Part shown: positions 1 through 50,471 of the stretch, piece by piece
How the letters are laid out: the number at the start of each line of letters is the position of its first letter
Position numbering within the stretch: position 1 is the first letter of the stretch
Assembly: GCA_012031875.1 (NCBI GenBank)
Contig: JAAUSZ010000005.1
Location: 1 to 50,471, forward strand
From: Desulfobacula sp.
GTDB lineage: Bacteria > Desulfobacterota > Desulfobacteria > Desulfobacterales > Desulfobacteraceae
DNA length: 50,471 nucleotides
Direction of reading: 5' to 3'
The notes under the pieces: model-generated
The model's input: the letters and a program-made list of their open reading frames with translations, nothing else
Told to the model about the DNA's origin: nothing
The model's database searches: none
Position numbers and translations under genes: made by a program

Positions 1-11
1 CCGCCGGTGCT

Positions 12-2215
12 ATGACTACCCAAACCCCGCAAAAGACCATTGAAGAAATCCTGGCCCGGTCAGGTTTGATTTTTAAGGCTGCCCAAGATATCCCGGGGTT
101 ACTTGCCGACCCCTCCCGATACCGGTCTTTCCTTGAAAAGATACCGGAACGGATCCCGTCAAATCAACTGAAAATAGCGGTCGCCGGTGTTATCAAGTCG
201 GGTAAGAGTACCTTTGTGAATGCCTTTCTGGGAAAAGACTCGTGAAAAGAGGGGCCGGAGTTGTCACCTCCGTTACCACCAGGATACAAAAAGGGAAAAA
301 AAATCAGGCCTGCCTATATCTAAGATCCTGGGATGAGATCAATGCCGGATTGCGCAAATTCCTTTTACCGGGCAAAGATGAGATCGCCAATAATTTTCCG
401 GAAGATTTTGATATCCGGCGCAAGCGGGACAGGGAAGCCCTTGAAAAATTCTACCGGGAGCTGACCCGGGCCCTGGCTCCGGGCCATGGTACCGGCGGCA
501 TACTGAGTATCAGACACGCCCTTCACGGGTTTGATGCGTTAAAAGATCTGGTCGCCCCCGATGAAACCATTGTCAGTTTCGAATCCAGGGCCTTTGAAAA
601 ATATAAGGAGTATACCAACGACCCTGATAGAGCGTTCTATATCAAGGATGTCTGTCTTTTTGTCCCTGTGAAGCAGCTTGATCCCCTTATTGAGATCACT
701 GATTGTCAGGGTGCGGATTCCACCGATCCCTCACAGCTTTCCAGAATACTGGCCTATCTTGAGGTATCCAACCTGATCATTTATTGCATCAGCTCCAGGA
801 CCGGGTTAAGAGAATCCGATCTTATCTTTTTAAATCAGATTAAAAATCTGGGGTTGCTGGACAATATCCTTTTTATCAATAACTGTGACCTGACAGAGCA
901 TGAAAGCCTTGAGGATATTTTGAAAATTGAAGCCGATATCCGTGAAGATCTGCGTTTGCTGGGGCTTGAACCGGATATCTATTCCTTTTCCCTTTTGTAT
1001 AGCCATTTTTCGAATATAAAAACAAAACTTTCTCAAAAAGATAATTTCCGGTTTGAATCCTGGCAAAGAGAAAAGGCAATGATCCGGTACTGCGATCTGA
1101 AGAGCCGCGAATTCAATCTTCAGTTAAGGGGTAAGATTGATATAAACCGCAATGAACTTCTGATTTCCAATCCTTTAAGGCAGATTCTCAGTTTTTTGGG
1201 AGAGTTGAATTTCCAGATTCAAATTTTTCTTGATCTTCTTTCTTCCGAGGCAGGGAAGGCGGAAAAGGCAAGGAAGGCAGTATCCCATTTTTATCAGAAT
1301 ACATCCCGCATAGAGGCCCTTGTGACCCATTCCCTTGAAGCCGCAGTTCAGGGCCTGAAAGAAGAAATCGACACCCAGGTTCATCAGATGTTTTTTAAGG
1401 ATACCGATGAGGTCTTACATGATATTCAGGAATACCTTTCGCTGCTTTCCATTGAAACCGGCGCCCTTATTCCCCATGGAAAGGAGACCGGATTTAATGC
1501 GACCCTGTTCCTTATATTCAAGGAATTGCAAAGACGGCTGGATTTATATGTCCTTGAGGCGGTTGACCCTTTGCTGAAAAATTTTGTGAATCGGCAGGAA
1601 GAAAGAATCATATCGTTTTTCCGGTCATTGTCCGAATCTTACCCCCTCAATCCTTTACCCGTTGATGAGTATCCGGATCTAAAGACCCTGCTTTTCCCGG
1701 GAGGCTGGGAGATACCCGGAATTGATGCTGCAAATACGGATGAAATAAAAAAAATACTGGGGCTCCGGTTGCCGGACCGGTTATTTGAAGTTCAGTATAC
1801 ACTTAGGCTAAGGGCAGGGGTCATGGCAGGGTTCGGATTAAAATCGGTTTCACGGTGGCTGTCTTCTTTTTTTGATAAAAACAAGGAGGTTTCCCCTGCC
1901 TTAAGAAAGGCAGGGGAAAAAATTAAAACCGGCAACCGGAATATTTTTAAAAAACAATTTACGCAATATGGGGCTGATTTAAAAACCCATTATTTTTTTC
2001 CGCTCATTGATGCGGCAGCAAGGGATTTTAAGGAGAAAGCAAAGGGCCGTTTCAAACACTACGAGACTTTCAACGCAAAAATAGAGCAGTTTTTTTCTCT
2101 TAGCCTGTCTGAAAAAGAAGACCGGACAGCCTCTGCGCTGCTTCTCAGGCAACAAATTGAAAAACTTAAGGATTCTATAGAATCCGCGCTTTTTGCTGAA
2201 AAAAAGGTGAAATAA
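12..2215 (+). CDS. Dynamin-family GTPase (one frameshift)
   Basis: Large GTPase of the bacterial dynamin-like family, which typically remodels membranes; the substrate membrane is unknown. The G1/P-loop is GVIKSGKST (residues 59-67), followed by a G2-like TSVTTR, a G3 DCQG within IEITDCQGAD and a G4-like NNCD. A long helical part with heptad-like stretches follows. The rejoined protein is about 734 residues. The frame breaks near position 240: a TGA at 243-245 ends the first part, and one missing base restores LGKDLVKRGAGV. No clear ribosome-binding site precedes the ATG at 12 and the frame is open to the window edge, so the true start may lie upstream. No membrane segment is obvious. Family call is firm; function is inferred. 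Confidence 0.82.
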
Positions 2216-2223
2216 AACAGTTG

Positions 2224-2238
2224 ATATATTCAATATAT
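2224..2238. repeat. AT-rich 15-bp palindrome
   Basis: ATATATT-C-AATATAT, a perfect inverted repeat just after the dynamin-like gene and about 55 bases before the next start. It has no T-run, so it is not a typical terminator; it could be an operator or chance in AT-rich DNA. Confidence 0.3.
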
Positions 2239-2291
2239 ATGATAAGACTGGTTTACTATTTTATGGATATTGACTCAAAAAAGAAGAAAAG

Positions 2292-2690
2292 ATGAAACGA
2301 TTCGGCTCCACAAATCTAAATATGCATGAAATGGATGAAAATGAAGTGTTTCTGATGCAGCTTCACCTTCTGGTGATTATGATTAAAGCGGCCCTGAAGG
2401 GGTATCCCGCGGGAAAATATCGTAAAGAGGCTGCACTGAATACAGCCGGCACTGTTCATCAATTGGTTTCAAATCTTGATCTATCCTTCCTGGAGTTAAA
2501 GACATCATCCCACCTGTTCCGGGAACGTGTAAAACTTTTAAGTGTCATGGCCGCCGCCATTATCAGCGAGGATTATCCTTTGGGTATCCACAGAAGAGAG
2601 GCTGTCAGGGACAATATCGACATCATTACCGAATATGCATTTCCCAATAAAAATCTCGAACTGTTCCATGAGGTATTAAGGGTCGCCTGA
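2292..2690 (+). CDS. Unknown small helical protein with internal repeat
   Basis: A 132-residue soluble protein that I do not recognise. It has no signal peptide or membrane segment and is predicted mostly helical. Two halves resemble each other: AALKGYPAGKYRKEAALNT in the first matches AAIISEDYPLGIHRREAVRD in the second, both with a YP-G-(Y/H)R-EA core. The ribosome-binding site is weak (AAGAAGA upstream of the ATG at 2292). It lies between the dynamin-like GTPase and a response regulator, so it may belong to a regulatory set, but nothing in the sequence proves this. Confidence 0.6.
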   Translation: MKRFGSTNLNMHEMDENEVFLMQLHLLVIMIKAALKGYPAGKYRKEAALNTAGTVHQLVSNLDLSFLELKTSSHLFRERVKLLSVMAAAIISEDYPLGIHRREAVRDNIDIITEYAFPNKNLELFHEVLRVA

Positions 2691-2713
2691 TTATTTCTCA
2701 AGGAGGTTTTGTC

Positions 2714-3081
2714 ATAATTAACAATGTCAAAATACTGGTTGTTGATGATGATCTGATGATTAAGAATCTAACCGTTACAGCCTTGACCTATTGTGTCAAC
2801 CGAGAGGTCAAAGCCTTTGACAACGGCAGGCTTGCCTGGGAATTCATCGATTCCGGAGGGGAAGTGGATATTGTTATTTCCGATGTGGATATGCCGGAGA
2901 TGGACGGGTTTGAGTTAATGGAAAAATTCAGGAAAAAATATCCGGATAAAATCTTTATTCTTATGTCGGGAGTTACGGATAATGAAAAAAATCTCAACTG
3001 GCAGGAGCGGATGCGTTCCTGGCAAAGCCATTTGAGATAACGGATCTTTTCAGGATTGTTCAATGCTTTGTGGTGGATTGA
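2714..3081 (+). CDS. Single-domain response regulator (CheY-like, frameshift)
   Basis: Receiver domain protein without an output domain. Visible are the acidic pocket (VVDDD near the N-terminus), the phospho-acceptor Asp in ISDVDMPEMDGFEL, the conserved Ser in MSG, and the Lys of the KPF motif. The KPF motif appears only after correcting one missing A near 2985-2992, which gives AGADAFLAKPFEITDLF and a stop at 3079-3081. No ATG fits the 5' end: a strong AAGGAGG at 2700-2706 sits 7 bases before ATA (2714), followed by ATT, then INNVKILVVDDD. Either a rare start codon is used or an ATG was miscalled. It ends one base from the converging HD-domain gene. Confidence 0.8.
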
Positions 3082-3082
3082 A

Positions 3083-3651
3083 TCAAGGAAAGTCCAGCCT
3101 TTTTATTTCGCTTTCCACATGGGCCGACAACTGGTCCGGTGCGATATCCAGACGGGAAAAAATTTTGGTTTCCAGGGTCAGGGTATTTTGACTCATGACC
3201 CGGATACGGTTTTCAAATTCAGTGGTCTTACCATATCTTACCCGAATGTATTCGAGCCGTTCATCCAGGGAAACCACCCGGTCATGCAAGACCCTTTTAT
3301 CTGAATAATTGACGATCTCCTGTTCTGAAACCGGTGAATCGGCCAGGTAGGAGTCAAGGATGACGTGCTGGCGAATAATACTCCCGACCTCAGGGTAGCC
3401 CATTTCCGTTAATAAACTTCCCCCCGTTTCAGAATGGTTTTCCCTTGTGGAAAAACTTCTGGTTTTGGTGATATCATGGAGGAGCGCGGCAGAAACAGCC
3501 AGTTCAGCATTAATGTCAGCCGAGTTTTTTTGAGTTCGCGACATAAAAAAAAGGTGACATTGGAGACCATGACCGAGTGGTCAACAATATGATCCATCAT
3601 GTCCATGGTTCTGATCAGCTTAAAGCAATCGCTTCTGGAAAGGATATTCAT
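3083..3651 (-). CDS. HD-domain phosphohydrolase (frameshift)
   Basis: Small metal-dependent phosphohydrolase of the HD superfamily, about 190 residues rejoined. The metal-binding pattern is visible: an early His in MMDHIVDHSVMVSN, the HD doublet in SAALLHDITKTRS, then His in ENHSETGG and RQHVILDS. The C-terminal third is charged and helical. The frame breaks near 3530 at a run of A on the coding strand; one missing base joins RELKK to NSADINAELAVSAALLHD. HD proteins of this size often act on nucleotides or phosphoesters; the substrate here is unknown. It converges on the response regulator, with stops one base apart. Confidence 0.72.
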
Positions 3652-3686
3652 TGGCAGACGGTTTTCTTATTCACCTAAAAGTGTTA

Positions 3687-3714
3687 TTGAACATAGGCCC
3701 CTTGCTGCTATTAT
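3687..3714 (+). promoter_or_regulatory. Candidate sigma-70 promoter for the SLOG-rhomboid-ydbH run
   Basis: TTGAAC (3687-3692), 16 bases, TATTAT (3709-3714), about 39 bases before the ATG at 3753. The -10 matches consensus at 5 of 6 positions. Confidence 0.45.
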
Positions 3715-3752
3715 AGAAAAGGATTGAATTAAAGACAAGTGATAGGATTTTG

Positions 3753-4571
3753 ATGTTAGCGAAAATAATTTCAGGCGGACAGACGGGAGCAGACAGGGCA
3801 GCCCTTGATGTGGCCGTTAAATTTAATATTGACCATGGCGGCTGGGTCCCCAGGGGACGAAGGACGGAGGATGGGCCCCTGAAAAGAAAATACAGGCTCA
3901 CTGAAACACAGACCGATGATTACAGGGAAAGAACAAAACTGAATGTTATGGATTCCCAGGGGACGGTGATCATTTCCCGTGGTGATCTTACCGGAGGATC
4001 AAAGTTAACACAGACCGTTGCCAAACAAGTGGGAAGGCCCCACTGTGTTATCGATCTATTCAACTTTGAAGAATTTGAGGCTGCCGTTATTTTAAAATCC
4101 TTTATTTTGGAAAATCAGATTCAGGTTTTAAATGTGGCAGGTCCCCGGCAGAGTTCCGTCCCCGGCATATATGCAGACGTCAAAACCGTTCTTGAAGTTA
4201 TGCTCTACCTCCTGTTCCTGGATACCCGCAAGGATAAGGAGATCCGGTCATATCTTCCTTCCGGGCCCTTCCGGGAAGAATTCCCCCAGGAGCTGAACGC
4301 GTGTATGGACCTTTTGTACCGGGACATTCCCCTGAGGACCCGGATTTTTATTGCAAGGACGGGCCAGACCGAGATCCTTGCCTTATATTTTCTATTTCTC
4401 GACTATATCCGGCACAGGGTCGGGTTTGACACGGAAAATAAATCACTTTTACAGGACTGCGCCGAATCAATGGGAGATACGGACTGCGGTATAGAGGATG
4501 CCGTGATGGTAATCCTGAAACAATTCAAACACGAACTTGAAAACGATCATATTTTAAGGGTGATCCAATGA
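3753..4571 (+). CDS. SLOG-superfamily protein (putative molybdenum carrier type) with extra C-terminal domain
   Basis: The N-terminal ~150 residues match the YspA/cpYpsA-type SLOG family annotated as putative molybdenum carrier: KIISGGQTGADRAALDVA near the start, GGWVPRGRRTEDGP, TVIISRGDLTGGSKLT, then NVAGPRQS. This Rossmann-like fold is thought to bind nucleotides or ligands; molybdenum binding is only the family label. The C-terminal ~115 residues (from roughly LPSGPFREEFP) are helical and I do not recognise them. The start is ATG 3753, with GATAGGA upstream, rather than the in-frame TTG at 3750. Its stop overlaps the rhomboid ATG (ATGA), so the two are probably translationally coupled. Confidence 0.7.
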   Translation: MLAKIISGGQTGADRAALDVAVKFNIDHGGWVPRGRRTEDGPLKRKYRLTETQTDDYRERTKLNVMDSQGTVIISRGDLTGGSKLTQTVAKQVGRPHCVIDLFNFEEFEAAVILKSFILENQIQVLNVAGPRQSSVPGIYADVKTVLEVMLYLLFLDTRKDKEIRSYLPSGPFREEFPQELNACMDLLYRDIPLRTRIFIARTGQTEILALYFLFLDYIRHRVGFDTENKSLLQDCAESMGDTDCGIEDAVMVILKQFKHELENDHILRVIQ

Positions 4572-5540
4572 TACCGGTCCGGGATACCCAGCCCTCTTAC
4601 AGTGTTCCTGTCGTGACCTATTCTCTCATGGCGGCCAACCTTCTTGTTTTCATCATCCAGATGCAGGTCGGGTTAGATAATGAGGCTTTTTTTATGCCTA
4701 TGGGCTTGTGCCGGCCAAATTTACCGTCCCTGAGATGTCCAAGCATTTTTCCTTAGTCAATCAACTCATATCCGTTTTTTCCTATATGTTTCTCCATGGC
4801 GGAATCCTCCATTTTGTGGGCAATATGTGGAGTCTATATATTTTTGGAGATAATGTGGAGGAGCATTTCGGTTCTCTCCGGTTTCTCGGGTTTTACCTGA
4901 TCTGCGGGGCCATCTCCGGATTTTTTCATTTTTTGTTAAACCCAACCTCGACCACGCCGACCATCGGGGCCAGCGGCGCGGTGGCCGGGGTCATGGGGGC
5001 TTATTTCCTGCTCTTTCCCAAATCAAGGATACTCACCCTTATTCCCATTATCATTATCCCCTGGTTTGTTGAAATCCCGGCCTTTATTTTCCTTGGGATT
5101 TGGTTTTTATGCAGGTCTTGAATGCTGCAGGAAGCGGGGCAGGTGCGGGGATTGCATGGTGGGCCCATATCGGCGGCTTTGGCGCGGGGTTTTTAATGGT
5201 AAAATTTAATTCAAAGGTGCCGGGAACAGGGCTCAATAAAAAGATCAGCCGGTACACAGCCCGGAAATACACTCCCAAGCTGCAGATGATTGCCGCCTCC
5301 AGCGAAACCGCCGGCCCGGATCTTTTTGGGAATATCGAGATTTCCACCATTGAATCCATTACCGGAGCCCATAAGCTGGTCAGCATTCCGTGGGGATTCT
5401 ATAAGCCTTTATACAAAGTCAAAATTCCCCCGGGTGTAAAGCAGGGAACAAAATTGAAATTAAAAGGGATGGGCAAAGCCACTGCTACCGGATTAAAAGG
5501 AGATATGTATCTTACGGTAAATATTAAAAATGCAATTTAA
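4568..5540 (+). CDS. Rhomboid protease fused to a DnaJ C-terminal-like domain (two frameshifts)
   Basis: Intramembrane serine protease of the rhomboid family. Hallmarks are the N-terminal PVRDTQPS, the loop/helix motif HGGILHFVGNMWSLYIFGD, the catalytic Ser in GASGAVAGVMGAYF, and the second catalytic His in WWAHIGGFGAGF. About six hydrophobic segments are visible. After the last membrane helix there is a linker, then about 70 residues resembling one DnaJ substrate-binding (CTD) module: LFGNIEI, IPWGF, VKIPPGVKQGTKLKLKGMG, GDMYLTVNIK. Two missing T bases (near 4690 and 5105) break the frame; repair gives FFYAYGLVPAKF and GIWFLMQVLNAAG. The 3' end overlaps the ydbH-like start by 11 bases. The fusion is discussed under findings. 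Confidence 0.82.
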
Positions 5541-7820
5541 AACCTTCCTCAGATCCGGCCTTCTCATTTTCCTTGGAATGACCATCCTTGTTCTTTTGCT
5601 TTTTATCAACCTTCCTTTAATCCTGGAATCTCAGATACAAAGAAAACTGCCGGATATCTTTCAGACCAGCGGGCTTGATTTTTCCATACAAAAAATAGGA
5701 TTTTCCAATGCCTTAATTTCAAAGATTAAAACCCATCAGGGGCTTTCCATTGATTTCATCCGTTTCGACTATTCCCTGGGGCCCATCAAAGGACTTGTTA
5801 TAGATAAGATGACGGTCTCAGGGCTAAACCTGAAAGCAGGGCCGGATGAAAACAATCGGTTCCATATGAAAGGGTTTTCCTTCCCGGATACCTTGAAATC
5901 GGGATCTGAAACCCGTGAACCTGAGTTTCCTGCCTTTTTACCGTCCCGGATCATTGTTAAGAACAGCAGGATCGTCATCAGTGCCCTTAATGAAGAATTT
6001 CTGATACCGTTTGAGATGATTTCCAATTTCCGGCGAAAAGAAAAAAAAATAATGATTCAAGCCTCTATTCATCCCTTTGGGGAGACCCTGATTTCAAATC
6101 TGACTTATGATTTAAAACACGGGGTTGAATTTGTCCGGGTAGAAGGCAAATCCCTGGACCTTGAGCATCTTGCTCCCTATATCCCGAAAAATATAAAAGA
6201 AATGAATTTAAGGGGAGCCGTTGATTTAAGGCTGGAATCTTTTTCCCCGGAAAAAGAGTGGCAGCTTGATATCTCGAGGCTCGGCCTTGTCAAACCCGCG
6301 GATATGGCCCTTGAAGAGATCAAGGCAGGGATACTCATCGATGAGCGCATCATCAGAGCAGCCGGGACGTTTAAGCTGGCCCATCCCCTGCTGTCAGAAA
6401 ATGAAATCAAGTATGATTTAAAAATCGATACTGCCAAAACCCTGGCCTCTGAATTTTCCCTCAATTCCGGTCCCTTAACGGTAAAAGCCCCTGCCGCGGA
6501 CATATCCTTCCCTGAAGTCAGGGTTTTTGGGAATGTATCCATGGATGAGAATAGGGTTCCCAGGGGCCGAATCCTGATCAAATCATCTCAGGGAAAAGTT
6601 CAATCCAAACCATATAAGCTGATTTTATCAGGCCTATCCTTTGAGTTTCCCATGCATTTCCCGGATTTCAAGGAGAATCCGCCGGGGAAATTTTCCGTTT
6701 CTTCCGTCATCTATAACGATCATTATGCCTTTAGCACCACCGGTGATATTCTCCAAAGCGGTGCTAAAAAATTCAAGGTCAGCAGCCAGTCAGGGTCTAA
6801 ACTGATCCCGCGGTTAAGACAAAAATCACGGCAGAGGTTGATCTTGAAAAAGAAATACAGGCCTTTATGCAGTTTGAAACAAATCAGTTTAAATTGAATT
6901 TTGCAGATATCCGGAAGGCAATTCCTGATAAACAAAAGCCTTTTGAATTGGATTTTAATGCTTCCGCCCAAGGATCAATGGAATATGCAGACCGTCAACT
7001 GAAAAGCCGGATGCAGGTAAATATCATGGATAGCCGGATCAGTTTTCCGGAATCGGATTTGGCCTTAAAGGGCATCAAGGCCCGGATTGATTTTAGCGAC
7101 CTCCTGGTTCCGGAAACCGCCCCTGGTCAGGTTTTAACCATTGAATCCATTGATGTTAAAAAAATCAGACTCTCCGAGGCAAAAATACGTTTCAAACTTG
7201 AAAACGCGGGATCACTCTTACTTGAAAATATCCGGTTCAAATGGTGCAATGGGATGATTTCAACGGAGTCCATCCGGTTTCCCCAGGAAAGGAATGAATA
7301 TCATCTGACCCTTTTCTGTGACCGTCTGGAATTGACCGAGCTTCTCAAACAGATGGGGGCCTTCCATGCCGAAGGCGACGGTACGCTGAACGGCAGAATC
7401 CCTTTGGTTTACTCGGAAGGGAGGATTTCATTCAATAACGGGTTTTTATTTTCAACCCCCGGCAGCCGGGGGAAAGTCGTGATTGAAAACACGGACAACA
7501 TCATTGCCGGCATTCCCGCGGACAGCCCTGAATTTTCACAGCTTGACATGGCGCGGGAGGCATTGAAAGATTTTGATTATGAATGGGCCAAATTGACATT
7601 CAATACAAAGGAAGATACCCTGAGTGTCAATATGGAATTGGAGGGCAAACCCGCGGGACTTCTGCCGTTTGAGTATAAAAAAGAATTGGGCCGTTTCATA
7701 AGGGTCGATGCTTCCAGCCCCGGATCACGTTTCCAGGGAATCAAGCTGGATGTGAATTTAAAACTTCCCTTTCATGATGTCATGAAATTTGGTAATCAGT
7801 TAGGATCCATATTGAATTAA
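5530..7820 (+). CDS. ydbH: YdbH-like AsmA-family envelope protein (frameshift)
   Basis: About 763 residues rejoined: one N-terminal membrane anchor (hydrophobic LLIFLGMTILVLLLFINL) followed by a long beta-rich periplasmic part with repeated ~30-residue strands typical of AsmA-like bridge proteins. YdbH of E. coli (879 residues) is one of three proteins redundantly carrying phospholipids to the outer membrane. Identification rests largely on the two following genes, which match YnbE and YdbL in the same order. The frame breaks between about 6800 and 6830; one missing base restores VKTKITAEVDLEKEIQAF. The start overlaps the rhomboid stop. The C-terminal part (DVNLKLPFHDVMKFGNQL) resembles the family's conserved end. 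Confidence 0.72.
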
Positions 7821-7832
7821 AAAGGAGAGTTC

Positions 7833-8036
7833 ATGAATAAATCTCAGATGACCGCGGCAATGCTCCTGGCCCTTTGTTCTCTTTTCGGCTGTCAGTCAAG
7901 CCATCAGGTTGAAGTCCAACCCGTTGAAATCAAGCCGATTCATATTACCATTGATGTGAATGTCAGGGTTGAAAAAGCACTGGACAGCTTTTTTGATGAT
8001 CTTGAAGCCGCTGAAAACAAAATTAAAAAAGAATAG
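7833..8036 (+). CDS. ynbE: YnbE-like small outer-membrane lipoprotein
   Basis: A 67-residue lipoprotein. The signal peptide ends in the lipobox LFGC (Cys about residue 20). The mature part carries the family core VEVQPVEIKPIHITIDVNV and a charged tail. In E. coli YnbE partners YdbH to complete the periplasmic bridge at the outer membrane. A strong AAAAGGAGAG lies 6-12 bases before the ATG, 12 bases after the ydbH-like stop. Size and motif match the family well. Confidence 0.85.
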   Translation: MNKSQMTAAMLLALCSLFGCQSSHQVEVQPVEIKPIHITIDVNVRVEKALDSFFDDLEAAENKIKKE

Positions 8037-8044
8037 GAGGACTT

Positions 8045-8416
8045 ATGAATACCTGCCATATATGGAAACCGTTTTCTTTGCTGGTGCTTTTTCTCTTGCT
8101 TTTATCTCCCTGTGTCTCGGCGGATGCGATAAAGGACAGAATGATCCAGAGGCTTCCGGCCATTGCCGAACTGAAGACAAAAGGAATCATTGGGGAAGAT
8201 AACCGGGGATACCTGGGTTTTGTGACGGGCAACCGGGTTATGGAAGAGGTGGTAGTCGCGGAAAATAAAGATAGAAGGGCGGTCTATGAAATCTTCGCAA
8301 AACAGCAGAACACCGGTTTGGATGTGGTTGAATCCGTGCAGGGGGCAAGAAAGGCGGAAAAGGCAAACCCGGGGGAATTTTATCAGAACCGGGATGGGCA
8401 ATGGGTTAAAAAATAA
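8045..8416 (+). CDS. ydbL: YdbL-like periplasmic protein (DUF1318)
   Basis: 123 residues with a cleavable signal peptide (hydrophobic run then LSPCVSADA). The mature domain is that of DUF1318/YdbL: DRMIQRLPAIAELKTKGIIG, ENNRGYLGF-like DNRGYLGFVTG, and a C-terminal YQNRDGQWVKK. In E. coli, YdbL is a periplasmic protein that tunes the YdbH-YnbE pair. It starts 8 bases after the ynbE-like stop with AGGAGG upstream. It is the last gene of this run; no intrinsic terminator is visible in the 79 bases before the next, convergent gene. Confidence 0.85.
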   Translation: MNTCHIWKPFSLLVLFLLLLSPCVSADAIKDRMIQRLPAIAELKTKGIIGEDNRGYLGFVTGNRVMEEVVVAENKDRRAVYEIFAKQQNTGLDVVESVQGARKAEKANPGEFYQNRDGQWVKK

Positions 8417-8495
8417 GGATGGCCCCACAGGGAATCAGGAGTTAGGAAGATACACGAGCATTTCAACGGGCCCGGGCGATGATTTGAAAGAAGAA

Positions 8496-8921
8496 TCAGG
8501 CCTTGGGCAGGATTGCGGACAGCTCTTTTTGGATGCAGAAATAAATATCTTCATCACTGCCGAAAATATCAATGACATCCTTGTGGTTGATGAGTTTTTC
8601 CACAATAAAGGCGGTCAGGTAAAGACTGGCAACATTGGGGTTCGGAACAATTGTCCGCAGGGGCGCAATCATATAATCAATATCAAAATCCTCAGCCTTG
8701 CACAGGGTGTCGAGGCATCTTGCAATCTGGTTCTCAATGCTGGATTTGGAAACGGTTTCAACAAGGCCTTTTTCAATCAGCTTCATGGCAATCTTATTGG
8801 AAAAAGCATCGACATTATCCCGGATGGTGCTGATGGTTCTTATTCTTTCCCGCTCTTTGGATGTTTCAATTTTTGAAAGAAGTTTTGCTTCCCTGTTCCC
8901 GGTATAAAATAATTTTGCCAT
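8496..8921 (-). CDS. Unknown conserved-looking cytoplasmic protein
   Basis: A 141-residue protein without signal peptide or membrane segment that I cannot assign. The N-terminus is basic and helical (MAKLFYTGNREAKLLSKIE). The middle has helices with IARCLDTLCKAEDFDIDYM, and the end is acidic (DIFGSDEDIYFCIQKEL). AAGGAC lies about 7 bases before the ATG. It stands between the ydbL-like gene, which converges on it, and recJ, which points the same way 85 bases upstream; that gap holds an AT-rich stretch but no promoter I would defend. Clean codon structure over 141 codons supports a real gene. Confidence 0.6.
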   Translation of the reverse strand: MAKLFYTGNREAKLLSKIETSKERERIRTISTIRDNVDAFSNKIAMKLIEKGLVETVSKSSIENQIARCLDTLCKAEDFDIDYMIAPLRTIVPNPNVASLYLTAFIVEKLINHKDVIDIFGSDEDIYFCIQKELSAILPKA

Positions 8922-9006
8922 TGAATTGTCCTTAAATTTACTCCCGATAAATAACTATTAACGCATATGTATATAATAAAAGCCCTGTCTTTATCAAGGA
9001 AAAAAT

Positions 9007-10713
9007 CTAAAGATCTTCGATAATTATTTGAACCGTGTTGGCCCTGAATTTATTGATTTTGATTTTAAACGCGATTTTTGGATAGTACGCAGGCAGGTTC
9101 CCGGGATCAGTAATATTGAAATGAAAGGCTTCAACCGGGTGGCTGGAAAACCCCGGCCGCTCAAGGGTCATTTTCCGGTGGGAGTTCGCAATGATATATG
9201 AAACCGCCACATGAAGATTTTCGCACAGGAAAACAGGTTCCGGGTTATCAATGCCAAAGGGTCTGAGCCGGTCGATTTCCCTTGCCAGATGGATATCAAT
9301 ATCCTGAGGATCAAGAACGGCATCAATGGTCAGGGTTTTTTGAAAATCTTTTTGGGAATACGAGGTTTGAATATGGGCCTGCAATTTTTCATTCAGGATG
9401 TCTAAATTGTCTTTTTTGACTGTCAGGCCCGAGGCCATGGCATGTCCACCGAATCTGACAAGCAAGGGTTCACACGCGGTGAGGGCCGCATGGATATTGA
9501 TCTGATTAATGCTTCGGCATGAACCGACGGCATCCCCGTTTCCAGTGGCAAGTAAAACAACGGGGCAGAAATACTTTTTTGAAAGTTTTGAGGCGGCGAT
9601 CCCGAGTACGCTCGGGTCCCATTTATCATCCCATAAAAATAAAAGCTTTGTATCCAGGAGGCGAGGCGTTTTCTCCAGTCTTTTTTCAATATCAGCGATA
9701 ATCTCCTGTTCGATCTTCCGGCGTTTGGTATTCAACTGGTCCAAAAGCCCTGCGGTTTTTTCAACCCTTCCCCGATCCGTGTCCGTGAGCTGGGAAACGC
9801 AGATCCGGGCATGGGAAACCCTGCCGGCGGCATTGATTCTGGGAACAATTTTATAGGAAATATCATCGGAGTCAATTTTAGTGATATCCAGCCTTGAAAT
9901 ATCAACAAGGGATTTCAGCCCGGGACGCAATCCCTGTCTGATGCGCTTAAAGCCGGCAATACACAGCGACCGGTTGATATGAACCAGGGGGACCATATCT
10001 CCGATGGTTCCAATGGTAAACAGATCCAGGCTGTCCATTAAATTGGGTTCAGTGATTTCATCCCAGAATCCCTTTTCTCTCAGGGATTTCCTGAGGGCCA
10101 TGACAAGGAAAAAGGCCACGCCCACGCCTGCAAGATAGTTCAGACAGGACCGGCAGTCTTCACGTTTGGGGTCAATCACGGCAAGGGCATCGGGCAGGCT
10201 CGGACCCGGTTCGTGGTGATCCGTGATGATGACATCAATGTCTTCCAGGCCTGCATCCCTGACCGCATCAAGGCTGGTGACCCCGCAGTCGACCGTAAGG
10301 ATCAGATCCACATCCTGATCTCCGGCCATTTTGATATGATTGGGCTGAAGCCCGTATCCTTCCTTTATCCTGTGGGGGATATACCAAGACACATTTGCGC
10401 GGCAATATTCGAGAAAATCAATAAGAAGCGCGGTGGCGGTTATGCCGTCGGCATCGAAATCACCAAATACCAGGATTTTTTCCTTGTTTTCCAGCGCGGT
10501 ATAAATTCTTTCTACGGCAATATTCATGTCTTTCAACAGAAAGGGATCCGGCAGGTTCTGAAGGTTCGGATTCAGAAAAGATTCAGCTTCCGGGGCCGTC
10601 AGTATGTTTCTTGCGGATAAGAGTTTTGCCAGGAGGGGATGGCAATTTAGTTTTTCGATGAGAAGTTCAACCGCGGCCTTATCAGGTTCAGAATATTTGA
10701 GTAGTGTATCCAT
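9007..10713 (-). CDS. recJ: Single-stranded-DNA-specific exonuclease RecJ
   Basis: 5'-3' single-strand DNA exonuclease for recombination and mismatch repair. At 568 residues it is close to E. coli RecJ (577). The DHH-family metal motifs are intact: GDFDADG (84-90), the Asp in LTVDCG (about 142) and DHH (165-167). The DHHA1 motif GGHAMASGLTV lies about two thirds along, followed by the OB-like C-terminal part ending in NTVQIIIEDL. No frame break is seen. No clear ribosome-binding site precedes the ATG, and the best promoter leaves a leader of only about 9 bases (see the promoter entry). Confidence 0.93.
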   Translation of the reverse strand: MDTLLKYSEPDKAAVELLIEKLNCHPLLAKLLSARNILTAPEAESFLNPNLQNLPDPFLLKDMNIAVERIYTALENKEKILVFGDFDADGITATALLIDFLEYCRANVSWYIPHRIKEGYGLQPNHIKMAGDQDVDLILTVDCGVTSLDAVRDAGLEDIDVIITDHHEPGPSLPDALAVIDPKREDCRSCLNYLAGVGVAFFLVMALRKSLREKGFWDEITEPNLMDSLDLFTIGTIGDMVPLVHINRSLCIAGFKRIRQGLRPGLKSLVDISRLDITKIDSDDISYKIVPRINAAGRVSHARICVSQLTDTDRGRVEKTAGLLDQLNTKRRKIEQEIIADIEKRLEKTPRLLDTKLLFLWDDKWDPSVLGIAASKLSKKYFCPVVLLATGNGDAVGSCRSINQINIHAALTACEPLLVRFGGHAMASGLTVKKDNLDILNEKLQAHIQTSYSQKDFQKTLTIDAVLDPQDIDIHLAREIDRLRPFGIDNPEPVFLCENLHVAVSYIIANSHRKMTLERPGFSSHPVEAFHFNITDPGNLPAYYPKIAFKIKINKFRANTVQIIIEDL

Positions 10714-10728
10714 GAGTGTATGAAATAT

Positions 10729-10757
10729 TTTATATAAGCAAACGATTATAAAGTCAA
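10729..10757 (-). promoter_or_regulatory. Candidate sigma-70 promoter for recJ
   Basis: On the minus strand TTGACT (10757-10752), 17 bases, TATAAA (10734-10729). Transcription would begin near 10722, only about 9 bases before the recJ ATG. Confidence 0.5.
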
Positions 10758-10792
10758 ACCGTGCTTCTGCATTTGAACGTCTTAATCTTTTA

Positions 10793-10821
10793 TTGACTTG
10801 AAACCTGTTTAAATAGATACT
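10793..10821 (+). promoter_or_regulatory. Candidate sigma-70 promoter for the nitroreductase-miaB-map run
   Basis: TTGACT (10793-10798), 17 bases, GATACT (10816-10821), with about 57 bases of leader to the ATG at 10885. It points away from the recJ promoter, with 35 bases between the two -35 boxes. Confidence 0.5.
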
Positions 10822-10884
10822 GTGTCATTTTTAGGGGTTATGAATCAATAACCGGACCGCGCTATTTGAGAAAGGAAATTGAGA

Positions 10885-11463
10885 ATGGAATTTGACGATT
10901 TAATAAAAAGACGACGCAGTTGCAGGGCATTTAAACCCGTTCCCGTTACCGAAGATCAATTGCAGGCCATTGTAACGGCAGGGCAGTGGGCCCCAAGCCC
11001 CCTCAATGAGCAACCCTTTGAATTTATATCGGTGACCGACCCCGAGGTCAAGGCCCGGATTCAAAAGACAGGGATTGAAGCCAAACAGATTATCGAGGAT
11101 AACAACGGACCGGCCTGGGCAAAAAAATATCCCATGAATTTTATCGGAGAGGCGCCCCTGATCCTGGTGGTTGTCTATAACCCCAATAAAGGCGGGCTGG
11201 GGAATTATTTCGGACAGCCCCACGGTGCGCTTCAGTCCGCTTCCGCCTGTATCCAGAACATGCTGCTGAAGGCCACGGACCTGGGTCTCGATTCCCTGTG
11301 GTTTACGTTTTTCAATCCGTCTTCACTGAAAACCGTGCTGGATATTCCTGCGCAACTGGATGTGGCAGGCGCCATCCTTATCGGAATGCCTGCCATGGAG
11401 GCCAAGGCCCCTCCCAGGCGAACCCCGAAAATCCACAAGGACCGCTTCAGCAAGGAAAAATAG
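10885..11463 (+). CDS. Nitroreductase-family flavoprotein
   Basis: FMN-dependent NAD(P)H oxidoreductase family, 192 residues, no signal peptide. The FMN phosphate-contact motif is near the start (LIKRRRSCRAFKP), followed by GQWAPSPLNEQPFEF and, late, GLDSLWFTFF and the AGAILIGMP segment. The physiological substrate cannot be read from the sequence. The start is ATG 10885 with AAAGGA upstream, rather than the in-frame TTG at 10879. It heads a plus-strand run with the DUF4911-like gene and miaB. Confidence 0.85.
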   Translation: MEFDDLIKRRRSCRAFKPVPVTEDQLQAIVTAGQWAPSPLNEQPFEFISVTDPEVKARIQKTGIEAKQIIEDNNGPAWAKKYPMNFIGEAPLILVVVYNPNKGGLGNYFGQPHGALQSASACIQNMLLKATDLGLDSLWFTFFNPSSLKTVLDIPAQLDVAGAILIGMPAMEAKAPPRRTPKIHKDRFSKEK

Positions 11464-11471
11464 ATAATTCC

Positions 11472-11680
11472 ATGGACATGGCCTATAAAGAATACCGGGT
11501 GGACAAGACAAAAATCGGTTTTATTAAATTTATTTTGAAGCCCATGAAGGGGTTGCCGTAGCCACCACCCTTGATCCGAGAACAGGGCATATCAGGCTTG
11601 CCATCGCGCCGGACAGAATTGAAACGGCCGGACTGATCGTTGAAGATTTGAAAAAGGATTTTATGTTTGATGAAGTATAG
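11472..11680 (+). CDS. DUF4911-like small protein (frameshift)
   Basis: About 70 residues once one missing T near 11533 is restored: the product then reads FIKFIFEAHEGVAVATTLD through to DFMFDEV and a TAG at 11678-11680. It resembles the short DUF4911 proteins that sit beside miaB in related genomes, with a beta-alpha pattern (IRLAIAPDRIETAGLIVEDL). No catalytic motif is evident. It begins 8 bases after the nitroreductase stop and its 3' end overlaps miaB by 11 bases, which favours a real coupled gene. The family name is from memory and should be checked by profile search. Confidence 0.55.
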
Positions 11681-13016
11681 CATTTATACCATTGGTTGCC
11701 AGATGAATGTCTATGATTCTGAAAAGCTTGCATCAATTTTAAATTCCTGCGGATTTGATAGAACCGATGATATGGACAAGGCCGATGTCGTGGTATGCAA
11801 TACCTGTTCAATCCGGCATAAGGCAGAAGAAAAGGCCTATAGCTTTTTAGGCAGATTCGCCCGGATCAAAAAGAAAAAACCTCACCTTATCACGGTGATG
11901 GCGGGATGCGTGGCCCAACAGGAAGGCGAGAAAGCCTTTGAAAGGGTTCCGCATCTGGATATTGTTTTGGGAACCCGGGCCTTTGAAAGATTCAGCAGGC
12001 ATATCCGGGCGATTCAATCCGGCAGCTCAAGGATAGCGGATATTGAAGATTCTGCCATGATTTATGAGTCTCTTCCGGATTCCGAATGTTTTGAAGGCAA
12101 TCAGGTTTCAAAATTTGTCACCATCATGCAGGGATGTGAAAATTTTTGCACCTATTGTGTGGTTCCCTATGTCCGCGGCAGGGAAAGGAGCCGAAAGCCT
12201 GAGCATATTATAGAAGAGATCAGGCTTCTGGCGGATTCCGGGGTAAAGGAAGTGACGCTTTTAGGACAGAATGTCAATTCCTATGGGAGAAAAGAGGGTG
12301 GGATTTCCTTTTCCGAACTCTTGAAAAAAATCAACGATATTGCCGGAATTCTTCGTATCCGCTTTGCCACATCCCACCCAAAGGACCTTTCCATGGATCT
12401 GATGCATGCCGTCCGGGATTGTGAAAAAGTATGCAACCATCTTCATCTTCCGGTTCAGTCCGGGTCTGATGTGATCTTGAAAAAGATGAACAGAGGATAT
12501 ACACGGCAGTATTATCTTAATAAAATTGATGAATTAAAAGAACAATGCCCTGATATTTCACTCTCCACCGATATCATTGTCGGCTTCCCCTCGGAAACCA
12601 TGGCTGATTTTAACGATACAATGGATCTTATCCGTAAGGTCGAGTTTGATTCCATCTTTGCCTTTGCATACTCCAACAGGTCTTCCGCACCTGCTGCAAA
12701 ATTTCCGGATCAGGTTGGGGAAAAGGAAAAGCTTGACAGGCTGAATCTTTTATTACAATTACAGGAAGGCTTTACCGAAAAGAAAAACAAGGCCCAGATC
12801 GGAAAGACACTGGAAGTTCTGGTTGAAGGCAAAAGCTCAAAAAAACATGATGGGTTTGTGCCGCTTGAAAAAAACATGGAACAGATGACCGGAAGAACCG
12901 TGTCCAATAAAATAGTTCATTTCCCGTCGGCCCGTGTCAATATCGGGGATGTGGTCAGAATAAGAATTGAAGAAGCATATCCCCATTCCCTGTGGGGTTA
13001 TCCGGAGTTTGATTGA
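11670..13016 (+). CDS. miaB: tRNA-2-methylthio-N6-isopentenyladenosine synthase MiaB
   Basis: Radical SAM methylthiotransferase that modifies A37 of tRNAs reading codons beginning with U. The N-terminal UPF0004 domain has the three cluster cysteines at 10, 46 and 80 (IGCQMN, CNTCSI, AGCVAQ). The radical SAM cluster is C156-x3-C160-x2-C163 in GCENFCTYCVVPYVRGRERS. A TRAM domain closes the protein (VEGKSS to VVRIRIEEAYPHSLWG). The 448-residue length is normal. I chose ATG 11670 over the in-frame TTG 11667; AAGGA at 11654-11658 serves either. Its stop overlaps the map start (TGATG). Confidence 0.93.
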   Translation: MKYSIYTIGCQMNVYDSEKLASILNSCGFDRTDDMDKADVVVCNTCSIRHKAEEKAYSFLGRFARIKKKKPHLITVMAGCVAQQEGEKAFERVPHLDIVLGTRAFERFSRHIRAIQSGSSRIADIEDSAMIYESLPDSECFEGNQVSKFVTIMQGCENFCTYCVVPYVRGRERSRKPEHIIEEIRLLADSGVKEVTLLGQNVNSYGRKEGGISFSELLKKINDIAGILRIRFATSHPKDLSMDLMHAVRDCEKVCNHLHLPVQSGSDVILKKMNRGYTRQYYLNKIDELKEQCPDISLSTDIIVGFPSETMADFNDTMDLIRKVEFDSIFAFAYSNRSSAPAAKFPDQVGEKEKLDRLNLLLQLQEGFTEKKNKAQIGKTLEVLVEGKSSKKHDGFVPLEKNMEQMTGRTVSNKIVHFPSARVNIGDVVRIRIEEAYPHSLWGYPEFD

Positions 13017-13899
13017 TGATGAAAAACAGATCCGTTAAAATCGGACGCAATGATTTATGCCCATGCGGAAGCGGGATAAAATATAAAAACTGCTGTCGAA
13101 ACCTGAAGATGGAAATGAATATCAAGGAAGAATATAAAAGAAGGTATGATATCCGTTTAAAGGAACCCCACGAGATTCAAGGTATCCGGAAATGCGGGGA
13201 ACTTCTGATGTCCATTCTCAACCAGGTTGAAGGGATGATTCAGCCGGGGCTGAAGACGGAAGAGATCAATACCTTTGTTCATGAGCAAACCCTGAAGGCG
13301 GGAGCAGTGCCGGCCCCATTGAATTACCGGGGCTTTCCCAAAAGTGTCTGCGTTTCCGTGAATGAGGTCATCTGCCACGGCATCCCCGGCGACCGGGTGC
13401 TAAAGGACGGGGATATTGTAAATGTGGACATCACTCCGATTCTGAATGGATATTATGCCGATGCCAGTAAAACTTTTTTGTCGGAACGCCTACGGAAAAA
13501 GGCAAAAAGATTGTCAGCGTCGCTGCAGAATCCCTGAAAAGGGGAATAGGCGCCGTTAAACCCGGGGCAACCCTCGGGGATATCGGTTATGCCATTCAAA
13601 GCTATGCAGAATCACAGGGCTGCTCTGTGGTTCGGGAATTTGTCGGCCACGGGGTGGGAACCGATTTCCATGAACAGCCCCAAGTGCTTCATTTCGGCGC
13701 CAAGGGGAAAGGGGTGGCCCTTGTTCCCGGAATGGTGTTTACCATTGAGCCCATGATCAATCTGGGGAAAAAAGAGCTTCATGTGCTTGAAGACCGGTGG
13801 ACGGCTGTTACCAATGACGGCTCTCTGTCCGCCCAGTTTGAACAGACCATTCTTGTGACGGAAGACGGATGGGAAAGCCTGACCCCCTATGAGCTTTAG
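13016..13899 (+). CDS. map: Methionine aminopeptidase with N-terminal SEC-C zinc motif (frameshift)
   Basis: Removes the initiator methionine from nascent proteins. The N-terminus carries a SEC-C-type zinc knuckle (CPCGSGIKYKNCC). The type I peptidase fold follows, with the expected metal ligands: Asp in NVDITP, Asp in YADASKTF, His in GHGVGTDFHE, Glu in FTIEPM and Glu in QFEQT; the substrate His is in ICHGIPGD. One missing T near 13480 breaks the frame; repair restores SKTFFVGTPTEKGKKIV, and the rejoined product is about 295 residues. The start overlaps the miaB stop in TGATG. The 3' end overlaps the convergent radical SAM gene by 4 bases. Confidence 0.92.
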
Positions 13900-15551
13900 A
13901 AAACCTCCTGTTTTACCCCTTTGACATCAATGGATGTCAAATCACTGATAAATTTTTTCACCAGGCGATCATCCGACATGTGGGCATAGACTTGTCCTGT
14001 ATTTGTTATCCCCCTGATCGTTCCGTCATGGAAAAACCATTGCAGAAGCTTTCGGGAGACGGCATCCCTATCGATGACAGGGACGGTTGAAGCATTGGGA
14101 AAGGCTTCGGGACCAGGTATTTTTCCGGAAACATCCACAAGATGTTTTATGAAATTGATGATTCTCGAAAGCCTTAACAGCGTAACCGCTTCCAACCTTG
14201 AGGTCGAGGCATTAAAGGGAAGGGCCGTGGACCGCATGAGGCTGAATGAGCCGGGAAGAATCCCCTGGTCCGTTAAGGCCTGAAAATCAAGACTTCCGGG
14301 AGAAGGGTAATAGATGGAGAGGCCCGCAAGGGTTCTTTTTCCGGCAAGGTAAAGAAGATCCTTCAGGGAGCTTTCCGCGGTCTGCCCCGGGGCCGCGGCA
14401 ATGATATAGGATACGCATTCAAGGCCGTTGTCCTGGGCCAAGTCCAGGGCCTTTTCAAAAGCATTCCGGACATCCTGCCGCTTGAATCTGTTTAATTGGT
14501 CCTTTGAGGTTGATCCGAGGGAAAGGTTCAGGGCTTTAAAACCAAGGGCCTTCATGGCCAAAACAATTTCATTGTCAATGGAAGGGGGATAGAGTCCGTT
14601 CATGGCCCTTATTTCAATATCCCTTCCTTCCAGAAGCGGTTGAAGCCGGTTGCAAAGATCCAGAAACCAGGATTTACTGAAGCAGAGGTTTTCGTCTTCA
14701 AAATCAATGAAGCCGATATAGCGGCCCTCAAGCTGCCCTTTTATTTCATTCACGACGTCCTTCACCGGTCTTTGCCGGAAAGGGGCATACGCGGATGATG
14801 CCGACACCGAGCAGTATGAGCATTGCATGGGGCAGCCCCGGCTGGAAACCACAAGGGTGGAATATCTTTGGTTCCTTTTATAGAATTCATGGTTGATCAG
14901 GTCCGTGGCCGGGAGGACAAAGTCTTGAGGGTTATTGATCCACGAGGGATCTGCAATATACAACGCCCCGTTTTTTTTAAAAGCAATTCCCGGGACGGAT
15001 TTTGGATCTGAGCCCGTTTTTAAGGCTTCACAAAGCAAAGGCAGGGTTTTTTCCCCCTCCCCCCGGAGGACATAGTCAACTTCGCTGCATTCCAGCACTT
15101 TTTCGGGGAAAAATGTCGGATGGTGCCCTCCCAGGACAATAATGCATTGGGGATAAAATTTTTTGACGATTTCCGCCGTTTTCAAGGCTTCATTGCTATA
15201 AGCGGTAAATAAAGAGGAGATGCCGACCAGAAAGGGCTGAATCCCTCTGATTTTTGTTCCGATATATTCATAGCTGTATCCAAAATGCCTGAATTCATGG
15301 AAAAGGGAAAAATTCGAAATATCCTTTTTGGGGTAGAAGGATCGAAGATAATAAAAATCTTCAGGATACTCAATAATTCCGGATTTCTCCGATGAAAGGG
15401 CATCCAGTATGTCAACGTCAAAGCCTTTGCCCCTCAAGCCCGCGGCAATGCAGGCCAGTCCGTAGGGAATGGTTCTTTTTTTTGTCAGGTAAAAATCTTC
15501 TATGGGGGGTTGAACCAGAACAATCTTTGATCTATTCAATGGATGACCCAA
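13896..15551 (-). CDS. B12-binding-domain radical SAM protein
   Basis: A 551-residue protein with an N-terminal cobalamin-binding-type Rossmann domain (VLVQPPIEDFY, GLACIAAGLRGKGFDVDILD, IIVLGGHHPTFFPE, DYVLRGEGEKTLP). A radical SAM core then has C-x3-C-x2-C in RGCPMQCSYCSVSA, followed by DFEDENL. A C-terminal helical extension of about 150 residues ends the protein. The family includes methyltransferases and enzymes of lipid, bacteriochlorophyll and antibiotic synthesis; the substrate here is unknown. It is the last gene of the long minus-strand chain and overlaps the MFS gene upstream by 20 bases, and map downstream, on the opposite strand, by 4. Confidence 0.85.
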   Translation of the reverse strand: MGHPLNRSKIVLVQPPIEDFYLTKKRTIPYGLACIAAGLRGKGFDVDILDALSSEKSGIIEYPEDFYYLRSFYPKKDISNFSLFHEFRHFGYSYEYIGTKIRGIQPFLVGISSLFTAYSNEALKTAEIVKKFYPQCIIVLGGHHPTFFPEKVLECSEVDYVLRGEGEKTLPLLCEALKTGSDPKSVPGIAFKKNGALYIADPSWINNPQDFVLPATDLINHEFYKRNQRYSTLVVSSRGCPMQCSYCSVSASSAYAPFRQRPVKDVVNEIKGQLEGRYIGFIDFEDENLCFSKSWFLDLCNRLQPLLEGRDIEIRAMNGLYPPSIDNEIVLAMKALGFKALNLSLGSTSKDQLNRFKRQDVRNAFEKALDLAQDNGLECVSYIIAAAPGQTAESSLKDLLYLAGKRTLAGLSIYYPSPGSLDFQALTDQGILPGSFSLMRSTALPFNASTSRLEAVTLLRLSRIINFIKHLVDVSGKIPGPEAFPNASTVPVIDRDAVSRKLLQWFFHDGTIRGITNTGQVYAHMSDDRLVKKFISDLTSIDVKGVKQEVF

Positions 15552-16683
15552 CCTTTGGGAATTTTAAAATAAATATCAGACTGACGAGCGGTATAAAGGC
15601 CGAATAGAAAAGGACCGTTTCAAGACCGTAAATATCCGCCAGTTTTCCCACCAAGGGGGAGACGCCCCCCCCCAGTCCATAGGCAAACCCCATCATCAGG
15701 CTTGAGACCATGGACCTGGATTTGGGGGCGAGTTTTTGGGCCATGATGACACCCAAAGGAAGTGAGGCAAGCGCTGTGAATCCGGCGAGAAAGGCGCCCA
15801 GATAAACAAAGGGGCCGGGAAGATACAAAAATAACAGCAGGGCGGGAGCCATCAGGCCATGAAAGATAAAAAACAGCTTTTTTGACTCGGTTTTATCGGC
15901 CAGCCAGCCGGCCAGAAGTCCGCTGAGGGTGCCGGCCAGGGTGAAAAAAGACACGATAAACCCGACGGAGACAAGGCTGTGTCCGTTTTTTACAAGATGG
16001 ATGGGCATAAAGGTCATAAAGGATTGAGAGGCAACGGCTCGAATCACCATGACGAGCCAGATTAGGAAAATGGATTTATAGACCTTACCCAGCATTTCTT
16101 TCATGGACCCGATAAATCCGAGACGGGAAAGGTTTTCACTCTTCGGAAGGGGAAGGTATCTCAGGCAGAAAATAAAAACAAGGGCGCCTAAAAAGATGGT
16201 ATAGGGCATGTTCTCCAGGCCGAATTTTGCCACATACCAAGTGATGAATACCGGACCAAGGGCAAAGGCAAGGGTTCCGCCGGTATTGAAAATTGAGAGG
16301 CTGAGTCCGGTGCGGCTGCCTGAATATAGGGCCACCATCCCGGTGGTGGCCGGGTGAAACATGGATGACCCAAGGGAGCCAAGACATAGAGCAATCATAA
16401 GGGACCAGAAATTGGGTGCAATTCCGGAAAAGGGGATGAAGAAAAGGGCAAAAAAAAGACCTGATAAAACAAAGGTTCTGGATTCATATCGGTCGGCCAG
16501 GTAGCCCACCGCGGGCTGAACGATAAAGGCCAGCAATCTTGTTGCGCCCGTCAGCAATCCGACCTCGGCAAGCGTCAGGGAGAGTTTGTCGACAAATTCA
16601 GGCAATAGGGGGACAAAAAAGGAAGAGTAAAAGTCGCCCGTAAAATGCACCAGGGTCAGAATGAAAATCAGGAAAATATTCAA
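15532..16683 (-). CDS. MFS transporter, fosmidomycin-resistance (Fsr)-like
   Basis: A 383-residue inner-membrane protein with about 12 hydrophobic helices. The loop between helices 2 and 3 shows the MFS signature GYLADRYESR, and the equivalent in the second half is GWLADKTESKK. The sequence GSLGSSMFHPATTGMVA matches the fosmidomycin-resistance branch. The real substrate is not deducible. It follows rpe by 9 bases on the same strand and overlaps the start of the radical SAM gene, so it may export or import something made by that enzyme; this is conjecture from position alone. Confidence 0.82.
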   Translation of the reverse strand: MNIFLIFILTLVHFTGDFYSSFFVPLLPEFVDKLSLTLAEVGLLTGATRLLAFIVQPAVGYLADRYESRTFVLSGLFFALFFIPFSGIAPNFWSLMIALCLGSLGSSMFHPATTGMVALYSGSRTGLSLSIFNTGGTLAFALGPVFITWYVAKFGLENMPYTIFLGALVFIFCLRYLPLPKSENLSRLGFIGSMKEMLGKVYKSIFLIWLVMVIRAVASQSFMTFMPIHLVKNGHSLVSVGFIVSFFTLAGTLSGLLAGWLADKTESKKLFFIFHGLMAPALLLFLYLPGPFVYLGAFLAGFTALASLPLGVIMAQKLAPKSRSMVSSLMMGFAYGLGGGVSPLVGKLADIYGLETVLFYSAFIPLVSLIFILKFPKVGSSIE

Positions 16684-16692
16684 GGCTGTCTT

Positions 16693-17343
16693 TTACATGT
16701 TCTCTCGAAGGAGGGAAATGGTTTTCTGGTAGTCATCGGTATGGAAGATGGCTGATCCGGCCACAAAGGAAGAGGCCCCGGCATCGGAGACGGCTTTAAT
16801 GGTGTCTTTGTTGATCCCGCCGTCCACCTGAATAATGGTCCTAAGGTTTTTTTCTTTCAGCAGGGTGGATAAGGTTCTTATCTTTTCGATACTGGACGCT
16901 ATGAATTTTTGTCCTCCAAATCCGGGGTTAACACTCATGATCAGAATAAAATCCAGTTGATCCAGCACATATTCAATGGAGGACAAGGGGGTTGCCGGAT
17001 TCAACGCCACACCCGGTTTTGCCCCTAAACTTTGGATGAGTTGAAGACTTCGATGGAGGTGGGTACAGGCTTCGGCATGAACGGAAATATAGTCGGCCCC
17101 GGCCTTAGCAAACTCCGGGATGATACGGTCGGGTTTTTCAATCATGAGGTGGACATCCAGCACCAGGTTGGATGCGCGTTTGCAGGCCTCGACAATGATG
17201 GGCCCATAGGTGATGTTCGGGACAAAGTGTCCGTCCATGACATCAATATGGATCCAGTCCGCGCCTGCCTTTTCAATGGCTTTCAATTCCTCGCCGAGTT
17301 TTGTAAAATCTGCTGATAATATGGAAGGGGCAATGATTCCCAT
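16693..17343 (-). CDS. rpe: Ribulose-phosphate 3-epimerase
   Basis: Interconverts D-ribulose 5-phosphate and D-xylulose 5-phosphate in the pentose phosphate pathway. The 216 residues form a TIM barrel with all family landmarks: [15 protein letters not shown] at the start, the catalytic Asp and metal His in [31 protein letters not shown], and the catalytic Asp in VDGGIN. The C-terminal phosphate-binding loop is AGSAIF. It is intact. It starts 26 bases after rsmB on the minus strand, with AGGAGA upstream. Confidence 0.95.
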
Positions 17344-17369
17344 AGGGGATCTCCTGTTTAATGGTTTTG

Positions 17370-18722
17370 TTACTTCTCTTTTCTTTTCAACCGGGCCGCA
17401 AAAAAGCCGTCCATGTTCTTTGTATCCGGATAGGTTTTTAAAAACCCTTCATGGGTGATCAATAAAGCATATTTATCAGAATGAAAATCTTTATCAATTG
17501 AAAAATCCTTCCGCTTATCCAAAAAAGAATGAATGACAGCTTCATTCTCTTCTTTTTCACAGGAACAAACGGCATAAACCAATATTCCGCCGGGTTTAAC
17601 AAGACTGGCCGCGGCATTGATCATTTTTTTCTGTTTGGCTGAGAGCCGCTCGATATCTTTTGGGGATCGTTTCCATTTTGTATCGGGATTGCGCTGCAAA
17701 ACACCAAGTCCGGTGCAGGGAGCGTCAACGAGGACCCGGTCAAAATAAACATCAAAATCTTTGATGGAAGCCTTTAACAGATCCAAGGGCTTGGTTTGTA
17801 TATTGCGGATACCCAGTCTTTTTGCATCCTGTTGAAGGGATTCAAGCTTTCCGGGTTCAAGATCCGTTGCCGTTACCAGACCTTTATTGTCCATGAGCTG
17901 AGCCAGATAAAAGGTTTTTCCGCCCAGGCCCGCACAGGAATCCAGAATTGTTTCGCCCGGTTCAGGAGCAAGGTAGTCTATAACGATCTGGGCGGCCTCG
18001 TCCTGAACATGGAACAGACCCAGTTGGAAGGCTTCTAATTCCTGAACCGGGGATACCGGGTTTGAAAAAGAAAGGCCCTGGGAAGCATAATCGGTAATTT
18101 GAATATTTTTAGTGAATAAATGAAGCTGTTTCGAAAGACGTTGCCGGTTGGTTTTTAATCTATTGCAGCAGATCGTGATGGAGGGGATGGTATTGATCTG
18201 CCGGCATAAATTTTCGGCCTTTTCAACCCCAAACCTGTGAATCCATCTTTTTATCAGCCACAGGGGAAAGGAATAACGTATGGATAAAAATTTATCCGGA
18301 TCATTTTTTTTATCCGGCAAGGAAAGGGCTGAGTGATGCTCAGCCGCCTTCCGTAGGACGGCATTGATAAATCCGGCTGTTTTCCTTCCCGACATGGCCT
18401 TGGAAATCTCAACGGCCGTGTGGATCGCGGCAAAGACCGGGATTTTATCCGTATGCAGGATTTGGAACAGGGCCATTCTTAAAATATATAAGGATGTTAC
18501 ATCTATTTTTTCAATGGGGGTATTGGAAAAGGAATGAATGATCCAGTCTATGTTTTCCCTTTTGCGCAAAATCCCAAAGATGAGGGCATTACAGAGGCTT
18601 CTATCGTTTTTGGGAAGATTTGAGATATCTTCTGAATACAGATCCAGGCTCTGATCAAGGGTCCGGAATTTTTTATGCCAGTCCAGCAAGACTTTCAGGG
18701 CAAGATAGCGGGGGTCCTTCAT
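17370..18722 (-). CDS. rsmB: 16S rRNA (cytosine-967-C5)-methyltransferase RsmB
   Basis: Methylates C967 of 16S rRNA. An N-terminal NusB-like RNA-binding domain (about residues 1-140; [24 protein letters not shown]) precedes a Rossmann methyltransferase. The SAM site is [11 protein letters not shown]; the two cysteines of m5C enzymes are in VDAPCTGLG and [11 protein letters not shown]. The 450-residue length is normal and the gene is intact. The ATG lies 3 bases after the fmt stop, a common arrangement (fmt-rsmB) that ties it to translation genes upstream. Confidence 0.93.
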
Positions 18723-18725
18723 GGG

Positions 18726-19671
18726 TTAGACATCAAATTTAACCGGGGGGACAATGGGGTGGCCGCATAAAAATTCCCTGACATTTAACCGCTTCCCTGA
18801 AGCCCCCATGAGTTCTTGAATGATCAGGCTTCCCTGCCCTGTCGAAACATGGATACCGTTCCGGTCACAAAGGAAAATCGTCCCGGCATCCAAGGGGCAG
18901 GGGGGCTCCCCGGCCACAGCCTTGAAGATCTTGAGAGGCTTGCCCAAAAGGGATGAAAACGCGCCGGGCCAGGGTGTCATGGCATTGATATGGGCTTGAA
19001 TCCGCCGGGCTGAAAGGTTCCAGTCAATTCTGCCGTCGCTTTTTTCAGCATTTTAACATAGCTTGCCTTGGAATGATCCTGGGGGACGGGAAAGCACTTT
19101 TCTTTAAGAACCGCGCGGAGGGTATCCACAATAAGGTCAGCCCCCATTTCCCCCAACCTTTTATGAAGCACCTCGGCAGTATCGGTTTCCGATACCGGCG
19201 TGCTTTTGCTGAGCAGGATATCCCCCTTATCCATTTCTTTATCCATCACCATGGTGGTGACGCCTGTCAGATCATCCATATTGAGAATGGCCGCCTGGAT
19301 CGGGGATGGGCCCCTGTATTTGGGCAAAAGGGAGGCATGGATATTCACGGGATAAATCCTTGGAATGTCTAACACGGCTTGGGAAAGAATCTGCCCAAAT
19401 GCGGCAACCACAAAAAAATCAGGTTCAAGGGAGGCAAGTTTTGCGGCAGAATCAGGGACATTTATTTTTCCGGCTGAAAGACGTCAATCCCGAGTTGAAC
19501 GGCCGCCTGTTTTACCGGTGAGGGAATGAGCTTTTTGCCCCTTCCCTTGGGGCGGTCCGGTTGGGTCACAACAAGGCAGACAGAGAAATCATCCTGCAAA
19601 GCCAGTTGTTGTAAGGCCGGGACACTGAATTCCGGTGTTCCCATATAAATGATGCGAGACGTCTTTTTCAA
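18726..19671 (-). CDS. fmt: Methionyl-tRNA formyltransferase (two frameshifts)
   Basis: Transfers a formyl group from 10-formyl-tetrahydrofolate to Met-tRNA(fMet). The catalytic Asn-His-Asp set is present: N and H in [18 protein letters not shown] in [15 protein letters not shown]. The N-terminus is [14 protein letters not shown]. The frame breaks twice, near 19468 and near 19047, each in a run of A on the coding strand; one extra A restores [15 protein letters not shown] and [16 protein letters not shown]. Rejoined length is about 315 residues, as expected. The start overlaps the def stop by 4 bases (ATGA), so def and fmt are coupled, as in many bacteria. Confidence 0.92.
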
Positions 19672-20191
19672 TTGGTTTTTAATTCTTTTGCCAGTTTTTT
19701 TTTATACAGAGTCCGTTTTAAGACACTGATGCGATTGATGAACAGTATTCCATCCAAATGATCGATCTCATGCTGCATAATCACGGAAAAGATACCCTCT
19801 GCCTTAAATTCCAAGGGGTTGCCGTCAATATCAAGGGCCTTCACCACGACTGTTTCATAACGTTTCACATCGGCACTAAAGTCAACCACGCTTAAACAGG
19901 CTTCTTTTTCCGAGATGATGCTGCCCGCGGCGTCAATGATTTCAGGATTAACCAAGGCTTTGAATTCATGGGTCAGGCCGTCATCATCCGGGTCTCCGGC
20001 ATGGAGATCATACACGATAACCCGTTTGTTTACTCCTACCTGGGGGGCGGCAAGCCTACGCCGGGGGCATCAAACATGGTTTCTCCCATGTCGGCGATCA
20101 AGGTTCTGATTTCCTCATCTATGGATTCAACCTTAACCGATGGCTGCATCAGGGATTTTTCCGGATAGGTTAAAATATTACGAATGGCCAT
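19668..20191 (-). CDS. def: Peptide deformylase (frameshift)
   Basis: Metallohydrolase that removes the N-formyl group from new proteins. After restoring one missing G near 20052, motif 1 is GVGLAAPQVG. Motif 2 reads EACLSV (usually EGCLS), holding the metal cysteine, and motif 3 is QHEIDHLDG with the two metal histidines and catalytic Glu. About 174 residues rejoined. The ATG at 20191 lies 14 bases inside the 3' end of ribF, and the stop overlaps fmt, so ribF-def-fmt is a compact set. The Gly-to-Ala change in motif 2 is uncommon but sits beside, not on, the ligand. Confidence 0.92.
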
Positions 20192-21122
20192 TTTTTTCAA
20201 AAACTTCCTTTGCAATTTCAATATCTTTTTTAATTTGGTCGGAAAGCTCCCGGATTCCGGCAAATTTTTTTTCATCCCTCAATCTTTTGATCATATTCAC
20301 CCTGATCCTGGTATCATATATATCCTCATTGAAATCAAGGATATGGACTTCTATGGTAAACTGATGATCATCAAAGGTCGGGGAAAATCCGATATTTGCT
20401 ACTCCCCGGAAATTCCCTTTTACGGTTTCCACAGTCACCGCATAAACACCGAGTTTTGGACATAATTCATCATGGAGCTTGATATTGGCGGTGGGAAACC
20501 CAAGCTGACTTCCCCCCCGATGCCTTCCTTTTATAACTTTTCCACGGATCTGGTAATGGCTGCCAAGATATTTATAGGCCTGGTTCACTTTTCCTTCCAT
20601 CACGATTTCCCGTATCCGGGTGCTGCTGATTCTTTCATTTTGAGACCCGGCGACATGTTCCCATTTGGAAACAATAGTTTCAAATCCGAGCCGCTTACCT
20701 TCCTTTTTTAACAGGTCTGCATTGCCCAGCCGGTCCTTTCCAAAATAATAGTCCCCACCGATAATGATGGCCTTCATACCGATTTTATTCACAAGAATAT
20801 CTTGAATAAAATCATGGGCGGAAATGGAGGCAAACTCCATATTAAAGGGAATACACAAGAGAACATCAATTCCGCATTTTTCAATCAGCTCAAGTTTCTG
20901 ATCTCTTCTTGTAATCAGCGGGGGGCCTGAAATTCCAAGCGCCTTTAAGGGGTGGGGATCAAAGGTCATGGTGACGGAAGTGCCGTTGATTTGCTTTGCT
21001 TTATTGATTACCTGCTGAAAAAGACTTTGATGTCCTTTGTGAACCCCATCAAAATTACCAATGGTAAGCACTGCATTCTTAAATGGGAGCTGTATCTGAT
21101 CCAAATCTTCAATTAACTGCAT
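20178..21122 (-). CDS. ribF: Bifunctional riboflavin kinase/FAD synthetase
   Basis: Makes FMN and then FAD. The N-terminal adenylyltransferase half shows the nucleotidyl-transferase motif TIGNFDGVHKGHQ and later ISSTRIREIVMEGKV. The C-terminal kinase half shows KGRHRGGSQLGFPTANI and the family's GVYAVTVE segment. The 314-residue length is normal and the gene is intact. It heads the minus-strand chain down to the radical SAM gene. AAAGG lies 5-9 bases before the ATG. Confidence 0.94.
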   Translation of the reverse strand: MQLIEDLDQIQLPFKNAVLTIGNFDGVHKGHQSLFQQVINKAKQINGTSVTMTFDPHPLKALGISGPPLITRRDQKLELIEKCGIDVLLCIPFNMEFASISAHDFIQDILVNKIGMKAIIIGGDYYFGKDRLGNADLLKKEGKRLGFETIVSKWEHVAGSQNERISSTRIREIVMEGKVNQAYKYLGSHYQIRGKVIKGRHRGGSQLGFPTANIKLHDELCPKLGVYAVTVETVKGNFRGVANIGFSPTFDDHQFTIEVHILDFNEDIYDTRIRVNMIKRLRDEKKFAGIRELSDQIKKDIEIAKEVFEKNGHS

Positions 21123-21151
21123 GATTGCCTTTTATATTTAAAACAATAATC

Positions 21152-21180
21152 TTGACAAAGTTCATAGGGACGTATATATA
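21152..21180 (+). promoter_or_regulatory. Strong sigma-70-like promoter for the tRNA-Leu pair
   Basis: TTGACA (21152-21157), exactly 17 bases, TATATA (21175-21180). Transcription would begin near 21187, about 58 bases before the first tRNA-Leu. The -35 box is perfect consensus. Confidence 0.7.
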
Positions 21181-21244
21181 GCCTAACTGTCGTTTTTAAG
21201 CAATCTTTTATTACCCGTCTGCAGGTTGGTGGACAAAGCTTAAT

Positions 21245-21331
21245 GCCGAAGTGGCGGAATTGGTAGACGCACCAGTTTCAGGGACTGGCGAGCGTATGCT
21301 TGTGGGAGTTCGAATCTCCCCTTCGGCACCA
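21245..21331 (+). tRNA. tRNA-Leu (CAG anticodon)
   Basis: An 87-base class II tRNA with a long variable arm. The acceptor stem is GCCGAAG/CTTCGGC, the discriminator is A and CCA is encoded. The anticodon stem is CCAGT/ACTGG and its loop TTCAGGG gives CAG, reading CUG. The T-arm contains GTTCGAATC. Confidence 0.95.
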
Positions 21332-21356
21332 CAACCATCAGGCTTGAATGAGTAAT

Positions 21357-21441
21357 GCCGAAGTGGTGAAACTGGTAGACACGCTAGACTTAGGATCTAG
21401 TACCGCAAGGTGTGGAGGTTCAAGTCCTCTCTTCGGTACCA
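21357..21441 (+). tRNA. tRNA-Leu (TAG anticodon)
   Basis: An 85-base class II tRNA, 25 bases after the first tRNA-Leu. The acceptor stem is GCCGAAG/CTTCGGT, with a G-U pair at the end, then A and encoded CCA. The anticodon stem is CTAGA/TCTAG and the loop CTTAGGA gives TAG, reading CUA. It ends 16 bases from the converging NlpC/P60 gene, and no terminator is visible in that gap. Confidence 0.95.
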
Positions 21442-21457
21442 TGTAATAACCGTAATA

Positions 21458-21973
21458 TTAAAGATAGCTTCTTGAACCAATATATCGGTTCAAAAAATAC
21501 GGGGTATTCAAAAATTCATAGGTTATGGTTCGGCCCCTCCCCGGGGCATGGATGAATCTGCCGTCTCCCATATAAATCCCGACATGATAATTTTTATCGT
21601 CTTTCAGGTCTTTAAAAAAGACAAGATCTGCAATTTGTAAATTTTGTATGGTGATGACCCTGCCGTTTTCAAATTGGGCGCTTGCAGTTCTGGGGACGAT
21701 GATATCCGCCATTTGATGGGTGTATACGACAAGACCGCTGCAATCAAACCCTATATCAGGGAATTGCCCTCCCCACTGGTACGGCAGCCCTAAACTGTTG
21801 ACAGCATATTGGGCAATGATTTTTCTTTGATTGGATTTAAGAGCGTCCCGGGAATCCGATTGGGCCTGTTCCGGTGGAATATGGTGTTCAAACGAGGTCT
21901 TTTTATGTGCCGAGCATGAAAATGATAGCCATACCATTATCCACAATACGGTATATATTTTGATTTTGTTCAT
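21458..21973 (-). CDS. NlpC/P60 peptidoglycan hydrolase, lipoprotein
   Basis: Cysteine endopeptidase that cuts cell-wall stem peptides, anchored by lipid to the envelope. A lipobox LSFSC places the lipidated Cys at residue 20. The catalytic Cys78 is in FDCSGLVVYTHQ, His130 in NYHVGIYMGDG, and the third polar residue (His142) in FIHAPGRG. The 171 residues consist of a short linker plus a single catalytic domain, without SH3 or LysM parts. It starts 13 bases after the LEA-type lipoprotein gene and is probably the last gene of that trio. Confidence 0.9.
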   Translation of the reverse strand: MNKIKIYTVLWIMVWLSFSCSAHKKTSFEHHIPPEQAQSDSRDALKSNQRKIIAQYAVNSLGLPYQWGGQFPDIGFDCSGLVVYTHQMADIIVPRTASAQFENGRVITIQNLQIADLVFFKDLKDDKNYHVGIYMGDGRFIHAPGRGRTITYEFLNTPYFLNRYIGSRSYL

Positions 21974-21986
21974 CTGCCTTATTCAA

Positions 21987-22466
21987 CTACGGGGATTTTG
22001 GATTTTGTGTTAAAGAGAGCTTTCCTTTTTTTGAAACCCTTATCAAGGGATAGAGGACTCCCGCGTCAAGTTTGGTATCCAGATCATAGGAAATCTGGTC
22101 CTTTCCCTGATTCCGGATGAGATCACTCATAAAACCGATACTGTTAAAGAGGTCAACCGAGGCGTTAAGCATCACATCTCCTTCGCCGTAGGCCTCAATT
22201 TCAGGTAACTGATTGGACACTCCTGTGATGATACGATGTCCCTCAAGGGAAACCGTATATGAAAGGCCTTTTAACTGAAGCGGGGTCCGGTTGGGGTTAA
22301 TGATATGAATCCCGATTTTGAATTTCGGAACCATTCCCTCTGCCGGGACAGCCTCGAAGGACGTGATCGTCACGGTTGGTTTTTCATAGCCCGGCTGAAA
22401 CCCGGCACAGCCGGAAGCAATCAGAAATAAAATACAAAAAACTACCCGGTTGCCGTTTTTTGTCAT
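21987..22466 (-). CDS. LEA type 2 (WHy-like) lipoprotein
   Basis: A 159-residue lipoprotein: hydrophobic leader ending in LIASGCAG, then one beta-sandwich domain of the LEA14/WHy type (PTVTITSFEAVP, FKIGIHIINPNRTPLQLKGLSYTVSLEG). Such domains occur in envelope and stress proteins; the function here is unknown. I chose ATG 22466, four bases after the stop of the gene upstream and preceded by GGATAAG, rather than the in-frame ATG at 22487, which would overlap that gene by 17 bases. Confidence 0.75.
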   Translation of the reverse strand: MTKNGNRVVFCILFLIASGCAGFQPGYEKPTVTITSFEAVPAEGMVPKFKIGIHIINPNRTPLQLKGLSYTVSLEGHRIITGVSNQLPEIEAYGEGDVMLNASVDLFNSIGFMSDLIRNQGKDQISYDLDTKLDAGVLYPLIRVSKKGKLSLTQNPKSP

Positions 22467-22470
22467 GAAC

Positions 22471-22824
22471 TTATCCAATAATGTCAATTAAAGAGCCCAT
22501 GGTTTCCTCATAGGTTTTAATCACTTTGGTATTCGCCTCAAACCCCTGGGATGCAATGATCTGATGGGTCATTTCTTCGGCGATATCGGTATTTGATAAC
22601 TCCTTTAATTCTCCTGTCGTACTCAGGGGATCTTCCACAAGGGGACCCGGGGTATTCACTTTTGTAATGGTGCTATGAACCTGACCGTTTTCCCCTTCGG
22701 TATTGATGGCCCGGCTTTTTTTAAAATCATCGGAAAGGGCGTTGGCAACATTATTGGCGCTGACCCCGATTTGGTTTGAAAATGCGTTCAGGGCTGAAAT
22801 ATTATTGCTTACAGATGTAATCAT
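22471..22824 (-). CDS. Mini flagellar rod/hook-like protein (both terminal helices only)
   Basis: A 117-residue protein made of little more than the two conserved ends of flagellar rod and hook proteins. The N-terminal helix has the family pattern SALNAFSNQIGVSANNVANA. The C-terminal helix has NTDIAEEMTHQIIASQGFEAN, then TKVIKTYEETMGSLIDIIG. FlgB/FlgC are larger (about 130-150 residues) and the C-terminal match is to FlgC/FlgE. AAGGAG lies upstream of the ATG. It leads a trio with a lipoprotein and an NlpC/P60 hydrolase. No other flagellar gene is in the window, so its role in a flagellum is unproven. Confidence 0.8.
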   Translation of the reverse strand: MITSVSNNISALNAFSNQIGVSANNVANALSDDFKKSRAINTEGENGQVHSTITKVNTPGPLVEDPLSTTGELKELSNTDIAEEMTHQIIASQGFEANTKVIKTYEETMGSLIDIIG

Positions 22825-22871
22825 AAAGAGCGGCTCCTTAAATTGGTTTTCCTTATCGAAAAAATAAAGTT

Positions 22872-22887
22872 TGCAATAATCATGCTA
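22872..22887 (-). promoter_or_regulatory. Candidate sigma-54 promoter for the rod-like protein trio
   Basis: On the minus strand TAGCAT, 5 bases, TTGCA, against the consensus TGGCAC-N5-TTGCA. The spacing is exact but one of the two GG bases is A. The start of transcription would be near 22862, leaving a 38-base leader. It lies within an inverted repeat TTGCAAT/ATTGCAA (22871-22877 and 22888-22894), which might instead be an operator. Confidence 0.4.
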
Positions 22888-23025
22888 ATTGCAATATTCT
22901 TTTTTCGGTATGAATTAAAAGGATCTGGTTCCATGATGACTCAATCTTCATGATGGCCAAATTATCAAAAATGAACAGAAATTGCAAATGATGTTCAACC
23001 CATTGAAAATCCATAGGAGGATAAG

Positions 23026-23565
23026 ATGTTCAGCCTTAATAAAACCGTTATGCTCTTGATTGACGTGCAAGGGCAACTGGCTCAACTGATGTATGAAAAG
23101 GATAACTTATTCAAATCGCTTCAAATCATGATTCAGGGAATGAAAATACTGGGAGTGCCGATCATCTGGATGGAACAGATACCTAAAAATTTGGGCCCGA
23201 CATCCGAAGAAATTTCAAAATATATGACGGGCAATACACCCATAGAAAAATTTTCTTTTTCATGCTGTGGAGAACCCTTATTCATAGACAGATTTGAAAA
23301 AACCGGAAGAAGCCAGGTTCTGTTGACAGGAATCGAGACTCATATCTGCGTTTTTCAGACCGGGTATGATTTGATTCAAAAAGGCTGTAAAGTCCAGGTG
23401 ATAAAAGATTGTGTCTCTTCCCGGACAAAAGAAAACAAGGAAACCGGCATCCAGAGGATAATAGGAGCCGGTGGAGAGGTTTCCAGCCTTGAAATGATAT
23501 TCTTTGAATTAATGAGGGCAGCGCAGGGAGATCAGTTTAAACAGATCGTAAAACTCATCAAATGA
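23026..23565 (+). CDS. Isochorismatase-family cysteine hydrolase (YcaC-like)
   Basis: A 179-residue hydrolase of the isochorismatase-like fold. The catalytic triad is visible: Asp13 in LLIDVQGQLA, Lys75 in IEKFSFS, and Cys108 in TGIETHICVFQTGYDL. It resembles YcaC-type enzymes of unknown substrate more than isochorismatases or nicotinamidases. A strong AGGAGG lies 6-11 bases before the ATG. The 200 bases upstream hold the divergent candidate sigma-54 promoter and the TTGCAAT inverted repeat; I saw no clear sigma-70 promoter for this gene. Confidence 0.85.
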   Translation: MFSLNKTVMLLIDVQGQLAQLMYEKDNLFKSLQIMIQGMKILGVPIIWMEQIPKNLGPTSEEISKYMTGNTPIEKFSFSCCGEPLFIDRFEKTGRSQVLLTGIETHICVFQTGYDLIQKGCKVQVIKDCVSSRTKENKETGIQRIIGAGGEVSSLEMIFFELMRAAQGDQFKQIVKLIK

Positions 23566-23592
23566 GTGGGAGTCACTGGAAATACGATGGAA

Positions 23593-24321
23593 TCATACTG
23601 CAATCTGAAAAGAAGATATTTTTTTTGGGGGCAAAGTGTTTGTTTTTTCATAGGAACCCGCTGCTTCTTTAGCGGGGCCAAAGGCCTTTTCCTCGTTTGC
23701 GGCAGCCCTGTCTTCAGCCTGGGATAGGATTAACTCGGACATGGCTTTGGACACTTCCGACATCGCATTGGCAGCTACCTTTAGGTCCTGTGAAGATGGA
23801 TCGGCAGGGGCCAGGGCAGCGTTTTTAACCTGACGCATTTTTGTGATGGTGGCTTCGGGGTCTCCGGGAACAGGAGCCGTATCGATACCAACCTCCCCCC
23901 CAACGGCATAATTTTTTCCGTTGGGCCCGCGTTGATAGCTAAAATTTGCCCCGGAGGTTATATATTTTCCTCCGGCTGCAATATGGGCCATTTCATGCTG
24001 CCTGACCTTTGTATCAGCCTTTTTAAGCTCTTCAATCAGTTTGATTTCTGCCGGGGTGAATCCTTGTTCGCTTCCGGATAAGGGTTTCGAATGTTTTTGG
24101 GGGTCATCCGTCTCATTGTTTTCCGGATTGCTCTGGTCGGGATACTTGTTAATCTCAAGGGGTTGATCAACAGGGTCGGCCGGGGATGAATTTATGGGAG
24201 GAGACGGTTTCAGATCGTTTTTTGATGGCGGTTCAGGAGAATTGCCCAAGGGCGTCTTTTGCCCGGCGGGAGTTGAAAATACAGACGCGCTGTTGCTGTA
24301 AGTGCTTGTTATGGTATTCAT
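23593..24321 (-). CDS. SprA-related putative metalloprotease (HEMAH zinc motif)
   Basis: A 242-residue protein with a Pro/Ser/Asn/Glu-rich, probably disordered N-terminal ~90 residues. The conserved core follows: LKKADTKVRQHEMAHIAAGGKY with the HExxH-type HEMAH, then GANFSYQRGPNGKNYAVGGEV, DTAPVPGDPEATI and KMRQVKNAALAPADPS. This is the SprA-related (CJM1_0395-type) family of putative metalloproteases. There is no classical signal peptide. It converges on the isochorismatase-like gene, 27 bases away, and diverges from hisB. Catalytic activity is inferred from the motif only. Confidence 0.85.
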   Translation of the reverse strand: MNTITSTYSNSASVFSTPAGQKTPLGNSPEPPSKNDLKPSPPINSSPADPVDQPLEINKYPDQSNPENNETDDPQKHSKPLSGSEQGFTPAEIKLIEELKKADTKVRQHEMAHIAAGGKYITSGANFSYQRGPNGKNYAVGGEVGIDTAPVPGDPEATITKMRQVKNAALAPADPSSQDLKVAANAMSEVSKAMSELILSQAEDRAAANEEKAFGPAKEAAGSYEKTNTLPPKKISSFQIAV

Positions 24322-24414
24322 TGTTCAATCTTCCAACAAAGGATGGAATTGACCTGACAACCAACTAACCTATTATAAATACAAATAAATTGCTTTGCAA
24401 TAATAAAAAAATAT

Positions 24415-24441
24415 TTGACAAGAGTGTGACATTTATATAGA
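24415..24441 (+). promoter_or_regulatory. Possible promoter for hisB-hisA
   Basis: A perfect TTGACA at 24415-24420 and TATAGA at 24436-24441, but the spacing is 15 bases, short of the usual 17. The 65-base leader before hisB holds a small hairpin CCCTGC-CAA-GCAGGG (24467-24481). Confidence 0.35.
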
Positions 24442-24513
24442 TTGACAGACTTATATATCGGTTATCCCCTGCCAAGCAGGGAACACGGCATAACAGGCAA
24501 TTCAGGATTATTT

Positions 24514-25102
24514 ATGGATCGAAAAGCAACTGTCTCTCGGAAAAGCAAAGAGACGGATATATCCATCCTTATTGATTTGGATGGTAAAGGTAAGGCAGAT
24601 ATTTTCGACGGGAATTCCCTTTTTTGATCATATGCTGACCGCTTTTACGGTTCATGGTTTTTTTGATTTGAAGATTGATGCAACAGGTGACCTTGAAGTT
24701 GACTATCATCATACTGTGGAAGATATCGGATTGGTTTTGGGGCAGGCATTTTCAAAAGCACTGGAAAGCAAAAAACAGATTGTGCGTTTCGGCGACAGTT
24801 GTGTACCTATGGATGAAGCACTCTCAAGAGTCACCATTGATCTTTCCAATAGGCCGTATCTGATCTATAATTTTCCCCATGATCTCAAAGCAAAGGGGAA
24901 GTTCAATATCGAGCTTGCCAAAGAATTCTTTCAGGCATTATGTATTCAGGGGGCCTTCAACCTTCATATTAATTCCTATTACGGCGCCAACGAACACCAC
25001 GTTCTTGAATCCATCTTCAAAGCATTTGGAAGGGCATTGCACATGGCCTCCAGAATAAATGAAAAAATATCGGGAGCGCTTTCCACGAAAGGGACTTTTT
25101 AA
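24514..25102 (+). CDS. hisB: Imidazoleglycerol-phosphate dehydratase (frameshift)
   Basis: Sixth step of histidine synthesis. This is the single-domain form, about 196 residues. The N-terminus is MDRKATVSRKSKETDI. Metal and active-site motifs are FFDHMLTAF, YHHTVEDIG, and later EHHVLESIFKAFGRAL. The reading frame breaks near 24602-24606; removing one extra T gives KADISTGIPFFDHML, the family sequence. This is one of only two breaks in the window that behave as an added base. I chose ATG 24514 over a TTG at 24442 because the family begins here. hisA follows 48 bases on. Confidence 0.93.
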
Positions 25103-25150
25103 GGATTGGTCCGTTTCCAAGGGGCAAGCCACAAAACAGACTGAAACCAA

Positions 25151-25873
25151 ATGATAATTATACCTGCTGTTGATATTAAACAAGGCAAATGCGTGCGGCT
25201 CTTACAAGGCCGCATGGAAGAGACAACCCAATACTCGGAAAACCCTCTTGACATGGCACAACGATGGGAAAAAGAGGGTGCCGGCCTTATCCATGTGGTT
25301 GATCTGGATGGTGCCTTTGCAAAGGAAGTAAAAAATCTGAAAACCATTCAGAGTATTTTATCCGGCATTCAGATTCCCATACAGGTGGGTGGCGGTATCA
25401 GAGACCTTAAAACCATTGAGATGTATATCAATATGGGTGTCTCAAGAGTTATCATTGGAAGTGAAGCCCTCTATAACCCGGGTTTTGTTAAAGAAGCATG
25501 TATCCGGTTTCAAGGCTGCATTGTTGTCGGGATTGACGCAAGAAACGGGAAGGTGGCGGTTGAAGGTTGGAGCCGGACATCGGAAACAAAAGCCGTTGAT
25601 CTTGCAAAGCAATTTGAGTCCTGCGGGGTTGCAGCCATTAATTTTACAGACATACACAGAGATGGGATGCAGACCGGTCCCAATATAGAGGAAACCGCTG
25701 CATTGGCAGAGGCTGTGTCCATACCCATTATTGCATCGGGCGGGGTCAGCACACTTCAGGATATAAAAAATCTTCTTCAAATCGAATCTAAAGGAGTGGC
25801 AGGTGTTATTACAGGAAAAGCACTTTACGAAGGCACCCTGGATTTAAAAGAAGCCATTAGGATTTCAAAATAG
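25151..25873 (+). CDS. hisA: ProFAR isomerase HisA
   Basis: Isomerises phosphoribosyl-formimino-AICAR phosphate (an Amadori rearrangement) in histidine synthesis. 240 residues, a TIM barrel. The catalytic Asp pair is in IIIPAVDIKQGKCVRL (first strand) and in NFTDIHRDGMQTGPN. The phosphate loops are QVGGGIRDL and ASGGVST. It is intact. No other his genes are in the window apart from hisB just upstream, so the pathway is split across loci. The single-substrate HisA is preferred over PriA because trp genes are not linked, but sequence alone cannot exclude dual function. Confidence 0.93.
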   Translation: MIIIPAVDIKQGKCVRLLQGRMEETTQYSENPLDMAQRWEKEGAGLIHVVDLDGAFAKEVKNLKTIQSILSGIQIPIQVGGGIRDLKTIEMYINMGVSRVIIGSEALYNPGFVKEACIRFQGCIVVGIDARNGKVAVEGWSRTSETKAVDLAKQFESCGVAAINFTDIHRDGMQTGPNIEETAALAEAVSIPIIASGGVSTLQDIKNLLQIESKGVAGVITGKALYEGTLDLKEAIRISK

Positions 25874-25892
25874 TTATTATCAATGATAATAA
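25874..25892. repeat. 19-bp palindrome between hisA and the dnaG promoter
   Basis: TTATTATCA-A-TGATAATAA, a perfect 9-bp inverted repeat starting directly after the hisA stop and ending directly before the TTGACA of the dnaG promoter. It has no following T-run and is very AT-rich, so an operator is as likely as a weak terminator. Confidence 0.5.
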
Positions 25893-25920
25893 TTGACATG
25901 TGATTTTAAATAATTATTTT
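25893..25920 (+). promoter_or_regulatory. Candidate sigma-70 promoter for dnaG-rpoD
   Basis: TTGACA (25893-25898), 16 bases, TATTTT (25915-25920). Transcription would start near 25927, about 38 bases before the dnaG ATG. Confidence 0.5.
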
Positions 25921-25964
25921 ATTCTAATTTCATAACCGTTATTTTTGGAGTCGGTGCTGCTGCG

Positions 25965-27727
25965 ATGCATATTCCTGAAGAAAAAATCTCAGAAGTCTTG
26001 AATGCTTCGGATATCGTAGATATCATTTCCGAATCCGTTATTCTGAAAAAGCGGGGACCAATTATTTTGGTTTATGCCCCTTTCATTCTGAAAAAACCCC
26101 TTCGTTTTCCGTTAACCCGGGCAAACAAATTTTTCACTGTTTCGGCTGTAGCGCGGGCGGGAATGTCTTGTCCTATTTAATGAAATATCATGGCATTTCG
26201 TTTCCCGAAGCTGTGAAAATGGCAGCTCGTAAATACAGTATCGAAATTGAAAGCGCAACCCTCAGTCCTTCCATGAAGAAAGAAATTGAAATCAAGGAGG
26301 CTTTATTTCGAATCAACCAAATCGTCATGGGATATTATCATGGCTTTTTAAAGGACTCACACCAGGCTGAAGCAGCCAGAAATTACCTTAAGAAAAGAGG
26401 CACTTCCGAGGATATCATTCAAGAGTTTCAACTGGGGTATTCCCCAGAGGGTTGGGATACCATCGTTAATCTGTTTAAAAAGCATAAGATTTCTAATAAA
26501 ATCGCTCTTCAGTCCGGTCTGGTTTTGGAAAGAAAACAAAAGGACGGTTTTTATGACCGGTTCAGAAACCGCGTCCTGTTTCCGATTTTCGACATTAATA
26601 TGCAGGTGGCGGGATTTGGCGGCAGAGTCATGGATGACGGCATGCCAAAATACCTTAATTCACCGGAGACCCCGGTATATTTCAAGAGCCGTATTCTTTA
26701 CGGCCTTCATGCTGCTAAACAGTTTTGCAGACAGGAGGGTTTTGTCTATATTGTTGAGGGATATTTTGACTTTTTATCTCTTTATCAGCAGGGGATCAAA
26801 AATACGGTTGCAAGCCTCGGAACCGCATTGACATCGGACCATGTTAGAGTACTTAAGGGATATGCTTCAAGGATGGTGCTGGTTTTTGATTCCGATACTG
26901 CCGGCATCAGTGCCGCCAAAAGAAGTATTAAAATTTTCCTGCAAGAGGGTGTGGATATCAGGATACTTGTTCTTCCGGCCGGCAGTGACCCGGATTCATA
27001 TGTTGTAAAGCACGGTCGAGATTCATTTGTTGAGCTTGCTTCGAACGCAAAAACCGTCATGCAGTTTCTTTTACAGGTTTCCATGGAAACGCATGGGTCT
27101 TCTGTTGAAGGACGAATAAAAATTTTGGATGATATGAAGCAATATTTGATTCTGATTCAAGACAGCGCCTTGCGATCCTTATATGTTAAAGAGCTTGCTG
27201 AAACACTTCATATCGATGAGAAGGCGGTTTTGGAAAAAGTAAGGGAATATTATCTGGGTAATTCCGTCTCTGCTCCGAATCAATTCAGAGAAGATGAAAA
27301 CTTTCTTGAATCTGACCGAAGAGAAGAACAGATCATTTCCATGATGCTTAACCACCCGGAAACCATCCCCTTAATTAAGAACAAAGAAGTAACCCAATAT
27401 TTTTATTCGGAAAAATTAAGATATATTGCAAACAAAATAATGAATGTCGACCCGGATAATAATACCTTTATCTCTTCTGCAATGGCAAAAATGGACAATA
27501 ATAGGGACCAGGAGCTTTTGGCATCCTATGCCATTAAAGATTTTTTTTCGGAAGAAGATATCCGCGGAAGGGCTCTATCATTAATAAACAGAATCATCAG
27601 AGTAAGAATAAAACAGGAAAACACATTAACAAATAAAATTATAAGTGCGGAAAAGAGTTGTGATGCCGAATTGATGGAACTCTTAAAAAAAAAGCAGGAA
27701 GAAATTAGGCAATTACATCATCAATAA
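25965..27727 (+). CDS. dnaG: DNA primase (frameshift)
   Basis: Makes RNA primers for replication. In order: an N-terminal CHC2 zinc finger, whose CPFH and HCFGC motifs appear only after restoring one missing C near 26060; the core (FQLGYSPEGWD, VLFPIFDINMQVAGFGGR); the TOPRIM catalytic Glu in YIVEGYFDFLSLYQQG and Asp in VLVFDSDTAG; and a helical DnaB-binding C-terminal domain. The rejoined length is about 588 residues, as expected. A break in an essential single-copy gene is strong evidence that such breaks are read errors. It is followed by rpoD 27 bases on, the usual dnaG-rpoD order, here without rpsU. Confidence 0.94.
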
Positions 27728-27754
27728 ACACTTTAAGCCTTTAGGAGGCATTTT

Positions 27755-29618
27755 ATGGCAGCGGAGACAAATCAGTCTGGAGAGGTTAGGACTATCAGTA
27801 ATACAGCCATGGAAAAATTGATAAAAAAAGGAAAAAAAACAGGGTCTCTCTCTTATGCCGAAATTAACGATGCAATTACTGAGGAATTAAAATCGCCAGA
27901 CCAGATCGAAGATGTATTCATGCAATTTAAAGAGCTTGGCATCAAGCTGATTGACAAAGAAAAAACCAATAAAAATGTTAAGAAACCCATGGATAAAAAG
28001 AGAAGTCACACAGCCCTTAAAAAAATAAGCCACGATAGTTCCAGAAGATTTGACGATGTTGAATCCGATGACCCGGATATGGTAAAACAATCCCATAAAG
28101 AAATGTTCTCCTCGAAAAGAGACCGTGCCGATATGGAATTCGGAGCGGTAACCGATCCCGTTAAAATGTATCTAAAAGAAATGGGAATGGTAACTCTTCT
28201 CAGCCGGGAGGGTGAGATAGAAATTGCCAAAAAAATTGAACGGGGAGAGAGAGATGTTCTTAGATCTATGCTGGATTGTCCCATATCTTTATCCACAATT
28301 TTTTTGTATGGCGATAAAATGGAAAAGAAATCCATACGTCCGAAACATGTATTAAGAGATGTGGATGAAGGAGATGGCGCCGTAGATGAGGTTTCCAAAC
28401 AGGAAAAATTCCTTGAATCCTTGAGAATGATCAAGGATATTCACGAAACGCTTCAAAAGAAAAGAGACAAATTGCTCCTTGAGAAAAAAGGATCAAAAAA
28501 ATATGAAACTCTTCTTAAAGACATATCAGACAATACGGAAATTATTTTGAAGAATTAAAAAAATGGCGATTTGAAACCAATGTCATTGATAATATAGAGA
28601 AAAATATCAGAACCACCATTGTATGGTTTGATAAAATAGAAGATCTTTTAAGCCGGTGCGCCCAAACCTTTAATGTAAAAACACAAAAAATGCTGGATCA
28701 GATGTCTTCTCAGAATGAATTTGTATCCTGGGCAACGGCAAATTCATCCATAACACAGAATCGGGCTGAAGTTTTATTTCAGGATATTGGTTCCATACAA
28801 GCCCAGACAGTCTTGAGGAGAAATGAGGTCAAGGGGACTCAAAGCTTTTAAAAAAGATTATTCATTGTGTCGATACCGGACGAAAAGAGGCGGATTCGGC
28901 CAAGAGGGAACTGGTAAGAGCGAATTTAAGGCTCGTGGTGAGTATTGCAAAGAAATATACCAACAGAGGCTTACAATTTCTTGACTTGATTCAGGAAGGC
29001 AATATCGGATTAATGAAGGCGGTTGATAAGTTTGAATACAGGAGGGGCTATAAATTTTCCACCTATGCCACCTGGTGGATCAGGCAGGCCATTACAAGGG
29101 CTATTGCAGATCAGGCAAGAACCATCCGTATCCCCGTTCACATGATTGAAACAATAAACAAACTGATCAGAACTTCACGATATCTTGTTCAGGAAATGGG
29201 GAAAGAGCCTTCTCCTGAGGAAATTGCTGAAAAAATGGATATCCCCATTGATAAGGTCAGGCGCGTCCTAAAAATTGCAAAGGAGCCCATTTCTCTTGAA
29301 ACGCCTATCGGCGAAGAGGAAGACAGTCATCTGGGTGATTTCATTGAAGACAAGAAGTTTTCCATTCCTTCAGATGCTGCTATTGATTTCAGCCTGGCCG
29401 AACAAACCCGGAAAATTCTTGCCACCTTGACACCCAGGGAGGAAAAAGTGCTTCGGATGCGATTCGGCATCGGTGAAAAATCCGATCATACGCTTGAGGA
29501 AGTCGGAAAGGATTTTACCGTTACAAGGGAACGTATCCGCCAGATTGAGGCCAAAGCATTGAGAAAGCTGAGACACCCCACAAGAAGCAAGAAACTGAAG
29601 ACCTTTATTGAGAATTAA
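27755..29618 (+). CDS. rpoD: Primary sigma factor RpoD (sigma-70; two frameshifts)
   Basis: Housekeeping sigma factor, about 621 residues when rejoined. Visible regions: 1.1 at the N-terminus; 1.2 ([20 protein letters not shown]); a non-conserved insert; 2.1-2.4 ([52 protein letters not shown]); 3; and 4.2 with [19 protein letters not shown]. Two missing bases break the frame, near 28550 (restores [14 protein letters not shown]) and near 28850 (restores [14 protein letters not shown]). TTAGGAGG precedes the ATG. The insert between regions 1.2 and 2 reads well in the rejoined frame. Confidence 0.94.
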
Positions 29619-29621
29619 ATA

Positions 29622-29651
29622 TTGACATATTATGGAAGTTTATACTATATA
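29622..29651 (+). promoter_or_regulatory. Candidate promoter for the CAU tRNA
   Basis: TTGACA (29622-29627), 18 bases, TATATA (29646-29651), starting 4 bases after the rpoD stop. Transcription would begin near 29658, about 15 bases before the tRNA. No terminator separates rpoD from it. Confidence 0.55.
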
Positions 29652-29672
29652 AATTAAGTTTTTTTACAAAAA

Positions 29673-29749
29673 GGGCCTATAGCTCAGTTTGGTAGAGCCA
29701 CCGGCTCATAACCGGTCGGTCCCTGGTTCGAATCCAGGTGGGCCCACCA
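29673..29749 (+). tRNA. tRNA with CAT anticodon (elongator Met or Ile2)
   Basis: A 77-base tRNA with encoded CCA. The acceptor stem is GGGCCTA/TGGGCCC; the anticodon stem ACCGG/CCGGT and loop CTCATAA give CAT. The first acceptor pair is G-C and the anticodon stem lacks the three G-C pairs of initiators, so it is not initiator tRNA. Elongator Met and lysidine-modified Ile2 cannot be told apart by eye. Confidence 0.93.
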
Positions 29750-29855
29750 AGATGAAAAGAATCAGGGGCATAATATGATTGAAACACAACCCATAAAAGG
29801 ATGCTCTCCTCTCATATGAATGTGCCTGAAGAATATCGAACGGGTAAAACAATTA

Positions 29856-29884
29856 AAAGCGTGGTAATCGACCACGCTTTTTTT
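29856..29884 (+). terminator. Rho-independent terminator just upstream of nif3-like gene
   Basis: AAAGCGTGGT-AATCG-ACCACGCTTT followed by a run of T to 29884: a strong 10-bp stem, 5-base loop and T-tract. It lies about 107 bases after the tRNA and only 20 bases before the most likely start codon of the next gene. Confidence 0.85.
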
Positions 29885-29903
29885 GCTTATAGACGATATG
29901 GGC

Positions 29904-30704
29904 ATGCCTAGAATTAAGGATATACTATCACTGCTCAATGAAATCGTTCCTTTTGATCTATCCGAGGATTGGGATAACTCCGGTCTTCAAGTGGGGACAA
30001 TGAATACGGAAGTTAAAAAACTTGCCGTTGGATTAGATGTTTCCCTCCCATTATTAAATTTTATAAGAAACAAAAATTTTGACCTTCTTATAACCCACCA
30101 TCCTCTTATGCTTCATCCGGAAAAATCCATTGATTTTGGCCGAATGCCTGGAAAGGCCATTGAAATAGCGGCAAAAGAGGATATGAGTATCATTTCTCTC
30201 CATACAAATATTGACAAGGCCAAGGGCGGGTTAAATGATTATTTCTCCTCAGCCATCGGTCTTAAAAATACCATCCCTTTTGTGCCTGATTTCCAACAAG
30301 AACAAACCGGTATCGGCAGAATCGGATATCCGGAAACAAAGCTCACTTTAAAAGAGTTTTGCATTCAGATAAAAGAAAAATTAAACCTCCCCTATCTCAG
30401 AGCCACGGGAAATGTGGACATGGATGTTGAAACGGTGGCTGTCTGCACCGGCAGCGGAAGTTCCTTAATTGAAAATTTTTTAAATTCCAATGCAGATGTG
30501 TTTATTACCGGGGATGTAAAATATCATGAGGCGCGGCGTGTGGAAGAATATTCAAAAGGGATGATTGATGTCGGTCACTTTGGTTCGGAATGGATGGTGG
30601 TTGACCTGCTCTTCGAAAAATTGACTTCAGCCTTTCATGAGAAAGGGTTTGATATAGAAGTGATAAAATATAAAAAAGAAAAAGATCCATTTACTATATT
30701 TTAA
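29904..30704 (+). CDS. NIF3/YbgI-family protein (Nif3-like dinuclear metal protein)
   Basis: A 266-residue protein of the widespread NIF3 family, whose biochemical role is unsettled (a dinuclear metal hydrolase fold, linked to GTP cyclohydrolase type 1 by name only). Metal-binding motifs: LLITHHPLMLHPEK (His pair), SLHTNIDKAKGGLNDYF, and the late DVGHFGSEWMVVDLL. The EDWDNSGLQVG near the N-terminus is also typical. I chose ATG 29904 (MPRIKDILSLLNE) over TTG 29883 and ATG 29898. A terminator hairpin lies immediately upstream. The next gene begins 10 bases after the stop. Confidence 0.88.
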   Translation: MPRIKDILSLLNEIVPFDLSEDWDNSGLQVGTMNTEVKKLAVGLDVSLPLLNFIRNKNFDLLITHHPLMLHPEKSIDFGRMPGKAIEIAAKEDMSIISLHTNIDKAKGGLNDYFSSAIGLKNTIPFVPDFQQEQTGIGRIGYPETKLTLKEFCIQIKEKLNLPYLRATGNVDMDVETVAVCTGSGSSLIENFLNSNADVFITGDVKYHEARRVEEYSKGMIDVGHFGSEWMVVDLLFEKLTSAFHEKGFDIEVIKYKKEKDPFTIF

Positions 30705-30714
30705 GGATGATACG

Positions 30715-31440
30715 ATGAATGATATACCGAGTCAGGTTCAAGATATAGAAACTTTAATAAAGCTACAGGAAGCAGAGACGGAAATTGTAAGACTGAAAAG
30801 CGTTTTGGAAAAGTTTGAAAAAGAAAAGAGCAAACTGGGCGAGAAGCTTAAACAGTTTAGCACGGCCCTGGAAGAAAATAAGGAAAATTTTTCAAAGGCC
30901 GCGGATGTTTGTCATGATCTTGAAAGAGAGATCCAGATGGTCGATGATCGAATTGTCAAGAGCAATGAAAAACTCAGGATGGTTAAAACCAATAAAGAGT
31001 ATCAGCTTTTTCTAAGAGAGGTTGATGATAATAAAAAACGCAAAGATGCATTGGAAACAGAGCTTATTGAACGTCTGGATGAAAAAGAAAAACTGGAAGG
31101 AAAGGTTCAGGAAACCCAAAAAGAATTTAACCTTCTTGAAACCCAAATAGACTCAGATCAAAAAGAGATTGAAAAAAAGACCATTGAAGACCGGGAGATG
31201 CTTGATGAATACCTTGAAAATCAGGCTAAAATAGGAAAAACCCTTGACCCTTCATTAATGAACAGATTCAATAAGATATCGAAGATGAACCAGGGTCTTG
31301 CCGTTGTCAATGTCAAAAATGAAGTCTGTATGGGGTGTTTTATGAATATCCCGCCCCAGTTGTATATCGAGGTCCAACGCGGGAAGTCATTGATTTCGTG
31401 CCCGCAATGCAGTAGAATTTTATATCATATAAAAAAATAA
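30715..31440 (+). CDS. Coiled-coil protein with C4-type zinc ribbon
   Basis: A 241-residue protein: about 170 residues of charged coiled coil (LIKLQEAETEIVRLKSVLEK onward), then a C-terminal zinc ribbon with two CxxC pairs, VCMGCF and CPQCSR, ending RILYHIKK. This is the zf-RING_7/CT398-like family that commonly follows nif3 genes. The function is unknown; RNA or protein scaffolding has been suggested for relatives. It is intact. The last codons contain the best promoter candidate for the RNase P RNA, whose first stem begins 4 bases after the stop. Confidence 0.85.
   Translation: MNDIPSQVQDIETLIKLQEAETEIVRLKSVLEKFEKEKSKLGEKLKQFSTALEENKENFSKAADVCHDLEREIQMVDDRIVKSNEKLRMVKTNKEYQLFLREVDDNKKRKDALETELIERLDEKEKLEGKVQETQKEFNLLETQIDSDQKEIEKKTIEDREMLDEYLENQAKIGKTLDPSLMNRFNKISKMNQGLAVVNVKNEVCMGCFMNIPPQLYIEVQRGKSLISCPQCSRILYHIKK
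31390..31418 (+). promoter_or_regulatory. Possible rnpB promoter inside the zinc-ribbon gene
   Basis: TTGATT (31390-31395), 17 bases, TAGAAT (31413-31418), lying over the codons of the second CxxC pair. Transcription would begin near 31425, about 20 bases before the first RNase P stem. Confidence 0.4.
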
Positions 31441-31444
31441 AGGA

Positions 31445-31828
<384 letters not shown>

Positions 31829-31848
31829 TTTTTTAACTTCTGGATGTT

Positions 31849-33162
31849 ATGATGAATTTTGTATGTGAGATTTCCTTCAAGGAAAAAGTTAATATTTTTT
31901 CCTTTGAATACCTGAAGTGCATGCTTTTTGTTGTTGAGCTTAAAGATGATGGGTATATTTTTACAAAGAAGCTATATTCAAAGCTGATTACGACATCCCA
32001 TATCCTCGAAGATTTTCTTGATTTTCACGGGGCAAAAAAGAATAAAGAATGGATATTTTACCGTGAATTGTCGGCTACGATTCGACATCTTGCGCTGGCA
32101 TGCTATTCCCAGCGTCATATTTTGAATCGGTTCAAATATTATTTTTTTGAAGAGGTGCGGTATGAGACCTTCAAACTGGAGGCTCTCGACACACTGAAGA
32201 TTTTGCAGGAATCCATTAAACTTGCCGCACCGGTTGTCATAGAAGAAGCCCGCCGGCTTCAAATCCGGTTACCGGATACAGGGTATGATTTGAGTTTTTT
32301 CCCCGGGATTTCTTCTACCCAACAGCTTGAGCACAATATTGATGATTTTAATTCCAAGGCCCAGCAAAGAGAAAACTTAACACGGATTTCCAGTGAATTT
32401 CTGGAAGTTGTGAAGGATTTTGAGCAGTTTGCCTTCTATGAACGGTATGATTTAAAAAAAATTCACACGCTTGTCCCTGATCAATTCAATGAAGTCATTA
32501 TTCGAAGGTATGAGATGCTGATTCATAACATACAGTCTTCTTTTGATTCATATGTGGTAAATACCAAATCTTCTCCGGAAAATGAAATTTTGGAGCAACT
32601 GAGGAGTCATTTTTCAATCGTATTTCACTTGCTTCAGGTTGCCGGCAGCCTTTTGCATTTTTATGAAAGGCATCTTCATGATATCGGGTTTAAGGATGTG
32701 TATAAAAATGTGAGCGAAGCCCTTTCCAGGCTTATAGACCCCGATGTTGTCCTGGATCGCGCTATTAATTTCTGTCTGTATTATGCCTGGAAATTTTTAT
32801 CTTCAGGAAAAGCAGTGGCGCTAAAGATATTGAATGAAAATATGGAAACCTCCACCATTGAGGTCGGAATTCCAAAAGACCGAGGATTTCACAGCCGTCC
32901 CAGCCTTTTGGTCGCCAAAATTGTTCAGCATTACGGCGGAGAGGTAAAAATGCTTGTCAATGCGGATGTGTTCGATGCCTCAAGCGTTCTGGACATCCAA
33001 TGGGCCGGGGGAAAAATTAAAAAAGAAGAAATTGAAACCGTACAGTTCAAAGGAGATGTCCGGGCACTCAGGGATATTAAAATATTATCGGGTGTGAATT
33101 ATGGGGAAGACCTCATGGGCAAAGGCATCCCTTTGCCGAAAGAACTGTCCTATTTGTGCTGA
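31849..33162 (+). CDS. Unknown protein with C-terminal HPr-like domain
   Basis: A 437-residue cytoplasmic protein. The N-terminal ~340 residues are helical, rich in aromatic and charged residues, and unknown to me. The last ~95 residues resemble the phosphocarrier HPr: IPKDRGFHSRPSLLVAKIVQ carries the HxRP active-site pattern with His348 in the place of HPr His15, and FDASSVLDIQWAGG corresponds to the Ser46 loop region, with two serines in it. A phosphotransfer or sensing role is inference. There is no clear ribosome-binding site, and the start (31849) lies 15 bases after the rnpB T-run. The stop is 1 base before the ispD ATG. Confidence 0.72.
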   Translation: MMNFVCEISFKEKVNIFSFEYLKCMLFVVELKDDGYIFTKKLYSKLITTSHILEDFLDFHGAKKNKEWIFYRELSATIRHLALACYSQRHILNRFKYYFFEEVRYETFKLEALDTLKILQESIKLAAPVVIEEARRLQIRLPDTGYDLSFFPGISSTQQLEHNIDDFNSKAQQRENLTRISSEFLEVVKDFEQFAFYERYDLKKIHTLVPDQFNEVIIRRYEMLIHNIQSSFDSYVVNTKSSPENEILEQLRSHFSIVFHLLQVAGSLLHFYERHLHDIGFKDVYKNVSEALSRLIDPDVVLDRAINFCLYYAWKFLSSGKAVALKILNENMETSTIEVGIPKDRGFHSRPSLLVAKIVQHYGGEVKMLVNADVFDASSVLDIQWAGGKIKKEEIETVQFKGDVRALRDIKILSGVNYGEDLMGKGIPLPKELSYLC

Positions 33163-33163
33163 T

Positions 33164-33874
33164 ATGAAGGCAAAAAACCATTCTGCCATAATCGTTGCAG
33201 CAGGCAAAGGACTCCGGATGGGGTCAGATATAAAAAAGCAATATATGTTACTTAAGGGGATTCCCATCCTTACCCGAACCGTCATGGCATTCTACGCCAT
33301 TGAGGATATCCAAAAAATTGTCCTCGTTGTTCCCAAGGATGATCTGGAATATTGCTCATCCAAAATCCTTTATCCCTATGGATTAATCCATAGGGTTCAT
33401 CTTGTTGCAGGAGGGGATCAAAGACAGGAATCGGTGTTTAACGGATTGAAATATCTTCGCAATACCCTTGAATTACAAGACGATGCCGTTGTTCTTATCC
33501 ATGACGGGGTCCGCCCCTTTGTCAGCCGGAGGATAATCCTGGAGTGTGTCGGGAATGTCGCTCCGTCATGCGCCTGTGTTCCGGCCATTGGGATTTTCGA
33601 TACGGTTAAGCGGGTCCTTCCTGATTTGACCATTCAAAAAACCATTAGCAGGGAAAACCTTTTTTTGATTCAAACCCCTCAGTGTTTTTATTTAAAACCT
33701 GTTTGTGAGGCTTTTGACCATGCAATAAAAACAAATTTTTTCGGAACCGACGATGCTTCTGTTTTTGAGCATTTTGGGGGAAAAGTGAAAATCATAAAAG
33801 GCTCCAAGATAAATATTAAAATCACAACCCCTGAAGATCTGGATATCGGAGACCTTTGCCTTTCAAAAAGTTGA
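33164..33874 (+). CDS. ispD: 2-C-methyl-D-erythritol 4-phosphate cytidylyltransferase
   Basis: Third step of the MEP isoprenoid pathway: CTP + MEP to CDP-ME. 236 residues with the nucleotide-binding start AIIVAAGKGLRMGSDIKKQY, then GGDQRQESVFNGL, VLIHDGVRPFV, and a late TDDASVFEHFGGKVKIIKG. I chose ATG 33164, one base after the stop of the HPr-tailed gene, because the family begins MKxxxxxAIIVAAG; the open frame extends upstream only inside that gene. The gene is intact. ispF is not adjacent; downstream is a promoter for another gene. Confidence 0.93.
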   Translation: MKAKNHSAIIVAAGKGLRMGSDIKKQYMLLKGIPILTRTVMAFYAIEDIQKIVLVVPKDDLEYCSSKILYPYGLIHRVHLVAGGDQRQESVFNGLKYLRNTLELQDDAVVLIHDGVRPFVSRRIILECVGNVAPSCACVPAIGIFDTVKRVLPDLTIQKTISRENLFLIQTPQCFYLKPVCEAFDHAIKTNFFGTDDASVFEHFGGKVKIIKGSKINIKITTPEDLDIGDLCLSKS

Positions 33875-33898
33875 GATCTTGTTATCGATAGTTTGTTG

Positions 33899-33926
33899 TT
33901 GACATTGAAAATAAGTTAAGCATAAT
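33899..33926 (+). promoter_or_regulatory. Candidate sigma-70 promoter for the substrate-binding-like gene
   Basis: TTGACA (33899-33904), 16 bases, CATAAT (33921-33926). The leader would be about 40 bases and includes a G-run just before the ATG. Confidence 0.5.
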
Positions 33927-33972
33927 AAAAAGAATTATCTCTATCCACGCACATAACCCGGGGGGTACAACA

Positions 33973-34911
33973 ATGGCCGAGAAACCTGCAATAAAGATTG
34001 GGTATCTGAAAATTACGGATCATCTCATTCTTGGTGTGACTGACTTGAAATTAAAAAAAGGCATGGAAAAGTTTGAACACTGTACGCTTAACCCGGTAGT
34101 GAAAAACGGCTGGAACGAGGTAGCGGACGCACTGGCAACCAAATCCCTGGATGGCGCCTTGATACTGGCGCCAACCGCCATGGATCTGTTTAAATCAGGC
34201 GTGGATCTGAAACTTCTTCTTTTTGCCCATAAAGCAGGCAGTATCCTGGTGAAAAGCAAAAGGGCCCATATTGAAAAAATAGAAGATTTTGCCGGCAAAA
34301 CAGTCCTGATCCCTTATCAGCTTTCAGTTCATAATATGTTGTTTTACAAACTTTTGTCTGAAAAGGGGTTAAAACCTGGAAGAGCTACAGATAAAGGGAT
34401 AGATGTAACATTGGAAGTTGTAGCTCCGTTTCAAATGCCGGAAGCCCTGGAATACGATGAAGAAGGTGAAATTGGAGGCTTCATTGTTGCAGAGCCCTTT
34501 GGTTCTCTGGTTATTGCAAAGGGGTATGGAGAGGAATTCTATCTTTCCAAGGATTTATGGCCAAAACACCCCTGTTGTGTTTTCGTCGTGCGAAATGAAA
34601 TTATCCAGAAGCATCCGGAAGCTGTTCAGGAAATCTGTAATAGTTTTGTGAGATCCGGGCTTGCCATTGATGCTCAACCCGAGCCGGCTTCCATTATTGG
34701 AGGAGATTTTTTGTCCCAGGACAAAGATGTTATTTTTAAGGTTCTCACAGACCCGCCGGACCGTATTTTGACGGGGGAATTATTTCCCATCATCAAAGAT
34801 CTGGATACGATTCAGAAATATATGATGGATGAGATGAAAATCATGACCAGCTTGATCGATCTTGAGAAATTTGTCGATACCGGCTTTGCAAAAACGGCGG
34901 GGGCGAAATAG
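33973..34911 (+). CDS. NrtA/SsuA-type substrate-binding-like protein without signal peptide
   Basis: A 312-residue protein with the fold of periplasmic ABC-type binding proteins of the nitrate/sulfonate/NMT1 class: KIGYLKITDHLILGV at the start, LDGALILAPTAMDL, the hinge-like EKIEDFAGKTVLIPY, GGFIVAEPFGSLV, and CCVFVVRNEIIQKHPEAVQEI. The N-terminus (MAEKPAIKIGY) has no signal peptide or lipobox, so it is predicted cytoplasmic, and there is no permease or ATPase gene nearby. It may be a ligand sensor rather than a transporter part. It converges on the MerR-like gene with 7 bases between stops. Confidence 0.78.
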   Translation: MAEKPAIKIGYLKITDHLILGVTDLKLKKGMEKFEHCTLNPVVKNGWNEVADALATKSLDGALILAPTAMDLFKSGVDLKLLLFAHKAGSILVKSKRAHIEKIEDFAGKTVLIPYQLSVHNMLFYKLLSEKGLKPGRATDKGIDVTLEVVAPFQMPEALEYDEEGEIGGFIVAEPFGSLVIAKGYGEEFYLSKDLWPKHPCCVFVVRNEIIQKHPEAVQEICNSFVRSGLAIDAQPEPASIIGGDFLSQDKDVIFKVLTDPPDRILTGELFPIIKDLDTIQKYMMDEMKIMTSLIDLEKFVDTGFAKTAGAK

Positions 34912-34918
34912 AGCCTTT

Positions 34919-36139
34919 TTATGTTACCGTGGTCATGAATTTATAGATTTGTGAAATTGCCTTTTGGCTCCATTCAGGCTTTCCGGATAGGGTTCGGATT
35001 TTATTTTTGTTCAGCATAAAAGTTGTTTCTTCCGCACTATAGCCATCGGTTTTAAGACCCAGAATGGCTTTCATAATCGCGGCTTTATATTTTTCAATAT
35101 CGTCTGGGGAAACATCTATTTCAATGGCTCTTGCGCTTTTGATATCCTCGTTTTCAGGCATGAAGGGGTGAACGGCTTCATCAGGATCAATGAGTTTTGA
35201 CAGATCATCCATTATCGTATCAGGCGGGGTTGTCAATCGTGTCAAGTCATCAAGTGTTTCAATCACGGCTGATTCTGATGATTCCGTATCAATCAGTGCT
35301 GACAGGTCGTCAATTTCAATATCTTCAGGTTTGGAATCGTCCCCTATCAAGACAGATAAGTCATCCAGGCTAATCTGTGAATTTTTTAGGTCCTGAGATT
35401 CATCTTCGATGAGCAGAGACAAGTCGTCAAGCAGAGACAGGTCATCTGCTATGAGCAGGGATAAGTCGTCAATCTCAATAAAGCCGGATCTGTCTGATGC
35501 CATTTTTTCAAATGTGCCGGAATCCTTCAACCCATGATCCGCATCATCCATTTTTGAGGGTGTGTATATCTCATCCGTTTCGTCAATAATCAAAGCGTCT
35601 ACCGCCTGATGAGCAATTTTTTGAGCGACAGGTTCGATGCTCCCCCTGAACCGGTTCATTTCCTGCAGCGCATTGGCTATATTGTTCATGGCCTCGGCTT
35701 TTTTTTCTTCGGCCTCAGCCCGCTTTTCAATGGCCACCGCTTTTCTTTCTTCGGCCTCAGCTCTTTTTTCATGGGAGATGGCAATTCTTTTCTGTTGCTC
35801 GGTAAGGTCACTGAAAAGAGATTTTAAAAGGATTGCCCCTTCTTTGTTCAGGTGGATGTCGTCATCCCGAAAAACTGAGAGATTGAGGCTGTGATCCGTA
35901 TCAGAATTGGACAGGGTGCCAAGTCCTTCCTCTATTTCTCCCGGTAATATCCCGGCTTCGAGAGAGTCATGGATATCAATGATGGTTTTAATGGTTTCGG
36001 GCCAATAATGGGGCATCCCGTTAACCAGTTCATGCGGCAGCCGGTTTTTAAATCTTCTTAATATAAACTTAATCGTGGCTTTGCCGACTTTCAGTTCCTG
36101 AGCAATATCCAAAGCAGATAATGATTTTTCCCGGGTCAT
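34919..36139 (-). CDS. MerR-like DNA-binding protein with coiled coil and DDLSxLI repeat array
   Basis: A 406-residue protein of unusual build. Residues 1-70: winged-helix start of MerR type (SALDIAQELKVGKATIKFILRR, PHYWPETIKTIIDIHDSLE). About 100-170: a coiled coil of Ala/Glu/Lys repeats (EKRAEAEERKAVAIEKRAEA). About 220-320: seven copies of a DDLSxLI-like motif (DDLSLLI, DDLSLL, DDLSLLI, DDLSVLI, DDLSALI, DDLTRL, DDLSKLI) in acidic linkers. Last ~55 residues: a small helical domain (GYSAEETTFMLNKNKIRTL, QKAISQIYKFM) like the helix-turn-helix tail of large recombinases. GAGG precedes the ATG. No family name is offered for the whole protein. Confidence 0.7.
   Translation of the reverse strand: MTREKSLSALDIAQELKVGKATIKFILRRFKNRLPHELVNGMPHYWPETIKTIIDIHDSLEAGILPGEIEEGLGTLSNSDTDHSLNLSVFRDDDIHLNKEGAILLKSLFSDLTEQQKRIAISHEKRAEAEERKAVAIEKRAEAEEKKAEAMNNIANALQEMNRFRGSIEPVAQKIAHQAVDALIIDETDEIYTPSKMDDADHGLKDSGTFEKMASDRSGFIEIDDLSLLIADDLSLLDDLSLLIEDESQDLKNSQISLDDLSVLIGDDSKPEDIEIDDLSALIDTESSESAVIETLDDLTRLTTPPDTIMDDLSKLIDPDEAVHPFMPENEDIKSARAIEIDVSPDDIEKYKAAIMKAILGLKTDGYSAEETTFMLNKNKIRTLSGKPEWSQKAISQIYKFMTTVT
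35411..35470 (-). repeat. Tandem DNA repeat encoding DDLSLL units
   Basis: Adjacent near-identical 18-base units GAGCAGAGACAAGTCGTC (35411-35428) and AAGCAGAGACAGGTCATC (35429-35446), then a related GAGCAGGGATAAGTCGTC (35453-35470). They encode consecutive DDLSLL motifs on the minus strand, so the array seems to have grown recently by slippage or unequal exchange. Confidence 0.7.
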
Positions 36140-36159
36140 TTTTGCCTCATTATTGAACC

Positions 36160-36172
36160 ATGATATATCATA
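36160..36172 (-). promoter_or_regulatory. Palindrome over the -10 of the MerR-like gene
   Basis: ATGATATATCAT (36160-36171) is a perfect 12-base palindrome. It overlaps an extended -10 on the minus strand, TGG-TATGAT (36172-36167 for the hexamer), about 28 bases before the ATG. The -35 is poor. This would suit self-regulation, which is inference. Confidence 0.4.
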
Positions 36173-36295
36173 CCAGATGAATCGGTCTTTCGAACGAGTT
36201 TATTGAATTTTTGGGAATAAATAAAGTCCTGTACAAATTTATTTTGCTTATCTCATTAAACCACAGCAAGGACAAAGGATAATCCGGTAAACTGT

Positions 36296-36324
36296 TTGAC
36301 AGTGTTTTTTTATGCTGTTATATT
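36296..36324 (+). promoter_or_regulatory. Strong sigma-70-like promoter for the prkA1 operon; rest of the 36140-36488 gap
   Basis: TTGACA (36296-36301), exactly 17 bases, TATATT (36319-36324), 5 of 6 in the -10. Transcription would begin near 36331, giving a leader of about 158 bases to prkA1. The 349-base gap otherwise holds the MerR-like gene's own control region (36140-36200), about 90 AT-rich bases in which I see nothing, a small CATCC/GGATG hairpin near 36406, and the hairpins described in the next entry. Confidence 0.7.
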
Positions 36325-36451
36325 GAAACCAGCCGTAAACACTGACCAAAACACGTTCTACAGTGAACGATCGATGTAACAGAAATATCTTATTTTCATT
36401 CACATGCATCCTGCATGGGATGAAACAACAGGATTTAAACTTATTTTGAAA

Positions 36452-36484
36452 GGCAGCAAAAGCCTCCTGCTGCCCAGAGGAGGG
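36452..36484 (+). promoter_or_regulatory. Two mutually exclusive hairpins over the prkA1 ribosome-binding site
   Basis: Hairpin A pairs GGCAGCA (36452-36458) with TGCTGCC (36468-36474), loop of 9 bases. Hairpin B pairs CCTCCT (36463-36468) with AGGAGG (36478-36483), loop of 9 bases, and AGGAGG is the ribosome-binding site of prkA1 (ATG 36489). The anti-SD bases lie in the loop of A, and position 36468 belongs to both stems, so only one can form at a time. Regulation by switching is inference. Confidence 0.55.
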
Positions 36485-36488
36485 TAAG

Positions 36489-38556
36489 ATGGCCGGCAAG
36501 TCAACCGTAAATCCAAAATCATTAATTCATCATGTTGAAGAAGTCAAAAAAGGGAAGAGAGCATTTCAGGATGCCTTTCAAGGCGTTGCCAGGATGATTC
36601 TTGAAGCGGGGGTTCGCAAAATCACGGTAAAAGGGAGAACAACATATCAGTTCGATATCTTCAGCCAGGGAAAGAAACATCTGGTGGGGATGTACGATGA
36701 AATCAACAGTTTTGTCTCCTTTGTGAAAGATGCTTCGGAAGGCGGGTCATCCAGGGAAATGGCTTTTGTGCTGGTGGGTGAGCCGGGGAATGGAAAGACC
36801 TTTTTTGTTGAATATCTCTGCGCCCGGTACCGTGATTTTTTAAGCATCCCTCAAAATAGAAAATATACCTTCCGTTTTACCAATCTGAATCAACTGGGAG
36901 GCTACGGCAAGATTGAGTTTATTGAATCGCAGACCTATGAAGACCCCATGATCCTGGCCATGAGTCTTTATGAGACAAGAGAAAAGACCCAGGAGTTTTT
37001 AGCCCAAAAATTTAAATATACCGATGAGCAAATTGAGGCGCTCTATGAAAAGTACCGGCCCTTGGGCGCCTGCTCCGCTTATATATTCAACCAGATCCGG
37101 GAATGTGCAGACAATGATATTGCAAAAATGCTGTCCTTTATCGAAATTACACCCGTACCCTTAATTGAAAGCCTTGGCACCATTACAGGGAAATATCCGG
37201 CAAAAGATAAAATCACCTCTTCAGCCGTTGATCTGATGGGTGAGGAATCCATCCAGCGCCTGCTTCACATTTCCGATTCAAACAACCCCTATCGATTCGA
37301 TTTGCGAAGGGGCGCCTTGGCCAGGGTGGCCGGCGGGGGCATTCATTTCAGTGATGAAATTTATAAAAATAAAAAAGACCTGGTCCAGGTCTATCTGGGT
37401 GTTATCCAGAACCGGATGATTGAACTGGATGGTTTCAAATGGCCCATCGATACTTTGATCATCGCCACCAGCAATAATTCAGAATTTGACACCTTTCTTT
37501 CCGAAAAAGAAGAGGCCCCGATTGTTGACCGATGCCGGATCTGTTATGTGGCCCATAATACCGATTATAAGATTCAAAATTTTGACGGAGTATGCCATTG
37601 GTAAAGACACCAAACGGTCCCTGGATTCAAAAGTACTGCATCAGGATCCGAATTTGAATTATGCGGCTTCCATCGGTGTTGTCCTGACGCGGTTGCCCAA
37701 ATCCGATAAACTCACCCCGGTTGAAATCATGAAGCTTGCCGCAGGGGAGGTGGCCGGTGAAAAGAGCCTGAAAACCCTGGCTGAATTGATTGATATCCTT
37801 AATCAGGATACCGATATCACCAAACGGTTCGGACAAAAGGGTCTGGGACAGAGAAACCTGGGCCGGGCAGTCCAGTTGCTTTTGGAAAGTTCTGAAACCA
37901 ATGAAGGGCAGTGCATGTTTGCCCTAGATATTTTCAATGCCCTTGAAAGAACCGTTCTGGATTATGTTCAGGAACCTGCGGACCGGGCAAAGTATAAGGA
38001 AGATCTGAAGATTGCCAGGGGCCTTTACCGGGAGCGGATCATGACCGAGATGTTCAATGCCTATATGGATGAACCCCTGGCCATTAAAAAGGATGTCATG
38101 AATTACGTCAATATGATCATCGGTGTGGATGCGGAACATCTGGGTCCCGATATGATGTGGAAATATAAAGATCCCCAGACAGGCGAACTCAGGGCTCTGA
38201 AAATCGATGAACGGTATATTAAAAATGTAGAGGAACGACTGGGTCTGAAAACCGAAGAACAAAGGGCGTCTTTCAGAAATTCCATCCGGAAGATTTACGG
38301 GCAGAAGCTATCCGTGGATGCCAACTATGATTTTATGGACAATCTTGAACTTGTCAAAGCCATTACCGATGTCCGCCTGAAATCCGATATTGCCGGAGCG
38401 GGATCTTTAATCGGGGCCCTGGCCAACAGGACCAATGAGGAAAATCAAAAGCTGTATGACCGGATGATTTATACCATGAACGAAAAGCTTGGGTATTGCA
38501 GGACCTGCGCCCAGAAAACCATTGAATATTTCTGCAGTCAAGAGGACGACAAATAA
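36489..38556 (+). CDS. prkA: PrkA-family AAA+ protein, first copy (frameshift)
   Basis: About 689 residues. An N-terminal AAA+ domain (Walker A GEPGNGKT, residues 97-104; FRFTNLNQLGGYGKIEF; RGALARVAGGGIHFSDEIYKN as the Walker B region; TLIIATSNNSEFD as sensor 1) precedes the C-terminal PrkA domain. PrkA (E. coli YeaG) is described as a serine protein kinase in stress and starvation adaptation; a Lon-like protease activity has been reported for the Bacillus protein. The C-terminus carries a cysteine cluster CRTCAQKTIEYFC. The frame breaks near 37575 as if one base were added; repair gives a DYKIQ-LTEYAIG join. It heads an operon with DUF444, spoVR and prkA2. Confidence 0.92.
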
Positions 38557-38574
38557 GCAGGGGAGGTAAAGCCC

Positions 38575-39738
38575 ATGATAACCCTTGACGAACTTCTTGA
38601 AAAAGACAGAAGACGGGAAGAAGACGGTTTTAAACGAAAAATCCGTATCGGCCGGATTGTCAAGCCGGGAACCGGCGGTAAAGAGAAAATCATCATTGTT
38701 CCGACCACGGTGGAAGAAAAATTTGTCCATGACGAGATCCACCCCGATCAGGAACCCGGCGAAGGCGAACCTACGGGAGGAACCGGCGAGGGAGAAGAAG
38801 GGGATGTCATTGGAGAACAGCCCGTTCGACCCCAGGAAGGAGAAGAAGGAGAAGGGGAGGGACCGGGGCAGGGCGAAGGAGGGGAGCATGAGCTTGAATC
38901 CAATGCCTATGAGCTTGGCAAAGTGCTTTCCCAGGATTTCCAACTGCCCAATCTAAAAGACAAGGGAAAGAAGAGAACCCTGGCAAGGTATATTTATGAT
39001 CTGACGGATAAGAACAGGGGGGTGGGCCAGATCCTGGATAAAAAGGCGACCTTGAAAAGAATCGTTGAAACCAATATCATCCTGGGAAATATTCCGGATG
39101 TCGGGAATATTGATTCAACAAAATTTATCATTTCACCTCAGGATCTGATTTACAGGATATTATCCCGGGAAAAAGATTTTGAATCCCAGGCCCTGGTGTT
39201 TTTTCTCAGGGACTATTCAGGTTCCATGAGCGGAAAGGTGACCCAAACGGTGGTTTCCCAGCATGTCATGCTCTATTCCTGGTTGCTTTATCAATACGAA
39301 AAACAAGTGGAAACCCGGTTTATCCTTCACGATACAGAGGCCAAAGAGGTATCTGATTTTTATAAATACTATTCCTATAAAGTGGCCGGCGGGACCAAGG
39401 TGGCCACAGCCTTTAAGCTGGTTAACGATATCGTTGAACAGGAGGGCCTGGCCCGGGATTATAATATTTATGTGTTTCACGGGACCGACGGGGATGACTG
39501 GGACAAAGACGGAAAACAGACCCTGGCTGAAATTGAAAAAATGCTCAATTATGTGTCCAGAATCGGGATTTCCATTGTGGAGCATTCCTATGTGGGATCA
39601 AAGGAAACGGAAGTTGAAAGATATTTAAAAGCTTCAGGAATGCTTACCAAACACGGCAATCTCATCAAAATGGATGTGCTGGATGAAAACGCGGATGATT
39701 CAAGAATCATTCAAGGCATAAAGCAGCTCATTACATAA
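38575..39738 (+). CDS. DUF444 (YeaH/YhbH) VWA-like protein
   Basis: A 387-residue partner of PrkA proteins. A basic N-terminus (DRRREEDGFKRKIRIGRIV) precedes a Gly/Glu-rich, probably disordered linker (about residues 60-105), then a von Willebrand A-like domain with a MIDAS-type DYSGSMSG (Asp213, Ser215, Ser217) and the family-typical GGTKVATAF and IYVFHGTDGDDW. In E. coli YeaG and YeaH are co-transcribed and act together under nitrogen starvation. GGGGAGG stands before the ATG. It is intact, and GC-rich in the linker, which produces a spurious 178-codon reading frame on the other strand. Confidence 0.92.
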   Translation: MITLDELLEKDRRREEDGFKRKIRIGRIVKPGTGGKEKIIIVPTTVEEKFVHDEIHPDQEPGEGEPTGGTGEGEEGDVIGEQPVRPQEGEEGEGEGPGQGEGGEHELESNAYELGKVLSQDFQLPNLKDKGKKRTLARYIYDLTDKNRGVGQILDKKATLKRIVETNIILGNIPDVGNIDSTKFIISPQDLIYRILSREKDFESQALVFFLRDYSGSMSGKVTQTVVSQHVMLYSWLLYQYEKQVETRFILHDTEAKEVSDFYKYYSYKVAGGTKVATAFKLVNDIVEQEGLARDYNIYVFHGTDGDDWDKDGKQTLAEIEKMLNYVSRIGISIVEHSYVGSKETEVERYLKASGMLTKHGNLIKMDVLDENADDSRIIQGIKQLIT

Positions 39739-39775
39739 GAAATCCGGCGGCTCAACCCGAAAGTGAGATAATGAT

Positions 39776-41415
39776 ATGGAACTTGTCAATCAACATGTCA
39801 AAGGCATCATGGAAGAGTGCAAATTAAGGGCCATGGATCACGGCCTTCAATTTGACGATGAAACCCTTGAATATATTGTGACCAACCGGGATATGATCGA
39901 ACTCAGCCCCAAGGTTATGATTCCGACCTTATACGACTACTGGGTTCATGATGTCCGCGTCCTTTCCGGAAAAGGGATGTATGAGGCCTATCCTTCAAAT
40001 CCCTATGAAACCGTCATCAATACCCGGCCTGCCATCTCATTCTATAATGACAATAATCCCGACTGGCTGAATGTGATGATTTTCTATCATGTCCTGGGCC
40101 ATATCGATTTTTTTCAGAACAATCTCTTCTATAAAAACACCTGGGACATCGATCTGACCGGCCAGGCCCTGTCAGATAAGCGAACGATTGCAAAACTTCG
40201 GTCTGAAAAAGGAAGATGGGTGGATTATGCCATCGAATTTGCCAGGGGCATTGATAATATCGTTGGATATCATAAGGAACTGAACCTGAACATCCGGAAG
40301 GAATTGAAACAGCCATTAAATCGGACGGATTTCTATTTTGATATTTTTTGCAGAAAATAAAAAACGTGTCCCATAACGACTACCTCAAGGAGATCAACCG
40401 ATACAATGAGGGCCTCCAAGACAATGAGGATTTTTTTAGCCTGGTCATCAACAAATATCCCGAGTTCGAGGAATTATACCGAAAAGAGCTTCTGATCAAA
40501 CCAAAGTCTGAAATAGATATCATGGAGTACATCATCCGGAATTCCCCGTTTCTGAAGGAAGATGAAAATGAATGGATGAAATCCGTTATGCAGATTGTCC
40601 GAAACACCTCATTATACTTTCAGCCCCAGATCAGGACCAAAATCATGAATGAGGGATGGGCCAGCTACTGGCATGATTATCTGTTCATGAGAGATGACAG
40701 GATCTGCGGCCATGAAGTGGATTATGCCAAAATCAATGCCGGCGTCACCTCCATGCCCAAGGTCGGGCTCAATCCCTATGCTTTGGGAATGAGGTTGTTC
40801 CAGCATATTAAGGATATGGAAGACCGGGGATGTTATTCTTTTGATTATACTTTGTTAAAAGATGAAATCGGAAAAAAGAAATTCAATAAGGCAAAAAATA
40901 CAGGAGCTGACTATATCCTCAGGGTTCGTGAAAATTTCAATGATTTTACATTTGTCAATTCTTTCATTGATCAGGATTTTATGACCCTGCATAATCTTTT
41001 TGTGGCAGGCAAACGCTTTAATAATGAACGAATGTCCATAGAGTACTATATCAAATCCAAAAAGGCGGAAGATTACAAGGAAATGCTTGTGGAAACCCTT
41101 TATCATCCCCCTGAGATCTCTGTGGATATTTCACTCAGTAAAAACGGCATCCTGTATCTGAGTCATAAATTTGAAAATAAACCCTTGAAGGTGGATTATA
41201 TTGAAAACACCATGATCGGTATCGAATATTTATGGGGCGGCCCCGTTCATCTGGAGACCACTGAACCTGCCATAGCCCGAAAAACGGCCGCGGATTATGC
41301 CAATTTCTGGGATCCTGCGTCCCAGCAGGCTGAAGAAAAAAAGCCTGAGCCCGTCAAATGGAAAAGAATGCTTTATATCATGGAAAACCGAAAACTTCAT
41401 AAACGGGAGATATAG
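39776..41415 (+). CDS. spoVR: SpoVR/YcgB-family protein (frameshift)
   Basis: About 546 residues rejoined. Family landmarks: FYHVLGHIDFFQNN, EFARGIDNIVGYH, and NEGWASYWHDYLFM with following YAKINAGVTSMPKVGLNPYAL. SpoVR was named for a Bacillus spore-cortex phenotype and occurs with PrkA and DUF444 across non-sporulating bacteria; recent work links it to cell-wall modification. The frame breaks near 40345-40350; one missing T joins FYFDIF to LQKIKNVSHNDY. It starts 37 bases after the DUF444 stop and ends 6 bases before the prkA2 start. Confidence 0.92.
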
Positions 41416-41421
41416 GCCCCT

Positions 41422-43727
41422 ATGGAAACCCATCCTTCAAAAACCATATCCGTGGATCAAACCCTGGAGCTGCTTGATAAAAATATGACGGATGTCCAGA
41501 GGCTCAAGCCTGTTCCCTTTGAAGAATTCCTGGCCATCCTGAATGCAAAACCATCCCAGATCCTGAGGAATATATTTCAGGCCTTCCATGATATGATCAA
41601 AACTTATGTGGTTGAGCCTGAAGAAACCTTATCTGAAGAAGGAGACCAGCTTTCATTCACCAATTATGATTGTTCACGCTTATTTGTGGAAGGATCTGAA
41701 AACCCTTTTTTTACGGATATGCTGTTTGCAAACCGGTTTATGAAGCAGATGGAATACCTGCGGCACGGGGCCCAGCAAAACAGGATCTATATTTTTTATG
41801 GACCCCATGGGTGCGGGAAAAGCACGTTTTTAAACAACCTGCTCAAAAAATTTGAACAATACGCCAATACTGAAGAAGGGCTCAGATATGAAATCGTGTG
41901 GCGGCTGAACATTAAAAAACTTCAGGATAAGGAAAAATCCCTTAGCGTATCCGCCTTTGAAAAACTCATCCACTATGTAGAGAAGGGGGAGGATGGCTTT
42001 AAGCAGGGGGCCAATGAAAAGCTGTTCGGAAGCACGGAAACTGAATATATTGAGATCCCCTGCATTTCCCACGACAACCCCTTTCTTGCCATTCCCAAGG
42101 ATCAGAGAAGAATCGTCCTGGATGAATTGATTAAAAATGATGAATTCAAATGGCGCCTTTTACGGAAAAGGAATATGAATGGGTGTTTAAGGAAGAAGTC
42201 TGCACCATCTGCTCATCCATTTACCATTCCTTGCTGGAGCGGCTCGGCAACCCATCGGAAGTTTATAAGATGCTGTATGCCAGGCCTTATTATTTCAACC
42301 GGAGGCTGGGCAACGGCATCAGCGTATTTAATCCCGGAGACAGCCCGGTAAAGCAGGACGTCCTTTCCAATGAGATGCTTCAAAACCGCATCAACGCCCT
42401 GTTTCAGGACAGCAATATTATCAGCTATCAGTATTCCCGGTTTGCAAAAATCAACAACGGGATTTATGCCCTCATGGATATCAAATCCCATAATATCGAG
42501 AGAATGGTTGAACTCCATAATATCATCAGTGAAGGGCTGCACAAGGTCGAAGACATTGAGGAAAGAGTGGATTCCCTGTTTTTTGCCTTGATGAATCCCG
42601 AGGACAAGCGAAGCATCCGGGATTTCCCGTCATTTGAGGACAGGATTCAATATATCGATATCCCGTATATTCTCGATATGAAGACCGAAGTCAAAATATT
42701 TATCAATATTTTCGGACGTCATATCGAAGGCGGTTTTTTACCCATGGTGCTGGAAAACTTTGCCAGGGTGATTATCTGCACCCGAATCGGTAAAAAATCC
42801 CAGGCCCTGGCCGAATGGATAAAAGATCCGGGAAAATATAAAAATTTTTGCGATGACCAGCTCATGCTGCTGAAAATGGAATTATTTTCCGGCAAAATCC
42901 CCAAATGGCTTGAGGAAGAAGATATTAAATCACTTGACAACAAGATGTTGAAAAAGATAATTGCAGAGTCTGAAATTTATGGGAAGGAAGGATTGTCAGG
43001 CCGGGATTCCATTAAATTGTTTGATCAGTTCTATTCCAAATATGCCAAAGAGGATCGACTGATTAATATGCTGGATCTGTGTACCTTTTTCAATAAACTG
43101 GATGATCCGCCCAAAAGAATGATTCCGCCCGGATTTCTGGAGTACCTGCTCAGGATGTATGATTACAGTGTCCTTCAGCAGGTAAAGGAATCCTTGTATT
43201 ATTATAATGAAGAGCAGATTGCCAAAGATATTAAAAATTATATTTCCGCCGTTACCCATGATGTTGATTCCGTTATCAAGTGTATTTTTACAAAAGAAGA
43301 AATTCATGTCACGGAAGCCTTTCTTGAAAGCATTGAAAACAGGCTTCTTTCTTCCAATATGGACCCAAAAAGAAGGCACGAAATCCGCAATGATGTATTA
43401 AAAGAATATACCACCCGGACCCTGACCCATGAGATCATGATAGAAGAAAAAAATATTACGGAAACCAGGCTGTTTGAATCCCTTTATGACCGATATGTGC
43501 ATAACCTGAAAAAAAGAGTGCTGGAACCCTTTATTGAAAATGAAAATTTCAGAAATGCCATCAAGGATTTTGATACTGAGAAGTTCAAGGCCCATGACAA
43601 ACGCATTAAAAAAGATGTTAAATTTCTCATGGGCAACCTTTCCAAAAAATTCGGATACACTGCCCAGGGGGCCAATGAAGCCTGTATTTACGTTATAGAT
43701 AATGATCTTGCCAATAAGTTCAAATAA
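41422..43727 (+). CDS. PrkA-like AAA+ protein, second divergent copy (frameshift)
   Basis: About 768 residues, clearly longer than and different from the first PrkA. Walker A is GPHGCGKST (residues 127-135) after a 120-residue N-terminal extension. Later matches to PrkA include FALMNPEDKRSIRDFPSFEDRIQYIDIPYILD and the C-terminal helical domain (YAKEDRLINMLDLCTFFNKL). It has an unusual insert, KEEVCTICSSIYHSLLERLG, with a CxxC that might bind metal. One missing T near 42160 breaks the frame; repair gives FKWRLFTEKEYEW. It closes the prkA1-DUF444-spoVR unit, 6 bases after spoVR. Kinase activity is not proven for this form. Confidence 0.85.
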
Positions 43728-46700
43728 TATACCCAAAGATTGTTGCCATCAAAACCGAAGCGTCATCATTATCCCGACAGATGGGTCACACAAGGCTTAT
43801 CTGACATCGCAGTTATACAAAGCCAAAAAAAGCCCGGTCGTATTGGTATTGAAAGATGCGCGTACGGCCCGGAATTTATGGAAGAACTGAAATTTTTCTT
43901 CCGGAAGGCAAGCTTGTTTTTTTTCCGGAGGTTCCGGTCCTTTCATCCAAATCCCTGTCCTATCTTAGAGAGATCTCCATCAAGAGGCTGGCCGCGTTAT
44001 CCCACATCATGGACTCACAAGCCCATCCTTTGCTGATCATTGCCACGGTGGACACGCTCATGCAGAAATTGATGCCAAGGGACAGCCTGAACGCTTTTGG
44101 CGAGCTGGTGATGGTGAATGAGGAATTGGACAGGGAGGCCCTTATTCTCAAACTTGAATCCGGAGGCTATTTACGAACTTCCCTGGTGGAAGATCCGGGA
44201 GAGTATTCCGTTCGGGGAGGGATTTTGGATATTTACTCCCCCGGGCGGACCCATCCGGTCCGGATAGAATTTTTTGGAGACCTTGTGGAGTCCATCCGGT
44301 ATTTTTCTCCCTATACCCAACGAGGCATTAAAGATATTTTCGAGTTTATCATCGGCCCTGCCAACGAAGCGGTTCTGACCAAGGAAGAACTGCCGCATAT
44401 TCTGGCCCGGTTGAGAGAGGCAGGAACTTCTGCCGGCCTTGATGCCTCAAAAGTTCGGGAATATGCCAATCTGATCCGGGAATCGGGCAGGTTTCCCGGC
44501 ATAGAAAGCATGCTTTCCATTGTTTATGAAAGCCTGGATACCTTGTTTGACTATATCCCGCCAAAAAGTTTCTGGATTCTGGATAATCCTGATGAACTTG
44601 GATCCTTTGCCGGTGAAGTTGAAAATAAGGCCGCCCTTTATTATAAAACAGCCGTGACCGAGAAAAGGATATGCGTTGAGCCTAAAACAGTTCTTCTCCA
44701 ATGGGACCGGGCCCAAGCGAATATCTTGTCCAATCAGCATACGGCTTTCCATCCGTTTCATCTGTCCCAGGTCCCATCCGAAGATGAACCCCCGGTGTTT
44801 TTATTTGAATACCAGGATAATCAGTCCCTTTCTTCACAATTGAAAAGAGAAGGCTTTAAAGATAATCCCTTATTGCCCCTGGCTGAATGGTTTAAGCATC
44901 ATGGGGCCGGGCAGACATTGTGTGTGCTGACCCAGGAATCCCAGGCCAAAAGACTGGTTTCCCTATTACAGCCCTACGGGTTGGAGCCCTTGCCCTGCAA
45001 ATCCTTTCCCATTGCGATGGAAAGCCCTCCCGGCATTTATTACCTGTTTGGAGAATTATCCTCCGGGTTTGTTCTGAAAGACCGGTCCCTGGCCCTTGTT
45101 ACGGAAAACGAGATTTTCGACAGAAAGAGAGTCCGGAGACAGGGATATTCAAAAAGGGATTTGAAAACCGAACTGATCGCGCCCGAAGAATTGAAAAACG
45201 GGGACATCATCGTTCACGCCGAACATGGCATCGGCCGGTATGAAGGACTGTGCAGCCTGACCATCGACAGAATCGTACAAGACTTTATTCTGATTGTCTA
45301 CCAGGATGATGATAAACTTTATCTGCCCGTAGACCGTATTGAGATGATCGGTAAATACATCGGTGTGGAAGGCTATGAACCTTTACTGGATAAGATCGGA
45401 TCCAAGGCCTGGATAAAATCCAAAGCCAAAGCCAGGGAGGAAGTTGAAAAGCTGGCGGCGGATTTATTGGACCTTTATGCCCAAAGAAAGGCCAATATCG
45501 GTTTTTCATTCAGCCGTCCGGACAATTATTATGATGATTTTGAAGCATCCTTTCCCTTTAAGGAAACACGGGACCAGTTAAAAGCCATTGATGATGTCCA
45601 ACTTGACATGGAATCCACCATTCCCATGGACAGGCTCGTCTGCGGCGACGTGGGATATGGAAAAACGGAAGTGGCCATACGAGCGGCGTTTAAAGCTGTC
45701 AATGACGGGAAACAGGTGGCCGTTGTCGTACCGACCACCATCCTTGCAGAACAGCACCTGTCTACTTTCAGGGAGCGGTTTTCCGGATACCCGGTCAATA
45801 TCGAATGCCTTTCCCGATTCAGATCCCGGAAGGAACAGGCCGGAATACTCAAGGCCATCAGTTCCGGTCTGACGGATATTGCCATCGGAACCCACCGGCT
45901 CTTGCAGAAAGATGTTGATTTCAAATCCCTCGGACTCCTGGTCATTGACGAGGAACAGCGCTTTGGGGTCAAACACAAGGAGAGCCTGAAAAAGAAAAGA
46001 AGCGCGGTGGATGTCCTTGCCTTGACGGCAACCCCCATCCCCCGGACCCTTCATCTCTCCCTGACGGGAATGAGGGATATCAGCGTCATCAAGACTCCCC
46101 CCGCGGACCGGCAACCCATTATTTCCTATATTTCAACATATGACGCTGCCATAGTCAAAGATGCCGTAAAACGGGAGCTATCCCGAAAAGGCCAGGTTTT
46201 TTATGTTCATAACAGCATTAAAACCATTTCAAAAATTTCTGAAAATCTTGCCGAGCTTGTTCCTGAGGCAAGGATCGGGATCGCTCACGGCAGGCTTTCG
46301 GAAACCGAACTTGAAAACGTGATACTTGAATTTATCAATTCCCGGATCGATGTTCTGGTTTGCACCACCATTATAGAATCCGGACTGGATATCCCTTCGG
46401 CCAACACCATGATCATCGACAAGACTGAAAATTTCGGGCTTTCCCAAATTTATCAGCTCCGGGGCCGTATCGGCCGGGGCGATCACCAGGCCTATGCCTA
46501 TCTTTTCATTTCCGATGAAACCCGGTTGACCAAGGACGCCCAAAAAAGATTGTCTGCATTGATGGAGTACAAAGATCTGGGTTCCGGATTTCAAATCGCC
46601 ATGAAGGATCTCCAGATCAGGGGCGCCGGAACTGCCTTGGGCGCTTCTCAATCCGGCCATATCGCGGCTGTGGGATATGATATGTTTTTAAAATTGCTGG

Positions 46701-47185
46701 ACCAGGCCGTTCATGATTTAAAAGGCGAAGAAACCATTGAACCGCTGGAGCCGGAAATTAACGCGGCCATGTCGTCGGGATTCCCCGAAGACTACATAGA
46801 ATCGGTTGAACAACGCCTGACCCTGTACCGGCGGCTCTCCAGAATCACCCTTATCTCAGACATCAATGATATGAAAAAAGAGCTTCTGGATCGGTATGGA
46901 AGATTGCCGAAAGAGGCGGAAAATATGCTCTTAAAAATCATGTTGCGGGTTTATTGTATCCAGGCAGGCATTCAGCGCCTTGATATTACGCCGGATGTAT
47001 TGACCCTGACCTTTTCCGGAAAGCACAGAAAAAAGCCTTTGAATATGTTGAACGGACAGCTTAAGGAGCTTTTTCCATTTGAATTCATCAAAAAAGACAC
47101 CATCCGGATTCAACTGGGCCGGAATAGAAATAATATTTCCAGAGCCCTCCTGGAAACGCGGAATATTCTGAAGGCCCTTGCTTAA
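43702..47185 (+). CDS. mfd: Transcription-repair coupling factor Mfd (two frameshifts near the start)
   Basis: Removes stalled RNA polymerase and recruits UvrA; about 1160 residues. In order: UvrB-like damage-recognition domain (TDGSHKAYLTSQLY, LVEDPGEYSVRGGILDIYSPG, RIEFFGDLVESIRYFSP); RNA-polymerase-interacting domain (GDIIVHAEHGIGRYEGL, YQDDDKLYLPVDRIE); translocase with Walker A GDVGYGKTEVA, DEEQ box VIDEEQRFGVKHKE, TATPIPRTL, ESGLDIPSANT and QLRGRIGRG; then the C-terminal UvrA-blocking domain. Two missing bases, near 43875 and 43900, break the frame; repair gives TAREFMEELKFFLPEGKL. The start at 43702 lies inside the end of prkA2 (26-base overlap) and is uncertain. Confidence 0.92.
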
Positions 47186-47249
47186 TCATCCATTCTTTCC
47201 CTAGCCCCCATGCCATGGCTATGAAAATTCCGGAATTTTTGGATAATCC

Positions 47250-47277
47250 TTTATATTTTCAAAAGATTTATTATAAT
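47250..47277 (+). promoter_or_regulatory. Candidate promoter for the cfa gene
   Basis: TTTATA (47250-47255), 16 bases, TATAAT (47272-47277), a perfect -10. It lies upstream of ATG 47344 and supports that start over the in-frame ATG at 47215, which would put this promoter inside coding sequence. Confidence 0.5.
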
Positions 47278-47343
47278 AGGCCAAACTTTTTAATAGCCTG
47301 TACAAAAAAACGTTTTTTCAATCTTCCGGGAAAGGCTAAAAAA

Positions 47344-48570
47344 ATGAAATCACTTCTAAAAAAAGAGTCCTTTTTTTTAAAAAAATTTATCGAAATCCTT
47401 GACCAGGGCATGATTCCTCTTGAAATCATTGATACCAATGGAAACCGGTTTTCCAGTGCCGGGGAGGAGGTAAAGTACAGGCTTCATATCAAGAATAAAA
47501 AATTTTTCCGCGCCCTTATTTCCCCCAATGCGTTATCCCTGGGAGAAGCCTATATCAAAGGGTATTTCGACATCTCGGGCAGTATTAAAGAATTGTATGA
47601 TATCGTGTGTGCCCGGTTGCTCCATAAAAACCAAAGAAAAAACCCGATTCAATCCATTGCAGGATTTTTTGTTAACCCCAAATTAAGGGAAAAAGAAAAT
47701 ATTGAATACCACTATGATGCCCCCAGTGAGTTTTACCGGCTATTTTTAGGAGAAACAATGGGATACACCTGTGGATATTATCCTGATGAAAAAACCGGCA
47801 TGGATGACGCCCAAATCGAGAAAATGGATATCATCTGCAGAAAACTCAGGCTCAAGCCGGATGAGGTTTTGCTGGATATAGGCTGCGGATGGGGTAATTT
47901 TGCGGTTTTTGCGGCAAGGCAATATGGGGTGAATGTGACAGGGATCACATTAAGCTCGGAACAGAAGGCCTATGCCGAGCGCTGGATTGAAAAAGAGGGG
48001 CTTTCCCGTAAAATTAAAATAAAAATCCAGAATTACAGGGATCTGGGTTCTGAGAGATTTGATAAAATTTCCTGTGTCGGGATGTCCGAGCATGTGGGGA
48101 AAAAAAATATGCCCGCGTTTTTTCAGACGGTCTATCGCTCTCTGAAAAAAGGCGGGCTTTTTATGCAGCATACCATCACCACCCATCAAAAACTTAAAAA
48201 AGGATATGAAAATACCTTTCTGAATAAATATATGTTCCCCGGCGGAGAGCTGATGCTTGAACAGGATCTCATTGATCTGGCCGCTTCTTCAGGGTTTGAA
48301 CTTTTAACTGCGGAAAATTTCCGGACCCATTATATTAAAACCCTGAATGACTGGATTATACGGATGGAAGAACAAAAAGACCTGATTTTGAAACTCATTT
48401 CAGATCGAATTTACCGCATCTACCATATTTTTTTTATTGGATCCCTGATTTCGTTCAGAGACAAAGAAATTTCTTTGTTCCAGAATTTATTTTATAAGAC
48501 AGACGATCAAAATACCGGAACAGAACACTTTATCAGCCCCTATTCAAGAAATGAAACCAGAATTGCCTGA
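47344..48570 (+). CDS. cfa: Cyclopropane-fatty-acyl-phospholipid synthase
   Basis: SAM-dependent enzyme that adds a methylene bridge to unsaturated acyl chains in membrane phospholipids. 408 residues from this start. The N-terminal lipid-binding part holds the family motif NALSLGEAYIKGYFD. The SAM site is LLDIGCGWGNFAVFAA (about 176-191), and the active-site region includes ENIEYHYDAPSEFYRLFLG, MGYTCGYY and VGMSEHVGKKN. AAAGG lies 8 bases before this ATG. An in-frame ATG at 47215 would add 43 residues, but it has no ribosome-binding site and includes promoter-like DNA. The gene overlaps the next by 20 bases. Confidence 0.9.
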   Translation: MKSLLKKESFFLKKFIEILDQGMIPLEIIDTNGNRFSSAGEEVKYRLHIKNKKFFRALISPNALSLGEAYIKGYFDISGSIKELYDIVCARLLHKNQRKNPIQSIAGFFVNPKLREKENIEYHYDAPSEFYRLFLGETMGYTCGYYPDEKTGMDDAQIEKMDIICRKLRLKPDEVLLDIGCGWGNFAVFAARQYGVNVTGITLSSEQKAYAERWIEKEGLSRKIKIKIQNYRDLGSERFDKISCVGMSEHVGKKNMPAFFQTVYRSLKKGGLFMQHTITTHQKLKKGYENTFLNKYMFPGGELMLEQDLIDLAASSGFELLTAENFRTHYIKTLNDWIIRMEEQKDLILKLISDRIYRIYHIFFIGSLISFRDKEISLFQNLFYKTDDQNTGTEHFISPYSRNETRIA

Positions 48571-50155
48571 TATTGAAAAATTTGAAAGGCTGGTGTTTCA
48601 GAAAAGGAATACCCTGGATCTTCTTTTGTCCTTTTCCCTTAAATTGCTTGAGGCAAGGCATGCAGGGATGCTGCTCGGCACCGACAAAACCTATTTTAAA
48701 TTCCTTCCGCCTGAAAAATGGGACAGGGGCGTCATGCATAAATTTGACGGCAAAGGAATTTCAGGCCTACTTTTCAAATATTTGGGAACCGCCATCGTTA
48801 AAAGAAAGGGGCTTTCCCCTGTCATGCTTTACAGGGAAACACAGTTCGGAGAAAAAAAAGAAAGCGACGGGATCATCTCCTTTGTGCTTCGAACCCACAG
48901 GGACTTCTATGAAAAAGGCCTCAAGATCATTATTATCGATCATTTACAAGACAGTCTCCAGGGTTCTGAAAAAGGGCTTGTTTTTTCAACCCATTCCTAT
49001 GACGGGAAGATATTCAGCCGTCTGCCCGGGCTGAGGATCAATACCGCCATTGTCCGTCAATTCCAGGCGAAAAACTTTCTTTCCGCCTATGTCCCGGATT
49101 ATGGCGCCATTGTTTTTAACACGATCAATGAAGGTCTGATACTCAATGAAGGCGATAATTTTGTGAATGGGGAAGAGTTAACCAAGCGGCTGGACATATT
49201 GATTACTGCCATTGAAATGGCTTCCATTGCCTATATCGGATCTGCAAAAGGCCGGCAGGCCGCGCATATTATATGGAGAAAGGAAAAAAATCTCAGGCGG
49301 ACGGCCCTGGAGTTAAAACAAAAAGCGATTCAATTAAATGCCCAGAAGGAGTATTTAAAAGCTGTCGGCGCGGTGGATGAACGCCAGCTCAATATGGAAG
49401 CCGTCAATATCTCCGACGGTGTCTATGCGTTTATGGATATGGTGGGGTCTGCCCGTATTCGAAAGAAATTCCAACCCAGGGATTATTTTCTGATATTGAA
49501 CCTCTGCCACCAGATTGCCGCCGATAATGCAAGCCGGTATGCCTGCAGGGTGGATAATTTTATAGGGGATTCCGTATTTCTGGTAAACGCCTCACCGTTT
49601 GACGAACCAGGCGTGCATTTACCGATAAGCCCCCATGAGCGGGTCATGCTGATGATTTTTGCCATTGCCTCGATTTTTAATGAAATCCGGCTGTTGATGT
49701 CGGGGCTGCATCCCATGGACAAAGGGGGCAGGGTTAAGGAATTGATTGACTGGGCAAGGATCAGTCTCGGTTTCAGGGCAGGGGTGGAAGTGGGCCCGGC
49801 AATGATCGGCCCCCTGGGAAGCCGGAAACGAAAAATTGTTACGGCCATCGGCAAGGCGGTAAACACTGCATCAAGATTGGAAAGCACCGGGATTCAAGAT
49901 GAGATTCACATCAGTGAGGAGGCCTTCTCCCTGATACGGGAGGCCTGTGTCACCCAGGATATACGAACCTTATGGAAAATTCTTCTGAAATCAGATTGTT
50001 TCAATAGCCGGAATGCTTCCGGGGCCTATTTTATCGATTGTTACAAGCAGTTCTTCAATATAAGCCAAGACGTGATCTACGAGAGAAAAAATATTGCCTA
50101 TAAGGAATTTTCAAAGGATATTTCCTTTATGGTCAAATGCATTTCAGATTCATAA
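48551..50155 (+). CDS. Class III adenylate/guanylate cyclase-like protein
   Basis: A 534-residue protein. The first ~260 residues are of unknown type and soluble. A short coiled coil (LRRTALELKQKAIQL) leads into a class III cyclase-like catalytic domain: a metal-binding Asp in YAFMDMVGSARI (about 290-300), a second in DNFIGDSVFLV (about 335), and the late AIGKAVNTASRLEST, which keeps the Asn and Arg of the transition-state pair. The two residues that usually select ATP (a Lys before the GD and an Asp before the final G) appear replaced by Asn and a hydrophobic residue. The start overlaps cfa by 20 bases, suggesting coupling. Confidence 0.72.
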   Translation: MKPELPDIEKFERLVFQKRNTLDLLLSFSLKLLEARHAGMLLGTDKTYFKFLPPEKWDRGVMHKFDGKGISGLLFKYLGTAIVKRKGLSPVMLYRETQFGEKKESDGIISFVLRTHRDFYEKGLKIIIIDHLQDSLQGSEKGLVFSTHSYDGKIFSRLPGLRINTAIVRQFQAKNFLSAYVPDYGAIVFNTINEGLILNEGDNFVNGEELTKRLDILITAIEMASIAYIGSAKGRQAAHIIWRKEKNLRRTALELKQKAIQLNAQKEYLKAVGAVDERQLNMEAVNISDGVYAFMDMVGSARIRKKFQPRDYFLILNLCHQIAADNASRYACRVDNFIGDSVFLVNASPFDEPGVHLPISPHERVMLMIFAIASIFNEIRLLMSGLHPMDKGGRVKELIDWARISLGFRAGVEVGPAMIGPLGSRKRKIVTAIGKAVNTASRLESTGIQDEIHISEEAFSLIREACVTQDIRTLWKILLKSDCFNSRNASGAYFIDCYKQFFNISQDVIYERKNIAYKEFSKDISFMVKCISDS

Positions 50156-50158
50156 AGA

Positions 50159-50471
50159 TTATGAGGGTGAGCGGATGAATTCAAGGGCATGTTTTTCAAG
50201 CTCGGCCATCAGTTTCTTAGTCCTGTCCCCTGGTTTTCCAGCACGGATTTTTGTTTTATCAATCTGAATTACGGGCACGATACATTTATTGGTTCCGCTG
50301 ATGAAGACCTCATCTGCAGCAAGAAGATGATCCAGGGGAATGGGTCCCTCTTCCGTCTTATATATTTTTGCGCCAGGGCCAAAATTGCCTGCCGTGTAAT
50401 ACCTTTCAGAACACCCTCTCCGGGCGTTACAAGAATATCCCCGAAAAAGGCAAATAAATTGCTGGTGGTTC
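50159..50471 (-). CDS. Class IV PLP aminotransferase, 3' part (frameshift; cut by window edge)
   Basis: C-terminal ~105 residues of a branched-chain/D-amino-acid aminotransferase-type protein. In reading order: TTSNLFAFFGDILVTPGEGV, LKGITRQAILALAQ, then after one missing A near 50368, KIYKTEEGPIPLDHLL, ADEVFISGTNKCIVPVIQID and a final LEFIRSPS. These correspond to the cofactor phosphate-binding region and the GT motif of the family. The N-terminal half and the catalytic Lys lie beyond the right edge. Substrate class (IlvE, D-amino acid or aminodeoxychorismate lyase) cannot be fixed. The stop is 3 bases from the stop of the converging cyclase-like gene. Confidence 0.8.
   Translation of the reverse strand, partial: NHQQFICLFRGYSCNARRGCSERYYTAGNFGPGAKIYKTEEGPIPLDHLLAADEVFISGTNKCIVPVIQIDKTKIRAGKPGDRTKKLMAELEKHALEFIRSPS

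Follow-up and report, generated by a model that had tools for sequence, protein, structure and literature searches.

What does a MerR-like protein do with an array of short acidic motifs set between a coiled coil and a recombinase-like tail? The question is raised by a gene on the minus strand of the window (the whole stretch of 50,471 nucleotides analyzed here), whose product a preliminary description had suggested to be a DNA-binding hub that recruits many copies of a partner. The gene and the parts of its predicted product are as follows.

34919..36139, minus strand: whole gene, 406 aa (ORF listing, Pfam, motif count, AlphaFold2 model)
35909..36139, minus strand: MerR-type winged helix, aa 1-77 (Pfam, structure model, Foldseek, fold comparison)
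35639..35845, minus strand: long Ala/Glu/Lys-rich coiled-coil helix, aa 99-167 (structure model, pLDDT mostly 79-87)
35105..35638, minus strand: acidic disordered region, aa 168-345 (structure model; 49 D+E and 11 K+R per 178 residues)
34925..35098, minus strand: C-terminal three-helix domain, aa 348-405, similar to part of the Recombinase domain PF07508 (Pfam, structure model)

This order of winged helix, coiled coil, motif-bearing linker, and small C-terminal domain, first read by eye, was borne out by Pfam and the predicted structure. The AlphaFold2 model, built from seven sequences, has a mean pLDDT of 61.8, with mostly 75 to 90 in the folded parts and mostly <50 across aa 168-345, where short helical turns appear at some motifs. 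An N-terminal MerR winged helix is present, with Z values of up to 10.6 between the model and MerR structures, and PF13411 (MerR_1) matches 14 of the 29 aligned members at an E value of ≤0.01, the window protein not being among these 14. Residues 5 to 75 of the model match the DNA-binding domain of RacA, a chromosome-anchoring protein of Bacillus, with a Z of 9.9 over 67 residues at 2.0 Å, and other MerR structures (GlnR and TnrA among them) score within 1 Z of it. The fold comparison was well tested for residues 3 to 96 only, and Foldseek with the model of the window protein gave no E value under 0.028. The recombinase-like tail holds as a match to PF07508, found in 20 of the 29 members, which in the window protein covers just a 48-residue piece at 21.4 bits (cutoff, 21.1); no N-terminal catalytic resolvase family was found among the Pfam matches of the window protein or the 29 members. 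We also looked for a named model spanning the full length and found none in Pfam or NCBIfam, the latter having nothing near its cutoffs for this product. A literature search on the motif, FliM-like repeats, NMT1 and chemotaxis, and MerR and flagellar themes, with subscription literature mostly outside its scope, did not recognize the family among the matches listed.

The motifs lie on the minus strand at the following positions (motif listing).

35450..35470, minus strand: motif 1, DDLSLLI, aa 224
35426..35446, minus strand: motif 2, DDLSLLD, aa 232
35408..35428, minus strand: motif 3, DDLSLLI, aa 238
35345..35365, minus strand: motif 4, DDLSVLI, aa 259
35291..35311, minus strand: motif 5, DDLSALI, aa 277
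35231..35251, minus strand: motif 6, DDLTRLT, aa 297
35189..35209, minus strand: motif 7, DDLSKLI, aa 311

Seven DDL[ST]xL motifs are thus present in a 130-residue stretch, of which none of 20,000 shuffles reached three; five read DDLSxLI, as had been reported for all seven, and two are variants (DDLSLLD and DDLTRLT). Codon choice varies from motif to motif, with three Leu codons in use at position 3 and three for Ser plus one for Thr at position 4; it is therefore the protein motif rather than the DNA that has been kept. The near identity of adjacent DNA units described earlier was overstated, since the three units in 35408-35470 share 13, 15, and 16 of 18 bases pairwise. Opposite these three crowded units, most of the six nearest relatives align one motif, which makes a local expansion plausible. 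Motif number ranges from 0 to 11 across 46 distinct frames (loose pattern; fragments and the window's own frame included), with fresh expansions to 9, 9, and 11 motifs in L028, L046, and L045 (loose pattern).

Far from being absent in relatives, the motif recurs in 248 strict copies in 54 family frames, some of these frames being cuts of a single gene; strict motifs are absent from five of the frames (L047, L150, and three fragments). Among 337 instances drawn with [DEN][DEN][LIVMFW]xx[LI][LIVM], a pattern that itself already constrains these positions, D is first in 98%, L third in 99%, S fourth in 73%, and L sixth in nearly all. Position 4 is mostly S, followed by W, T, and A, with D rare; motifs with W exist, such as DNLWDLV in an f18 copy in L075. 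Spacing across the family has a median of 20 and a mode of 18 residues. The motif core is kept among proteins 25 to 64% identical to that of the window, while synonymous codons, spacers, and copy number vary, a sequence pattern that supports the suggestion of multivalent docking. A strict DNA pattern of the motif gave 19 matches in the window's genome (3 with the pattern backwards, as a control), five in the gene itself and 14 elsewhere, each on a contig of its own; the peptide pattern was seen in frames at 5 of those 14 loci, none chemotaxis-like by eye. No other DDLS-repeat protein was found in this genome with the strict pattern, which catches 5 of the 7 motifs here and may miss weaker arrays.

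A single protein query found relatives in 57 of the 86 genomes of the window's family and in 18 of 242 in a sample of the order. A 29-row profile searched against 389 genomes of the order (E ≤ 1e-8) matched 92, 49 within the family and 43 outside it. Strong matches outside numbered 14 (f18, G102, G166, G202, G229, G251, G266, G281, and G292; f35, G211, G257, G296, and G320; f52, G136; f68, G152), and the other 29 outside genomes were set aside because their weak part matches (E above 1e-12) were limited to the coiled coil or a single end. In a phylum-wide sample the profile matched 1 of 395 genomes, the window's own. Within the genomes sampled, the protein family looks restricted to one bacterial order; six named relatives were found, three of them Desulfobacula MAGs. 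Two looser motifs, DDLVDLI and DDLADLI, are found in the G211 copy, which has none of the strict form. In the G136 copy (L137:9946-11130, plus strand) the MerR domain is absent from the reading frame, and none was recognized by eye in three upstream frames. Gene decay in G075 was considered and rejected, the frame running off the contig end. The family is real and conserved, has no named model in the libraries searched, and consists of MerR/RacA-type proteins with a new candidate multivalent docking arm, for which we infer the function weighed below.

The gene converges on a neighbor that accompanies it across genomes.

33973..34911, plus strand: convergent companion, 312-aa NMT1_2 (NrtA-like) protein, no signal peptide by eye (ORF listing, Pfam, co-occurrence)

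In the window the gap between the two genes is 7 bases, and the other flank holds PrkA, DUF444, SpoVR, and a second PrkA. An NMT1 gene adjoins in 19 of 20 distinct family genomes read (the exception is G007), and PrkA lies on the divergent side, directly or past one or two ORFs, in all 19 of these genomes whose contig reaches that far; elsewhere in the family, G052 and G008 are exceptions on the PrkA side. In three noncarriers read (L108 to L110), IspD is followed directly by PrkA and the pair is absent, so the gene and its companion seem to come and go as a unit. Outside the family, PrkA was not nearby in the loci read; the f18 genomes read (except G292) and those of f52 and f68 have the NMT1 gene next door, and those of f35 do not. 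PrkA1 (36489-38556), SpoVR (39776-41415), and PrkA2 (41422-43727), all on the plus strand, each consist of two overlapping frames in the window, whereas related loci have single frames of 696 to 769 and 555 to 607 aa for the PrkA and SpoVR genes; either frameshifts from assembly or real decay could explain the split.

The companion matches PF13379 with 115.3 bits (cutoff, 24.7), which places it among the NMT1_2/NrtA-like proteins. Against solved structures, its profile found 3un6, a substrate-binding protein, at 7.7e-25 and then 8wm7 (NrtC/CmpC) at 1.8e-6; a model from seven near-identical sequences had a mean pLDDT of 37.7 and was not used. Among the 86 family genomes, with kinship ignored, an NMT1 match (E ≤ 1e-20) was found in 57 of 57 carriers of the gene versus 6 of 29 noncarriers, and an orthologue of the companion (79 to 100% identity) in 54 of 57 versus 3 of 29. 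In the two genera variable for the gene, the companion was present in 14/14 carriers versus 0/12 noncarriers and in 6/6 versus 0/7. The sample of the order had the orthologue (E ≤ 1e-130, 65 to 100% identity) in 25 of 242 genomes, 19 of which carry the gene (17 by the single query, with G136 and G292 by the profile), and of its 20 known carriers only G211 lacks the orthologue. Gene and companion also co-occur on different contigs (G002, G003, G005, G006, G007, G011, G257, G296, and G292), which in fragmented drafts need not mean distant genes. Carriers without the orthologue are G004, G008, and G075 (72, 85, and 90% complete, the G075 copy being cut by the contig end), and the companion occurs without the gene in G009, G010, G085, and 5 of 17 genomes outside the family. 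By co-occurrence, then, the gene is tied to a cytosolic NMT1/NrtA-like protein, the signal-less substrate-binding protein noticed originally. The PrkA module, named in the preliminary description as the other neighbor, shows no such tie: DUF444 is present in 52 of 57 carriers and 23 of 29 noncarriers (86 family genomes, Fisher P = 0.17).

The gene is also tied to motility by co-occurrence. FliM and/or FlhA were found in 56 of 57 carriers versus 12 of 29 noncarriers (family genomes, kinship ignored), the exception being G034, which is 56% complete; within the two variable genera the contrast is 13/14 versus 3/12 and 6/6 versus 2/7. Outside the family, all 14 carriers have FlhA, as do the five companion-only genomes tested. 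Since 12 of the 29 noncarriers are flagellated, the gene is not needed for flagella. Its surroundings in G052 (L098:5004-16135) comprise CheR, the companion, the gene, a receiver-NMT1 fusion, CheD, CheB, CheX, an HDOD-like gene, a second CheD-like gene, and CheA (HDOD-like and second CheD-like genes named by eye, the others supported by Pfam). The companion follows CheX and CheY in G296 and CheX in G257, and its neighbors in G131 are a CheY-like protein (by eye) and a receiver-NMT1 fusion. An NMT1 gene of 59 to 66% identity adjoins a receiver-NMT1 fusion in G098, G166, and G102, and in G046 a cytosolic NMT1 protein shares an operon with an ABC ATPase, an exported NMT1 protein, a permease, a receiver-NMT1 fusion, and an HPt protein (the exported NMT1 and HPt proteins assigned with Pfam, the other members by eye or similarity). 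In the f35 genomes read, the gene is beside neither the companion nor che genes. The natural reading of these contexts, together with the likeness to NrtC/CmpC, is that the companion is a cytosolic solute sensor feeding chemotaxis. The NrtA-like domain of the ATP-binding NrtC/CmpC subunits is intracellular; there, however, it is fused to an ABC ATPase, whereas the companion stands alone and its paralogues are fused to receivers. Frames of 1,199 and 1,212 aa at L141:6968 (G200) and L142:6793 (G109), with two NMT1 matches each and similar to the receiver-NMT1 fusion, are perhaps larger cytosolic sensors.

Two features mark the region between the gene and the divergent PrkA gene.

36160..36171, no strand: perfect palindrome of 12 bases, possible operator, about 30 bases before the start codon (palindrome test)
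36296..36324, plus strand: sigma-70-like site before the divergent PrkA gene, TTGACA, 17, TATATT, 11/12 (pattern; kept in near relatives, by eye)

Palindromes of 18 to 20 bases occur at the matching position in L005, L006, L007, and L017, and one of 12 bases in L035. Over 39 upstream stretches, arms of at least 8 were found in 5 (shuffles, mean 0.18, largest 2) and arms of at least 6 in 11 (shuffles, mean 2.7, largest 8). The palindrome sequences differ between genomes, and most of the 39 stretches are without any; they hint at a candidate operator or an RNA hairpin. In L038, the 60 bases upstream of the family gene (the G013 copy) hold a 31-base perfect hairpin with 14-base arms directly before the start. 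Positions 36180-36250 of the window show strong conservation in near relatives (read on the strand of the gene, CTTTATTTATT...AATTCAATAAAC...TCGATTC), and this stretch is perhaps the promoter of the gene. The window as a whole has 5 sigma-70-like sites, a number near the 3.7 expected by chance.

We favor, tentatively and at a little under an even chance, the view that the protein, bound to DNA, acts as a multivalent hub for a cytosolic sensory module linked to chemotaxis in flagellated Desulfobacterales. Its observed basis is the predicted domain layout, the motif conservation, the co-occurrence with the companion and with flagella, and the che contexts of the companion or its paralogues; from these we infer DNA binding, dimerization, docking, the identity of the partner, and the output (nucleoid clustering or transcription). 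Through its MerR-type winged helix the protein would stay on DNA, as RacA, TnrA, and GlnR do, and the coiled coil, which implies a dimer, would dimerize it. The acidic disordered arm would carry several D-[DN]-L-S-x-L-[IVL] docking motifs, so that one dimer could gather many partner copies. The likeliest candidate partner would be the constant companion, the NMT1/NrtA-like protein, or a receiver-domain protein working with it. Several observations count against such a hub: the flagellated noncarriers, the carriers that lack the companion orthologue and the genomes with the companion alone, the f35 loci away from companion and che genes, the PrkA flank at all 19 readable family loci, which may reflect a relation to PrkA, and the palindrome before the start codon, which fits a regulator at least as well. 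The palindrome test made us slightly less inclined to the hub and slightly more to its close rival, in which the protein is a conventional transcription factor controlling a motility or nutrient regulon. Its MerR domain would then bind operators, that of its own gene included, the arm would sense, and the NMT1 protein would dock to switch it. This is a serious possibility, if a less probable one: the winged helix is like those of TnrA and GlnR, and the long palindromes exceed the shuffles; however, their sequences are not shared, they could be RNA hairpins, and to our knowledge MerR regulators do not usually carry one motif in many copies. Somewhat less probable again is a chromosome-tethered scaffold, in which a RacA-like MerR protein would gather many copies of the cytosolic NrtA-like sensor or a receiver-NMT1 fusion on the nucleoid through a new motif, with gain tuned by motif number.

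The remaining explanations fare worse. The FliM/FliY motif EIDALL binds CheY-P, according to PMC9126983, and the acidic-aliphatic-x-x-Leu-aliphatic shape of the repeats resembles it, so the repeats could dock CheY-P in the FliM manner, with the protein acting as a sink or decoy for CheY. NDDIDALL lies within the G136 array, DDLDAL[LI] occurs in two other members, and FliM of related genomes begins MSEILSQDEVDSLL. Two profile tests of the motif as a copy of the FliM one were nevertheless negative (scored with the DDLS profile, FliM proteins come 409th to 580th among 2,680 background frames, and 188 of 1,927 background N termini score at least as high as the FliM N terminus), and the rarity of D at position 4 also speaks against a copy; it survives as a weak and improbable rival. 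That the gene regulates or feeds the PrkA/DUF444/SpoVR module, with the motifs as PrkA docking or substrate sites, would suit the constant PrkA flank within the family, but gene presence does not follow DUF444 and PrkA is missing from the loci read outside the family, which leaves this very unlikely. Least credible is neutral growth of a low-complexity linker without a partner: it would explain the variable copy number and locally expanding units but hardly a core kept at such divergence while codons and spacers change.

Known systems resemble the proposed DNA-bound hub in parts. In RacA a MerR-type winged helix is likewise followed by a coiled coil, and the protein binds origin-region DNA and anchors it via DivIVA; we know of no DDLS array or recombinase-like end in RacA, and the structural comparison concerns the winged helix. 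TnrA and GlnR, MerR-family regulators, share the winged-helix fold in a match that extends no further than the beginning of the coiled coil, and we know of no motif-bearing disordered arm in either. The repeats of ChePep of the Epsilonproteobacteria differ from the DDLS motif. By description alone, ChePep is similar in being a lineage-restricted chemotaxis protein, and the placement of CheZ depends on it (PMC7750401). In Myxococcus, chemosensory signaling complexes with FrzCD assemble on the nucleoid, although FrzCD, unlike the product studied here, is itself a receptor and binds DNA by a positively charged tail (PMC5716589). FrzCD and ChePep thus offer precedents for nucleoid-held signaling clusters and for lineage-specific localizers of chemotaxis proteins. 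If the protein is such a hub, bacteria would have a gene-encoded docking array for a signaling protein on DNA, tunable by copy number, and chemotaxis of sulfate reducers would include an NrtC-type intracellular solute sensor; even if it is not, a protein family without a named model has been delimited and a cytosolic NMT1 protein tied to motility.

A second family of acidic proteins was seen near NMT1 or receiver-NMT1 genes (L134:6496-7917, minus strand; L132:11160-11999, plus strand; L096:7120-7701, minus strand); its G128 member has nine tandem ADDLKKSQDFW-like motifs, and its relatives have one or two looser ones.
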